From assembly GCA_019116705.1 (NCBI GenBank), contig DXBF01000016.1, positions 1-50,740 on the forward strand: DNA of 50,740 bases, in the 5' to 3' direction. How positions within the stretch are numbered: the first letter of the stretch is position 1; each line of letters opens with the position of its first letter. Under the pieces are notes generated by a model that was not told where the DNA came from, searched no databases, and saw nothing but the letters and a program-made list of their open reading frames with translations. Position numbers and translations under genes: made by a program. The stretch is from Candidatus Gemmiger avistercoris. GTDB lineage: Bacteria > Bacillota > Clostridia > Oscillospirales > Ruminococcaceae. Positions 1 to 50,740 of this stretch are shown piece after piece.

Positions 1-879
1 AACTTTGCCAACATCCAGCGCACCACCCGCCGCAAGCTGCCCTTCGGCGTCTGCCAGGTGGGCAAGGCGTTCCGCAACGAGATCACCCCCGGCAACTTCA
101 CCTTCCGCACCCGTGAGTTCGAGCAGATGGAGTGCGAGTTTTTCTGCAAACCCGGCACCGACCTGGAATGGTTCGCCTATTGGAAGGACACCTGCAAGAA
201 CTGGCTGCTGAGCCTGGGCATCAAGGAAGAGAACCTGCGCCTGCGCGACCACGAGGCCGCCGAACTGGCTTTCTACTCCCGCGCCACCACCGACATCGAG
301 TACGCTTTCCCCTTCACCGACTGGGGCGAGCTGTGGGGCATCGCCGACCGCACCGACTACGACCTGGGCCGCCATCAGGAAGCTTCCGGCAAGAGCCTGG
401 AATACTTCGACCCCGAGACCAACGAGCACTACATCCCTTACGTCATCGAGCCGTCCCTGGGCTGCGACCGCGTGGCGCTGGCCTTCCTGTGCGAAGCCTA
501 CGACGAGGAGCATCTGGTGGACGCCAAAGGCAAGGAGGACGTGCGCACCGTGCTGCGCCTGCACCCCTTCCTGGCCCCCTTCAAGTGCGCGGTGCTGCCG
601 CTTTCCAAGAAGCTGTCCGGCAAGGCCATGGAGATCCGCAACGAACTGGCCAAAGATTTCATGGTGGACTTTGACGACGCCGGTTCCATCGGCAAGCGCT
701 ACCGCCGCCAGGACGAGATCGGCACGCCGCTGTGCATCACGGTGGACTTCCAGACCGTGGGCGACGACAAGACCGAGGCCGACAACTGCGTGACCGTCCG
801 CGACCGCGACACCATGGAGCAGATCCGCCTGCCCATCGCTGAGCTGAAGGACTACATCGCCAAAAAGATCGCGTTCTGA
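1..879 (+). CDS. glyS: Glycyl-tRNA synthetase, C-terminal part (5' end outside window)
   Basis: Class II aminoacyl-tRNA synthetase that charges tRNA-Gly in the cytoplasm. The reading frame is open from base 1, so the gene starts upstream of the window. Motif 2 is visible early (FRNEI, then [14 protein letters not shown]) and motif 3 follows ([13 protein letters not shown]). After these comes an anticodon-binding domain beginning near [15 protein letters not shown] and containing [13 protein letters not shown]. This is the dimeric alpha2-type GlyRS common in Firmicutes and eukaryotes. A strong terminator follows within 30 nt of the stop codon. It is the only gene on this strand until merR. Confidence 0.96.
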
Positions 880-903
880 TCTTACTTTTTCCCGCAATGA
901 CGG

Positions 904-942
904 CCGGCCCCTCCGGGCAAAACCCGGAGGGGCCGGTTTTTT
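904..942 (+). terminator. Rho-independent terminator of glyS
   Basis: A perfect 14-bp stem (904-917 with 923-936) with loop CAAAA is followed by T6 at 937-942. It lies between the convergent glyS and mazF genes. The T tract serves the rightward direction only. Confidence 0.93.
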
Positions 943-950
943 GTGCCGCC

Positions 951-1328
951 TCAAAAATTCGAGCCGTCGCTGCGGATGTTCTGGCTTTCCAACCCCATCG
1001 AAACGCCCAGCGCTTCGTCCACCCGGCGCATATCGTCGGGCGGGATGCGGCCCGCGCGCTCCCGCAGGCGGCGTTTGTCCAGCGTGCGGATCTGCTCGGT
1101 GAGCACGATGCTGTCCTTGCTCAGACCGCAGCGGTCTGCGCGCACGCTGATGTGGGTGGGCAGGCGGTTTTTGTCCTGGCGGCTGGTGATGGCCGCCGCG
1201 ATGACAGTCGGGCTGTGCCGGTTCCCGATCTCATTCTGGATGATAAGTACCGGCCGGATCCCGCCCTGCTCCGATCCCACCACCGGGCTCAGGTCGGCGT
1301 AAAATACTTCGCCTCTGTGCACTTCCAT
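951..1328 (-). CDS. mazF: MazF/PemK-family endoribonuclease toxin, no antitoxin gene visible
   Basis: The 125-residue protein has the MazF/NdoA fold signature: GEVFYADLSPVVGSEQGGIR near the N-terminus, RPVLIIQNEIGN, and the C-terminal segment LTEQIRTLDKRRL. Family members are single-strand, sequence-specific mRNA interferases. The ATG at 1328 is preferred over an upstream TTG at 1334 because AGGAGG sits 8 nt before it. Only 53 nt separate it from the acyltransferase gene upstream, which is too little room for the usual MazE/NdoAI antitoxin. In many Firmicutes ndoA lies near acpS and alr; acpS is nearby here, but alr and the antitoxin are not. The family call is firm; whether it is toxic is not known. 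Confidence 0.92.
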   Translation of the reverse strand: MEVHRGEVFYADLSPVVGSEQGGIRPVLIIQNEIGNRHSPTVIAAAITSRQDKNRLPTHISVRADRCGLSKDSIVLTEQIRTLDKRRLRERAGRIPPDDMRRVDEALGVSMGLESQNIRSDGSNF

Positions 1329-1381
1329 AACCAAGACCTCCTCTCGTCTTCTACTCTTAGTATAAGCGGGAGGAGGCCGTT

Positions 1382-2470
1382 TTAATCACGGGGAGCCAGC
1401 CGGGCGGCCAGGGCGTCCCCTTTTTCGCAAAGCGCGCGGAACCAGCGGCTGTTTTCCAGCGGGCGCATGACCAGCGCCGTGCGCGCCGAGTCGATGAGCG
1501 CCCCGGCGGCAAAGACCGCCGCCACCACGAACAGCGCGTAGGGCACCGAGCCCCGGTGCGCCTGGGCCTGGAACACGCCGTTCCACAAAAAGTCCCGGAA
1601 CGCCGGGATCTGGTGCAGGATATAGACGCCCAGGGTGGTGCCCGCCAGGGCGTTGATCCACCGGCGGCAGCCCAGATCCAGCCCCTGGAACAGGAAGAAG
1701 AGCGCCAGCGCCGCCAGCAGGTTGGGCAGCGCCCCCAGCCCGGTACGGTAGTAGGCGACGTACTGGAACGCCTTGCTGCCGGTAAGGCCCTGCCACTCCA
1801 GCCAGGCCCGCGCCGCCGTATTCAGCAGCGGCAGGCCCAGCCCCAGCGCCAGCGCCGCAGCGCGGCGGCGCAGCAGCACAGAAAGGCGGTTGTCGGGGTA
1901 GCGGCGCAGATAAGCCACCAGCAGGTATTCATACAAAAACATCCAGACCAGGTCGCTGACCGCACCGTCCTCGGCAAAAAGGGTAGGGTACGCGATCAGC
2001 GGCAGGGCCAGCGCCAACAGCAATCCGCGGTGGGCGCCGCGGGGCAGGCCGTGGAGGATGCGCGCCAGCAGCGGCATGCAGACCAGCAGGGTCAGATAAT
2101 CCGAAATGAACCACAGCTGCCGGGTGGAGGCCGGGAACAGCGCCCAGCGCAGCGCCCCGAAGGAGACGTCCAGCCCCCCCAGCGCGCAGAGCACCGTGAC
2201 CGGCACGGTGTACAGCCACAGCGAAAGCCACAGCGAAAGCGGGCGGCGGGTGCGGAAAGGCTGTTCACACAGGAACCAGCAGCCGATACAGACAAAGACG
2301 CTGCAGGCGATGCGCGAACCGCACCCGATCAGGCTGAACGCGAAGGAGGACGGCAGGGTGCTGTAATCCGCGATGCCGCCCTGGCCGGTCAGGTGGTCCC
2401 CGATGATGAGCAGCATGCACAGGATGCGCAGCAGTTCCAGATTGCTGGCCCGCGTTGTTTTGGCGGACAT
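1382..2470 (-). CDS. Membrane-bound acyltransferase, acyltransferase-3 family
   Basis: This 362-residue protein of about ten hydrophobic segments begins with the family signature RASNLELLRILCMLLIIGDH, whose final His is the usual catalytic residue. A WFISDYL-like segment near mid-protein and HQIPAFRDF late in the protein also fit the family. Such enzymes O-acylate exopolysaccharides, peptidoglycan or wall glycopolymers, and the acceptor cannot be read from sequence. It starts 3 nt after the acpS stop codon, with a GGGGAG ribosome site overlapping the end of acpS, so it is co-transcribed. It occupies the slot between acpS and mazF where other Firmicutes often carry alr and the antitoxin gene. 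Confidence 0.85.
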   Translation of the reverse strand: MSAKTTRASNLELLRILCMLLIIGDHLTGQGGIADYSTLPSSFAFSLIGCGSRIACSVFVCIGCWFLCEQPFRTRRPLSLWLSLWLYTVPVTVLCALGGLDVSFGALRWALFPASTRQLWFISDYLTLLVCMPLLARILHGLPRGAHRGLLLALALPLIAYPTLFAEDGAVSDLVWMFLYEYLLVAYLRRYPDNRLSVLLRRRAAALALGLGLPLLNTAARAWLEWQGLTGSKAFQYVAYYRTGLGALPNLLAALALFFLFQGLDLGCRRWINALAGTTLGVYILHQIPAFRDFLWNGVFQAQAHRGSVPYALFVVAAVFAAGALIDSARTALVMRPLENSRWFRALCEKGDALAARLAPRD

Positions 2471-2473
2471 GGT

Positions 2474-2863
2474 TCACTCCCCTTTTGGCCGGCGGCTTTC
2501 CAGCAGCACGATCGCTTCAGCCAGCCCTTTTTCATGGGTCAGGCTGACGTGTACCGTCAGCCCGCGCTGTTCGGCCCAGGCCGCGGCCCGGCCCCCCAGC
2601 GCAAAATAGGGCGCGCCGTTCGGCGCCCGCAGCAGGGCCAGGTCCGTCAGGGCAAAACCGCCCAGCCCCGTCCCCGCCGCTTTGAGAAAGGCTTCTTTGG
2701 CGGCAAAGTTGGCGGCAGCCGTCTCGCAGCGGCGGCTGCCGGAAAGCCCGCCCAGCAGTTCCTGTTCCGCCGGAGCGAACACATGGTCGCAGAACGCCTG
2801 CCGCTGCAGGCATTTTTCCATCCGCTGCGCTTCACACAGGTCGATGCCGACGCCCTGGATCAT
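2474..2863 (-). CDS. acpS: Holo-[acyl-carrier-protein] synthase
   Basis: The enzyme transfers 4'-phosphopantetheine from CoA to the serine of apo-ACP, activating fatty acid synthesis. The 129-residue protein has the N-terminal Mg-binding motif GVGIDLCE (residues 4-11, Asp8) and the second motif FAAKEAFLKAAGTGLGG. These are the two signatures of the trimeric AcpS class, and the length is typical. The start codon overlaps the end of the nitroreductase gene by 4 nt (ATGA), which indicates translational coupling. Confidence 0.96.
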   Translation of the reverse strand: MIQGVGIDLCEAQRMEKCLQRQAFCDHVFAPAEQELLGGLSGSRRCETAAANFAAKEAFLKAAGTGLGGFALTDLALLRAPNGAPYFALGGRAAAWAEQRGLTVHVSLTHEKGLAEAIVLLESRRPKGE

Positions 2864-3390
2864 ACCTGCACCACGTAGTCCGGCTTGCGCGGTGCGGCCG
2901 CCTTGACGCCGCCCGGCGCCGGGTAGCCGAGGATGCAGTTGCCCACGCCGCGGTAGCGTTCGGGGTCAAGGCCCCATTTGCGCAGGAGTTCCTTGCCTTC
3001 CCGCGTGTCGAACACTTCCCGGGCACGGTTGATCCAGCAGGAGCCCAGGCCGATGCTCGACGCCGCCAGCAGCAGATTGCCCAGCACCAGCGAACCGTCC
3101 TCCACCCAGGTGGGGATGGTATGGTCCGCCAGCACCACCAGCACGGCGGGCGCGCCGTAGAAGGGATCGCCGTCATGCCCCAGGACCGCGGCGTTCATTT
3201 GGGACAGACGGTCCCGCGTGGCTTTATCCTGCACGGCGACGATCACCGGGCTCTGACGGTTCATGGCCGTGGGGGCCCAGGTGCCGGCTTCCAGCACAGC
3301 CTGCAGTTCCTCGGGCCGGATCTGTTCCGGCCGGTAGGCGCGGCAGCTGCGCCGCGCAGCGATGGCGGACAAAACTTCATTCTGAATCAT
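2860..3390 (-). CDS. Nitroreductase-family flavoprotein
   Basis: FMN-dependent NAD(P)H oxidoreductase fold of 176 residues. The N-terminal IAARRSCRAYRPEQI carries the Arg-Ser-x-Arg flavin-phosphate motif. AGTWAPTAMNRQSP follows, and GLGSCWINRAREVF forms the typical central segment. A late GNCILGYPAPG contributes to FMN binding. The physiological substrate is unknown. Its stop overlaps the acpS start; upstream, 50 nt separate it from cca, so it probably belongs to the same leftward transcript. Confidence 0.9.
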   Translation of the reverse strand: MIQNEVLSAIAARRSCRAYRPEQIRPEELQAVLEAGTWAPTAMNRQSPVIVAVQDKATRDRLSQMNAAVLGHDGDPFYGAPAVLVVLADHTIPTWVEDGSLVLGNLLLAASSIGLGSCWINRAREVFDTREGKELLRKWGLDPERYRGVGNCILGYPAPGGVKAAAPRKPDYVVQV

Positions 3391-3440
3391 CCTGGTTCAA
3401 CCTCCTGTCAAGCAAAGCATAACGTGCCGCGGGGCAGCGG

Positions 3441-4814
3441 TCACGGGAAAGAACGGTCCAGTTCCCGGGCGGCGGCCAGCAGCGCCTCCCGGCGGTTGGG
3501 GATGCGTCCCTCCATCACGGCCCGCAGCAGCGCATGCAGCGCGTTCCCCACCGCAGGGCCGGAAAGTTCGCCGGCCTCCATCAGATCGGCGCCGTTGACT
3601 GCCAGCTGGCGGACCGTATAGCAGCCTTCTTTGGCCAGCACCGACATACGCGCTTCAAAAAACGAAACTTCCGCGCGGCGGCAGGCCACTTCCGCCGTGG
3701 GCGCATGGGCGTCCAGGTCGGCGTATTTCAGGGCGCACAGCCGCCGCAGGAACACCGGCCCGTAGCGGTTCAGGGCTTTGAGGATCGCCGTGTCCCCCAC
3801 CGGCACCGGGGCGTCATGGATGGCGATCAGTCCCGCCGCCCCCTCTACCAGATAAACCGGCGCTTTGAGGCGGCGCAGGATGGCCCGTGCCATGACGGCT
3901 CCGCGCTGGTTATGGCCCTTGAAATGGGCGATGCCGTCGGGCCCCACCGTGCGGCACGGGGGCTTGGCGATGTCGTGCAGGAAGGTGGCCCAGCACAGCA
4001 CCCGGGCCCCGCGGGTATCCTGCCCGCGCAGGTCCAGCGCCCCCACGGCGGCGGCCGTGTGCCGCCACACATCGTAGCAATGCCAGCGTCCGGGCTGACT
4101 GCAGCCGATGCAGGCGGCGATCTCCGGCACAGCGCCCGCCAGGATCGCGCCGTAGCGGTCCAGCGCCGCCCCCGCACCGGGAGCCGCCAGCAGGCCGTCC
4201 AGTTCGGCATAGACACGCTCGGCACTGACGGTCTGCAGTGTGTCCCGGGCAGCCAGCGCGGCAGCGGCCGTGGCCGGGTCCATCGCAAAATCCAGGCGCG
4301 CCGCAAAGCGGACCGCCCGCAGGATGCGCAGCGCGTCCTCCGCGAAACGGGCCGCCGGGTCGCCCACGCAGCGGATGATCCCCCCGGCCAGGTCGCGGCG
4401 GCCGCCGTGCAGGTCGATGACCCCTTCCCCGGGGGCGTAAGCCATGGCGTTGATGGTGAAGTCCCGCCGTGCCAGGTCCCCGGCCAGGTCGCCCACGAAG
4501 CGGACGCTTTCGGGGTGGCGGTGGTCGCGGTAAGCGCCGTCCTGCCGGTAGGTAGTGATCTCGTAGGGTTTGCCGTGCAGGACCACCCCCACCGTGCCGT
4601 GCTTGGCCCCGGTCAGGATCAGCCGCCGGTCCGCGAACAGGGCGCGGGTCTGTTCCGGGCGGGCCGAGGTGCAGATATCCCAATCGCCGGGCGTGCGGCC
4701 CAGCAGGCTGTCCCGCACGCAGCCGCCCACCACATAGGCGCTGTGCCCCGCAGCCCGCAGCGTCTGCAGCAGCCACAGGGCGTCGTTCGGCAGCCGGATG
4801 TTTTCCCGCTTCAT
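3441..4814 (-). CDS. cca: CCA tRNA nucleotidyltransferase (class II) with HD domain
   Basis: Adds or repairs the 3' CCA end of tRNAs. The N-terminal nucleotidyltransferase core shows GG at residues 30-31 (YVVGGCVRD), the metal-binding DWD at 44-46, and RRDFTINAMAY at about 116-126. The RNA-binding region contains EDALRILRAVRFAARL. A His-Asp pair at 280-281 (TFLHDIAK) marks an HD-like domain, as in many Gram-positive enzymes. The 457-residue length is usual. The ATG at 4814 is chosen over one at 4838 because GAAGGGGGGAAG lies just upstream of it. The upstream unknown gene ends 34 nt away. Confidence 0.94.
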   Translation of the reverse strand: MKRENIRLPNDALWLLQTLRAAGHSAYVVGGCVRDSLLGRTPGDWDICTSARPEQTRALFADRRLILTGAKHGTVGVVLHGKPYEITTYRQDGAYRDHRHPESVRFVGDLAGDLARRDFTINAMAYAPGEGVIDLHGGRRDLAGGIIRCVGDPAARFAEDALRILRAVRFAARLDFAMDPATAAAALAARDTLQTVSAERVYAELDGLLAAPGAGAALDRYGAILAGAVPEIAACIGCSQPGRWHCYDVWRHTAAAVGALDLRGQDTRGARVLCWATFLHDIAKPPCRTVGPDGIAHFKGHNQRGAVMARAILRRLKAPVYLVEGAAGLIAIHDAPVPVGDTAILKALNRYGPVFLRRLCALKYADLDAHAPTAEVACRRAEVSFFEARMSVLAKEGCYTVRQLAVNGADLMEAGELSGPAVGNALHALLRAVMEGRIPNRREALLAAARELDRSFP

Positions 4815-4848
4815 CTGCTTCCCCCCTTCGTCCGGCACAAGGCCGCGT

Positions 4849-5238
4849 TTACCCTTCGCGGTGCCACTCCTGCGTCAGATCCACCACGCAGGCCACGCTG
4901 CCCTCTTCCTCCTGCAAGGCGGCCACCTTGGCTTCGGCCTTTTCGGCATCGGTCATCCAGGTCAGGATGAAGAAATTTTCCGCCGGGACTTCGTAGTAGA
5001 CCCAGGCGCCGTCGGCGCGCAGCAGATCCGGCAGATGGTCCAGTTCCCCTTCCAGCAGGCCCTGGCCTTCCTCGCCGTAGATCATCTCGGGCCCCACCTG
5101 CAGCGAGTCGATGACCTTGATGCTGCTGTTGATGTAGGTGTCCCGGTCCACATGTTTGTCACTGTGTTCCCAGGCGCTGGCAAAAGCTTTGACCAGCAGT
5201 TCCCGGACTTCCAGTTTGTCGTCTCCCAACTGATACAT
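4849..5238 (-). CDS. Hypothetical protein, 129 aa
   Basis: I do not recognise this gene. The soluble acidic protein has no signal peptide or membrane segment. Its sequence suggests an alpha/beta fold, with a helix ELLVKAFASAWEHSDKH, then IKVIDSLQVGPEMIYGEEGQ, a strand-rich WVYYEVPAENFFILTWM, and a final helix plus strand SVACVVDLTQEWH. The ATG at 5238 is preferred to upstream in-frame codons because a purine-rich AGAGGG site precedes it and a promoter -10 lies just beyond. It appears to head the leftward operon that includes cca. It diverges from merR, so MerR control is conceivable but not shown. Confidence 0.75.
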   Translation of the reverse strand: MYQLGDDKLEVRELLVKAFASAWEHSDKHVDRDTYINSSIKVIDSLQVGPEMIYGEEGQGLLEGELDHLPDLLRADGAWVYYEVPAENFFILTWMTDAEKAEAKVAALQEEEGSVACVVDLTQEWHREG

Positions 5239-5273
5239 TTGCGTTTTCCCTCTTTTATCATAAATGTAAGAAC

Positions 5274-5282
5274 AGTATAGCA
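5274..5282 (-). promoter_or_regulatory. Extended -10 promoter for the 4849-5238 gene and cca operon
   Basis: On the minus strand the sequence TGCTATACT is an extended -10 element (TGn plus TATACT), about 36 nt before the chosen start codon. No good -35 hexamer is visible at the right distance. Confidence 0.5.
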
Positions 5283-5322
5283 CAAAACCGGGCCGTATGG
5301 TATGATTATTTGAAAAAAAGCC

Positions 5323-5353
5323 TTGACCTTCCAGTAGGTGCAGGGTGTACCAT
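5323..5353 (+). promoter_or_regulatory. MerR-type promoter with 19-bp spacer, upstream of merR
   Basis: TTGACC (5323-5328) and TACCAT (5348-5353) are separated by exactly 19 bp. An imperfect dyad, TGACCTTCCA-GTAGG-TGCAGGGTGT, sits inside this spacer. An over-long 19-bp spacer with an internal dyad is the hallmark of promoters activated by MerR-family DNA twisting, so autoregulation by the adjacent gene is likely. Confidence 0.72.
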
Positions 5354-5377
5354 GAGGGCAGGAAAGGAGGGTCGGTC

Positions 5378-6283
5378 ATGAATATCAAGCTCGCCTCGGA
5401 GCGCTCCGGCGTATCGAGCCGGAATATCCGCTACTATGAACAGGCCGGGCTGCTCCACCCGGACCGCGACCCCGAAAACGATTACCGCATCTACACCGAG
5501 GAGGATATCCGCACGCTGAAACTGATCCGCACACTGCGGATGCTGGACATGCCGCTGGAGGAGATCCGCGATGTGCTGGCCGGTTCCCTGCCGCTGCCGG
5601 AGGCCGCCGCCCGGCAGCAGGAACGGCTGCAGGCCCGGGCCCGGGAACTGGACAGCGCCATCCGTTTCTGCGGGGAACTGCGCCAGCGCAGCGTCACCGC
5701 CGCCGCGCTGGACGTGGACGCCTGCCTGACCCGCATCGCGGCGGACAACAGCAAGGGCTGGTTCAGCGGCTGGGCCGACGATTACCGCGCCATGGCGCGC
5801 GCGCAGCAGCGGCGGCACTTCACCTTCACGCCCGACGGCCCGGTGACCACCCCCGCCGAATTCACCGACGCCCTGTTCGCCTTTGCCAAAGAGCAGAAGC
5901 TGGAACTGGTGGTCACGCAGGAGGGCATGCAGCCCCATTTTACCATCGACGGCGTGGAGTACCGTGCCGCACGCGCCTACTACCCGGTGCGCGGAATTCC
6001 CACCGCCCGCATCCGCTGCACCCTCTGTGATCCCGATTTTGCGGAGGACGGCCTGCCCCCGGCCCGCCGCAAGCTGCTGGAACTGCTCCACTACAGCATG
6101 CCGGCGCTGTGCCTGGTGGCCGTGGGCCTGCTGTTCCTGATCCCCCGCGGCCTGCTGACCACCTGGTGGGGGATCGCGCTGCTCATTGCCTTTGCGGCCG
6201 CCGGGGTCAGCAGCAGTTGGTACAACCGCCGCTTCTTCTACAATGATAAGGACAACCAGCCGTTCCACGGCAAACGCCGCTGA
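5378..6283 (+). CDS. MerR-family transcriptional regulator with C-terminal membrane segments
   Basis: The N-terminal winged helix-turn-helix is typical: MNIKLASERSGVSSRNIRYY, then EDIRTLKLIRTLRMLDMPLE. A dimerisation helix follows at about residues 70-110. The central region (about 125-225) does not match a metal-binding tail I know; it could be a ligand-sensing domain. Residues about 240-285 form two hydrophobic segments separated by IPRGLLTTWWG, and a basic tail RRFFYNDK follows. This suggests a membrane-tethered regulator of 301 residues. AGGAAAGGAGG 7 nt upstream fixes the ATG at 5378. The promoter has a 19-bp spacer, which supports autoregulation. The signal sensed is unknown. Confidence 0.88.
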   Translation: MNIKLASERSGVSSRNIRYYEQAGLLHPDRDPENDYRIYTEEDIRTLKLIRTLRMLDMPLEEIRDVLAGSLPLPEAAARQQERLQARARELDSAIRFCGELRQRSVTAAALDVDACLTRIAADNSKGWFSGWADDYRAMARAQQRRHFTFTPDGPVTTPAEFTDALFAFAKEQKLELVVTQEGMQPHFTIDGVEYRAARAYYPVRGIPTARIRCTLCDPDFAEDGLPPARRKLLELLHYSMPALCLVAVGLLFLIPRGLLTTWWGIALLIAFAAAGVSSSWYNRRFFYNDKDNQPFHGKRR

Positions 6284-6292
6284 CGGACGCAC

Positions 6293-6329
6293 AAAGCCCG
6301 CCCCGGGCCGACGGCCCGGGGCGGGCTTT
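6293..6329. terminator. Bidirectional terminator between merR and the HAD phosphatase gene
   Basis: A perfect 17-bp inverted repeat (6293-6309 with 6313-6329) with a 3-nt loop begins with AAA and ends with TTT. It lies between two convergent genes and can serve both. Confidence 0.85.
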
Positions 6330-6338
6330 CCTCTGCTT

Positions 6339-6995
6339 TTATCCATGTAAGAGCATCGCGTGCAGGTCGGCCACCGTACCGGCCAGCGCCACAGCCCCCG
6401 CCGCATGGAGTTCCGCGGCGCTGCCGTAGCCGTACAGCGCGCCGATGCAGGGCAGGCCGTTGCGGGCGGCCCCTTTGACGTCGTGCTCGCGGTCGCCCAC
6501 CATCACGGTATGCTGCAGATCGGTGACGCCGGCAGTTTCCAATGCGTAGGCGATGACGTCGCCTTTGTCGGTACGCCGCTCGTCGATGGTCGCCCCGCAG
6601 ATGGCGTCGAAATACCCTTCCAGCGAAAAATGCTCCATGATGCGCCGTGCAAAGACTTCGGGCTTGCTGGTGGCCATGACCACCCTGCGCCCCGCGCCTT
6701 TCAAAGCGGCCAGCAGGGCCGGGATGCCGGGGTAGACTTCGTTCTCGAAAATGCCTTTCGCGGGGTAGTATTCCCGGAAAGCCTCCACCGCCCGCCGGGT
6801 CCCGGCCTCGTCCAGATGCAGATACTCCTGAAAGGAGGCGGGCAGCGGCGGGCCGAGGAAGCGGCGCAGGACCGCTTCTTCCGGCAGGGGCAGTTCCAGT
6901 TTGCGGCAGGCATACCGCACCGAGTTGAGGATGCCGGGGGCGGAATCGGTAAGCGTGCCGTCCAGGTCGAACAGGATGGTCTGATACTGCTGCAT
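6339..6995 (-). CDS. HAD-superfamily hydrolase, phosphoglycolate phosphatase-like
   Basis: Motif I is FDLDGTLTDS, with the nucleophile Asp10 and acid/base Asp12. The cap domain follows (residues about 16-80). Motif II is VVMATSKPE and motif IV is VMVGDREHDVKGA. This places the 218-residue protein in the Gph/PpaX-like branch with an alpha-helical cap. The natural substrate, whether phosphoglycolate, pyrophosphate or a sugar phosphate, cannot be decided. It starts 9 nt after the glycosyltransferase stop codon, so the two genes form one transcript. Confidence 0.9.
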   Translation of the reverse strand: MQQYQTILFDLDGTLTDSAPGILNSVRYACRKLELPLPEEAVLRRFLGPPLPASFQEYLHLDEAGTRRAVEAFREYYPAKGIFENEVYPGIPALLAALKGAGRRVVMATSKPEVFARRIMEHFSLEGYFDAICGATIDERRTDKGDVIAYALETAGVTDLQHTVMVGDREHDVKGAARNGLPCIGALYGYGSAAELHAAGAVALAGTVADLHAMLLHG

Positions 6996-7004
6996 GGCGC
7001 TCCC

Positions 7005-8024
7005 TCAGTTGAATTTGAACAGTTTCTGAGCAATGCGGTAGCCGCCGATGCTGAGCTTGCAGCCCAGCCAGCCCGGCAGATTGCACCCCTGGGCCACCGA
7101 ATGGCGGCACCGGCGGTAGAGCCGCTCGTCGTGGGCTTTGAGGTCGGCCCAGAGCCGGCGGCGCTTTTCCAGCGCCTCGCCGCTGCCATCCAGCGCCAGG
7201 AAGATGCTGGAGATCGCCATCATCATCGAGAAATAGTTGAGCATATAGGCCCGCAGCTTTTCCTGTTCCGGCGGCAGCGCGAACACATCCACCGCGTCCA
7301 TCATCAGCCGGGTGACCCGCAGCTGCTGGTCCACCCGCTTGATCATGTTTTTCTCGTTGACGCTCTGGTCCTCCCGCCCGATGAAGTAGCGGTAAAGATC
7401 CAGGTTGAGATAGTAGATCGTGTTGACCTGGGGCAGCGGCTGGTAGACGAACAGGTTATCCACGTAGAAGGTATGCTTGGGCAGTTCCATGCCGCTGGCG
7501 CGCAGCACCTCGGTGCGGTAGATGACGCTGTGCATCAGGATGTTTTTGTTGGGCGGGAACTTGCCGATCTCGCCCCAGTGGAACACGCGGTTTTCCGGCA
7601 GGATGCCGGTGTAGTCCACCACGTTGCGGGTATTGTCCGCCACATGCTCGTAAACATAGTTGGCCATCAGCAGGTCGATCCGCCCCTCCCCTTCCGCATG
7701 GCTGCGCAGCACGTCCATGACTTTGGGCAGGGCTTCGGTGTCCAGCCAGTCGTCCGAATCCACCACCTTGAAGAAAACGCCTGCGGCGTGGCGGACGCCC
7801 TGGTTGACGCCCTCGCCGTGGCCGCCGTTCTCCTGATGGATGACCCGCACGATGCCGGGGTACTTTTCCGCGTAGGCATCGGCGATCCTGCCGGTGTCGT
7901 CGGTGGAGCCGTCGTCCACCAGGATGATCTCCGCCTCCGGCCCCGCGGGCAGCAGCGTTTCGATGCAGCGGTCCATGTAGGCGGCGGAGTTATAGCAGGG
8001 CACAGTAAAAGTGATCAGTTTCAT
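7005..8024 (-). CDS. Family 2 glycosyltransferase
   Basis: GT-A fold enzyme with the nucleotide-sugar motifs EIILVDDGSTDDT (residues 32-44) and the metal-binding VVDSDDWLD (88-95), preceded by ITFTVPCYNSAAYMD at the N-terminus. The C-terminal half is helical and has no membrane anchor. It probably builds a surface polysaccharide or glycolipid; donor and acceptor are unknown. The ATG at 8024 is chosen because AGAAGGAG stands just upstream; an upstream in-frame extension to 8057 has no ribosome site. A good promoter lies at 8077-8105. Confidence 0.92.
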   Translation of the reverse strand: MKLITFTVPCYNSAAYMDRCIETLLPAGPEAEIILVDDGSTDDTGRIADAYAEKYPGIVRVIHQENGGHGEGVNQGVRHAAGVFFKVVDSDDWLDTEALPKVMDVLRSHAEGEGRIDLLMANYVYEHVADNTRNVVDYTGILPENRVFHWGEIGKFPPNKNILMHSVIYRTEVLRASGMELPKHTFYVDNLFVYQPLPQVNTIYYLNLDLYRYFIGREDQSVNEKNMIKRVDQQLRVTRLMMDAVDVFALPPEQEKLRAYMLNYFSMMMAISSIFLALDGSGEALEKRRRLWADLKAHDERLYRRCRHSVAQGCNLPGWLGCKLSIGGYRIAQKLFKFN

Positions 8025-8076
8025 GAGGATACTCCTTCTGGCAGGGCGGCGCGGCACGCCGCCTGATTACAGATAT

Positions 8077-8105
8077 AGAATACCCTGTTTTGCGCAAAAA
8101 TACAA
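8077..8105 (-). promoter_or_regulatory. Promoter of the glycosyltransferase-phosphatase operon
   Basis: On the minus strand, TTGTAT (8100-8105) and TATTCT (8077-8082) are 17 bp apart, a sigma-A-type arrangement about 50 nt upstream of the start codon. Confidence 0.6.
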
Positions 8106-8110
8106 GACGC

Positions 8111-8149
8111 AAAATGCCCCGTGCCGATGCGGGCGCGCATCGGCACGGG
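8111..8149 (-). terminator. Terminator after the 45-aa microprotein gene
   Basis: A perfect 14-bp stem (8118-8131 with 8136-8149) with a tetraloop is followed on the minus strand by CATTTT. It lies just downstream of the stop codon at 8175, so this small transcript ends before the glycosyltransferase promoter. Confidence 0.82.
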
Positions 8150-8174
8150 ACATGCTTACCGGGGATGATGGGTC

Positions 8175-8312
8175 TTAAAACAGATCTGTGCGGTTATAAC
8201 TGTGCACACCGGACGGGATCACGTCGTTGTACACTTCCTCCGGCAGCCCGTACGGACGTTCCGGGTCCAGGAAACCATGCATCCATTCGGCCAAAGTATG
8301 CAGCTTCAACAT
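8175..8312 (-). CDS. Microprotein, 45 aa, unknown function
   Basis: The predicted product begins MLKLHTLAEWMHGFLDPE and ends HSYNRTDLF. It has no hydrophobic core, signal peptide or cysteine. Support for it being a real gene comes from context. There is an AAAGGAG ribosome site at good distance, a near-consensus promoter at 8344-8372 (TTGCAA-17-TATAAT), and a strong terminator after the stop codon, giving a compact monocistronic unit. I do not recognise a family. The transcript could alternatively act as a small RNA. Confidence 0.62.
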   Translation of the reverse strand: MLKLHTLAEWMHGFLDPERPYGLPEEVYNDVIPSGVHSYNRTDLF

Positions 8313-8343
8313 GCAGCCCATCTCCTTTCTGTTTTCTGATTCT

Positions 8344-8372
8344 ATTATATGCGATAGCCGTCTTTTTTGCAA
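8344..8372 (-). promoter_or_regulatory. Strong promoter for the 45-aa microprotein
   Basis: TTGCAA (8367-8372) and TATAAT (8344-8349) are separated by 17 bp on the minus strand. A 12-bp palindrome centred on TGTACA lies just upstream at 8379-8390. Confidence 0.75.
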
Positions 8373-8378
8373 GGTCCA

Positions 8379-8457
8379 TTTTGTACAAAATATAAAAAGT
8401 TATTTGTATATTTTCCACTATTTCGGCATATTGTACATATTTGCCTTGCATTTGTAC
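8379..8457. repeat. Three TGTAC-core repeats in an AT-rich island
   Basis: The perfect palindrome TTTTGTACAAAA is at 8379-8390, TTGTACAT at 8431-8438, and TTTGTACG at 8451-8458. A fourth TTTGTAC lies near 8634. The island is strikingly AT-rich compared with the surrounding coding DNA. The repeats may be operator sites for the small-gene promoter. Confidence 0.4.
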
Positions 8458-8460
8458 GCA

Positions 8461-8574
8461 TCAGGCGGACAGTTCCTCCCATGCTTCCTGCATGGTGTCC
8501 GCCGAAAAAAGGAACTCCCCCTGCTCCGAATAGACTTCGACGTGGCCGCCGACATACTTGAACTGCTGGGTCAT
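8461..8574 (-). CDS. Microprotein, 37 aa, beta-beta-alpha pattern
   Basis: The short frame encodes MTQQFKYVGGHVEVYSEQ, continuing with GEFLFSADTMQEAWEELSA. Two amphipathic strands joined by a turn and a C-terminal acidic helix suggest a folded mini-domain rather than random sequence. A GAAAGGCGG element precedes the ATG at 8574 with a longish spacing. I do not recognise the family. No clear terminator separates it from the 45-aa gene downstream; the AT-rich island lies between them. Confidence 0.58.
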   Translation of the reverse strand: MTQQFKYVGGHVEVYSEQGEFLFSADTMQEAWEELSA

Positions 8575-8662
8575 GGTAGGTACCGCCTTTCTCTTTTTTC
8601 TGTTACCATGATACCGCATCAGCAGTCCCAAAATTTGTACTTTCACGCCGCGGACCGGCGCT

Positions 8663-9049
8663 TCATGTCCGATAAACGGGACGCACAGTAAACCGCCGCG
8701 CCACCCGCAGCACCAGGATGACCCAGCCGCACAGCAAAAACCAGTACAGGCAGTAGCGCGGGCAGACCAGCCCTGCCAGGTTGCCCCATTCGGCGCTGTA
8801 ATCCCACACGGCGATGTGCAGCACCTCCCGGCAGGCCAGGCCGATGCACACTTCCAGCCCGCTGACGGCGGCAGCCCCCGCCCCCGCTGCCAGCGGCAGG
8901 CAGACCGGGCGGACGGCCAGCGCCTGCAGCACGCACAGGCAGATCCCGCCCGCCAAAAACATCGTCCAGTGGCTGGCGCCGCGCCAGGCCAGTTCAATAG
9001 CCAGGTACCCGCCCCCGCCCAGCAGAAACAGCATCGCCCGTTCCAACAT
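8663..9049 (-). CDS. CmpB-like putative ABC-transporter membrane protein
   Basis: The 128-residue protein has four hydrophobic segments and contains REVLHIAVWDYSAEWGNLAG followed by LVCPRYCLYWFLL. These match the diagnostic region of the small 'putative ABC-transporter type IV' (CmpB-like) family common in Firmicutes, whose function is unclear. The copy looks slightly short at its N-terminus. The ATG at 9049 follows a GGGGAGGG ribosome site at 9057-9064, which is also the 3' arm of the pncB terminator. Translation may therefore depend on that hairpin being open. Confidence 0.72.
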   Translation of the reverse strand: MLERAMLFLLGGGGYLAIELAWRGASHWTMFLAGGICLCVLQALAVRPVCLPLAAGAGAAAVSGLEVCIGLACREVLHIAVWDYSAEWGNLAGLVCPRYCLYWFLLCGWVILVLRVARRFTVRPVYRT

Positions 9050-9051
9050 AC

Positions 9052-9095
9052 AAAAACCCTCCCCGTCATACTGGCCTTAGTATGCACGGGGAGGG
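9052..9095 (-). terminator. pncB terminator overlapping the next gene's ribosome site
   Basis: On the minus strand a 10-bp GC stem (9086-9095 with 9057-9066) carries an apical 5-bp stem (9080-9084 with 9067-9071) and is followed by TTTTT at 9052-9056. The 3' arm contains GGGGAGGG, 7 nt before the ATG at 9049. Confidence 0.85.
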
Positions 9096-9120
9096 CTTTC
9101 TGTAACCAAATCGTAATGAA

Positions 9121-10566
9121 TTATTTGGACAATTTTTTCAAAAGAGCGCTGCGGGTATCCCACAGTTTCTGGCTCAGGTCCACGTAATAGCGGTGGGGGT
9201 TCTCAAACCGCTTGACTTCGTCCCACAGGGTGTTGACCTGGGCCTTGCAGAATTTCTTGATGTCGTCCAGGCCGGGGCTGGTGTACACGCGCTTGCCGTG
9301 GTCGTAGAGGAGGGTGGACAGGCAGCGTGCCGTACAGTTGACGTAGGTGCGTTCTTTCCAGGTTTCGATGGGGTCGAACAGTGTGATGCCGTGGCGGGTC
9401 TCCACCTGTTCGTCGGCCAGCGTGACCAGGTCGGCCATGGCCTTGCCGTCCTCATCGTAGATACGCCATACTTTTTTAAGGCCCGGGATCGTCATTTTTT
9501 CCGCCGACTCCGACAGTTTCATCTTGGGCGTATAGCTGCCGTCCTCCTCCTTGACGGCGGCCAGCTTGTACACCCCGCCGAACACCGGGTCGCTCTTGGC
9601 GGTGATCATGTTTTCACCGATGCCGAAGCTGTCCACCCGGGCGCCCTGCAGGATCAGGTCGCGCACAATGTACTCATCCAGGCTGTTGGAAGCGCAGATG
9701 GGGCAGTCGGGATAACCCGCGGCGTCCAGCATCTTGCGCGCTTTCTTCGAGAGGTAGGCGATGTCGCCCGAGTCGATGCGGATGCCCTTGGGCCGCTTGC
9801 CCATGGGCTTGAGCACCTCGTCGAACACCCTGATGGCGTCTGGCACGCCGTGCCGCAGCACGTTGTAGGTGTCCACCAACAGCACACAGGCGTCAGGGTA
9901 CAGTTCTGCGTACGTCTTGAAAGCGTCGTATTCGCTGGGGAACATCTGCACCCAGCTGTGGGCCATGGTGCCCGAGGCGGGGATGCCGAAATCCCGGGCG
10001 GCCATGACGCAGGAGGTGGACCCGCAGCCGCCGATGTAGGCTGCGCGGGCGCCGAAGTAGGCGGCGTCATACCCCTGGGCGCGGCGGGCGCCGAACTCCA
10101 TGACCGGCCGGCCCGCAGCGGCCCGCACGATGCGGTTGGCCTTGGTGGCGATAAGGCACTGGTGGTTGAAAGTGACCAGCAGCAGGGTCTCCAGCAGCTG
10201 GCACTCGATGGATGGGCCCTCCACCGTGACGATGGGTTCCTGGGGGAAGATCGGCATGCCTTCCTCAATGGCCCAGATGGTGCAGTGCAGCCGGAAGTGC
10301 GCCAGATAGTCCAGGAACGCCTCGTGGAAGATGCCGGTGGAACGCAGGTAGTCGATATCCTCCCCCGTGAATTCCAGATGGTCCACCGCGTCCATGAATT
10401 GCTGCAGTCCGGCCATGATGGCGTAGCCGCCGCCGTCCGGGACACGCCGGAAAAACATATCAAAGACGGCGGTCTTGTCCTGGTAGCCCTCGTGGAAATA
10501 CCCGGCCGACATCGTCAGTTCGTAGAAATCCGTCATCATCGTCAGGTTGCGCTTCACGTCCAGCAT
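9121..10566 (-). CDS. pncB: Nicotinate phosphoribosyltransferase
   Basis: Converts nicotinate and PRPP to nicotinate mononucleotide in NAD salvage. The 481-residue length fits the Firmicutes PncB branch. Key segments are LTMMTDFYELTMSAGYF at the N-terminus, EFGARRAQGYDAA, SGTMAHSWVQ near the phosphorylated-His region, and KGIRIDSGDIAYLSKKAR for phosphoribose binding. It begins 15 nt after the carboxypeptidase gene ends and is probably expressed with it. A strong terminator follows. Confidence 0.95.
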   Translation of the reverse strand: MLDVKRNLTMMTDFYELTMSAGYFHEGYQDKTAVFDMFFRRVPDGGGYAIMAGLQQFMDAVDHLEFTGEDIDYLRSTGIFHEAFLDYLAHFRLHCTIWAIEEGMPIFPQEPIVTVEGPSIECQLLETLLLVTFNHQCLIATKANRIVRAAAGRPVMEFGARRAQGYDAAYFGARAAYIGGCGSTSCVMAARDFGIPASGTMAHSWVQMFPSEYDAFKTYAELYPDACVLLVDTYNVLRHGVPDAIRVFDEVLKPMGKRPKGIRIDSGDIAYLSKKARKMLDAAGYPDCPICASNSLDEYIVRDLILQGARVDSFGIGENMITAKSDPVFGGVYKLAAVKEEDGSYTPKMKLSESAEKMTIPGLKKVWRIYDEDGKAMADLVTLADEQVETRHGITLFDPIETWKERTYVNCTARCLSTLLYDHGKRVYTSPGLDDIKKFCKAQVNTLWDEVKRFENPHRYYVDLSQKLWDTRSALLKKLSK

Positions 10567-10581
10567 GGTCGTTCCTCCCTG

Positions 10582-11922
10582 TTATTTATTTTCGCTTTCG
10601 CGGCTCCATACGCCCAGAATCGACAGCACCCAAATAAAGGCGTAGACCGCCACCACCGCCATCGTCAGCATGATGACGACCTTGAAATAGGTGCTGGAGA
10701 AAAATTCCCCGATGCGGGAGATGGTGTACAGCACCTGGTTGCGGGAAACGTCGCTGCCCGCGATCAGATCCACCGTGCCGATGGTCTGCCCCTGGATGGT
10801 CAGCGTAACGGTGCCCACCACGTCCCCCTGATGGATGGGCGCGGTCAGGGAATCCGGCAGATCGAAGCTCTGTTCTGTCAGGGCAGCGCCGCCCTCCCGG
10901 GGCAGCAGGGTCATCATGTCGTCGGCGGGATAAAGCATGATGGTGTCGGTCTGGGTGGAATAGCGGATGCGGCTTTCGGTGATGGGCTGGGTGGTATCCA
11001 GCGCCGGGGACACGGTGTAGGTGGCAAAGACCCAGTCCATCAGCGTGGCGGTCTCCCGCAGGGCCGGGCGGCCGCCCTCCTCATCCGCCGAGTTGGGGAC
11101 GTTGAGCAGCACGCTGATATAGTTTTCGCCGTCCTGGCTGTGCCAGCCCGCGAAGTTCTGCCACTCGCCCAGGCTGCCGGTCTTGCCGCCCTTGTTGTAT
11201 TCCCGGTAGTAGCTGGTGTTGCAGACCAGCTTGTTGGTGTTCTGGATGATATAAGTGCCCGCCGTGGGGTAATTTTCGTTGGTGCCCATATCGTAGCTGG
11301 GCGTCGCCATGACGGTGGCCACAATGTCGTAGGCGGTCAGGGCACGCAGGATCAGGTAAGCGTCCCGGGCCGTGGTCACGTTGCCTTCGTCCAGGCCGCA
11401 GGGATCGGTGAAGGTGGTGCCGGTGCAGCCGATGGCCGCCGCCTCGTCGTTCATCATGGCGACAAAGTTGTCGATGCTGCCGCCGCCCATGTAGTCGGCC
11501 ACGATGTAGGCCGCCTCATTGGCGCTGGGCAGCAGCATGGCGTAGAGCAGGTTGCGCAGGGTCTGGGTATCGCCGCGGCGGATGTCCGCCGTGGAAGCGT
11601 TGGTGGTCTGCTCCCAGATCAGATCGTAGATATAACTGGGCGCCGTGAGCGTGATGGTGTCCAGCTGATCCTGGTACTGCTCCAGCATGAGCAGGCAGGT
11701 CATCATCTTGGTCAGGCTGGCCGCCTGGAACTGGGTCTCGCTGTCCTTTTCATATACCACGATGTTGGTGTCCAGGTTCACAACGTAGGCCGCCGGGGCC
11801 GTCAGCGCCGGCGCGTCCTCCGCCAGCAGGCTGGTGGTTTCCCCTTCCGCAGCCACCGGCAGCGTCAGCAGCAGGCTGAGCAGAGCGGCGCACAGCAGAG
11901 CGCAGATCTTTTTCATAGGCAT
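10582..11922 (-). CDS. D-alanyl-D-alanine carboxypeptidase (penicillin-binding protein 5/DacF type)
   Basis: Exported serine peptidase that trims the terminal D-Ala of peptidoglycan stem peptides. All three active-site motifs are present: SLTK (residues 69-72), SAN (133-135) and KTG (247-249). A signal peptide occupies residues 1-25 (hydrophobic CALLCAALLSLLLTLPVAA). The C-terminal region carries a transmembrane anchor near residues 410-435 rather than only an amphipathic helix. DacF-type enzymes in sporulators act on the spore cortex, but this cannot be told apart here from a vegetative enzyme. The start at 11922 follows AGAGGG; a promoter lies at 11957-11984. Confidence 0.93.
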   Translation of the reverse strand: MPMKKICALLCAALLSLLLTLPVAAEGETTSLLAEDAPALTAPAAYVVNLDTNIVVYEKDSETQFQAASLTKMMTCLLMLEQYQDQLDTITLTAPSYIYDLIWEQTTNASTADIRRGDTQTLRNLLYAMLLPSANEAAYIVADYMGGGSIDNFVAMMNDEAAAIGCTGTTFTDPCGLDEGNVTTARDAYLILRALTAYDIVATVMATPSYDMGTNENYPTAGTYIIQNTNKLVCNTSYYREYNKGGKTGSLGEWQNFAGWHSQDGENYISVLLNVPNSADEEGGRPALRETATLMDWVFATYTVSPALDTTQPITESRIRYSTQTDTIMLYPADDMMTLLPREGGAALTEQSFDLPDSLTAPIHQGDVVGTVTLTIQGQTIGTVDLIAGSDVSRNQVLYTISRIGEFFSSTYFKVVIMLTMAVVAVYAFIWVLSILGVWSRESENK

Positions 11923-11956
11923 GGTGTCCCTCTGATGCAAGGTTGGTCTTGTGTTT

Positions 11957-11984
11957 AGTATAGCAAACTCTCCCCCGAAATAAA
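11957..11984 (-). promoter_or_regulatory. Promoter of the carboxypeptidase-pncB operon
   Basis: On the minus strand, TGCTATACT forms an extended -10 (TATACT at 11957-11962), with TTTATT 16 bp upstream (11979-11984). Confidence 0.55.
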
Positions 11985-11995
11985 AGAGTGCGCTG

Positions 11996-14038
11996 TCAAT
12001 TCATGGCCCCGGCGGTGGCGAACAGGCGTTCGACCTCGTCCGAGAGGGCCCGGTGCACCGGGTCGGTCAGGTTGGGGTCCGCCGCCAGCAGGGTCCTGGC
12101 TTCCTCCTGGGCGACGCGCAGGGTGCGGGTATCCTGCACCAGATCCGCCACCCGCAGGGTGGGCAGGCCATGCTGGGCTTCCCCGAAGAAATCGCCGGGA
12201 CCCCGGGTCTCCAGGTCATATCTGGCCACCGCGAAGCCGTCCGCCGTATGGCACAGGAAACGCAGGCGCTCCCGCACCGCGTCGCTTTCATGGTCCGAGA
12301 TCAGGATGCAGCAGGAATCCGCCGCGCCGCGCCCCACGCGGCCCCGCAGCTGGTGCAGCGCCGACAGGCCGAAGCGTTCGGCGTTCTCAATGACCATCAC
12401 GGTGGCGTTGGGCACATCGACCCCCACCTCGATGACGGTGGTGGAGACCAGCACGTCCAGTTCCCCCTCTTTGAACTGCCGCATGACCTCGTCCTTCTCT
12501 TTCGGCTTCATCTTGCCGTGCAGAAGGCCGATGCGGCGGCCCGGCAGCAGCGGGCAGGCCACCTCGGCGTAGTAGGTCTTGACCGCCTGCATCCCGGCAT
12601 CCAGTTCGTTCTCCTCGATGGCCGGGCAGACGATGTACGCCTGATGCCCGGCGGCGATCTGCTTGTCGAGGAAGCCGTACATATCCCGCCGCTTTTTGCC
12701 GGTGATGAACCAGGTCTTGATGGGTTTGCGGCCCGGCGGCAGTTCATCCAGCACCGAAATATCCAGGTCGCCGTACATCAGCAGGCCCAGGGTGCGCGGG
12801 ATGGGGGTGGCGCTCATGACCAGCAGGTGCGGGCTTTGGGCCTTGCCTGCCAGCAGCCCGCGCTGCCGCACGCCGAAGCGGTGCTGTTCGTCCACGATGG
12901 CAAGCCCCAGGTTGCGGAACTGGACGGAATCGGTCAGCACCGCATGGGTTCCCACCACCAACCCGGCCCGGCCGTCTGCGATGGCCGCCAGGGCGATCTT
13001 CTTTTCGCTGGCTTTCATGCCGCCCACCAGCAGCGTCACATTGACGCCGAAAGGCTCCAGCCTGTCCGCCAGGTTGGCCGCATGCTGCCGGGCCAGGATC
13101 TCGGTGGGGGCCAGCATGGCGCTCTGCCAGCCGTTCTGGGCGGCGAACCAGATGGCGGCCGCCGCCACCAGCGTTTTGCCGCTGCCCACGTCCCCCTGCA
13201 GCAGCCGGTTCATAGGCGTCCGGGCGCACAGGTCCTGCACGATCTCCCCGGTAGCGCGGCGCTGGGCCCCCGTGGGGGCATAGGGCAGGCTGCGCCAGAA
13301 CGGTTCCAGGTCCAGCGGCCGCATGGGGGCGCTGGCGGCCCGGCGCCCGTGGCTGCGCAGCAGGAAGATGCCGATCTGCAGCAGGTACAGTTCCTCAAAA
13401 ATCAGCCTGCGTCGGGCCGCCGCCAGGTCTGCATGATCCCGCGGCGCATGAACGGCGCGCACGGCCTGCGCCTTGGGGGGCATTTTATAACGCGTCAGCA
13501 ATTCCGGCGGCAGCGGGTCCTGAAGCTCGTCCACATAGGCCAGCGCCGCCCGGGCGCAGGCCGCCTGCCGGGCCGCGGGCAGGCCCTCGGTGCCGTGGTA
13601 GACCGGCACAAAGGGGCTTTCGGCCACCTGGGCCTCGGTACGTACCAGCGGATGCAGCAGTTCCCGATGGGTCATATTGCCGCTGATGCGCCCCTCGAAG
13701 TAATAGGTCTGCCCGGTGATGAGTTTTTCCGCCGCGTAGGAGGCGTTGAACCAGGACAGCGCCAGCACGCCGGAATCATCCGCCGCCAGCACGCGGGTAA
13801 GCACCCGCCCGCCCTTGATGCGCCGGGGCGGTTCCTTCTGCAGCACCGTGGCCCTGACGCAGCAGTCCACATCGTAGGGTGCGCCCGCAATGGGATAAGG
13901 CTGGGTATAGTCGATGTATTTGCGGGGGTAGCACAGCAGCAGGTCCCGGATGGTTTGAATACCCAGTTTCTCAAACTTTTTGGCAAAGGCAGGCCCCACG
14001 CCCTTGAGATACTGGATGGAACTGTTCAGATCCGCCAC
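11996..14038 (-). CDS. recG: ATP-dependent DNA helicase RecG
   Basis: Remodels stalled replication forks and branched DNA. The 680-residue protein has an N-terminal wedge/OB domain starting with SSIQYLKGVGPAFAKKFEKL. The helicase core follows, with Walker A LLQGDVGSGKT, motif II IVDEQHRFG, motif III VMSATPIPRTL, and a C-terminal RecA-like lobe ending in the QLRGRVGRG motif. A GTG start at 14038 is chosen: AGGGAGG lies 8 nt upstream and the length then matches the family. The upstream gene is the DAK2-domain kinase, an order typical of Firmicutes (yloU-yloV-recG). Confidence 0.96.
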   Translation of the reverse strand: MADLNSSIQYLKGVGPAFAKKFEKLGIQTIRDLLLCYPRKYIDYTQPYPIAGAPYDVDCCVRATVLQKEPPRRIKGGRVLTRVLAADDSGVLALSWFNASYAAEKLITGQTYYFEGRISGNMTHRELLHPLVRTEAQVAESPFVPVYHGTEGLPAARQAACARAALAYVDELQDPLPPELLTRYKMPPKAQAVRAVHAPRDHADLAAARRRLIFEELYLLQIGIFLLRSHGRRAASAPMRPLDLEPFWRSLPYAPTGAQRRATGEIVQDLCARTPMNRLLQGDVGSGKTLVAAAAIWFAAQNGWQSAMLAPTEILARQHAANLADRLEPFGVNVTLLVGGMKASEKKIALAAIADGRAGLVVGTHAVLTDSVQFRNLGLAIVDEQHRFGVRQRGLLAGKAQSPHLLVMSATPIPRTLGLLMYGDLDISVLDELPPGRKPIKTWFITGKKRRDMYGFLDKQIAAGHQAYIVCPAIEENELDAGMQAVKTYYAEVACPLLPGRRIGLLHGKMKPKEKDEVMRQFKEGELDVLVSTTVIEVGVDVPNATVMVIENAERFGLSALHQLRGRVGRGAADSCCILISDHESDAVRERLRFLCHTADGFAVARYDLETRGPGDFFGEAQHGLPTLRVADLVQDTRTLRVAQEEARTLLAADPNLTDPVHRALSDEVERLFATAGAMN

Positions 14039-14069
14039 GGTGCGCCCCTCCCTTCCGTTTGGAATATAG

Positions 14070-14108
14070 AAAAAGGCGAACTCGGAACTTCCCCAAATTC
14101 GCCTTTTT
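14070..14108 (-). terminator. Terminator after the fakA-like gene
   Basis: An 11-bp stem with a 17-nt loop (14098-14108 with 14070-14080) ends in a T run on the minus strand, just before the recG ribosome site. Read-through into recG is possible because recG lacks an obvious promoter of its own. Confidence 0.7.
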
Positions 14109-14127
14109 GCCGCGTTTTCCTTCCGGC

Positions 14128-15813
14128 TTACTCCACAGAAAGCATATAGTAGTAGACCGGCTGGCCGCCGTTGATGTGGCTGACCTCGATGTTGCCGCCG
14201 CACTTGGCGCGGACCATCTCGGTCGTGCGCTCGGCGTCCTCCTCGCTCACGTCACAGCCGGAGATCACCGTGATGAACTGGGTGTCCTTCCGGCGCATGG
14301 AGCGGGCCAGGCGGTAGGTCATTTTAACGATGTCGGTACCGGTGGCCACGATCTTGCCGTTCTCCAGCGCCATGATCTCGCCCTGCTTGATGGTCTTTCC
14401 GTCGAACTCGCTGTCGCGGGCCGCATACGTCACCAGGCCGGTACTGACATGGTCCGCCGCCTGCATCATGTTGACGGCGTTCTCGTCGGGTTTTGCCTCG
14501 GGGTCAAAATTCAGCATGGCTGTCATCCCCTGGGGGATCGTGCGGGTGGGCAGGACGATGACCTTGCGGTCGGCCAGCTTCTGGGCCTGCTCCGCGGCCA
14601 TGATGATGTTCTTGTTGTTGGGCAGGACCAGCACCGTCTTGGCGGGCACGCTCTGGATCGCCGCCAGGATATCCTCGGTGGAGGGGTTCATGGTCTGGCC
14701 GCCGCTGACCACAGCATCCACGCCCAGGTCGGCAAAGACGCTCTTCAGACCCTCGCCGGCAGCCACCGCCACAAAGCCGTATTCCCGCTCGGGGTCCACG
14801 GCCGCGTAGGTGAACTCACTGGCCTGCGCTTCTTCCGCCGCAGCCTGCTTTTCCAGCCCCTTGCCCTGTTTCTGGCGGGCCAGGAACTGCTCGTGCATAT
14901 TCTCGATCTTGAAATCGGTCAGGTAGCCGTACTTGATGGCCTCCGACAGCATCATGCCGGGGTCCGAAGTATGCACATGGCAATTGGCCACGTCGTCGTC
15001 CTCGATGACCACCACGGAATCGCCGTTGGATTCCAGGAAGGCGCGCAGGCGCGTCACGCTGGCGTCGGGGTTCTTGTGCAGCAGGAACTGGGTGCAGTAC
15101 CCGTTCTTGATGTCCTCCACTTTCATCAGATCGTCGGTGAAAACGCCCTTGCCCGCAGCCTCGCTGGAGACCTTGGGTTTGGCGGCCACCTCGGCGCCGG
15201 CGATGATCTCGCCGCCGTCAAAGACCTGCTTCATGCCCTCAAACACGACCAGGATGCCCTGCCCGCCGGCATCGACCACACCGGCTTTTTTCAGCACCGG
15301 CAGCAGGTTGGGGGTATCGGCCAGGGCCTCCCGCGCGGCGGCCATCATGGCGTCCCACATGGCGGGGATCTCCATGCCGGTGCACTGGGCGGCTTTCTCC
15401 GCCGCCAGGCGGGTCACCGTGAGGATGGTGCCCTCCGTAGGCTTCATGACCGCCTTATAAGCGGCATCCACGCCCATCTGCAGGGCGTTGGCCAGATCGG
15501 CGGCATCGGCTTCGGTCTTGCCTTTCAGCGCCTTGGAAAAGCCGCGGAACAGCAGGCTGGTGATAACGCCGGAATTGCCGCGCGCGCCGCGCAGCATGGC
15601 GGAAGCCGCCGTCTTGCTGGCTTCCGCCACCGTGCAGGTGTCGGGCAGGGCTTCCAGTTCCCGGCGGGCCGCGCCGACGGTCATGCTCATATTGGTGCCG
15701 GTATCTCCGTCGGGGACAGGGAAAACGTTCAGCTCATCCACGCGGGTGCGCTGATTGGCAATATTGTTGGCGCCGGAAAGGATGGCGTCACGCAGGGTCT
15801 GGCCAGTAATCAT
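14128..15813 (-). CDS. DAK2/DhaL-domain kinase, FakA (YloV)-like
   Basis: The N-terminal DhaL-type ATP-binding domain has the metal-binding motif DGDTGTN (residues 35-41). A central domain and a C-terminal DegV/DAK1-like part complete the 561-residue FakA architecture. In Staphylococcus and Bacillus, FakA phosphorylates fatty acids presented by FakB to feed phospholipid synthesis. Sequence cannot prove that activity here, and no FakB gene is in the window. It starts 20 nt after the asp23-like gene, in the same order as yloU-yloV. Confidence 0.88.
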   Translation of the reverse strand: MITGQTLRDAILSGANNIANQRTRVDELNVFPVPDGDTGTNMSMTVGAARRELEALPDTCTVAEASKTAASAMLRGARGNSGVITSLLFRGFSKALKGKTEADAADLANALQMGVDAAYKAVMKPTEGTILTVTRLAAEKAAQCTGMEIPAMWDAMMAAAREALADTPNLLPVLKKAGVVDAGGQGILVVFEGMKQVFDGGEIIAGAEVAAKPKVSSEAAGKGVFTDDLMKVEDIKNGYCTQFLLHKNPDASVTRLRAFLESNGDSVVVIEDDDVANCHVHTSDPGMMLSEAIKYGYLTDFKIENMHEQFLARQKQGKGLEKQAAAEEAQASEFTYAAVDPEREYGFVAVAAGEGLKSVFADLGVDAVVSGGQTMNPSTEDILAAIQSVPAKTVLVLPNNKNIIMAAEQAQKLADRKVIVLPTRTIPQGMTAMLNFDPEAKPDENAVNMMQAADHVSTGLVTYAARDSEFDGKTIKQGEIMALENGKIVATGTDIVKMTYRLARSMRRKDTQFITVISGCDVSEEDAERTTEMVRAKCGGNIEVSHINGGQPVYYYMLSVE

Positions 15814-15833
15814 CGTATGTTACACCTCATGTC

Positions 15834-16187
15834 TTAGTCTGCCAAAATATCGTCCACATACACATCAATGCGCGCGACCCGGAGGCCCGTGGCATGCTCG
15901 ACCTCGTCCTTTACGCGGTGGGTGATGCTTTGCGTGATCGTAGAGATATTGAGCCCATATCCCACTTTAATATGCAGCGCAATGACCAGACGCCCGCTCT
16001 CCTGCGTGACGGTCACGCCTTTGGGCGGCAGGCTGCCGGTACGCAGGGCGCTGCGCACAATGCTTTCCGCCGGGGCCTGCCCCATGGCCGCAATGCCGTA
16101 GCACTGCTTGGCCGCCTGCTCTACCAGCCCGGAAAAATAATCGTTGGTCAAAGAGATATGTCCGTAAGGATTCACTTTGGTGATCAT
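15834..16187 (-). CDS. Asp23/Gls24-family protein (YloU-like)
   Basis: The 117-residue cytoplasmic protein contains the family pattern GHISLTNDYFSGLVEQAAKQ, then VTQESGRLVIALHIKVGYG and a C-terminal VARIDVYVDDI. Asp23/Gls24 proteins are associated with envelope stress and, when anchored, with the membrane periphery. It has AAAGGAGG just before its ATG and an AT-rich promoter upstream. It heads the asp23-fakA-recG cluster. Confidence 0.9.
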   Translation of the reverse strand: MITKVNPYGHISLTNDYFSGLVEQAAKQCYGIAAMGQAPAESIVRSALRTGSLPPKGVTVTQESGRLVIALHIKVGYGLNISTITQSITHRVKDEVEHATGLRVARIDVYVDDILAD

Positions 16188-16221
16188 CTGCGATCCTCCT
16201 TTGTTGGGCTTAATCAGGCTT

Positions 16222-16250
16222 ATTATACACCATTTTTTCCCGTTTGAACA
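16222..16250 (-). promoter_or_regulatory. Promoter of asp23-fakA-recG
   Basis: TATAAT (16222-16227 on the minus strand) is a perfect -10. The best -35 is TGTTCA at 16245-16250 (17-bp spacer). It overlaps one arm of an 8-bp inverted repeat. Confidence 0.6.
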
Positions 16251-16281
16251 GTCTTTTGCAATAAAAATCTGGCAGACTGTT
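16247..16281. repeat. Inverted repeat AACAGTCT-N19-AGACTGTT between divergent genes
   Basis: Perfect 8-bp arms lie at 16247-16254 and 16274-16281. On the plus strand the repeat is followed by a T run, so it could form a weak hairpin upstream of the CBS gene. At the DNA level one arm overlaps the -35 region of the asp23 promoter. Confidence 0.5.
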
Positions 16282-16294
16282 TTTTAACATTCCA

Positions 16295-16324
16295 TTCACA
16301 AAGTTTACAAGGCGAACGTATATA
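16295..16324 (+). promoter_or_regulatory. Possible promoter of the CBS-domain gene
   Basis: TTCACA (16295-16300) and TATATA (16319-16324) are 18 bp apart, about 40 nt before the start codon. The match is moderate. Confidence 0.4.
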
Positions 16325-16364
16325 CTGGATAAAGAGCCCACTGCCAAAAGGAGTGTACCGATCC

Positions 16365-16802
16365 ATGAACCTGTTGTTCTTTTTGACACCCAAGCAGGAC
16401 GTACTGTATATCTACGAGGATTTCACCCTGCGCCAGACGCTGGAAAAATGGGCCAACCATCGGTTTGCCACCATCCCGGTGCTCAAGCGCAACGGCGAAT
16501 ATGTAGGCACCATCACGGAGGGGGATATCCTCTGGGGGATGAAAAACCTGCACGGCCTGGACCTGGAAGCCAGCGAGGACGTGCCCATCGCCAGCTTCCC
16601 GCGGCGGCGCGACTACAAAGCGGTCACCGTGACCACCGACATGCCCACCCTGCTGCGGGCGGCCATCGACCAGAACTTCGTGCCGGTAGTGGATGACCGC
16701 AACGTGTTCATCGGCATGGTGCGCCGCACCGTGCTGCTGAAAGAGATGTACGGCAAATATACCGATGTTTTCCCCGAAAGCAGCAAGCCTCACCGGGGCT
16801 AG
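16365..16802 (+). CDS. CBS-domain pair protein
   Basis: The 145-residue protein consists of two CBS repeats. The first spans about residues 12-60 (LRQTLEKWANHRFATIPVL then GEYVGTITEGDIL). The second spans about 80-135 (MPTLLRAAIDQNFVPVVDD then VFIGMVRRTVLL). CBS pairs bind adenosine nucleotides and usually regulate a partner, but no partner domain is fused here. The ATG at 16365 follows AAAAGGAG; a GTG at 16353 lies inside that site and is rejected. It stands alone on the plus strand, divergent from asp23, and ends at a bidirectional terminator facing rplL. Confidence 0.86.
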   Translation: MNLLFFLTPKQDVLYIYEDFTLRQTLEKWANHRFATIPVLKRNGEYVGTITEGDILWGMKNLHGLDLEASEDVPIASFPRRRDYKAVTVTTDMPTLLRAAIDQNFVPVVDDRNVFIGMVRRTVLLKEMYGKYTDVFPESSKPHRG

Positions 16803-16862
16803 GGTTCCCGGCAGCGTTATGTATCCTCTTCCTCCTGAGTTTTCCTGCCCGGACCCTCCCGC

Positions 16863-16907
16863 GCAAAGAAAATGTGCAGCGCCCAGCGCGCTGCACATTT
16901 TCTTTGC
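16863..16907. terminator. Long perfect hairpin between the CBS gene and rplL
   Basis: A perfect 20-bp stem (16863-16882 with 16888-16907) with a 5-nt loop has A/T-rich outer ends. It lies between convergent genes and can act in both directions. It stands in series with the rplL terminator. Confidence 0.8.
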
Positions 16908-16940
16908 AAAAAAGAGCCGCGAGGCTGTGCCGCGCGGCTC
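16908..16940 (-). terminator. Rho-independent terminator of rplJ-rplL
   Basis: On the minus strand an 8-bp stem (16933-16940 with 16914-16921) and an 11-nt loop are followed by T6 at 16908-16913, 20 nt after the rplL stop codon. Confidence 0.85.
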
Positions 16941-16961
16941 CTGCTGCAAGTGGGAAACAGA

Positions 16962-17336
16962 TTACTTCAGCTCGACCTTGGCGCCGACTTCTTCCAGCTT
17001 CTTCTGGATCTCCTCGGCGTCGGCCTTGGAAGCCTGCTCCTTCAGCTTGGCCTCGGGAGTCTCGACCAGCTTCTTGGCTTCCATCAGGGAAGCGCCGGTC
17101 AGTTCCTTGACGGTCTTGATGACCTGCATCTTGTTGGCGCCGACGTCCTTCAGGATGACGTCGAACTCGGTCTTTTCCTCCTCAGCGGGAGCGGCAGCGC
17201 CGGCAGCGGCGGGAGCAGCAGCGGCCACAGCGGAAACGCCGAACTCCTCGCAGATGGTATCAACGAGCTCTTTGAGCTCCAGAACAGTCATAGTCTTGAC
17301 AGACTCGACGATGGCAGTGATCTTCTCAGAAGCCAT
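16962..17336 (-). CDS. rplL: 50S ribosomal protein bL12 (L7/L12)
   Basis: Multimeric stalk protein that recruits translation factors to the ribosome. The 124-residue sequence has the N-terminal dimerisation helix ([15 protein letters not shown]), an Ala-rich hinge at residues about 35-50, and the conserved C-terminal domain ([19 protein letters not shown], then [14 protein letters not shown]). The ATG at 17336 follows GGAGGTAACTACC; an upstream in-frame ATG is not needed. It ends an operon here: a terminator follows and rpoB does not. Confidence 0.98.
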
Positions 17337-17427
17337 GGTAGTTACCTCCATTTGATTTTTGGTTTGTTATCCGGCGCACAGGATTTTTGAGCGCTGCGCC
17401 GGAACGCTCAGGCGGCCGGATCGCAGA

Positions 17428-17940
17428 TCAGGCAGCCGTCTCGTCCTGCTTGTCGGCAACAGCCTGCAGGGCCACGGCCAGGCCGCCGATGATCCCGTTG
17501 AGGGAACCGGCCAGCATGGAGAGCAGACCCTCGCGGTTGGGCATGGTGGACAGGCCCTTGATACCGGCCGCGTCCATGACCTGGCCGTCGCAGAAGCCGC
17601 CCTTGACGGTGAAGCGCTTGGACTTGTCGGCGTCGGCGAACTTGCACAGGATGCGGGCCGCAGCAGCCGGGTCCTCCGGGGAGAGCGCGATGGCGGTGTC
17701 ACCCTTGAAGCAGTCGGTCAGGGCCTCGTACTGGGTGCCCTTGACGGCCAGGCGCAGCATGGTGTTCTTGACGACCATGTAGTGCACGCCGGCCTCACGC
17801 AGCTCCTTGCGCAGCTTGGTGTCGTCCGCCACGCTGATGCCGTTGTAGGCAACGACCACACCGGCCATAGAGGAAGTGATCTCCTCGTTCAACGCTTTGA
17901 CAAGAGCCTTCTTGGATTCCAGAATCTTTGCACTGGGCAT
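17428..17940 (-). CDS. rplJ: 50S ribosomal protein uL10
   Basis: Stalk base protein that carries the L7/L12 dimers and binds 23S rRNA. The 170-residue sequence starts MPSAKILESKKALVKALNEE and contains VVAYNGISVADDTKLRKELR, VVKNTMLRLAVKGT and a C-terminal Ala-rich helix that docks L12. It is preceded by an L10-type leader RNA with an attenuator, through which the L10-L12 complex is expected to repress its own synthesis. rplL follows after 91 nt. Confidence 0.98.
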   Translation of the reverse strand: MPSAKILESKKALVKALNEEITSSMAGVVVAYNGISVADDTKLRKELREAGVHYMVVKNTMLRLAVKGTQYEALTDCFKGDTAIALSPEDPAAAARILCKFADADKSKRFTVKGGFCDGQVMDAAGIKGLSTMPNREGLLSMLAGSLNGIIGGLAVALQAVADKQDETAA

Positions 17941-17995
17941 TTACTTTTCACCTCGTTCCACTTACAGTTTTGGTAACGGTAAGCGGCTTTTCGTA

Positions 17996-18120
17996 TAACA
18001 GAAAAGCCCCTTTCCCGTCGCCGGGAAAAGGGCTTGAAAGCACAGCTATCAAACGCACGTTTCTCGGCAGGTGGGTTTGCACCCTTATGCCTTACGGCAC
18101 CTGCTGTCTTAAAAACAGCT
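17996..18120 (-). promoter_or_regulatory. Ribosomal protein L10 leader with attenuator hairpin
   Basis: The transcript 5' of rplJ carries AGCAGGTGCCGTAAGGCATA and later CCACCTGCCGAGA, the pairing and kink-turn elements of the Firmicutes L10 leader. A 14-bp hairpin (18022-18035 with 18004-18017, one G-U pair) followed by TTCTGTT acts as the likely terminator arm. L10-L12 binding is known to regulate such leaders. Confidence 0.85.
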
Positions 18121-18125
18121 TAATG

Positions 18126-18154
18126 ATTATAGCACGCGAACGTGCGTTTGTCAA
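18126..18154 (-). promoter_or_regulatory. Consensus promoter of rplJ-rplL
   Basis: TTGACA (18149-18154) and TATAAT (18126-18131) with a 17-bp spacer on the minus strand are a perfect sigma-A consensus. The spacer contains the palindrome GCACGCGAACGTGC. Confidence 0.93.
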
Positions 18155-18179
18155 GCGTTTCCGCTTTCGTTTTGCCGGA

Positions 18180-18872
<693 letters not shown>

Positions 18873-18890
18873 TGCTTATTCCCCTCCTGT

Positions 18891-19316
18891 TCAACCCTCA
18901 ACGGTAACGCCCATGCTGCGGGCGGTGCCCTTGATCATGCTGACAGCGGCCTCCAGCGTGGCAGCGTTCAGGTCGGGCATCTTGGTCTTGGCGATCTCCT
19001 CGGCCTGGGCCAGGGTGATGGAACCGACCTTGTTCTTGTTCGGCACGCCGGAAGCGGTGTCGATGCCGGCGGCCTTCTTGATCAGGACGGGCGCCGGGGG
19101 GGTCTTGGTAATGAAGCTGAAGGAACGGTCCGCGTACACCGTGATGACGACGGGGATGATCATGCCCATCTGGTTCTTGGTGCGCTCGTTGAATTCCTTG
19201 GTGAAGGACATGATGTTCACGCCCTTCTGGCCCAGAGCGGGGCCGACAGGGGGTGCCGGAGTCGCTTTGCCGGCGGGGATTTGCAGCTTGATGTAGCCAG
19301 TGATTTTCTGTGCCAT
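18891..19316 (-). CDS. rplK: 50S ribosomal protein uL11
   Basis: Binds the GTPase-associated centre of 23S rRNA. The 141-residue protein has the N-terminal [20 protein letters not shown] and [15 protein letters not shown] followed by the RNA-binding C-terminal domain ending [12 protein letters not shown]. The ATG at 19316 follows GGAGGTGCAAGTATT and gives the canonical length; an in-frame ATG 57 nt upstream lies in the leader. It is co-transcribed with rplA. Confidence 0.98.
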
Positions 19317-19338
19317 AATACTTGCACCTCCAAATTTT

Positions 19339-19375
19339 GTGGTGAGTTGCGGCCTGCGGTGCAGACCTCCCACGG
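19339..19375 (-). promoter_or_regulatory. Probable L1-binding autoregulatory site in the rplK leader
   Basis: The leader RNA contains GTGGGAG, a GGTCTGC-ACC-GCAGGCC hairpin, then GCAACTCACCAC. The outer GTG/CAC pairing with an asymmetric GGAG-containing internal loop resembles the L1 site of 23S rRNA and of known L11-L1 leaders. The assignment is by resemblance only. Confidence 0.5.
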
Positions 19376-19472
19376 GTATGCGACGGCCGCATACCCTATA
19401 AAAACCGTACCCCGGGCCGGGGCCCGTTCGCGGTCTTTACCGGAAATTGCTTGCTTTGTCCCGAGCTGCGGC

Positions 19473-20012
19473 TCAGAACAGCTTGACCTGATGCAGCTCC
19501 AGTTCTGCGGGCAGCTCACGGCCAAACATGGTGATCTTGACGCGCACCTTGCGCGCGGGGATATCGATCTCCTCCACGGTGCCGACGGAGCCTTCCATCG
19601 GGCCGGCGGTGATCTCGACGGTGTCGCCGACTTTGTAATCGACCTGCAGTTCCGCCTTGGTCTCCACGCCCATCTTGGCGACTTCCGCCTCGGTCAAGGG
19701 TTCCGGCTTGGATTCCGGGCCGACGAACCCGGTGCAGCCGCGCGTATTGCGCACGATGTACCAGGTATTGTCGTTCATGACCATCTTGACAAAGACGTAG
19801 CCGGGATAGAGTTTGCGCTGGACTTCCTTTTCGCCGGTCTTATTGCCGGTCTTGTCCAGCACTTCCTCGATCACGGTCTCAGTGGGGACCTTGACGTCGC
19901 AGATCAGGTCCTGCAGACGGCGGTTCTCCACCATCGTCATCAGGTCCTGGGCGACCTTGTTCTCGTAGCCGGAATAGGTATGGACCACATACCAGTTTGC
20001 TTGTTCAGCCAT
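19473..20012 (-). CDS. nusG: Transcription elongation/termination factor NusG
   Basis: The 179-residue protein has the NGN domain (ANWYVVHTYSGYENKVAQDL, then KLYPGYVFVKMVMND) and a C-terminal KOW domain (YKVGDTVEITAGPMEGSVGT). NusG binds RNA polymerase and couples it to ribosomes or Rho. It starts 24 nt after secE, the usual bacterial arrangement. Confidence 0.98.
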   Translation of the reverse strand: MAEQANWYVVHTYSGYENKVAQDLMTMVENRRLQDLICDVKVPTETVIEEVLDKTGNKTGEKEVQRKLYPGYVFVKMVMNDNTWYIVRNTRGCTGFVGPESKPEPLTEAEVAKMGVETKAELQVDYKVGDTVEITAGPMEGSVGTVEEIDIPARKVRVKITMFGRELPAELELHQVKLF

Positions 20013-20036
20013 AGGTCATTGCCTCCGCTCAAGCGT

Positions 20037-20312
20037 TCAGGCGCCGATCAGCAGCTGGATCGCGCCGCCGAAGATGAGGTCCAGCACGATGAGAACGATG
20101 GCAGCCGCCACGACCACCGCGATGACGGTGATGGTATTGGTCTTTACATCTTTCTTGCTGGGCCAGACGACCTTTTTCAGTTCGCTTTTCGTATCCTTGA
20201 AATACTTGGCGATGCCCTTGAAAAAGTTCTTGACCTTGCCAAAAAACGAGGTCTTTTTCTTTTTGTCGCTTTGAGCCTGGGCCGCGGTTTTCGCAGCTTT
20301 CTTGTCCGCCAT
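20037..20312 (-). CDS. secE: Preprotein translocase subunit SecE
   Basis: Small essential subunit of the SecYEG channel. The 91-residue protein has a basic cytoplasmic N-terminus, the conserved amphipathic segment ELKKVVWPSKKDVKTN, and one C-terminal transmembrane helix (TITVIAVVVAAAIVLIVLDL). The extended Ala/Lys-rich N-terminus is common in Clostridia. It begins 16 nt after rpmG. Confidence 0.97.
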   Translation of the reverse strand: MADKKAAKTAAQAQSDKKKKTSFFGKVKNFFKGIAKYFKDTKSELKKVVWPSKKDVKTNTITVIAVVVAAAIVLIVLDLIFGGAIQLLIGA

Positions 20313-20328
20313 CTCTAAGCTCCTATCC

Positions 20329-20478
20329 TCACTTGGTTTCGCGGTGAAGGGTATGCTTTTTGCAGAAACGGCAATACTTCTTCATCTCAAGACGGTCGGG
20401 AGAATTCTTCTTGTTCTTCTCCTTGTTGTAGTTGCGCTGCTTGCATTCGGTGCAAGCCAGGGTGATCTTGACAGTCAT
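20329..20478 (-). CDS. rpmG: 50S ribosomal protein bL33
   Basis: The 49-residue protein reads [18 protein letters not shown] and ends in the basic HTLHRETK. Two CxxC pairs are present (CTEC and CRFC), so this is the zinc-binding C+ form. It heads the rpmG-secE-nusG transcript directly downstream of a strong promoter and a GGAGGTGCC ribosome site. Confidence 0.96.
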
Positions 20479-20577
20479 TGTTCGGCACCTCCATTATCGG
20501 TTAATAAGCCTCCCTCGGACTTGCGGGGCGCCCCGAAAAAAGGGCATAAAAAATAAACCCGCAAAAGAGGTGCTATC

Positions 20578-20606
20578 ATCATAGCACAACCGCGGGTCGA
20601 AGTCAA
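20578..20606 (-). promoter_or_regulatory. Promoter of rpmG-secE-nusG
   Basis: TTGACT (20601-20606) and TATGAT (20578-20583) are 17 bp apart on the minus strand. The roughly 100-nt leader that follows contains self-complementary TTGCGGG and CCCGCAA segments. Confidence 0.85.
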
Positions 20607-20642
20607 GCGGAAATCAGGATTTTTTGCCGCGCGCGGCGCCGT

Positions 20643-23600
20643 TCAGCGCACAGGCCCCTGCAGGGGAATATCGATCTCCTGCTGGATGGCAAAGCTGTAG
20701 ATGGTGAGCTTGGTCACCGGCACGTCCAGGCGCAGCGCAAAGGCATGGCGGTAGAGGCGCAGCTGGGCCCCGTACTCCCGCACATAATAGTCCGGGTCTT
20801 TGCTGGCGTCGGTCTTGTAGTCGCAGATCTCGGCATGGCCGTCAAAGACCAGCACCAGGTCGGCGATCCCCTGCACCAGCACCTCCTCCTCACGGTCCCC
20901 GGCTTCCGGCGCGACCTGCCGTGCCGGAAGGGCCGTGATAAAGGATTCTTCCCGCAGGATGCGCTTTGCCGCGCGGATGCGCCGCCAGACAGGGCTTGTG
21001 AAGAAGGGGCGGATCCGCTCCATATCCAGCTTATCCGCCAGGTCGGGGTCCAGCAGCTTCCGCTCCTTCTGGCGCCGCACTTCGGCGTCCAGGTCGGGCG
21101 CGTCCTCCCCGAAAGGCACGCTCTGCAAAAAGGCGTGGATGGCGGTGCCGCGCTCGGCCCCCGTCAGGCCGCCTTTCTGCAGGAAGGCCGGACGTTCCAG
21201 CGATACCGGCCGCGACGCGTGGGCCACGGCGCTGACGCTGACCTTGGCCGGGATCTTCTGCAGCGCGGCCCGGGGATCACGCCAGGCAAAGGAAGCCTGC
21301 AGCGCCCGGTACAGTTCCGGGTCGGGCAGGGCGTCCGCCGCGCCGCCGGCCGGGGGCGCGGCTTCCGGCGTTTGCAGCACGCGGACTGCCAGCGGCGTGC
21401 GGGTGGGGCGGTGATGGGGCAGCAGCGCCGCGCGCGCCCACAGTTCGTCGCTGTCGGGGTGCAGCAATACGGCGGTGAGCAGCCAGCCCGCCCAGCTGTT
21501 CATCCCCTGCAGGGTGGCCGGGCCGGTGGCCTCGGCCTGGGCGCAGAGCGCCGGGGTCTTGAGGGCCTGCGCGGTCTTTTTGAGCGGGATCGTGATGAAG
21601 AGCGCGTCCTGGGCGCGGGTCAGCGCCACATAGAGCACCCGCATCTCCTCGCTGAGAGTCTCGGCACGGATGGCCTGGGCCAGCGCCGCATAGGGCAGCG
21701 TTTTGTAGCGTCTGGCGCTCTGCCCCGCCCGAAGCATGACCCCCACGCCCAGGCCGCTGTGGGTCAGCACCGGGCGGATGGCGTCGCTCTGGTTGAACTG
21801 GTGGGCCGTGTCGGCCACGAACACGATGGGAAATTCCAGCCCCTTGGAGCGGTGCACCGTCATGATGCTGACGCAGCCGGGGCGGGTCTGCCCGCCGCCG
21901 CTCTGGGCAAGGCCGCCGTTGGCCGCCGCGGAGTCCATGGCGCGCACCAGCGCCGAAAGCCCCCCGCGCCCGGCGTTGGAGGCCCAGTTCACGAAGGTCA
22001 GCAGATCCTCACGGCAGCGCATGCCGTCGGGCAGGGCCCCCACCGCGGCCAGATACCCGGTGCGGGCCAGCAGTTCTTCCAGCAGGCGGTCCACCGGCAG
22101 GGTACGGGCCAGACGGCGGTATTCGGCCAGCGCCTCGGTAAAGGGCGCAAAGCGCGGCTGCCCGCCGTAAAGCACCGCCCCGTACAGGCTGCCGCGGGGG
22201 CAGGCGTTGCGCAGGGCCACCAGATCGTCCGGCCTGCAGGCGAACAGCGGGCTGAGCAGCACCGCCGCCAGCGGCACATCCTGCGCCGGGTTGTCCAGCA
22301 CCCGCAGCAGGGCCGCAAAGGGCCGGATGTGGGGCGCGTCCAGCAGGTCGGCGGCGGTATCGGCAAAAACCGGGATGTCCCGGGCGCGCAGCGCTTCTTC
22401 ATAGACGGGGAAGTTCACGCGGCCGCGCAGCAGGATGCAGAAATCCCCATACGCGCAGGGGCGGACGCCCTCCCTGCCGCGGACCGGGTAGCCTTCGGCC
22501 ACCAGGGACGCGATGCGCCCGGCAATGGCCGCCGCATCCCCGGCCGCATCGGCGCCGTCGATGACGTCCACTTCGCACAGGCCGGGGTAGGACGGGTCCG
22601 GCTTGCCCACCACCAGCCGCTGGCCTTCGCCGTACTCCACACCGCCCAGTTCCCGGGAAAAAAACACCGAGAACAGTTCGTTGATGCCCGCGATGACCCC
22701 GGGCGCACTGCGGAAATTGGCATCCAGCGCCAGCGCCGCGGGCCGGGGCGCGGGCTGGGGGTAAGGCTGCCAGCGCTGCTGCTTTTCCAGAAAAACCGCC
22801 GGGTCCGCCTGACGGAAGCGGTAGATGCTCTGCTTGATATCCCCCACGAAAAAGAGGTTGTCGGCTTCGGGGGAGGCCAGCGCAAAATAGATGGCGTCCT
22901 GCAGGGCGTTGGTATCCTGGTATTCGTCCACCAGCACGGCGGCGTAGCGCGCGCTGACCGTGCGGCACAGCGGCGTGCGGCTGCCGTCCGGCGCAATGAG
23001 CAGGCCGAGGGTCAGATGTTCAAAGTCGGCGTAGTCCAGCAGTTTTTCTTCCCGCTTGGCGGCAAAACAGGCGTCCGCAAAGCGTCGGGCCGCCCGCACC
23101 AGCGCCGCCACCAGCGGGGCCGCGCGGCGGCGGTCCTCCTCGTATTCCTGCGCCGTGCAGAGCAGCAGGTCCGCGCGCAGGCTCTCGAGCTGCTTTTTGG
23201 CCCGGGCGCGCAGTTCGCTGGCCGCCAGGGCCGAAGGGTTGCTGTCCTTGCCGCCCTTGACGCGCCCCGCCCGCCGCCAGGCGCCGGCGGCTTCGTCCAG
23301 CGCGGTTACGGCCGCGTCCCAGTCCCCTGCTTCCAGCTTCTTGCACAACCAGGCGGCGCGGTCGGCGTCCTCCTGCAGCACCACCGTGTAGGCGGCGTCG
23401 GCGGCCTCGTCCCGGGCGGCCATGCGGGCGCCCGCTTCCAGCAGCGACTGCGCGCCGCGGGCGCGGGCCAGCGCGGCGTGGAGCAGTTCCCTGCCCCAGG
23501 GCGTTTCCTGCGGCGGCGCGCCGTTTTGCCACATGGCGGCAAACTCTTCCAGCGCCCGGTCCGGGTGGGGCAGCGAGCGGCTGAAATGGTACAGTTCCAG

Positions 23601-24131
23601 GATGGCCCGCCCCGCCGTCTGGTCGGTGCGGCCCCGGTCATACAGATCAGCAAAGGCGCGGAAATCCGGGTCGTCGTAGGCAGTCTCCAGCACTTCCGCC
23701 AGCGTCTCCTGCTCGATGCGGGCCAGGTCTGCTTCCTCCGCCGTCTCAAAGTCCGGCGGAACGTCCAGCGCAGCAAAATGCTGCTGCACAAAATGCAGGC
23801 AGAAAGCATCCACCGTGCCGATGGACGCCCGCTGCAGGAGCAGCTGCTGGCGGCGCAGGCGCCCATCCGCCGGATGGGCCCGCACTTCGGCCGCCAGACG
23901 GGTGGCGATGTCCGCCCGCAGCTTGGCCGCCGCCGCATTGGTGAAGGTCATGATAAGCAGGCTGTCGGCTTCCACCGGGTGCTCGGGGTCCGTGATGAGG
24001 CCTACCACCCGCTCCACCAGCACGCGGGTCTTGCCGGACCCGGCCGCCGCCGAGACCAGCAGGCTGCCGCCCCGGGCGCCGATGGCCGCCGCCTGGGCCG
24101 GTGTGAATCGAATTTCAGGCGTATCCGCCAT
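20643..24131 (-). CDS. addA: ATP-dependent helicase/nuclease subunit A
   Basis: RecB-like UvrD-family helicase plus nuclease that, with AddB, resects double-strand breaks. The 1162-residue protein has Walker A AAAGSGKT (residues 28-35), Walker B VLVDEYQDTN, motif V SIMTVHRSKGLEFPIVF, and the C-terminal nuclease motif EICDYKTDASKD. The length is usual for AddA. The start follows AAAGGAGAAACGCT. It lies 14 nt after addB. Confidence 0.97.
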   Translation of the reverse strand: MADTPEIRFTPAQAAAIGARGGSLLVSAAAGSGKTRVLVERVVGLITDPEHPVEADSLLIMTFTNAAAAKLRADIATRLAAEVRAHPADGRLRRQQLLLQRASIGTVDAFCLHFVQQHFAALDVPPDFETAEEADLARIEQETLAEVLETAYDDPDFRAFADLYDRGRTDQTAGRAILELYHFSRSLPHPDRALEEFAAMWQNGAPPQETPWGRELLHAALARARGAQSLLEAGARMAARDEAADAAYTVVLQEDADRAAWLCKKLEAGDWDAAVTALDEAAGAWRRAGRVKGGKDSNPSALAASELRARAKKQLESLRADLLLCTAQEYEEDRRRAAPLVAALVRAARRFADACFAAKREEKLLDYADFEHLTLGLLIAPDGSRTPLCRTVSARYAAVLVDEYQDTNALQDAIYFALASPEADNLFFVGDIKQSIYRFRQADPAVFLEKQQRWQPYPQPAPRPAALALDANFRSAPGVIAGINELFSVFFSRELGGVEYGEGQRLVVGKPDPSYPGLCEVDVIDGADAAGDAAAIAGRIASLVAEGYPVRGREGVRPCAYGDFCILLRGRVNFPVYEEALRARDIPVFADTAADLLDAPHIRPFAALLRVLDNPAQDVPLAAVLLSPLFACRPDDLVALRNACPRGSLYGAVLYGGQPRFAPFTEALAEYRRLARTLPVDRLLEELLARTGYLAAVGALPDGMRCREDLLTFVNWASNAGRGGLSALVRAMDSAAANGGLAQSGGGQTRPGCVSIMTVHRSKGLEFPIVFVADTAHQFNQSDAIRPVLTHSGLGVGVMLRAGQSARRYKTLPYAALAQAIRAETLSEEMRVLYVALTRAQDALFITIPLKKTAQALKTPALCAQAEATGPATLQGMNSWAGWLLTAVLLHPDSDELWARAALLPHHRPTRTPLAVRVLQTPEAAPPAGGAADALPDPELYRALQASFAWRDPRAALQKIPAKVSVSAVAHASRPVSLERPAFLQKGGLTGAERGTAIHAFLQSVPFGEDAPDLDAEVRRQKERKLLDPDLADKLDMERIRPFFTSPVWRRIRAAKRILREESFITALPARQVAPEAGDREEEVLVQGIADLVLVFDGHAEICDYKTDASKDPDYYVREYGAQLRLYRHAFALRLDVPVTKLTIYSFAIQQEIDIPLQGPVR

Positions 24132-24145
24132 AGCGTTTCTCCTTT

Positions 24146-27100
24146 TTATTCCTCAAACGGATCGCCGGGTATGTCCACCGTCCGTTCGTTTTCCCCGTCC
24201 CGATGCGCGCAGGCGATGCGGAAGTCGCAGTAGGCGCAGGGGCTGCGCCCGCCGCTGCACAGGGGCTTTGCGTCGAAACGGCCGCCGTACACGTCCCGCG
24301 ACATCTGCACCAGCAGCCCGTCCAGGTGGTCGCGGATGCGCGCCAGCTTCTTCGCGTCGGCCAGGCGGCTCTTGCCGTTGGTGACCTTGCCGGTCTTGGC
24401 GTTGAAATTCAGCGGCACAAACTCGCCGGTGCCTTTGGTATCCATGGCGCGGTACACGCTCTCCTCATCCAGCAGCAGGCCGTTGAGGGGGTAGCGGTTT
24501 TCCTCCCCCTGCCCGGCCTGGGCGCGGGGCACGCTCTCGGGCGCCGGGTCCGCCAGCAGGTACTCCACCCCGGCCGCCGCGGCGCCGGGGAACAGCCCCC
24601 TGCCGTTGCGTTCCAGCGTAAACAGGTAGAGCAGCATCTGGCAGTCCAGGCCGCAGTAGACTTCCTTGAGCTGGAAGTCCTTGCCGCCGGTCTTGTAGTC
24701 CACCACCCGCAGGTAGGTGCGTTCGCCCAGGGGCATGGCATCCACCCGGTCCACGGTGCCCACGATGCGGATGGTATGGCCGCAGCCGTCGTCCAGTTCC
24801 ACCGGGTCCACCCGGGGCGCGCCGGGGCGGTCGTCGATGCGCAGTTCAAAGGCCACCGGCTGGAAGCCGGACTGGCGCAGGTCCCGCTGGATGAACCCCA
24901 GCAGCCCCACCAGATTGCGGCGGATGCGTTCGATCAGATACTGCATACGCGCCGTGATACCGGGCAGGTTGGCAGCCACATATTCTTCCACCAGCCCATC
25001 CACCAGCGCCTGCAGCTGTTCCCCGGTCAGGTCCCGGAAGGCGGCGCCCTGGCGTTTCAGGGCGTTTTCCAGTACCCAGTGGGTCAGCGTGCCGCTGATA
25101 TTGGGGGCCAGTTCCGCTTTCTGACGCGGCGCGGCCCGCAGGATAAACTGCATGAAGTAGCCGAAGGGGCAGGTCTGGTATTTTTCAAAGCGGGTGGGGC
25201 TGACCCGCAGGCTGCGCCCCAGCAGTTTTTCCAGTTCCGCCGTGTCCTCCACCCCGGGCGGTTCGGTCTGCCAGACGCGGCGCACCGCCTCGTAGCCGGG
25301 GGCCGCCTGAGAAGTGCCTTCCAGCCGGTCCAGCGCCGCGCGCAGGGCCGCGCCCTCCCCTTCCCGTCCGGGCTGCTGGCTGACCACGCCGAGAATATCC
25401 AGCGCAGCCTCCGGCGTGGCTGCCAGCATCGCGGCGGAAGGTTCCGCAAAGGGCACCCGCAGCAGGCTGCGCACCGGGTTCAGCGCCGCGCTGGCGCGGG
25501 CGTCGTCCTGCGTGTGGGCCGCCCCCGGCCAGCTGAGCCATAAAAAGGACCGGGCGGCGGTGAGCGCTTTATAGAAGCAGACGCCTTCCCGCAGGACTTT
25601 GTTTTCAAAGCAGTCGGGCAGTTCGGCCCCCTGGGCCATCATGGCGTCCCGGTCGGCGTGGGTCAGCAGGCCCTGGTCGCCGGGGGTCTGGGGGAATTCC
25701 CCTTCCACCAGGCCCACCACGAATACCGCGTCTGTCTCCGGCAGGCGCATGCGTCCGGCGGTAGTCAGGATCACGCTGTCCAGGCTCTGGGGGATGTGCC
25801 CCATGTCGGTGGTGCGCAGCAGCAAGGTGAACAGTTCGGCGTACTCTGCGGGGGGCAGGGGTTCATCGCCCAGCAGCTGGGCCAGCTGGTTGAGCAGCCC
25901 CATGACCACGTTCCACTCCCGCAGCGCCTCGTCGGCTTCCGGCAGGCGTCCGCGGGCGCGCAGATCCCCGGCCAGCGCATCCAGCGTTTTTTCGGCGCCT
26001 AGGGCCTGCAGGAACCGATAGATCTGCCGCGTCAGCACCTCGGCCCCGGCATTTTTGGTCCGCGCCAGGAATTGCTGCACCCGCTCCATCACAAAAGCGC
26101 GGGCGGCCTCGGCGTACTGCAGGGTGCGGCGGTCCTCCTCCTGCTCCCGGTCGGCGTAGCCCGCCGCGCTGCGGGTGAAGGGTTCCCGCCAGTCCGTGGC
26201 TTTCAGCGGCCAGGTGTAGGCGTAGTTTTCCAGCGCCTCCTGCTGGCGTTCCGGCAGGTCCACCAGCCCGGTCTTGAGCAGCCGCAGCACCGTGCGGCTG
26301 GAGACCCCTGTGCGCGCCAGGTCCAGCGCCGCATGGACCGCCCGCGCGGGGGCGGTGTTTTCCGGCGTGGTGGCCTCGTCGCAGAACAGCGGGATGCCCT
26401 GCAGGCGGAACTCATACCGCAGCGGGCCCAGATACTCCGCCATATTGCGGCAGACGACCGCCATCCGCCCGTAGAGCGTCCCGGCCCGGGCGCGGGCGGC
26501 GATCTGTGCCGCCACCGCCTTGGCCTCCGCCTGACGGCTGGCCGCGCCGTGGCAGACGATGGCCGGATGGTCCGGGTCCACCGTCACCTGGGGCGTATAA
26601 GTGGGGTCCGCCAGCAGCAGGTTGAGTTCCGCCAGCACCGGGGTCCCGGCATGGCGCGGGTCATCGGTGAGGGTCTCAACCTGCACCGGCACGCCGGCCT
26701 GCGCCGCCATACGGCGCAGGCTGGCCGCCACCGCCTTGGCCCCGCTGAACAGGCCCATACCGCCGTCCCGGTCCTGCATGCCGTCGCAGCACAGGCAGAC
26801 CGTCACATCGGTGACCGGCAGCATGGCGGCCAGAAGCGCCCGTTTGGGGGCGTTGAAGGTATCGAACTCGTCAATGTACACCGCACGCCCGGCAAAGAAC
26901 GCCGCGTCCAGATAGCGGGCCGCCAGCTGCTGGCGGTCGCCGGGGTCCATGGCGGTCTGCCCCAGCAGCGCTTCATACGCGCCGTAGATCAGCGACAGTT
27001 CCTGCAGTTTGTCCCGGTCGGCGCCGGGGGCCAGCGCATACCCGGCCAGATCGCCGGGGGTGACGCCGGCGCTTTTCAGTTCCTCGATGGTCTGGGCCGC

Positions 27101-27454
27101 ACGCTCACAGAACGCAGCGGAACGGCGCTGCCGGTTGTAGTAGACCACCCGGTCCATGAGGGAATCCACCGCCCGGCGCACCAGCAGCACCCGTCCGGCT
27201 TCGTCCAGCGTATGCACCGCCGCGCCGCCGTACCGGCGGAGCAGCGCTTCCGCCAGCGAGGTGAAGGAGTAACTCTCCACCCGGGCGGAGAGGGTATCCC
27301 CCAGGGTGCGGTAGAGCAGCCCTTCGGTGGAGGAGGTGAACTGCTCCGGCACGATCAGCAGGCTGTCCTCGCCCCGTTCGGCGCGGGCGCGCAGATCCAT
27401 GCGCATACGGCGGGATTTGCCGCTGCCCGAAGGGCCCAGGAGTAGATGCAGCAT
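24146..27454 (-). CDS. addB: ATP-dependent helicase/nuclease subunit B
   Basis: Partner of AddA with a Walker A motif LGPSGSGKS near residues 6-14, an inactivated-helicase-like core and a C-terminal nuclease domain containing RVVDYKTGGKD. The four cysteines of the AddB Fe-S cluster are visible: one in YQTCPFGYFMQF and three in CAYCDFRIAC near the C-terminus. The 1102-residue length uses the ATG at 27454, which directly begins the conserved MLHLLLGPSGSGKS. An in-frame extension to 27529 would run through the spoIIR terminator and is rejected. Confidence 0.96.
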   Translation of the reverse strand: MLHLLLGPSGSGKSRRMRMDLRARAERGEDSLLIVPEQFTSSTEGLLYRTLGDTLSARVESYSFTSLAEALLRRYGGAAVHTLDEAGRVLLVRRAVDSLMDRVVYYNRQRRSAAFCERAAQTIEELKSAGVTPGDLAGYALAPGADRDKLQELSLIYGAYEALLGQTAMDPGDRQQLAARYLDAAFFAGRAVYIDEFDTFNAPKRALLAAMLPVTDVTVCLCCDGMQDRDGGMGLFSGAKAVAASLRRMAAQAGVPVQVETLTDDPRHAGTPVLAELNLLLADPTYTPQVTVDPDHPAIVCHGAASRQAEAKAVAAQIAARARAGTLYGRMAVVCRNMAEYLGPLRYEFRLQGIPLFCDEATTPENTAPARAVHAALDLARTGVSSRTVLRLLKTGLVDLPERQQEALENYAYTWPLKATDWREPFTRSAAGYADREQEEDRRTLQYAEAARAFVMERVQQFLARTKNAGAEVLTRQIYRFLQALGAEKTLDALAGDLRARGRLPEADEALREWNVVMGLLNQLAQLLGDEPLPPAEYAELFTLLLRTTDMGHIPQSLDSVILTTAGRMRLPETDAVFVVGLVEGEFPQTPGDQGLLTHADRDAMMAQGAELPDCFENKVLREGVCFYKALTAARSFLWLSWPGAAHTQDDARASAALNPVRSLLRVPFAEPSAAMLAATPEAALDILGVVSQQPGREGEGAALRAALDRLEGTSQAAPGYEAVRRVWQTEPPGVEDTAELEKLLGRSLRVSPTRFEKYQTCPFGYFMQFILRAAPRQKAELAPNISGTLTHWVLENALKRQGAAFRDLTGEQLQALVDGLVEEYVAANLPGITARMQYLIERIRRNLVGLLGFIQRDLRQSGFQPVAFELRIDDRPGAPRVDPVELDDGCGHTIRIVGTVDRVDAMPLGERTYLRVVDYKTGGKDFQLKEVYCGLDCQMLLYLFTLERNGRGLFPGAAAAGVEYLLADPAPESVPRAQAGQGEENRYPLNGLLLDEESVYRAMDTKGTGEFVPLNFNAKTGKVTNGKSRLADAKKLARIRDHLDGLLVQMSRDVYGGRFDAKPLCSGGRSPCAYCDFRIACAHRDGENERTVDIPGDPFEE

Positions 27455-27481
27455 ACAAAGACGTTCCTTTCTTCTCTGACA

Positions 27482-27525
27482 GAAAAAGAGGGAGCAGGCA
27501 AACCGGCGGTTTTCCCTTCCCTCTT
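27482..27525 (-). terminator. Terminator after spoIIR
   Basis: On the minus strand, AAGAGGGA pairs with TCCCTCTT (27518-27525 with 27486-27493) around an inner AAACC/GGTTT stem and is followed by TTTCTG. It lies within 55 nt of the spoIIR stop codon, before addB. Confidence 0.75.
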
Positions 27526-27529
27526 GCAT

Positions 27530-28111
27530 TCACCGCCCCAGCAGGGCGTCCAGCAGCGCCGAGCGTACCTCATACCGGCCAAAGACCAGGGCGTTCTCCG
27601 CCGCTGTGGGGTATTCGGCCGTGGCACCCGACACGCACAGCGCCGGATACAGCACGCAGAACCAGTTGCGCCCCTGCGCCGCGCCCAGTTCCACCCGCAG
27701 GGCCTGATAGGTCCCGCCGGGCAGGGTGAAACTGCCGTAGTCCCGCGGCGCAAACGCGCAGGCTTCCAGCCGGAGCACGGCCCGCTGGCCGCTGTGGGCG
27801 GCATGCAGGGCCGTATCGGCGGCGCGCTGCAGCACAGGCAGCGCCTGCTGTAAAGCCCGCACGGCCTGCTGCGGGGTCCGTGCCCCGGTCACGGAAGCAG
27901 GCAGCGCCTGCAAAATCGCGTCCCGCACCTGCAGTTTGAGCAGCTGGTCTTCCAGCGTATCGCTGTTGGCCAGCACATGCAGGCGGATGGTATCGGCGCG
28001 TACCTGCGCCGCCACCCGGGCGCGGCCCGCCGCCCACAATGTAAGTACCACGCTGAGCAGGAATCCCAGGCCCACGCCCAGTTCGAGTACGGTCCTTCTG
28101 GTGTTTTTCAT
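27530..28111 (-). CDS. spoIIR: Stage II sporulation protein R
   Basis: In sporulators SpoIIR is made in the forespore and secreted to trigger processing of pro-sigma-E by SpoIIGA in the mother cell. The 193-residue protein has an N-terminal membrane/signal segment (residues about 8-28). The family signature follows: DTIRLHVLANSDTLEDQLLK, then KLQVRDAILQ, with the late FALRDYG-like APRDYGSFTLPGGTYQALRV and GRNWFCVLYPALC. The ATG at 28111 follows GGGAGG. It is flanked by ispE and addB. I see no convincing sigma-F promoter in the 153-nt gap upstream. Confidence 0.93.
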   Translation of the reverse strand: MKNTRRTVLELGVGLGFLLSVVLTLWAAGRARVAAQVRADTIRLHVLANSDTLEDQLLKLQVRDAILQALPASVTGARTPQQAVRALQQALPVLQRAADTALHAAHSGQRAVLRLEACAFAPRDYGSFTLPGGTYQALRVELGAAQGRNWFCVLYPALCVSGATAEYPTAAENALVFGRYEVRSALLDALLGR

Positions 28112-28264
28112 CGCGCATCCTCCCTTTACTGCTTGTACAGGGAGTATGGCCTGCATACCGGCGCCGCAAACAGGCGCGGCGCAGAGAAAAACAGCGGGCG
28201 GGATCACAGAAAAACGGCGGCGGCCGTCCCGGCCGGGGCGCACGTTGCTGCTTTTATGGGCCGT

Positions 28265-29155
28265 TCACGCTTTCAGGGGCCTGCGCACGGTGACGCGCGG
28301 GCCGCCGCGGGTGGGCCGGCACAGATAGACCTGCCGGCAGGACCGCTTGAGCGCCGCCAGCGCCGCCCGGGCCGGTCCTTCCCCGGCAAAGACGCCGAAC
28401 ACCGCCGCGCCGCTGCCCGTCATCTGGGCCGTCAGCGCGCCGTTTTCCCGCAAAACGGCGCAAAGGGCCGGGGTCTCCTTCGCGCCGGAACAGTACTCCA
28501 GCGCGTTGCCCGCAGCGGCGCAGACCGCCTGCAGATCCCCGGCGCGGACGGCCTGTTCCTGTGCTTCGCAGTCGGGATGGACCGGGCTGCCCATGGTATC
28601 ATACCGGGCGAAGGCTTCCGGGGTGGAGACCCCCACGCTGGGCATGGCCACCACAAAGCAGCAGTCCGGGCAGGGCGGCAGGGCTTTCATCAGGTCGCCC
28701 ACGCCGCGCACCCGGCAGGTGCCCCCCAGCAGGGCAAAGGGCACGTCGGCCCCGATGCCCGCGCCGATGGCGCACAGTTCGCTCATCGAAAGGCGGGCGT
28801 CATACAGTTCGTTCAGCCCCACCAGCACGCCGGCGGCGTCGGCGCTGCCGCCCGCCATGCCGGCCCGCACCGGCACCCGTTTGTAGATCGTCATATCCAC
28901 CCCTGCCAGCAGGCCGGTATAGTGGAAGAAGGCCAGCGCGGCCTTGACGGCGGTGTTCTTATCATTGGCGGGCACAAAGCTGCCCGGCAGCGTCAGGCGC
29001 AGGTCCATGCTGCGGCGCAGGGTGATCTTCTCATACAGGTCGATGGTCTGCATGACCATGTCCAGGTCGTGGTAGCCGTTGGGCAGCGTGCCCACCACGT
29101 CTAAAGAAAGGTTCAGCTTGGCCGGGGCCAGTACGGTGACAGACTTTTTTTGCAT
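28265..29155 (-). CDS. ispE: 4-diphosphocytidyl-2-C-methyl-D-erythritol kinase
   Basis: GHMP-family kinase of the MEP isoprenoid pathway. The N-terminal LAPAKLNLSLDVVG and GYHDLDMVMQTIDLY are IspE signatures, and the ATP-binding loop PVRAGMAGGSADAAGVL is at residues 96-111. The C-terminal TGSGAAVFGVF glycine motif is intact. At 296 residues it is of normal length. It follows the aminotransferase gene after 34 nt and is probably co-transcribed. Confidence 0.96.
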   Translation of the reverse strand: MQKKSVTVLAPAKLNLSLDVVGTLPNGYHDLDMVMQTIDLYEKITLRRSMDLRLTLPGSFVPANDKNTAVKAALAFFHYTGLLAGVDMTIYKRVPVRAGMAGGSADAAGVLVGLNELYDARLSMSELCAIGAGIGADVPFALLGGTCRVRGVGDLMKALPPCPDCCFVVAMPSVGVSTPEAFARYDTMGSPVHPDCEAQEQAVRAGDLQAVCAAAGNALEYCSGAKETPALCAVLRENGALTAQMTGSGAAVFGVFAGEGPARAALAALKRSCRQVYLCRPTRGGPRVTVRRPLKA

Positions 29156-29189
29156 AAAAATCCCTTCTGTTTTGCCCGGGGGCGCGTTC

Positions 29190-30368
29190 TTACCCCTTAT
29201 ACCATCCGTGCTCCTGCAGGAAGGCGCGGATGCGGTGCATGGCGGTCTGCAGGTGGTCCACGCTGTAGGCGTAGCTGATGCGGGCGTAGCCTTCGCCCGA
29301 AGCGCCGAAGGCGTCGCCGGGGACGATGGCCACCTCTTTTTCCTGCAGCAGCCGCTCGCAGAATTCCTGGCTGCTCAGCCCGCTGCACTGGATCGACGGG
29401 AACACATAGAAGGCGCCCCGGGGATCAAAGCAGGTCAGGCCCATCTCGTTGAGCGCCCTGACCACATAGCGGCGGCGGCGGTTGTACTCGTCGCGCATCA
29501 TCTCGATCTGGTCGTCGCACTGGCGCAGCGCCGTGATGGCCGCGTACTGGCTGGTGGTGGGCGCGCTCATGATGCAGCTCTGGTGGATCTTGGTCATGAC
29601 CGAGATGACCGGCTCCGGCCCTGCGGCGTAGCCCAGCCGCCAGCCGGTCATGGCGTAGGACTTGGAAAAGCCGTTGACGACGATGGTCCGTTCGGCCATG
29701 CCGGGCAGCGACGCGAAGGAGACATGGCGGTCCAGGCCGTAGGTCAGCTCGGAATAGATCTCGTCCGAGAGGACCATCACCTTGGTGCCGCGCAGCACTT
29801 CCGCCAGCTTTTCAAGGTCCTGCTGGCTCATGACGGCGCCGGTGGGGTTGTTGGGGTAGGGCAGGATCAGCAGCTTGGTGCGGGGGGTGATGGCCGCCCG
29901 CAGCTGTGCGGCTGTCAGGCGGAACTCATCCTCGGCCCGGGTGGCGACGGGCACGGGCACGCCGCCGGTGAGCTGGGTGATCGGTTCATAGCAGACAAAG
30001 CAGGGTTCCGGGATGATGACCTCGTCCCCCGGCTGGACCAGCGCGCGGATGGCCAGGTCGATCGCTTCGCTGCCGCCCACCGTGACCAGGGTCTGTTCCG
30101 GCTCGTACTGCAGTTCAAAGCGGCGCGCCAGATAGCGGCAGATCTCGGCCCGCAGTTCCTTGAGCCCGGCGTTGGCCGTGTACTTGGTGCGGCCCTGTTC
30201 CAGACTGCGGATGCCCGCGTCGCGCACGCTCCACGGCGTTTTGAAGTCCGGCTCCCCCACGCCCAGGGAGATACAGTGGGGCATATCGGCCGCCAGGTCA
30301 AAGAATTTGCGGATGCCGGACGGCCGCATTGCCTTGGCGGCAGGCGCCAACAGTTCGTCGTAGTTCAT
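29190..30368 (-). CDS. Pyridoxal-phosphate aminotransferase, class I/II
   Basis: Fold-type I aminotransferase of 392 residues, in the AspC/PatA-like group. The PLP lysine is Lys236 in VNGFSKSYAMTGWRLGY, with LILPYPNNPTGAVMS and VMVLSDEIYSELTY as further active-site segments and a C-terminal YARISYAYS. Substrate is not decidable: aspartate, alanine or an aromatic acid. The start codon overlaps the regulator's stop as TGATG, so the two are translationally coupled and may form a regulator-enzyme pair. An ATG 15 nt upstream lies inside the regulator gene and is less likely. Confidence 0.93.
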   Translation of the reverse strand: MNYDELLAPAAKAMRPSGIRKFFDLAADMPHCISLGVGEPDFKTPWSVRDAGIRSLEQGRTKYTANAGLKELRAEICRYLARRFELQYEPEQTLVTVGGSEAIDLAIRALVQPGDEVIIPEPCFVCYEPITQLTGGVPVPVATRAEDEFRLTAAQLRAAITPRTKLLILPYPNNPTGAVMSQQDLEKLAEVLRGTKVMVLSDEIYSELTYGLDRHVSFASLPGMAERTIVVNGFSKSYAMTGWRLGYAAGPEPVISVMTKIHQSCIMSAPTTSQYAAITALRQCDDQIEMMRDEYNRRRRYVVRALNEMGLTCFDPRGAFYVFPSIQCSGLSSQEFCERLLQEKEVAIVPGDAFGASGEGYARISYAYSVDHLQTAMHRIRAFLQEHGWYKG

Positions 30369-30847
30369 CACAGCATCGTCCACTCTCTTTCGTCGGTTTC
30401 CTCCGCCTGGTACAAGCGGCCCCCGCGTTTGTAGGCGCGCAGCACAAAGCTGGTAGCCGTGGAGATCACATCGTCCAGCGGGGACAGGCGCTTGGCCACG
30501 AACAGGGCGATCTCCTGGAAGCTGCGGCCCTTGATGATGACCTGCAGGTCGTAGCCGCCGCTCATCAGCAGCACGGTATCCACCTCGTCAAAATCGGCGA
30601 TAGCCGCGCCGATATCGTCAAAGCCGCAGGATTTGTGCGGGGTGACCCGCAGTTCGATCACCGCTTCCACCAGGCTGACCCCGGCGCGTTCCCAGTCCAC
30701 CAGCGTCTCGTATCCGCGGATATACCCCTTGGCCGCCGCCTCGTCCATCATGGCAGCGACTTCCTGCGGCGTTTTGTCCAGCATGGCGGCGATGTCCTCG
30801 ATGGGCATACGGGCGTTCTTTTCCAAAATGCGAAGCAATTCTTCCAT
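30368..30847 (-). CDS. Lrp/AsnC-family transcriptional regulator
   Basis: The 159-residue protein has an N-terminal winged helix (LLRILEKNARMPIEDIAAML, DKTPQEVAAMMDEAAAKGYI) and a C-terminal RAM/AsnC ligand domain (VEAVIELRVTPHKSCGFDDI, then VLLMSGGYDLQVIIKG). Such regulators sense amino acids. It is coupled to the downstream aminotransferase, which suggests control of amino-acid metabolism. A long in-frame upstream extension is an artefact of the GC-rich antisense sequence; the ATG at 30847 has AGAGGTG before it and a promoter upstream. Confidence 0.92.
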   Translation of the reverse strand: MEELLRILEKNARMPIEDIAAMLDKTPQEVAAMMDEAAAKGYIRGYETLVDWERAGVSLVEAVIELRVTPHKSCGFDDIGAAIADFDEVDTVLLMSGGYDLQVIIKGRSFQEIALFVAKRLSPLDDVISTATSFVLRAYKRGGRLYQAEETDEREWTML

Positions 30848-30878
30848 AGCGGCACACCTCTTTATGTAGAATAGTCTG

Positions 30879-30889
30879 ATTATACCACA
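30879..30889 (-). promoter_or_regulatory. Extended -10 promoter of the lrp-type operon
   Basis: On the minus strand, TGTGGTATAAT contains a TGG-TATAAT extended -10 (TATAAT at 30879-30884), 31 nt before the start codon. No strong -35 is visible. Confidence 0.65.
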
Positions 30890-30928
30890 CCTGCGGCGGG
30901 ATTGCACCTGCTTTTTGCCCCGCTGCAC

Positions 30929-30963
30929 AAAAAAGCCCCGCCTGCGCGGCCGCGCAGGCGGGG
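30929..30963 (-). terminator. Terminator after the 320-aa anchored protein
   Basis: A 28-nt perfect palindrome (30936-30963) is followed on the minus strand by T6 at 30929-30934. It ends the rfb-region transcript and insulates the lrp-type promoter. Confidence 0.88.
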
Positions 30964-30984
30964 TACTTTGTGCAAAAGCGGGGG

Positions 30985-31947
30985 TCAGCCCACCGTATCG
31001 TCCGCGGCGGCGTCGCTGCCACCCTCCTCCGCAGAGGAAGCGTCTTCCGCCTGGGAGGTATCCTCCGACGTCGTTTCCTCGCTCTGCGATTCCGACGCCG
31101 CCGGTTCGTCCGGCGCCGGGGCGGTCGCCTCCGGCGTCTGCGTGCCGGAGGCCGTGCCGGTCATGGCCGAACTCAGCTGGCTTTCCACCATCGTCTGGGT
31201 ATCCTGCGAGACGGCAGCCGTGGGCGTCGGGGTGGGCGTGGCTTCCACCTGCATCTCGCTTTCCTGCAGCGCCGTAAGATACCACTCCCGGTTCTCGCCC
31301 CGGGTAAAGACATAGTCCATATACTTGACGGGTTCCGTGGGTGCCGTGAGGGAAAGTTCGCCGCTCAGGCTGTTGCTGGCGGTCGGGATATAGCCCACCG
31401 TGACGCGGCGCTGGCCGCCGGAGGTGGAGATCCGCACCACTTCCGGCGTGTACTGGGCCACCGAACTGGTGACCGGCACAAGGTAGCACTGCTTTTCCTC
31501 ATTGTACTGGTAGACGAATTCGTCGGTGCTGAAGCTGCCGTCCGTGACCGTGTAATTCGGCCCCAGCAGGTTGGCGATATAGGTATCGATCTCCAGTTTG
31601 GGGATCATGGCCGAGCCGGTGTCCGGGTCGCGCTCATACTGGTCCAGGCTGCCGCCGCTGCTCTGGATCTCGTAGACGGTGCCCCAGATGGCCGCCTGCT
31701 TGAACACGCCCGGGTCCACCGCGCTGACATCCTCGAAGGGCAGCGGGTCCAGCATGACCATGCCGTACAGGCGGTCGGCGTATTCCTGGCGGCGGCCGGA
31801 ATCATCCAGCGCGGAGCGGATGGCCCCCACCACCCAGCCGAAGACGGTGAACAGGCCGATCAGGGCCAGCAGCAGCGCTGCCGCGCCCAGGATCTGCCGT
31901 GCCAGACGGCGGCTGTTGCGGATTTGTTCTTCTCTGTAATTTGCCAT
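30985..31947 (-). CDS. Membrane-anchored protein of unknown function, 320 aa
   Basis: I do not recognise this family. After a basic N-terminus (about 15 residues) comes one transmembrane helix (AAALLLALIGLFTVFGWVV). An extracytoplasmic domain of about 190 residues follows, with several Tyr/Val-rich strands (YVFTRGENREWYLTAL at its end). The last 90 residues are a low-complexity Thr/Pro/Ser/Glu/Asp tail. The topology suggests a small surface or periplasmic-side domain on an acidic tail. It lies 65 nt after rfbB and ends at a strong terminator, so it may belong to the cell-surface sugar operon. Confidence 0.8.
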   Translation of the reverse strand: MANYREEQIRNSRRLARQILGAAALLLALIGLFTVFGWVVGAIRSALDDSGRRQEYADRLYGMVMLDPLPFEDVSAVDPGVFKQAAIWGTVYEIQSSGGSLDQYERDPDTGSAMIPKLEIDTYIANLLGPNYTVTDGSFSTDEFVYQYNEEKQCYLVPVTSSVAQYTPEVVRISTSGGQRRVTVGYIPTASNSLSGELSLTAPTEPVKYMDYVFTRGENREWYLTALQESEMQVEATPTPTPTAAVSQDTQTMVESQLSSAMTGTASGTQTPEATAPAPDEPAASESQSEETTSEDTSQAEDASSAEEGGSDAAADDTVG

Positions 31948-32012
31948 AATGGGTTATGGAACTCCTAAGCTAGAGGGGCGCAACCCCCCGGTGTTCGCGG
32001 CGCAGATGCAGG

Positions 32013-33077
32013 TCACTTGTTTTTGTACATCTGCTCGTAATAGTTCTGGTAGTCGCCGCTGGTGACGTGCGCCATCCACTCGGGATGGGCCAGATACCAG
32101 TCGATGGTCAGGACGATGCCCTTCTCAAAAGGCGTTTCGGGGTACCAGCCCAGATCGTTCTTGATCTTGGTGGGGTCGATGCCGTAGCGGCGGTCGTGTC
32201 CCAGGCGGTCCGCCACATGGGTGATGAGTTCTTCGCTGATGCCTTCGTCCTGCAGGCGGTCATGCAGCTGGGCGATCACCGTCTTGACGATGAAGATGTT
32301 GGGCCGCTCGTTATGGCCGCCCACGTTGTAGACCTCGCCGTCCTTGCCGTCCGACGCCACCATGTCGATGGCCTTGCAGTGGTCCATGACGTAGAGCCAG
32401 TCGCGGATCTGCATGCCGTCGCCGTAGACCGGCAGCTTCTTGTGCTGCTTCGCGTTGTTGATGAGCAGCGGGATCAGTTTTTCGGGGAACTGGTACGGGC
32501 CGTAGTTGTTGGAGCAGCGGGTGATGTTCATCGGCATGCCGTAGGTATCGTGGAAGGCTTTGACGAACATATCGGCGCTGGCCTTGCTGGCCGAGTAGGG
32601 GCTGTGGGGGCACAGGGGCGTGGTCTCCATAAAATAGCCTTCGGGGCCCAGGGCGCCGTAGACCTCATCGGTGGAGACCTGCAGGTACTTCTTGCCCTTC
32701 TTCCAGGTCTTGGCCCCGGCGTCGTACCAGGCGTCCTTGCAGCACTGCAGCAGGTTGACGGTACCCAGCACGTTGCTCTCTACGAAGATCTCGGGGTTTT
32801 TGATGCTGCGGTCCACGTGGCTCTCGGCCGCGAAGTTGATGACGTAGTCGGGGTCATACTTGGCGATCAGCCCGGTGACCAGCGCCTTGTCGCAGATGTC
32901 GCCCTGCACAAAGATATGGCGCGCGTCACCCTCAATGTCCTTGAGGTTCTCCAGGTTGCCCGCGTACGTCAGCTTGTCCAGGTTGATGAGGCGGATCTCC
33001 GGGTATTTTTCCAGCATATAGTGGACGAAGTTGGAGCCGATAAAACCGGCGCAGCCGGTGACGAGATAGGTCTTCAT
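32013..33077 (-). CDS. rfbB: dTDP-glucose 4,6-dehydratase
   Basis: NAD-dependent short-chain dehydrogenase that makes dTDP-4-keto-6-deoxyglucose. The N-terminal Rossmann motif is TGCAGFIGSN (residues 7-16). The catalytic Thr-Asp-Glu is at 136-138 (VSTDEVYG), and Tyr161/Lys165 (YSASK) complete the site. The C-terminal HDRRYGIDPTKIKNDLGW is typical of RfbB. It begins 5 nt after rfbD. The expected RmlC epimerase gene is not in the window. Confidence 0.97.
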   Translation of the reverse strand: MKTYLVTGCAGFIGSNFVHYMLEKYPEIRLINLDKLTYAGNLENLKDIEGDARHIFVQGDICDKALVTGLIAKYDPDYVINFAAESHVDRSIKNPEIFVESNVLGTVNLLQCCKDAWYDAGAKTWKKGKKYLQVSTDEVYGALGPEGYFMETTPLCPHSPYSASKASADMFVKAFHDTYGMPMNITRCSNNYGPYQFPEKLIPLLINNAKQHKKLPVYGDGMQIRDWLYVMDHCKAIDMVASDGKDGEVYNVGGHNERPNIFIVKTVIAQLHDRLQDEGISEELITHVADRLGHDRRYGIDPTKIKNDLGWYPETPFEKGIVLTIDWYLAHPEWMAHVTSGDYQNYYEQMYKNK

Positions 33078-33082
33078 GGTCG

Positions 33083-33985
33083 TTATTCTCCATTCCAGTT
33101 TGCAAAGAAATCCTTGAGGGCTTCGCGCCAGCCGCGCATTTCATCCCCCACGGTGCAGCGGAGCATTCGGTTTTCCAAAGCGCTCCATGCCGGACGGTTG
33201 GCGCTCTGCGGGTTGGCGGCGGCGTACTCGGCGCTGGTGCAGGGCACCACCTTGCAGGCCAGGCCCGCTTCCTCCATGATGGCCGCCGCGAACTCCGCCC
33301 AGCTGCAGATGCCGTTGCCTGTGCAATGGTAGACGCCGTAGTCGTGGCTGACGCTCAGTTTCAGAATATGATAGGCCAGGTCCACCGCGTTGGTGGGGTT
33401 GCCCAGCTGGTCTTTGACCACGTTGATCCGGTCGTGGGTCCTGCCCAGGCGGATCATGGTCTTGACGAAATTTTTGCCGTAGTAGCTGTAGAGCCAGGCC
33501 GTGCGCACGATGATGTGGCGGCGGCAGAAGTTGCGGACATACTGCTCGCCCAGCAGTTTGGTCTGGCCGTAAGCCGAGATGGGCGCGGGCTGCGCGCATT
33601 CATCCAGCGGAACGCCGCCGTTGGGCGTGCCCGGGAACACATAGTCGGTGGAGATGTGGACCAGCCGGGCGTTGACCTTGTCGCAGGCCAGGGCCAGGTT
33701 GCGCGGGCCGATGGCATTGACCCGGAACGCCGCGTCGCGGGCCGTCTCACAGCCGTCCACGTTGGTGACCGCCGCGCAGTTGACCACCGTATCCGGCTGG
33801 TGGCGGCGGATATAGTTGATCGTGGCCTCCCGGTCGGTGATGTCCAGCTCGTCCACATCCACCGGGATGACGGTCGCCTTGCGCAAGCGCTCCGGCAAGG
33901 GGCCCAGCACGCAGCCTTCTTCGGCCAGCTGCCGCTGGAGCTCGGTGCCAAGCTGGCCGCGGCACCCCGTAATCAAAATCTTCAT
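33083..33985 (-). CDS. rfbD: dTDP-4-dehydrorhamnose reductase
   Basis: Last enzyme of dTDP-L-rhamnose synthesis. The 300-residue protein has the NAD(P)-binding GCRGQLG (residues 7-13), VDVDELDITD, STDYVFPG, and the catalytic Tyr139/Lys143 pair (YGQTK). It lies between rfbA (18 nt) and rfbB (5 nt). Confidence 0.95.
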   Translation of the reverse strand: MKILITGCRGQLGTELQRQLAEEGCVLGPLPERLRKATVIPVDVDELDITDREATINYIRRHQPDTVVNCAAVTNVDGCETARDAAFRVNAIGPRNLALACDKVNARLVHISTDYVFPGTPNGGVPLDECAQPAPISAYGQTKLLGEQYVRNFCRRHIIVRTAWLYSYYGKNFVKTMIRLGRTHDRINVVKDQLGNPTNAVDLAYHILKLSVSHDYGVYHCTGNGICSWAEFAAAIMEEAGLACKVVPCTSAEYAAANPQSANRPAWSALENRMLRCTVGDEMRGWREALKDFFANWNGE

Positions 33986-34003
33986 CGCAATCCCTCTTCA
34001 CTC

Positions 34004-34888
34004 TCAGTACAGCAGCTTGTCGTCCGCCACATTCTTCAGGTGCATGCCGTAGGGCGATTTGCCGTAGCGCGCGGCGCTTTCCAGCAGCTTTTCCTTGCTG
34101 ATCCAGCCGTATTTGTAGGCGATCTCCTCCGGGGCCGAGATCTTGATGCCCTGCCGCTGTTCGATGGTCTGCACAAAAGTCGCCGCTTCCACCAGCGAAT
34201 CCATCGTGCCGGTATCCAGCCAGGCATAGCCACGTCCCAGCAGCTGTACGTCCAGCTTGCCCTGGCGCAGATACATCTCGTTCAGGGTGGTGATCTCCAG
34301 TTCGCCGCGGGCGCTGGGGCGGACCTGCTTGGCCATCTCGACCACGTCTTTGTTGTAGAAATACAGGCCGGTGACCGCGTAGTTGCTCTTGGGCTGCGCC
34401 GGTTTTTCCTCGATGGAAGTGGCGTGGCCCTCCCTGTCGAAAGCCACGACGCCGAACCGTTCGGGGTCGTTGACATAGTAGCCGAACACCGTGCAGCGGC
34501 CTGCCTCGGCGTTGGCGGCGGCCGCTTTCAGGCGCTTGGAGAACCCGGCGCCGTAGAAGATATTATCCCCCAGCACCATGGCGCAGCAGTCGCCCCCGAT
34601 GAACTCTTCCCCCAGCAGGAACGCCTGGGCCAGCCCGTCCGGGCTGGGCTGGACCTTGTATTGCAGATGCAGGCCGTACTGGCTGCCGTCCCCCAGCAGG
34701 GCTTCAAAACGCGGGGTATCGGTGGGGGTGGAGATGATCAGAATGTCCTGGATGCCCGCCAGCATCAGGGTGGACAGCGGGTAGTAGATCATCGGTTTGT
34801 CATACACAGGCAGCAGCTGTTTGGAGGTGACCATCGTCAGCGGGTACAGTCTTGTGCCGGCGCCGCCGGCAAGGATAATCCCTTTCAT
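34004..34888 (-). CDS. rfbA: Glucose-1-phosphate thymidylyltransferase
   Basis: Makes dTDP-glucose from dTTP and glucose-1-phosphate. The 294-residue protein has the nucleotidyltransferase signature [17 protein letters not shown] at its N-terminus. Typical segments follow: [38 protein letters not shown] and [16 protein letters not shown]. The ATG at 34888 follows AAGGAGTTGTAACG; an upstream in-frame ATG at 34966 is rejected. It is the first gene of the operon. Confidence 0.97.
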
Positions 34889-34980
34889 CGTTACAACTCC
34901 TTCGTACGCAATGTACCGTGCGCGCCGCCCATCCCACGGGGAAAGTCCCTTCGGGCATAATCTCACACAATAGTAAGATT

Positions 34981-35009
34981 ATTATAGCGCATTTGTTCCC
35001 CCCGCGCAA
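34981..35009 (-). promoter_or_regulatory. Promoter of rfbA-rfbD-rfbB
   Basis: TTGCGC (35004-35009) and a perfect TATAAT (34981-34986) are 17 bp apart on the minus strand. Confidence 0.7.
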
Positions 35010-35086
35010 GGGGAAAATCCCTCCCGGCGCCCGGCCGGGGCGCGCTGGGGATTGTTTCCAGTTTGTTACCTTTTGTTTACGAACGC

Positions 35087-35115
35087 TTGACGGACGCCCC
35101 GTCATATGATAGAAT
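35087..35115 (+). promoter_or_regulatory. Promoter of the sortase-substrate lipoprotein
   Basis: TTGACG (35087-35092) and TAGAAT (35110-35115) have the optimal 17-bp spacer. A leader of roughly 75 nt precedes the TTG start codon. Confidence 0.82.
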
Positions 35116-35198
35116 ATACGCAGTGTAAATGTCGATGGTCCGACGGCCATCTTTGGAAATACGTTTTGGACTTTGAATTTTAAGGAGGCGTTTTCTCG

Positions 35199-35534
35199 TT
35201 GAAACGCTTTTTATGTGCGGCGTTTTTTATCGCGCTTGTCGCGCTGCTGGCCGCCTGTGGAATGTTGAATCGCGCTGACAGTGCGGCGCAGGCCACGGCC
35301 ACCCCGACCAACTCCACCTCCCGCACGCAGGAGAACGAGCCCGTCACCGTCCATGAGACGTCCGCCAAAGTAGATGTGGTAACGGCCCAGAGCAGCCAGA
35401 CGCCCTCCTCCACGGCGGCGCCGGAACAGGTTTCCACCCCTGCCACCGGGGATTTCCCGGTATTGTATCTGGCCGGGATCGTGGGATTGATCCTGGTTTG
35501 TTCCGCCGGCCTGCTGATGCTGCGAAAGATCTGA
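35199..35534 (+). CDS. Small lipoprotein with a C-terminal TPATG sortase sorting signal
   Basis: The 111-residue protein has two surface-attachment signals. Residues 1-20 form a lipoprotein signal peptide with lipobox LAAC (Cys20). Residues 80-84 are TPATG, followed by Asp, about 22 hydrophobic residues and an RK tail, the layout of a cell-wall sorting signal. Only about 60 Thr/Ser/Gln/Glu-rich, cysteine-free residues lie between them. Clostridial class B sortases are known to use (S/P)PxTG-like motifs, and a class B sortase gene follows directly. The start is TTG at 35199, 9 nt after AAGGAGGC. Function is unknown; either signal alone would make an ordinary lipoprotein or wall protein. Confidence 0.85.
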   Translation: MKRFLCAAFFIALVALLAACGMLNRADSAAQATATPTNSTSRTQENEPVTVHETSAKVDVVTAQSSQTPSSTAAPEQVSTPATGDFPVLYLAGIVGLILVCSAGLLMLRKI

Positions 35535-35540
35535 CCTGAA

Positions 35541-35566
35541 GCGCCCCCTGAACGGGGCGTTTTTTA
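35541..35566 (+). terminator. Intercistronic terminator between substrate and sortase
   Basis: A 6-bp CGCCCC/GGGGCG stem (35542-35547 with 35554-35559) is followed by TTTTTTATTTT. It would lower sortase expression relative to its substrate unless there is read-through. Confidence 0.75.
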
Positions 35567-35600
35567 TTTTATGCCCGCCGGGCAGGGAGGTGAACGGCAG

Positions 35601-36539
35601 ATGGCCAAACGTTACCGCAGGCTCCGCGGCAACAGCGCGTATTACCCCTTCGCCGCGCGCACGGGCCTGCGCGCGCGGCAGCGGCGTCAGGCCCGGCTGC
35701 TGCGCCGGGCCGGGGCCGCGGCGCTGCTGCTGGCCGCCGTGCTGCTGGTGCGCCAGACGGTCTTTCACGGCGGCCAGCCGGAACCGCCCGCCATGCTGCC
35801 CGCCGCCGCTGCCGCCACCGGCGAGAGCGCCCGCGTGACCGTCCAGCCGGTGCGCGCCACCCGTGACGCGCTGGCGCAGACGCAGGCCGCCGATGCGGCC
35901 GCTCGCACCACGCCGGAGACGGCGGCCACGCCCGCGCCTTCCCAGACGGCCCGGGTGCTGCCCGCCTACCGGGAACTGTACGAGGAAAACCCGGACCTGA
36001 TCGGCTGGCTGCGCATAGACGGCGCCGATGTGGACCTGCCCGTTGTGCAGACGCCCGGCGACAACGAATACTATCTGCGCCGGGGCTTTGACGGCTACTA
36101 TGCCGCCGGCGGCACCCTGTTCCTGGACGGGCAGTGCGCCGCCGGCCCGGGATCTTCCACCGACAACTGGCTGGTCTACGGGCACAACATGCGCGACGGT
36201 TCCATGTTCGGCCACCTGACCCGCTACCGGGAGGAATCCTTCTGGCGGGAGCACCCCACCTTCACCTTCGATACGATCTACGAGCCGGGGACCTGGCAGG
36301 TGGTCGCCGCCCTGGACACCACGCTGGGGGCCGACGAACTGCCCTACTATACCTTTTTCGACGCCGCCAGCAAACTGGAATGGGAGCAGCGTGTGGAGGC
36401 CATTCTGGATCTGGCGCTGTACGATACCGGCGTGACCCCGGAGTACGGGCAGCAGCTGTTGACGCTTTCCACCTGCGGCGATCACCGCCCGAACACCGAG
36501 ACCCGCTTTGCCCTGCTGGCCGTGCGGGTGGACGAATGA
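35601..36539 (+). CDS. srtB: Class B sortase
   Basis: Membrane transpeptidase that cuts a sorting motif after Thr and joins the protein to an amino nucleophile. The 312-residue protein has a basic N-terminus, a transmembrane helix (residues 37-52), and an Ala/Thr/Pro-rich linker to about residue 120. The sortase domain follows with His195 (WLVYGHNM), Cys292 (TLSTCGD) and Arg302 (TRFALLAV). ELYEENPDLIGWLRIDGADV and EYYLRRGFDG are class B traits. The ATG at 35601 follows GGGAGGTGAACGGCAG. Its adjacent candidate substrate carries TPATG. Naming it srtB reflects class only. Confidence 0.93.
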   Translation: MAKRYRRLRGNSAYYPFAARTGLRARQRRQARLLRRAGAAALLLAAVLLVRQTVFHGGQPEPPAMLPAAAAATGESARVTVQPVRATRDALAQTQAADAAARTTPETAATPAPSQTARVLPAYRELYEENPDLIGWLRIDGADVDLPVVQTPGDNEYYLRRGFDGYYAAGGTLFLDGQCAAGPGSSTDNWLVYGHNMRDGSMFGHLTRYREESFWREHPTFTFDTIYEPGTWQVVAALDTTLGADELPYYTFFDAASKLEWEQRVEAILDLALYDTGVTPEYGQQLLTLSTCGDHRPNTETRFALLAVRVDE

Positions 36540-36551
36540 GCGTTTCTGCAC

Positions 36552-36580
36552 TTGCATTTTGGCCGGGAATCCGCTATGAT
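36552..36580 (+). promoter_or_regulatory. Promoter of the YdbC-like and HD-domain genes
   Basis: TTGCAT (36552-36557) and TATGAT (36575-36580) are 17 bp apart and lie 36 nt before the next start codon. Confidence 0.7.
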
Positions 36581-36616
36581 GTTGCAAGACCTGTATATGA
36601 AAGGAGTTTTTGCTGT

Positions 36617-36838
36617 ATGGCAGAATTTACCTACGAGATCACCGAACGCATCGCGGTGCTTTCCACCAATGCGCGCGGCTGGGAGCGCCAGCTCAACATG
36701 ATCAGCTGGAACGGCAATCCCCCGAAGTACGACATCCGCGACTGGTCCCCCGACGGCAGCCGCATGGCGAAGGGCATCAGCCTGACGGCGGAGGAGCTGA
36801 AATCCCTGCGGGACATCCTCAACGATCTGGAACTGTGA
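36617..36838 (+). CDS. YdbC/PC4-family single-strand nucleic-acid-binding protein
   Basis: The 73-residue protein matches the bacterial PC4-like family: YEITERIAVLSTNARGWERQ, then SWNGNPPKYDIRDWSPD and KGISLTAEELKSLRDIL. PC4/YdbC proteins are dimeric single-stranded-DNA binders. The ATG at 36617 follows AAAGGAG. The HD-domain gene starts 7 nt after its stop, so the two are co-transcribed. Confidence 0.88.
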   Translation: MAEFTYEITERIAVLSTNARGWERQLNMISWNGNPPKYDIRDWSPDGSRMAKGISLTAEELKSLRDILNDLEL

Positions 36839-36845
36839 GGCAGCC

Positions 36846-37448
36846 ATGGAAGACTACCACGCCCAATTTGTGGAGATCTACACCAAAAGCATCACCCGCC
36901 CCGGCGCCGACCGCCTGCTGAACTGGCTGGAAACGACGGACTTTTTCACCGCGCCCGCCTCCACCCGTTTCCACGGGGCCTGCGAGTACGGGCTGGTCAT
37001 GCACAGCATCAACGTTTACCACGCCATGATGCAGCACTTTTTCACCGAGGGCGAGAACGCCGAAAGCTACGCCATCTGCGGGCTGCTGCACGACCTGTGC
37101 AAAGCCAACTTTTACAAGGTCAGCACCCGCAACGTGAAAAACGACGCCACCGGCCAGTGGGAGAAAGTCCCCTTCTACCAGGTGGCGGACCAGCTGCCCT
37201 ACGGCCATGGCGAGAAGAGCGTGTACCTGATCGAACATTTCATGCGGCTGAAAACGGCGGAGGCCGTGGCCATCCGCTGGCACATGGGCGGTTTTGACGA
37301 CGCGGTGCGCGGCGGCAGTTTTGCCGTCAGCGACGCCTACAACACCTACCCGCTGGCGGTCAAGCTGCACATCGCCGACCTGACCGCCACCTACCTGATG
37401 GAACAGGGCACCAGCAGCGTGGAAAACGGCCACCCCAAAAGCAAATAG
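36846..37448 (+). CDS. HD-domain phosphohydrolase-like protein
   Basis: The 200-residue protein has the HD superfamily metal ligands: an early His in LVMHSINVYHAM, His-Asp in CGLLHDLCKANF, a later His pair in YGHGEKSVYLIEHFM, and a distal Asp in HIADLTATYLM. The substrate is unknown; HD proteins act on nucleotides or cyclic dinucleotides, among others. It is co-transcribed with the PC4-like gene and ends at a bidirectional terminator. Confidence 0.85.
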   Translation: MEDYHAQFVEIYTKSITRPGADRLLNWLETTDFFTAPASTRFHGACEYGLVMHSINVYHAMMQHFFTEGENAESYAICGLLHDLCKANFYKVSTRNVKNDATGQWEKVPFYQVADQLPYGHGEKSVYLIEHFMRLKTAEAVAIRWHMGGFDDAVRGGSFAVSDAYNTYPLAVKLHIADLTATYLMEQGTSSVENGHPKSK

Positions 37449-37460
37449 CCCTCCAAGCCA

Positions 37461-37498
37461 ATCTGCCCCGCCGGGAATCCGGCGGGGCAGATCTTTGT
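37461..37498. terminator. Bidirectional terminator between the HD gene and the anti-sigma gene
   Basis: A perfect 14-bp stem (37461-37474 with 37479-37492) with loop GAAT is followed by CTTTGTTT on the plus strand. The flanking genes are convergent. Confidence 0.85.
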
Positions 37499-37508
37499 TT
37501 ATCAGGCT

Positions 37509-38702
37509 TTACCGGGGCAGCGTCACCGTCCACTCGGCCAGCAGGGGCAGGTCCTCGCGGTTTTTATCCACGAAGCGGACGGTCAGTTCCGCCGCGTCCT
37601 CGGGCGCCGCGTCCAGATAGGCACGGAACACCGACGTTCCCCCCTCCTCTGTGCGCAGTTCTTTGGCAGGTTCCAGGCTGGCGCCGTCCGCGGTGAACAC
37701 CTGCAAAGCCGGACTCACGCCGTTCTCCTGCGGGGCGACGGAATAGGTCACGCAGGTCTCGCCGGGCGTTGCGGCGACGCTTTGCAGCGTTATGCCGTTT
37801 TGGCTCCCCGCGCTGAAAGTTCCCATCCGGGTGAGGGTCTCGTTTGCCGACACCGTAAAGGACAGCGCGTAAATGCCGTTCAGCGGGGTCTGCTGCGGCT
37901 CGCCTTCCCCGCTGTACACGACCCCCACCAGATCGGACAGCGTGATCTCCGCCTGCATATCCTGCGTATTGCCGGTATAGCCCGCCAGGTCATAGTCCAG
38001 TTCGCAGACGAAGGTGTGGTCGTCCTGCTTGCTGAAGCGGGGCAGCATGTCGCAGGAGACGGGCTGCCCGTTGAGGGTCACGCCGCCGTACAGGGCGTTG
38101 GCTTCCGCTTCGGTGGCCGTTTCGTCCAGCAGCGGCGGGTCGATGGTCACGGCGTCGAAACCGGCCAGGCTGTCATCCTCCGCCGTCAGGACCAGGCCCA
38201 CCCGCAGATACAGTTCATCGCAATAGATCTGGCGCAGAGTCAGCGTATAATTTTCCGGGTGCAGTGCGTCCCCCGTCCCGGCGTCCCCGTCCTGCTGGGC
38301 CGCCATCACTTTGGGGGCGTCCTCCGGCAGAGATTCCGGGGCGTTCTGCGCCTGCACCTGGGCCTGCCGGGCATATTCGTCCAGCTGGCCGCTCTGCAGC
38401 TGCGCTTTGTCAAGACGGTTGATATAGGCAAATACATCGCCCAGGACCGGCAGGCTTTCTGCCAGCGCCGGGTTGAAGCCGTTCACCCCGGCCAACAGCA
38501 GCACGCAGGCCGCACCGCTGGTCAGCACCCGGCTCCAGACGGGCCATCCCCGTCCGGCATGGCGGGACTTTTTGCGCTTTTGTTCCCGCCCGACCTGTTT
38601 CAAGACCGTCTTGGTCAGCCGGGACAGTTCCGTCCCGGTCAGGGGCATATCCGCGCTGCTCAAATCGTTCAGTTGTTCCATCAGGTCATGATCCTTATAC
38701 AT
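37509..38702 (-). CDS. DUF4179-type transmembrane anti-sigma-like protein
   Basis: The 397-residue protein has a cytoplasmic N-terminus (about 55 residues, with a basic stretch QKRKKSRHAGR) and one transmembrane helix (LTSGAACVLLLAGVNGF). The motif ALAESLPVLGDVFAYINRLD follows, typical of DUF4179 proteins encoded beside ECF sigma factors, and then a large extracellular beta-rich domain. It probably holds the sigma factor inactive until an envelope signal is sensed. It overlaps the sigma gene by 8 nt (ATGTATAA), indicating translational coupling. Confidence 0.87.
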   Translation of the reverse strand: MYKDHDLMEQLNDLSSADMPLTGTELSRLTKTVLKQVGREQKRKKSRHAGRGWPVWSRVLTSGAACVLLLAGVNGFNPALAESLPVLGDVFAYINRLDKAQLQSGQLDEYARQAQVQAQNAPESLPEDAPKVMAAQQDGDAGTGDALHPENYTLTLRQIYCDELYLRVGLVLTAEDDSLAGFDAVTIDPPLLDETATEAEANALYGGVTLNGQPVSCDMLPRFSKQDDHTFVCELDYDLAGYTGNTQDMQAEITLSDLVGVVYSGEGEPQQTPLNGIYALSFTVSANETLTRMGTFSAGSQNGITLQSVAATPGETCVTYSVAPQENGVSPALQVFTADGASLEPAKELRTEEGGTSVFRAYLDAAPEDAAELTVRFVDKNREDLPLLAEWTVTLPR

Positions 38703-39249
38703 GCGTGATCCCTCCTTCGCGCAGTTGGATACGGAGCCGGTCCCGGCCGCGGCACAGGCGCGTGTTCACGTTGGAAACGCTCAATCCCAGTGCCGCCGCG
38801 ATCTCCCGGCTGGATTGCAGCAGGTAATACTTGCGCAGAAAGATCTCCCGGTCCGGCGGTTCCATGGCGGAAACAAGCGCGCCTACCTGCTCGGCGGCCT
38901 CCCCGGCGGGGTCGGGCAAAAGGTCGGCCAGGGTCTGCATCAGGTCCTCGCTCAGCGGCACCTCCTCCCGGCGGCTGAGCGCCCGGTAGCGGTTGATGCC
39001 CGTGTTGCGCGCGGTGACGATCAGCCAGGCCCGCAGCGGGACCTGCCGTTCCGCCAGTTTGCCGGCGTTGCGCCACAGGGCCACAAAGACGTCCGCCATG
39101 CACTCTTCCACATCGCGTTCCTGCCCGGGCAGGATACGGCGCAGGATACCGCGTACCAGGGAGGCGTAATCCCGCATAGCCCAGCGCAGCCCGGTCTCGG
39201 GGTCCCGCAAAATAGCCCGCGCCAGGTCTGTGGTGCTGGTGTTTTCCAT
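38695..39249 (-). CDS. ECF-family RNA polymerase sigma factor
   Basis: The 184-residue protein has sigma region 2 (RDYASLVRGILRRILPGQ, then DVEECMADVFVALWRNAGKL and RAWLIVTARNTGINRYRA). Region 4 is PDREIFLRKYYLLQSSREIA with the helix-turn-helix ALGLSVSNVNTRLCRGRDRL. There is no region 1 or 3. It is translated from an ATG after AAAGGAGGAAATGGT and coupled to the DUF4179 anti-sigma. Target genes are unknown; autoregulation is usual for the class. Confidence 0.93.
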   Translation of the reverse strand: MENTSTTDLARAILRDPETGLRWAMRDYASLVRGILRRILPGQERDVEECMADVFVALWRNAGKLAERQVPLRAWLIVTARNTGINRYRALSRREEVPLSEDLMQTLADLLPDPAGEAAEQVGALVSAMEPPDREIFLRKYYLLQSSREIAAALGLSVSNVNTRLCRGRDRLRIQLREGGITHV

Positions 39250-39320
39250 ACCATTTCCTCCTTTATCATCCTTTCATCCTGGTAAACAACCGGCGCCGGA
39301 AAATTCTTACAGCTGCCGTG

Positions 39321-39362
39321 CTTTCTTTGCAAAGAAAGGGGCAATAGCGCAAAAGGTTGCGC
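39321..39362. repeat. Two palindromes upstream of the sigma-factor gene
   Basis: CTTTCTTTGCAAAGAAAG (39321-39338) is a perfect 18-bp palindrome. GCGCAA-AAGG-TTGCGC (39347-39362) is a 6-bp hairpin. Both lie in the 195-nt gap between the DivIVA-like gene's terminator and the sigma gene. Confidence 0.55.
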
Positions 39363-39390
39363 AGACAGGCAAAGCCCAGGTTATCCGGCG

Positions 39391-39429
39391 GCAAAAGAAA
39401 AAGCCGTCCCGGCTCTGGCCGGAACGGCT
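39391..39429 (-). terminator. Terminator after the DivIVA-like gene
   Basis: A 12-bp stem with one G-U pair (39418-39429 with 39402-39413) is followed on the minus strand by TTTTTCTTTT. Confidence 0.85.
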
Positions 39430-39444
39430 GGCAATATCCTTTTT

Positions 39445-40428
39445 TCAGGACGAAGATTTTTTTGTCTGGCTGTCGATCTTATCGATCTCATCCCGCAGCA
39501 TCTGGGACACCGGGTGCCGCACATTGCGCAGCCTGCGGCCGCCAGCCGGGGGTTTGGGCTGGGGAGAGCTGCTGCGCGGCCTTACGGGCTGCGCGGTGGC
39601 CTTCACACGGAACTGGGGCGCCGCCGGTTTGGCCGCAGGGGCCGGTTCCGGGGCGGAGGCTTCCGGGGTGCCCTGGGCAAAATCCCGCATCTCGGTCCCC
39701 AGTTCCCGCAGTTCTGCCTCGGTATCGTCCAGCGCCTGATAGATGGCCTGGGTCAAGCCGTCCAGGTCGAGGGTGGCGGCGCTCAGGCGCTGATCCACCC
39801 GGGCCAGACGGTCCCGCACCAGCATCACACCGGCGGCGATGCCGCGGGCGTTTTCCGCCATGCGGGTCTTTTGCGTTTCCGCCTGCTGCTTGAGTTCTTT
39901 CTCTGCGCTCTCGGCATACAGCTGGGCATCCGCCAGAATTTTGCGGGCCTCCAACCGCGCTTCCCGGATGGCGTCCGGCGCAGGCGCGGCAGACCCGCCC
40001 TGCCGTGCGGCAGACAGCTGCTTCTGCAGGTCCTCCACCTGCTGCTGCAGGTCGTGGCATTTGAGCTGCCAGATGTTGGCGTTCTTCTGGCTTTCCTGCT
40101 GGCCGGACTGGTATGTATCCACCTGCCGCTGCAGGACCGCCAGCTGGTCTTCGCCTTCCCGGCATTTGGATTCCGCCGCGTCGGCGCGCTGGTTGGCGGC
40201 GTCCACTTCCGCCTGCAGCGCCGCGATATGGCTGTCGGAATCGGTGCGCTCCCGGCGCAGGGATTCCAGTTCAGATTCGAGCTTGTGCAGCTTCTGCTCG
40301 TACTCCATCTTGCGCTGCTGGCTTTCGTCGGCCAGCGCGTTCATGTAGGCCAGCACATCATTCTTATTAAAACCCATCCATTCGGAGCGGAACCCCCGTT
40401 CCAGAATGTTTTTTGTATCAGATGGCAT
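39445..40428 (-). CDS. DivIVA-like coiled-coil protein
   Basis: The N-terminus FRSEWMGFNKNDVLAYMNAL resembles the DivIVA/GpsB membrane-binding module. Residues about 35-135 form a long coiled coil rich in Glu, Gln and Ala (EYEQKLHKLESELESLRRER, EVDAANQRADAAESK). A second helical region at about 150-240 and a Pro/Ala-rich C-terminal tail complete the 327 residues. DivIVA proteins mark curved membrane at poles and septa. Its place directly after ftsZ (35 nt) supports a role in division. The tail is longer than usual. Confidence 0.82.
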   Translation of the reverse strand: MPSDTKNILERGFRSEWMGFNKNDVLAYMNALADESQQRKMEYEQKLHKLESELESLRRERTDSDSHIAALQAEVDAANQRADAAESKCREGEDQLAVLQRQVDTYQSGQQESQKNANIWQLKCHDLQQQVEDLQKQLSAARQGGSAAPAPDAIREARLEARKILADAQLYAESAEKELKQQAETQKTRMAENARGIAAGVMLVRDRLARVDQRLSAATLDLDGLTQAIYQALDDTEAELRELGTEMRDFAQGTPEASAPEPAPAAKPAAPQFRVKATAQPVRPRSSSPQPKPPAGGRRLRNVRHPVSQMLRDEIDKIDSQTKKSSS

Positions 40429-40463
40429 GGCGTTTTACATCCTCTCGCGGCAAATGGCAAAAA

Positions 40464-41684
<1,221 letters not shown>

Positions 41685-41785
41685 GAGTGTATCCCCCTAA
41701 AATGTAAAAGTGTCAGCGGATCCTTCGGGTGCGGTTCCAAAATGGGCGCACTGACCCGTGATTTTTTTGCATATAACTGATTATT

Positions 41786-41814
41786 AGAATACCAAATTTC
41801 CCGCTCAATTTCAA
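41786..41814 (-). promoter_or_regulatory. Promoter of ftsZ
   Basis: TTGAAA (41809-41814) and TATTCT (41786-41791) are 17 bp apart on the minus strand. The leader to the ftsZ ATG is about 95 nt. Confidence 0.68.
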
Positions 41815-41922
41815 TACCCGCAGGGAAAATTCGCAAAAAAATGCCGGTACGTCTATAAGTTCCACCAACAGAGCAGGGGGCCGTGCATATTCTTTGGTAC
41901 AAACGTAGAATTTTACGGCGTT

Positions 41923-43200
41923 TTATTCCGCATTCTTCCGGCGGATGCACCGCCCGCCCAGCCGTGCCAGGTCCCCGGGCAGGTCTGCATAACCGCGCCG
42001 GATATGGCCGGGGTCCCGCAAAATGGTGGTGCCGCGGGCTGCCAGCGCCGCCACCAGCAGCGCCGCCCCGCCACGCAGGTCCGGCGCCGTGACCCGGGCC
42101 GCACGCAGCTGCGCGCCGCCCGCAATATACAGCGCCCGCCCGCGCACGCTGCAGCCCGCCCCCATGGCGGCAAAGCCTTCTGCACAGGAGAAGCGGTTGG
42201 CGAACAGATGGTCGTAGATCACGCTGGGGCCCTCCGCCTCCAGCAGCACAGCGGCGGCCAGGGGCGCCGTGTCGGTGGCAAAGGCAGGCCAGGCATTGGC
42301 ATAAAGATCCCGGCCGCCCCGCAGGCGGAGGGCGGGGTCCCGGGCCAGGGTCACGGCGTCCCCGTCAAGGCAAACTTCCACCCCGCAGTCCCGCAAAAAG
42401 TCCAGGAACGCCCGGTAGTAGCGCGGCGCGCAGCCTTCCACCGTGACCCGGCCGCCCGCGGCGGCCGCGGCGGCCGCATAGGTTGCGGCGGCGATACGGT
42501 CCGGCACCGGCGTATAGGCCACGCCGTCCAGTGCATGCCGGCCCCGCACCACGATCACCGGCGTGCCCGCCCCGCTGATCTGCGCCCCGCAGGCGCGCAG
42601 GAACTGCGCCAGGTCACAGACTTCCGGTTCGCAGGCCGCGCCCCGCAGCACCGTGGTCCCCATAGCGCAGCAGGCCGCCATCAGCAGCGTCATCGTTGCG
42701 CCGACGCTGGGCAGCCGCAGGGCGAAATCCGTCCCGCGCAGCGGCCCGAACCGCCGCAGCGTGGCAGCCTCGCCCTCCAGTTCCACCTGCGCCCCCATGG
42801 CCGCCAGCCCCGCCAGATGGATATCCACCGGCCGGGGCCCCAGGCGGCAGCCGCCCGGCAGGGGCAGGCGCACCGTCCCCGCCCGGCAGAGCAGCGGCGC
42901 CAGATAGAACACCGAACTGCGCATGGCCCCGGCCAGCGGGGGCGGGATCTCGCCGCACAGGTCCGCAGCCGGGACCGGCAGGGTACACAGGTCCGGCCCA
43001 TGGCGCACCGCCCGGGCGCCCACGGCGGCGAGCAGGGCCAGGCTGGTATCCACGTCGGCCAGTTCCGGCACGCCGCGCAGGCAGCAGGGGCCGCCGCACA
43101 GCAGCGTGGCCGCCAGCAGCGGCAGCACGCTGTTTTTCGCGGCGGCCGGGCGAATGTTCCCCTGCAGAGGCTGCCCCCCGGTGATCGTGATCGTCTGCAT
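41923..43200 (-). CDS. murA: UDP-N-acetylglucosamine 1-carboxyvinyltransferase
   Basis: First committed enzyme of peptidoglycan precursor synthesis. The 425-residue protein has the substrate-binding Lys22-Asn23 (AAAKNSVLPLLAA) and the catalytic Cys118 loop (PLPGGCRLGPRPVD), which is the fosfomycin target. The ATG at 43200 follows AAAGGGGGCC. It lies downstream of dpaB, so it may be a second, sporulation-linked MurA rather than the vegetative copy. That is inference from context; a MurZ/MurA assignment is not possible here. Confidence 0.95.
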   Translation of the reverse strand: MQTITITGGQPLQGNIRPAAAKNSVLPLLAATLLCGGPCCLRGVPELADVDTSLALLAAVGARAVRHGPDLCTLPVPAADLCGEIPPPLAGAMRSSVFYLAPLLCRAGTVRLPLPGGCRLGPRPVDIHLAGLAAMGAQVELEGEAATLRRFGPLRGTDFALRLPSVGATMTLLMAACCAMGTTVLRGAACEPEVCDLAQFLRACGAQISGAGTPVIVVRGRHALDGVAYTPVPDRIAAATYAAAAAAAGGRVTVEGCAPRYYRAFLDFLRDCGVEVCLDGDAVTLARDPALRLRGGRDLYANAWPAFATDTAPLAAAVLLEAEGPSVIYDHLFANRFSCAEGFAAMGAGCSVRGRALYIAGGAQLRAARVTAPDLRGGAALLVAALAARGTTILRDPGHIRRGYADLPGDLARLGGRCIRRKNAE

Positions 43201-43365
43201 GATGGCCCCCTTTTGCACGCACAGCAGAAAAAGGCGCGCGGCGTTCCCCGCACCGCGGCCCTGCGCTGCCGGGGGTTCTTTCCCGGCGGCGCCGCGCTGC
43301 TGTCCCGTACCTGTTGTCTTACTACTTTATATATTGGCGTCCGCAGCCCGATATGCTGCCCGCCG

Positions 43366-43962
43366 TCATAACAGCAGGGGCTGGATCTGTACGCCGCGCA
43401 GGGCGCTTTCCAGTGTATCGGGCAGTTGGGCGAAATCGCTTTTCAGGCTGCAGGGCTTTTTATAGCTGTCGTCCTGCCCGAACGGCACGAAATAGTAATG
43501 CCGGCGCTGCAGCAGGGCTCCCAGCGCCGGGGCGCTGCCGGAGAGCCCGTCGTTGGTGGAAGGCGCCACCACCACAGGCCGCCCGATGCGCAGCAGGCTC
43601 TTGGCCGCCATCGTCACCGGGGTAGAACTGATCCCGGCCGCCAGCAGGGCCATCGTCGTGCCGGTGGCCGGCGCGATCACCAGGGCCCCGGCCCTGTGCT
43701 CCGGCCCCAGCGGCTCCACTTCCTGCAGGGTCGTGAGCGGCGCATGGCCGGTCAGTTCCCGCAGCGTTTTCTGCAGCCCTCCGGCCGTACCGAAACGGGT
43801 GTCCTGCGTGGCCGCGCTGACGCTTAGGATGGGCAGTACATCCCATCCGCGGCGGCAAAGTTCCTCCACCTGCGGCAGTACGGCCGAAAAACTGCAAAAG
43901 CTCCCGCACAGTGCGAACGCCACCGTACGGGACGCGTCCCTGTCCTGTTCCCACTTCATCAT
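43366..43962 (-). CDS. dpaB: Dipicolinate synthase subunit B (SpoVFB)
   Basis: Flavoprotein-like subunit of the dipicolinate synthase used for spore core dehydration. The 198-residue protein has FALCGSFCSFSAVLPQVEEL, LVIAPATGTTMALLAAGIS (a flavin/phosphate-loop segment), TPVTMAAKSLLR and the conserved end segment VPFGQDD. Its start overlaps the dpaA stop (ATGATG, 4-nt or 1-nt overlap depending on which ATG is used), after GGAGGG. Made in the mother cell in known sporulators. Confidence 0.94.
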   Translation of the reverse strand: MMKWEQDRDASRTVAFALCGSFCSFSAVLPQVEELCRRGWDVLPILSVSAATQDTRFGTAGGLQKTLRELTGHAPLTTLQEVEPLGPEHRAGALVIAPATGTTMALLAAGISSTPVTMAAKSLLRIGRPVVVAPSTNDGLSGSAPALGALLQRRHYYFVPFGQDDSYKKPCSLKSDFAQLPDTLESALRGVQIQPLLL

Positions 43963-44744
43963 GCTTCCCTCCTGTCTTGCAGCAGATGCAGCGCCGCCTG
44001 TGCGACCAGTGTCCCGGCGGTCTCCGGCGCATAGCGGCCCGGCAGCCCCGGTGCCGGTTCCACGCGCACGCCGAGCTGTTCCGCCGAAGCCAGATCCACC
44101 CCGCCAGGCCGGCTGGCCAGGTCCAGCACCAGCGCGCCCCGGGGCAGCATTTGCAGCAGCGTCCGGGGCAGGACCAGCGCCGGGATCGTGTTGACGACGG
44201 TATCGCACCCCGGCAGAAGGGCGGGCAGTTCCGCCAACGCTTCCGCCCGACAGCCCGCCCCCTGTGCCTCGGCCCGCTGTACCGCGCTGCGGGCCGCCAC
44301 CGTCACGCCGCCGCCCAAAAGCCGCAGCCGTTCGGCCAGCGCACGCCCGACCCGGCCGTAGCCCAGCACCAGAAAATCGCCGCCCCAAACCGTGCGCCGC
44401 CGCAATTCCAGCAGCAGCGCCAGGCAGCCTTCCGCCGTGGGCACCGCGTTGAGCGCTTCCAGTTCCGGGTACTGGAAATAGTCCGCCAGCGGCAGGTCCG
44501 CCTCCCGCGCGGCGCGCCGCAGCGCCGCACCGGGACGTCCCGCCAGCAGCAGCGTGCCGGGGCGCGCCGCCTGCAGGATGCGCGCCGTTTCGTCGTTGAT
44601 GCGTTCCTGGGCCGCCGGGAACAGCACACAATCGGCCTGCCCTGCTTCCGCCGCGCCCACCACGCGGCACCCCGCCCTGCGGAGCGCCGCTGCCGCTGCC
44701 TGCTGCCGCGGATCGCGCCCCGCCACACAAAATGTCAGGCACAT
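43959..44744 (-). CDS. dpaA: Dipicolinate synthase subunit A (SpoVFA)
   Basis: NAD(P)-dependent dehydrogenase subunit that, with DpaB, makes dipicolinic acid from the lysine-pathway intermediate. The 261-residue protein has LEALNAVPTAEGCLALLLEL and the Rossmann motif FLVLGYGRVGRALAERL (Gly128-Gly133), typical of SpoVFA. The ATG at 44744 follows AAAGGAGG. An in-frame extension to 44975 would cross the neighbouring terminator and is rejected. The presence of both subunits argues for genuine sporulation ability. Confidence 0.94.
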   Translation of the reverse strand: MCLTFCVAGRDPRQQAAAAALRRAGCRVVGAAEAGQADCVLFPAAQERINDETARILQAARPGTLLLAGRPGAALRRAAREADLPLADYFQYPELEALNAVPTAEGCLALLLELRRRTVWGGDFLVLGYGRVGRALAERLRLLGGGVTVAARSAVQRAEAQGAGCRAEALAELPALLPGCDTVVNTIPALVLPRTLLQMLPRGALVLDLASRPGGVDLASAEQLGVRVEPAPGLPGRYAPETAGTLVAQAALHLLQDRREA

Positions 44745-44814
44745 CGCAGTTTCCTCCTTTCTTTTGGCCATACTATGCCTGCGGCAGAACGGGGTGTTCC
44801 TGCGCCGCGGCGGC

Positions 44815-44850
44815 AAAAAAGCGTCCTGCCCCCCTGGGGGGCAGGACGCT
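44815..44850 (-). terminator. Terminator after the large LytM-fold protein
   Basis: A nearly perfect 15-bp inverted repeat (44820-44834 with 44836-44850) is followed on the minus strand by T6 at 44815-44820. The opposite side also has a T run, so it may act both ways. Confidence 0.85.
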
Positions 44851-44868
44851 CCGCATTTTTTGTGAAAA

Positions 44869-47109
44869 TCAATAATACTTAAAGGCATCGCATTGGCCGC
44901 GCCAGACCTGCACCGGGTCGATGGGGACCATACCGATCCGCATTTCGGCCACCGTGGTGCGCCCGCACTCGGCAATGACCTGGCCCTGTTTGAGTTCGTC
45001 GCCTTTTTCGACGCTCACTTCGCGCAGGTTGAAGAAAAGGCTCTTGACGCCCGCGCCATGGTCGATGACCACCGTATAGCCCAGGTCGCCGCCCAGATCC
45101 TGCGCCAGCACGACCGTACCGCTGGCAGGGGCGATCAGCGGTTCGCCGGAGACGGTATTGAGCACCACATTGGTGGCGGTGCGTCCGCCGGCGCCGGTGT
45201 TCCGGCTGCGCTCGCTGTAGCTGCGGCCCACATATTCCGTCGTGCCGAAAGCCAGTTCCACATCCAGAGAATTGAGGAAGGGCTGGACAAAGTTGCCGTT
45301 GGCCCAGGCTACCGCATCCTCGCTGCTTTCCAGCAGTTTTTCCACGCTGGCGGGAAGGTCATCCTCCCCGATATAAGGGGCGGTCAGCTGGGAGTCCGCA
45401 TAATAGTCGTTATACTCCCATTCTGCCGCGCGGATCTCCAGTTCAAACGTCTCGGTATAACCGCCCGCCTGAACGGCCAGTTCCTGCGTGCCGGCAGCGG
45501 CGTTCCAGGGGATCGGGATATAGCAGATCCAGCCCGTGCCGGAGCGGAAGAAGCCCGGATTTTCCAGCGAGGCGGTCAGCACCGGCGGCTGGCCGTCCAG
45601 CGTTTCTCCCACCCGCACAGCCACTGCGCCGCCCTGCTCCGCATAGGCCGCAGACAACTGTATGGTGGGCTGCACGCTCACAGTAAAGGTAAACTGCCAG
45701 GTCTCGCTGCCGGTGACCGAAGTGTCCCCGGGCACCTTGCTGGCGTCGCTGTACACGACCAGTTTGGCCGTATATTCACCGTTGGAGGTAAAAAGAAAAT
45801 CGGAAAACCCCTTCGTGTCGCCCTCGTAGACCGTTTCACCGGCGCTGTCGGTCACGGTCAGTTCATCCCGATAACCGGCGGGCGAGACCTCAAAATCGGG
45901 CGAAGCCTGATCGACCGTCTCTGCCAGCGCCGTCGGCGTGCTGCTGAGCGTATCCGCATAGGTGCGCTTGAAAACATTGCCGATGACCGGCACTTTCCAT
46001 TTGTAGGCCGTGGGCTCCACGGTCTGCCCGTCGAAGGTCACTTCAATGCTGGGCACCATGTCCGGCGTGGCGTTGCCGTACAGCCAGGCTACGCCGAACC
46101 CCGCGATGACCAGCACGAAGAACAGCACCAGCAGCAGCCACTTGGCGATGCCGGACAGGCCCTTCTGCAAGGCGCGCACCGTTTCGCCGCCCTCTTCTTC
46201 CGGGGTTTCCCCGTCGCTTTGCTCCGTTTCCTCCGGCGCGGCGGGTTCCTCTTCGCCCACCTGCGCCATGATCTGCTCGATGGAAAGCTGTACCGTCCGG
46301 GTCATGTCCGAGAGGCGCTTTTCCTCCTCTTCGGACCGTTCTTCTTCCTCTTCGGACCGTTCTTCTTCCGCCTCGCCGTCCTCCGGCAGCTGCGGCGCAG
46401 CGCCCTCCGGCCCTCCGCTTTCCGGCGCTTCCTCTCCCGGCGCCGCTTCGGCGGGCGCAGGGGCTTCCGGCGCGGAACGGTCCTGCTCGGACGGTTCGGT
46501 TTCTTCCGACCCGGCGGGCGCAGGGGTTTCCGGCGCAGCGGCCGCTTCGGCGGTCTCCTCCGGCGCGGCGGCGCATTCCGGGGCTTCTTCGGCCGGACAT
46601 GGCTCGCCCGTTTCCCCGGCGCTTTCCGCGGCTTGCGGGGCTTCCGGCGCCGAGGGCTGGTCCCCCGCTTCTTCCTGCGGCACAGCGGGGTGCAAAGCGC
46701 CGTTCCCCTCCGCGGGAAGGCCTGCCCCGGACGGTTCCGCCTGCGCGTCCCCCGCGGGGGCAGCGCTTTCCTGGCCCCCGCTTTCCTGCGCAGGGGCGTC
46801 TTTTTCGGGCGCCGCTCCCGGCATTTTTCCGTCAGGCGCAGAAGCTTCCGGCGCTGCGCCTTCCGGCATGTTCTTTTGTTCCTCCGGCGCAGCCGAAACG
46901 TTCTTTTCCGAAGCGTCCGCCTGTTCGCCCGCCGGTCCTGCGGTTTCGGCCTGTTCCGCCGGTGCGGCAGCGGTTTCCGGCACACCCCGCTCCGGGGCGG
47001 CCTGCAGAGGCGCCGCCCCCGGGGCAGCCCCCTGCCGGTTCTTTCTTCTGCGGCGGCGCCTTCTGCTCTTGCCCTGCTCGGACGCAGCCGCTTTCTTTTC
47101 TTCTTGCAT
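44869..47109 (-). CDS. LytM/M23-fold membrane protein with long disordered N-terminus, zinc ligands lost
   Basis: The 746-residue protein has about 320 cytoplasmic residues of Ala/Pro/Glu-rich low complexity, beginning with a seven-Arg run and ending in acidic heptad-like RSEEEEE repeats. A transmembrane helix (AKWLLLVLFFVLVIAGFGVAW) follows, then about 250 beta-rich residues. The C-terminal LytM-like domain keeps VVIDHGAGVKSLFFNL and the final MRIGMVPIDP. The HxGxD motif and the HxH motif are both replaced (TTV aligns where HLH is expected), so it is probably a scaffold, as in SpoIIQ or EnvC. The start is uncertain: ATG 47109 is preferred over GTG 47181. Confidence 0.82.
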   Translation of the reverse strand: MQEEKKAAASEQGKSRRRRRRRKNRQGAAPGAAPLQAAPERGVPETAAAPAEQAETAGPAGEQADASEKNVSAAPEEQKNMPEGAAPEASAPDGKMPGAAPEKDAPAQESGGQESAAPAGDAQAEPSGAGLPAEGNGALHPAVPQEEAGDQPSAPEAPQAAESAGETGEPCPAEEAPECAAAPEETAEAAAAPETPAPAGSEETEPSEQDRSAPEAPAPAEAAPGEEAPESGGPEGAAPQLPEDGEAEEERSEEEEERSEEEEKRLSDMTRTVQLSIEQIMAQVGEEEPAAPEETEQSDGETPEEEGGETVRALQKGLSGIAKWLLLVLFFVLVIAGFGVAWLYGNATPDMVPSIEVTFDGQTVEPTAYKWKVPVIGNVFKRTYADTLSSTPTALAETVDQASPDFEVSPAGYRDELTVTDSAGETVYEGDTKGFSDFLFTSNGEYTAKLVVYSDASKVPGDTSVTGSETWQFTFTVSVQPTIQLSAAYAEQGGAVAVRVGETLDGQPPVLTASLENPGFFRSGTGWICYIPIPWNAAAGTQELAVQAGGYTETFELEIRAAEWEYNDYYADSQLTAPYIGEDDLPASVEKLLESSEDAVAWANGNFVQPFLNSLDVELAFGTTEYVGRSYSERSRNTGAGGRTATNVVLNTVSGEPLIAPASGTVVLAQDLGGDLGYTVVIDHGAGVKSLFFNLREVSVEKGDELKQGQVIAECGRTTVAEMRIGMVPIDPVQVWRGQCDAFKYY
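46327..46369. repeat. Two tandem 21-bp units encoding acidic heptads
   Basis: The unit containing TCGGACCGTTCTTCTTCC recurs with a 21-bp period (TCGGACCG at 46331 and 46352) inside the acidic segment of the large LytM-fold protein. It encodes RSEEEEE and RSEEEEK. Confidence 0.75.
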
Positions 47110-47193
47110 ACTGTACGCCACTCTCCCGTGTTTCCCCAAACTCAACGGCAGGTCCAGGCCCGCCTGTTCATGTATAGTCACAGGATCGGCCGC

Positions 47194-48426
47194 TTATTCC
47201 GATTCCCGGAACTGCAGGCCGCTGCTGCCCGCGATGGCCTTTTCAGGGTCCACCGATTTGTTCCCGACCCGCAGTTCATAGATCAGGTCGTGGGTTTCCC
47301 CTGCCGTTCCCACGGCGTCACCTGTTGCGACCGTCTGCCCGCGCTCCGCGGTAACGCTTTCCAGGCCAAACAGGTAACTTTTCACCCCGCAGCCATGGTC
47401 GATGACCACCGTACCGCCGGTAAGCGTCAGGTTCCCTGCGAACACGACTTCCCCGCTCTGGGGGGCCGTGATCGTCTCCCCTACTGCCGCGTCATACGTC
47501 AGCCCGGTGGACTGGCCGCTGCGCTGGCCATCCACCATGTAGACCGCACCGTACGGGCAGGCCACCGCCGACGTGCTGGGACGCTGGAACGCCCCCGACC
47601 ACAGTTTCTCCGAATCACCGCTGGTATACAGCGGCCAGATCGCGTTGCGGAATTCCTCTGCGCCGCCGCTCTCTTCGTCCGGCTCGGACGTGACGTTGCC
47701 GTATTCCGTCTTGCTGACGGTCAGCGTGAGTTCCCTCGTCAGGCTGCCGCAGGTCAGCGTCATGGTATGGTCGCCGCTCTCGGCATTGTAGGTCACGGGG
47801 ATGTACCCCATATAGCCGCCGGCCGTCTTGCGGAACCAGACCGAACCCAGGTCGGTCTCCAGCGAAGGCTCGCCGTCCAGGATGCCGGACAGCTGCAATG
47901 CCACCACGCTGCCCTGGGCCGCCCGCTCGGAACTGAGGGTGACGGTGGGGGCCAGCTGCATGGTATAGGACGCACGGTAAGCATACCATCCCCGCGCGTC
48001 GCCGGAAGGCTCGTCCTGCTCATGCCAGGCGGTCACTTCCAGTTCATAGTCCCCGTTCTGGGCATAGGTATAGGTGTTGCACGTTTCTGCATCGGCATTC
48101 CACTCCGTCCCGTCCGGCGCCGTGATCGTGACCTCGGCACGGGTCACCCAGGCGGGCAGCGAAAGCTGCGGCACCGTGTCGGTAAAAGTACCCAGCTTTT
48201 GCACCGTCAGGTTGGTAGGGCTCTGATAGGTCTTGCTGACCGCATCCCCCAGCACCGGCACGACCCAGTCCCAGCCGTTGGGTTCCAGTTCGGTTTCCCC
48301 GAAGGCGACGGCCTCCTGCGGAAGAGCATCCTCCCCTGTGCGGCTGTACAAAAAGGCGGCCGCCGCCCCCAGCAGCACAGCGACCATGGCGATGACCATG
48401 AGCACCCATAAAATGAATCTGCGCAT
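47194..48426 (-). CDS. LytM/M23-fold membrane protein, zinc ligands lost (paralogue of its neighbour)
   Basis: The 410-residue protein has an N-terminal transmembrane helix (residues 4-27) and almost no cytoplasmic part. It shares with its neighbour a segment of the form PNGWDWVVPVLGDAVSKTYQ, Ig-like strands, and a C-terminal LytM-like domain (VVIDHGCGVKSYLFGL, then ELRVGNKSVDPEKAI). Where active M23 enzymes have HxGxD, this has TGLTYDAAVG; where they have HLH, this has DLI. It is therefore probably non-catalytic. The ATG follows CAGGGAGTTATT. It precedes the larger paralogue in the transcript by 84 nt. Confidence 0.85.
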   Translation of the reverse strand: MRRFILWVLMVIAMVAVLLGAAAAFLYSRTGEDALPQEAVAFGETELEPNGWDWVVPVLGDAVSKTYQSPTNLTVQKLGTFTDTVPQLSLPAWVTRAEVTITAPDGTEWNADAETCNTYTYAQNGDYELEVTAWHEQDEPSGDARGWYAYRASYTMQLAPTVTLSSERAAQGSVVALQLSGILDGEPSLETDLGSVWFRKTAGGYMGYIPVTYNAESGDHTMTLTCGSLTRELTLTVSKTEYGNVTSEPDEESGGAEEFRNAIWPLYTSGDSEKLWSGAFQRPSTSAVACPYGAVYMVDGQRSGQSTGLTYDAAVGETITAPQSGEVVFAGNLTLTGGTVVIDHGCGVKSYLFGLESVTAERGQTVATGDAVGTAGETHDLIYELRVGNKSVDPEKAIAGSSGLQFRESE

Positions 48427-48497
48427 AATAACTCCCTGCCCGGCCGTCCGGCAGGCCGCGCCCGCAGCGGGCGTCCGGGATCGTGACCTGCAAGCCG

Positions 48498-48508
48498 CCC
48501 CCCCCCCC
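48498..48508. repeat. Eleven-base poly-C tract upstream of the LytM-fold pair
   Basis: A run of 11 C (G on the transcribed strand) lies about 72 nt before the start codon at 48426, between the small acidic gene's terminator and the LytM-fold gene. Confidence 0.7.
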
Positions 48509-48520
48509 GCAGGGTGACTA

Positions 48521-48551
48521 AAATGCCGGGCGCGGTCACGTCTGCGCCCGG
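48521..48551 (-). terminator. Possible terminator after the 80-aa acidic membrane protein
   Basis: An 8-bp CCGGGCGC/GCGCCCGG stem (48544-48551 with 48526-48533) with a 10-nt loop is followed on the minus strand by CATTTTAG. The T tract is short. Confidence 0.55.
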
Positions 48552-48586
48552 CGGCTTATTCTTTTACTGCAGAAGGCCGGGACGGT

Positions 48587-48829
48587 TCAGACCTGGCCGC
48601 CGGTTTCGTCTTCCACGGCGGGGGTTTCCGGCTGGATGGTCTGGTAGACCGTATCGTCGCCGTAGTCGTCCTCGTCGTCATCCTCGTACTCATCCTCATT
48701 GAAGAGCAGGCGTTCGTACTCATCCAGTTCCTTCTCGCGGCGGTACAGGTAGAGCGCGGCCGCGGTCAGCGCGCCGGCAGCCACGAACAGGAAGGCCAGC
48801 ACAGCGCCGAAAGTCGATTTTTTCATCAT
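48587..48829 (-). CDS. Small membrane protein with acidic cytoplasmic tail, 80 aa
   Basis: I do not recognise a family. Residues 7-30 form one transmembrane helix (FGAVLAFLFVAAGALTAAAL). A short basic stretch YRREK follows, then a strongly acidic tail rich in Asp and Glu with NEDEYEDDDEDDYGDD. The ribosome site AAAGGAGAATGCCCC precedes an ATGATG start, and a strong promoter stands at 48927-48955. It lies just upstream of the LytM-fold pair and may be functionally linked. Confidence 0.78.
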   Translation of the reverse strand: MMKKSTFGAVLAFLFVAAGALTAAALYLYRREKELDEYERLLFNEDEYEDDDEDDYGDDTVYQTIQPETPAVEDETGGQV

Positions 48830-48926
48830 GGGGCATTCTCCTTTCCGGGATCAGGCCGCAGCGCAGCCTTATTCCTGTGAACATCCCGCCATGCAGGAAC
48901 GCTTCCGCCTGCACCGGGTCATTGTT

Positions 48927-48955
48927 ATTATACCCGACCTTGCGCCGGAATACAA
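48927..48955 (-). promoter_or_regulatory. Promoter of the small acidic membrane protein
   Basis: TTGTAT (48950-48955) and TATAAT (48927-48932) are 17 bp apart on the minus strand, giving a leader of about 90 nt. Confidence 0.78.
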
Positions 48956-48988
48956 CACTGCACATGTAAAAAATTGGTGGCAGAACGG

Positions 48989-50014
48989 CTAGCGGCCCAG
49001 ATAAGCGGCATAGGCGTTGGGCACCGCGTAGACCTGTTCCAGCTGGTGCGGCGCGGCCCAGACCCAGCCCTCCGGCAGCGGGACCGCCGGGGCCCGGCCC
49101 CGCCAGCCGCCCAGGCGCCAGACCTTGTGGGTAAAGACATGTCTGGCCGGGGGCAGCGCCTGCCCCCACTCCACCGTGACGCCGATCTGCGCCAGGCGCG
49201 CCGCCAGTTCCTCCCGGTCCAGGCTGCCCTCCCAGGCGGCGGGCTGCCACAGCCCCGCCAGCAGGCCGCGCGCCGGGCGGCGCTGCAGCAGCAGGCCCGC
49301 CGGACTGTAGACCAGCGCCACCGTGACCGGCACCTGCTCTTTGGCCCTGGGCGCGGGTTTGACCGGCAGTTCCGCCTGCCGCCCCGCCGCGCGGCCCCGG
49401 CAGAGGTCTGCCAGCGGGCACTGTTCGCAGTGCGGGGCGCCGGGCACGCAGACCAGCGCGCCCAGTTCCATCAGGGCTTCGTTATAAGGGCCGGGGGCGT
49501 CCGCAGGCATCTGCTCCACCACCCGCCGGGTGAACGCCCGTTTGGCGGCGGGCCGCGTCACGTCGGAATCGTCGTTGTACAGCCGTGCAAAGACCCGCAG
49601 CACATTGCCGTCCACCGCCGGGACCGGCAGGCCGAACGCGATGCTGGCGATGGCCCCTGCCGTGTAGTCCCCGATGCCGGGCAGCGCGCGCAGGGCCTCA
49701 TAGTCGGCGGGCAGGCTGCCGCCGTACCGTTCGCAGACGGTGCGCGCCGCTTTCTGCATATTGCTGACGCGGTTGTAGTAGCCCAACCCCTGCCACAGTT
49801 TGCGCAGCGCGTCCGGCTCGCAGGCGGCCAGCGCCGCCGGGTCCGGCAGCGCGGCGACAAAACGCTCATAATAAGGGATCGCAGCCGCTACCCGGGTCTG
49901 CTGCAGCATGATCTCGCTGACCCAGATATGATAGGCAGAAGGCTCCTGCCGGAACGGCAGGAGCCTCTTGTTGGCCTGGAACCACGACAGCAGCGGCTGT
50001 GCGATGGGGCCCAT
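48989..50014 (-). CDS. mutY: A/G-specific adenine glycosylase
   Basis: Removes adenine mispaired with 8-oxoguanine. The 341-residue protein has the catalytic Glu34 (SEIMLQQTRV), a helix-hairpin-helix (LPGIGDYTAGAIASIAFG, residues 111-128), catalytic Asp135 (PAVDGNVLR), and a C-x6-C-x2-C-x5-C Fe-S loop in CVPGAPHCEQCPLADLC. A C-terminal NUDIX-like 8-oxoG recognition domain completes it. Its ATG overlaps the asnS stop codon (TGATG), so it is translationally coupled to asnS. Confidence 0.96.
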   Translation of the reverse strand: MGPIAQPLLSWFQANKRLLPFRQEPSAYHIWVSEIMLQQTRVAAAIPYYERFVAALPDPAALAACEPDALRKLWQGLGYYNRVSNMQKAARTVCERYGGSLPADYEALRALPGIGDYTAGAIASIAFGLPVPAVDGNVLRVFARLYNDDSDVTRPAAKRAFTRRVVEQMPADAPGPYNEALMELGALVCVPGAPHCEQCPLADLCRGRAAGRQAELPVKPAPRAKEQVPVTVALVYSPAGLLLQRRPARGLLAGLWQPAAWEGSLDREELAARLAQIGVTVEWGQALPPARHVFTHKVWRLGGWRGRAPAVPLPEGWVWAAPHQLEQVYAVPNAYAAYLGR

Positions 50015-50740
50015 CAAAACCCTCCGCAGGTGCGCGGGAAGGGGATCACGTCGCGGATGTTGGGGATGCCGGTGACGTACATCAGCAGCCGCTCGAAGCC
50101 CAGGCCGTAGCCCGCGTGCTTGACGCTGCCGAAGCGGCGCAAATCGAGATACCACTCGTAATCACCGCAGTGCATGCCCATCTCCTCGATGCGTGCCTGC
50201 AACACGTCCAGCCGTTCCTCACGCTGGGAACCGCCGATCAGTTCACCGATGCCGGGCACCAGCATGTCGGCAGCGGCCACCGTTTTGCCGTCGTCGTTCT
50301 GGCGCATGTAGAACGCTTTGATCTCCTTGGGGTAGTCGGTGACGAACACCGGCTTTTTGAAGACCTGTTCGGTGAGGTAGCGCTCGTGCTCGGTCTGCAG
50401 GTCCATGCCCCAGGATACCTTGTACTGGAAGTTGTCGTCGTTCTTTTTCAGCAGTTCGATGGCGTCGGTGTAGCTGACGCGGGCGAAGTCGGACTCTGCC
50501 ACCAGGCGCAGGCGCTCCAGCAGGCCCTTGTCGATGAACTGGTTGAAGAAGGCCAGTTCGTCGGGGCAGTTCTCCAGCAGGAAGCGGATGATGTAGCGGG
50601 TCATGGCTTCCGCCGTATCCATGTAGGTGGTAAGGTCGGCGAAGGCCATCTCGGGCTCGATCATCCAGAACTCCGCCGCGTGGCGGGTAGTATTGGAATT
50701 CTCCGCCCGGAAGGTAGGGCCGAAGGTATAGATGTTGCGG
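50014..50740 (-). CDS. asnS: Asparaginyl-tRNA synthetase, C-terminal part (5' end outside window)
   Basis: Class IIb synthetase that charges tRNA-Asn. The frame is open to the right edge, where the translation reads [20 protein letters not shown], the motif 2 region typical of AsnRS. Motif 3 ([15 protein letters not shown]) and the ending PFPRTCGGF are intact. mutY is coupled at its stop codon. Confidence 0.96.

Follow-up and report, generated by a model that had tools for sequence, protein, structure and literature searches.

A small protein with a lipobox and a sortase sorting signal is conserved beside a class B-type sortase gene in Gemmiger

A contig of Candidatus Gemmiger avistercoris (GenBank assembly GCA_019116705.1, contig DXBF01000016.1; its 50,740 nucleotides are referred to as the window) carries the gene of a 111-residue mini-protein that has both a lipobox and a TPATG sorting signal and lies beside a sortase gene. 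The two signals are retained together in all 33 full-length homologues found, which is more than chance. The gene pair may constitute a private anchoring module, in which a dedicated sortase would join the lipidated mini-protein to peptidoglycan and thereby form a covalent tether between membrane and wall; from comparison of the sequences, we give this reading a probability of about 0.57.

Surface proteins are usually regarded as anchored either by a lipid or by a sortase. If the reading is true, bacteria of Gram-positive descent would possess a direct covalent link between membrane and wall, and the pair would offer a handle on what fixes the spacing of the two.

The gene pair and its conservation in the genus

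The source genome is a 1.95-Mb draft in 69 contigs that is 83% complete. From its N-terminus, the mini-protein consists of a 19-residue signal peptide ending in LAA, Cys20, a spacer, the TPATG motif (residues 80–84), an Asp, a hydrophobic stretch that extends to about residue 108 and the terminal residues RKI (Table 1). The spacer, which is 59 residues long from Cys20 to Thr80, is rich in Ala, Thr, Ser, Val and Pro. A preliminary description of this DNA had listed the LAAC lipobox, TPATG followed by Asp, the hydrophobic stretch, the Arg-Lys tail and a gap of about 60 residues, and all of these are confirmed here.

The AF2 model of the mini-protein contains two helices, the C-terminal one covering residues 88–109, and a disordered spacer, and no fold is apparent in it (mean pLDDT 62, pTM 0.27). 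A profile search of the PDB with the mini-protein yielded lipoprotein N-termini (LpqN, LptE and others) and a weak match to an LPXTG chain (9t9v, E 0.055).

Table 1. Positions of the mini-protein gene, the sortase gene and associated features in the window
Feature	Positions	Strand	Basis
Promoter-like site of the mini-protein gene, sigma-70-type, TTGACG-17-TAGAAT	35087-35115	+	Comparison with shuffled sequence; relatives
Ribosome-binding site of the mini-protein gene, AAGGAGG	35182-35188	+	Sequence
Gene of the mini-lipoprotein (predicted) and sortase substrate (predicted), 111 aa, TTG start	35199-35534	+	ORF reading; homologues
Lipobox codons, L17-A18-A19-C20	35247-35258	+	Cys20 invariant in 33/33, 0 changes on the sortase tree
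Spacer core codons, V49-x-V51-x-E53-x-x-A56	35343-35366	+	V49, V51, E53 and A56 invariant in 33/33
Sorting motif codons, TPATG-D, residues 80-85	35436-35453	+	T, P, T and G invariant in 33/33; x82 changes 8 times
Hydrophobic helix and short cationic tail, residues 86-111, ending RKI	35454-35531	+	Sequence; AF2 model; column changes
Terminator-like hairpin between the two genes	35538-35563	+	Sequence; similar hairpin at 22/33 loci
Class B-type sortase gene, 312 aa (His195, Cys292, Arg302)	35601-36539	+	Pfam; NCBIfam; structures; conservation

The mini-protein was searched for in its own genome and 60 relatives, with the genus Gemmiger comprising 35 genomes (G000–G034). Full-length homologues are present in 33 of the 35 genus genomes, and an orthologous sortase is present in all 35. 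In the two genomes that gave no mini-gene match, the sortase match starts at bases 18 and 16 of the contig, and the mini-gene is unseen there because the contig edge cuts the sortase and the upstream DNA is absent. Weak matches in G011, G036 and G049 were judged not to be homologues. The homologues include those of G. formicilis ATCC 27749 and G. gallinarum DSM 109015, and nearly all of the 23 named homologue loci belong to Gemmiger, with one named Subdoligranulum and one Oscillospiraceae bacterium; the host genus of the mini-protein is Gemmiger in the broad sense.

The sortase is located directly downstream of the mini-gene and on the same strand at all 33 loci, whereas rfbA is the divergent neighbour at only 24, which identifies mini-gene and sortase as the constant unit. 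A 73-aa gene and an HD-domain gene that follow the pair are absent from several loci. The preliminary description had proposed to look for the same gene pair in related genomes with both signals conserved, and had named homologues without Cys20 or without PxTG as grounds for abandoning its reading. The pair recurs with both the Cys and TPxTG intact in 33/33, and no homologue lacking either was encountered among the 33. The observation of a mini-protein with both signals beside a sortase is thereby confirmed.

Three promoter-like sites lie in the interval 34800–37500 against 0.5 in shuffles, and TTGACG or TTGACA at exactly 17 bp spacing is found upstream at 32 of the 33 loci (taking the best match within 220 nt, with shuffles made for 34800–37500). 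Terminator-like sites in the same interval number five against 2.7 in shuffles, so that their count alone is little above chance; an intergenic hairpin with a T-run was detected by a loose scan at 22 of the 33 loci, several of these hairpins being poor, and at none of the remaining 11. The mini-gene starts with TTG at no fewer than 26 of the 33 loci (at least 26, with ATG at four, GTG at two and one start unassigned), which argues against a very high abundance of the mini-protein. Given the 11 loci without a hairpin and the usual TTG starts, the earlier suggestion that a terminator between the genes would result in much more substrate than enzyme is weak.

The two signals and the neighbouring sortase

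On a tree made from the sortase alone, the minimum number of changes was counted for every column of the mini-protein. Cys20, Thr80, Pro81, Thr83 and Gly84 show no change and position 82 shows eight, while the mean per column is about 4.6–4.8 in the signal peptide (4.8 for residues 2–19) and 7.2 in the spacer. Among the 104 columns that are filled in at least 28 rows, 16 are unchanged, namely M1, K2, C20, V49, V51, E53, A56, T80, P81, T83, G84, G96, L97, G104, L105 and L108. Such a pattern is as would be expected if both ends were processed and x were the position that a sortase site leaves free to vary. The length of the spacer between the Cys and TPxTG ranges from 51 to 68 residues across the homologues (median 59), counted from Cys20 after subtracting 3 by hand in the eight rows with Cys17.

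In the window protein the lipobox (LAAC) places its Cys after a short hydrophobic signal peptide. Across the 33 homologues, position −1 is Ala in 32 and Ser in one, position −2 is Ala in 28 and Val in five, position −3 is Leu in 18, Cys in eight and Phe in seven, and position +1 is Gly in 28, Ser in four and Ala in one. The strict consensus, written as [LVI][ASTVI][GAS]C in a passage of PMC5817068, is matched by only 18 of the 33 mini-proteins, the other 15 deviating at −3. Phe at −3 also occurs in six of the 28 lipoproteins found across the order (described below), and Cys at −3 in at most one (L149, LLSCTACS, which is ambiguous as LLSC and CTAC overlap). Signal peptidase II (LspA, PF01252) is present in the own genome and in 20 of the 21 other genus genomes searched, the sole genome without a match being an 83%-complete draft. 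The mini-protein is thus probably a lipoprotein that is lipidated at Cys20.

At the other end, the combination of an xPxTG motif, a hydrophobic helix and a cationic tail is that of a sorting signal, with TPxTG in 33/33 and R or K at both 109 and 110 in 33/33. The tail is only [RK][RK][IV], shorter than the tails of the other substrates read, and the mini-protein is absent from the 11 own-genome matches to PF00746 (Gram_pos_anchor) at E up to 10. The motif, helix and tail suggest that TPATG would be cleaved and the protein linked to peptidoglycan. Residues 96–108 of the helix average 1.4 changes per column versus 7.0 in the transmembrane (TM) segment of the sortase, and by this count the second half of the helix is under tighter conservation than an anchor destined for removal would call for. 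Since the spacer also contains the invariant V-x-V-x-E-x-x-A, the protein may do more than serve as a passive strap.

The sortase scores 36.3 bits against PF04203, above the cut-off of 26.6. Against TIGR03064 (sortase_srtB) it scores 123.7 bits, which is under the cut-off of 153.75 and yet by far its best NCBIfam match (E 7e-36). Of its two possible starts, 35571 and the ATG at 35601, the latter is preceded by the better ribosome site (GGGAGGTG at 35585–35592). His195, Cys292 and Arg302 are invariant in 33/33, and the N-terminal helix is long enough to be a TM segment. In a Foldseek search with the AF2 model (pLDDT 73, pTM 0.68), the top 19 matches are all SrtB structures (TMt 0.69–0.85). The nearest solved relatives by sequence are the SrtB proteins of B. 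anthracis (2oqw, 1rz2), L. monocytogenes, S. pneumoniae and S. aureus, and the nearest solved structures overall are those of B. anthracis, S. aureus, L. monocytogenes, S. pneumoniae, C. perfringens and C. difficile. The assignment to class B made in the preliminary description is upheld by the fold, the His-Cys-Arg residues and the PF04203 score, with the TIGR03064 score remaining under its cut-off. C. difficile SrtB is described in PMC4155245 as cutting (S/P)PXTG between Thr and Gly, and the view given in a passage of PMC5118464 is that its P4 residue sets specificity; TPxTG, being one residue away from (S/P)PXTG, is a natural neighbour of this known motif.

Other substrates, other sortases and searches beyond the genus

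Two sortases of the own genome exceed the Pfam cut-off. Genes that read as glmS-like and pheT-like adjoin the second, and the 13 kb read around it contain no ORF with a sorting signal; further sortases or substrates may be missing from this genome because it is 83% complete. Four of its 11 PF00746 matches read as sorting signals (IPQTGD, VPQTSD, VPQTGD and IPQTGD) and belong to proteins of at least 414 residues, of which two have complete N-termini, both of the signal-peptidase-I type, and two are cut by contig ends. A survey of nine relatives gave 52 PF00746 matches, of which 30 loci were read; 21 of these, from eight genomes, have a readable C-terminal motif and the nine without one were dropped. 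The first motif position is I, V, L or M in these 21 as in the four of the own genome, which together are the 25 other sorting signals read in nine genomes of the genus.

A pattern scan of three genomes (G000, G004 and G026, two of them single-contig) for TPxTGD, which covers motifs with Asp after TPxTG, returned seven matches, four of which are not sorting signals. TPxTGD together with a C-terminal TM segment occurs exactly once in each of the three, each time in the mini-protein. As the motif differs from the 25 other signals and each scanned genome has a single TPxTGD with a TM segment, the pairing of mini-gene and sortase looks private. The mini-protein is not alone in having Thr ahead of the proline, since a TPQTGD fragment with a long tail lies beside a paralogous sortase in the genus member G028 (L206), and TPKTG and TPDTG lie beside sortases of other genera (L182, L203). 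The 40 loci of other sortases that were surveyed (31 from other genera and nine paralogue loci of the genus) hold ten ORFs with a sorting-signal-like end besides the mini-protein, one of them probably spurious; none of the ten was flagged with a lipobox, which is a weak control as most of their N-termini are incomplete. The earlier interpretation of the pair is partly supported: the adjacency in 33/33, the invariant catalytic residues and a motif unlike 25 others favour a dedicated class B-type sortase, and the claim on the ratio of expression is weak.

A profile search of 394 genomes of the order found a match in at least 237 of them, the own genome included, with at most the 12 best candidates scored per genome, so that a distant relative may be missed. 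At 28 of the 29 loci read, the matches are lipoprotein signal peptides and low-complexity stretches of other proteins, and they were rejected as homologues; the 28 lipoproteins were called by a loose lipobox pattern and matched mainly via their N-terminal halves. The remaining locus, which is the best-scoring match across the order (G223, L124), is a Ser-rich 110-aa ORF that ends in PTTGD and has SATC inside an apparent signal-peptidase-I signal, and it was also rejected. Plasmids and phages gave no match to the mini-protein at E up to 1.

A possible membrane-wall tether, its alternatives and known systems

In the proposed mechanism, the mini-protein would be exported by Sec and lipidated at Cys20, after which signal peptidase II would trim it. 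Its N-terminus would then sit in the outer leaflet of the cytoplasmic membrane, where the C-terminal helix would for the time being provide a second hold. The membrane-bound class B-type sortase would then cut TPxTG between Thr83 and Gly84 and transfer the threonine to a precursor of peptidoglycan. About 64 residues would make up the mature product, mostly unfolded and rich in Ala, Thr, Ser and Pro, bound to lipid at one end and to the wall at the other. It would thus be a tether of roughly fixed length (51–68 residues) that works like Braun's lipoprotein and is made by a sortase. At about 0.35 nm per extended residue, 60 residues could span some 20 nm, and 20 nm is of the order of the membrane-wall gap reported in some Gram-positive cells. 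We infer the lipidation, the cleavage, the acceptor and the tether function from the signals and their conservation.

The mini-protein could instead be an ordinary small wall-anchored protein, which signal peptidase I cuts or whose Cys stays unlipidated and which the sortase anchors, with the lipobox a conserved look-alike. Short sortase substrates are known, and the NF053819 family (EF2685/EF0750) matches 19 of the 33 mini-proteins at E up to 0.001; its match to the window protein runs from end to end at 24.6 bits, under the 47-bit cut-off. One short protein over this cut-off (L274) has no Cys in its signal peptide, and another under it (L277) has an ISAC that fits the lipobox consensus and is followed by a likely signal-peptidase-I site, ALA, and so provides an example of a look-alike, to which the 15 of 33 lipoboxes that depart from the strict consensus at −3 may be added. 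As a lipobox can occur by chance, the weight rests on the invariance in 33/33 and not on the single motif: Cys20 never changes against 4.6 changes per column in the signal peptide, the residues flanking it are confined in 33/33 to Ala or Ser at −1 and to Gly, Ser or Ala at +1, and the profile retrieves lipoproteins at 28 of the 29 order-wide loci read, all of which render a look-alike lipobox unlikely. Doubt may equally be directed at the C-terminal signal, as a lipoprotein that retains its helix could be a membrane accessory that the sortase binds and does not release, and which, for example, gates, localises or inhibits it. The low rate of change in residues 96–108 (1.4 versus 7.0 in the sortase TM segment), the invariant V49, V51, E53 and A56, which suggest a binding partner, and the occurrence of the pair together at 33/33 loci would all suit such an accessory; the invariance of T, P, T and G around a free x is the pattern of a cleaved sortase site and not of a general interface, and makes a retained helix quite unlikely.

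Both signals would be used if the sortase linked the mini-protein, once lipidated, to an amine of some other surface protein, giving that protein a transferable lipid handle. Some class B sortases serve pilus systems (3psq and 4y4q are among the fold matches), and a lipid-anchored product would result irrespective of the acceptor. Protein-to-protein ligation is nevertheless improbable, since no third gene is kept beside the pair, the 73-aa and HD-domain genes being missing at several loci, and no pilin-like neighbour was noticed in an unsystematic look at the neighbours. The active product might also be a peptide signal, either the lipoprotein signal peptide or the helix released by the sortase, and some enterococcal pheromones do derive from lipoprotein signal peptides. 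The unusually conserved half of the helix would agree with a released signal; the signal peptide, however, varies (4.8 changes per column over residues 2–19), no receptor gene was noticed in passing and the invariant core of the spacer would be left unexplained, so that a peptide precursor appears very improbable indeed. Of these readings, the covalent tether is the one we prefer.

Proteins of this type could have escaped notice. LocateP, according to a passage of PMC2375117, sets LPxTG proteins aside first, looks for lipoproteins afterwards and keeps the two as separate classes, so that proteins with both signals would be filed under one class and missed. A search that covered the open-licence PMC literature turned up no account of a natural protein that combines a lipobox with a sortase signal.

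The Gemmiger enzyme shares with class B sortases the fold, the His-Cys-Arg residues, an N-terminal helix long enough to span the membrane and an xPxTG-type motif. It differs in its TIGR03064 score below the cut-off, the TPxTG motif, what is apparently one adjacent substrate gene, and a long and poorly conserved linker between the TM segment and the catalytic domain. Ordinary clostridial lipoproteins have the same signal peptide, lipobox and, mostly, a Ser/Thr/Pro-rich stretch after the Cys, but the 28 compared here, which were picked by their N-terminal halves, are 143–586 aa long and have room for a folded domain. According to a passage of PMC2530867, WxL/DUF916 gene clusters include small LPxTG proteins about 120 aa long. 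The small LPxTG proteins of NF053819 resemble the mini-protein in length (about 105–120 aa), N-terminal signal peptide and C-terminal sorting signal; the Gemmiger protein, in contrast, is under the family cut-off, the two short family matches have no Cys or an ambiguous ISAC, and no WxL neighbour was noticed beside the Gemmiger pair when the neighbours were read, which was done without WxL models.

If the proposed tether holds, the mini-protein would resemble Braun's lipoprotein (Lpp), which is also small, with lipid at the N-terminus, peptidoglycan at the C-terminus and a dedicated transpeptidase. Lpp resides in the outer membrane, forms a helical trimer and becomes attached through the action of L,D-transpeptidases on its C-terminal Lys, whereas Gemmiger would use a sortase and the lipid would sit in the cytoplasmic membrane. 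No Lpp family is among the profile matches (Pfam, NCBIfam) of the pair, and Lpp is a functional parallel only, apparently unrelated to the mini-protein. The chances are about even that Gemmiger has, across the genus, a sortase-built counterpart of Lpp, in which the sole substrate of the sortase would be a lipoprotein and the product a strap of fixed length between membrane and peptidoglycan, perhaps one that sets the gap between them.

Conserved segments of the mini-protein

Within the spacer of the mini-protein, the pattern V-x-V-x-E-x-x-A is invariant and the remaining residues vary freely. The spacer around this core is predicted to be disordered, and none of the structures or families found accounts for the core itself. 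The C-terminus reads GLIL-x-CSAGLL-x-L-[RK]-[RK]-I and is far more strongly conserved than the transmembrane (TM) segment of the adjoining sortase, with Cys101 kept in 31 of the 33 homologues. TTG serves as the start codon in at least 26 of these 33 genes, which suggests modest translation of the mini-gene.

Coordinates of the features discussed
Feature	Location	Positions
Mini-gene start codon	window	35199-35201
Spacer core codons	window	35343-35366
Mini-protein C-terminus	window	35484-35531
Conserved stretch before sortase TM	window	35601-35700
Downstream neighbourhood	window, opposite strand	37509-41684
Second sortase	own genome, contig C11, L037	6312-7292
Tandem Ser-rich proteins	G223 (same order), L124	1453-1785; 364-1275
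NF053819-like protein	G799 (same phylum), L277	around 1501-1776

The sortases and their surroundings

Immediately before its TM segment the adjoining sortase carries a conserved stretch (A3 consensus RYRRLxGDSAYYPFAAR), which is part of its predicted cytoplasmic N-terminus; an additional cysteine outside the active site, Cys179, is invariant. The downstream neighbourhood, common to only part of the genus, holds genes that read as a sigma-factor-like gene paired with a membrane regulator-like one, a DivIVA-like gene and an ftsZ-like gene. The second sortase of the genome is flanked by genes read as glmS-like and pheT-like, and the large surface proteins with IPQTG and VPQTG motifs may be its substrates.

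Proteins with sorting-like ends in other genomes

Two Ser-rich proteins encoded in tandem in G223, one of just 110 aa, have the sorting-like ends APTTGD and APGTGD; judged by sequence they would be of the signal-peptidase-I type, and reading them revealed no lipobox in either. The short NF053819-like protein of G799 ends in LPRTS, and its signal peptide contains ISAC upstream of a likely signal-peptidase-I site. This protein may be a second example in which lipobox and sorting signals overlap.
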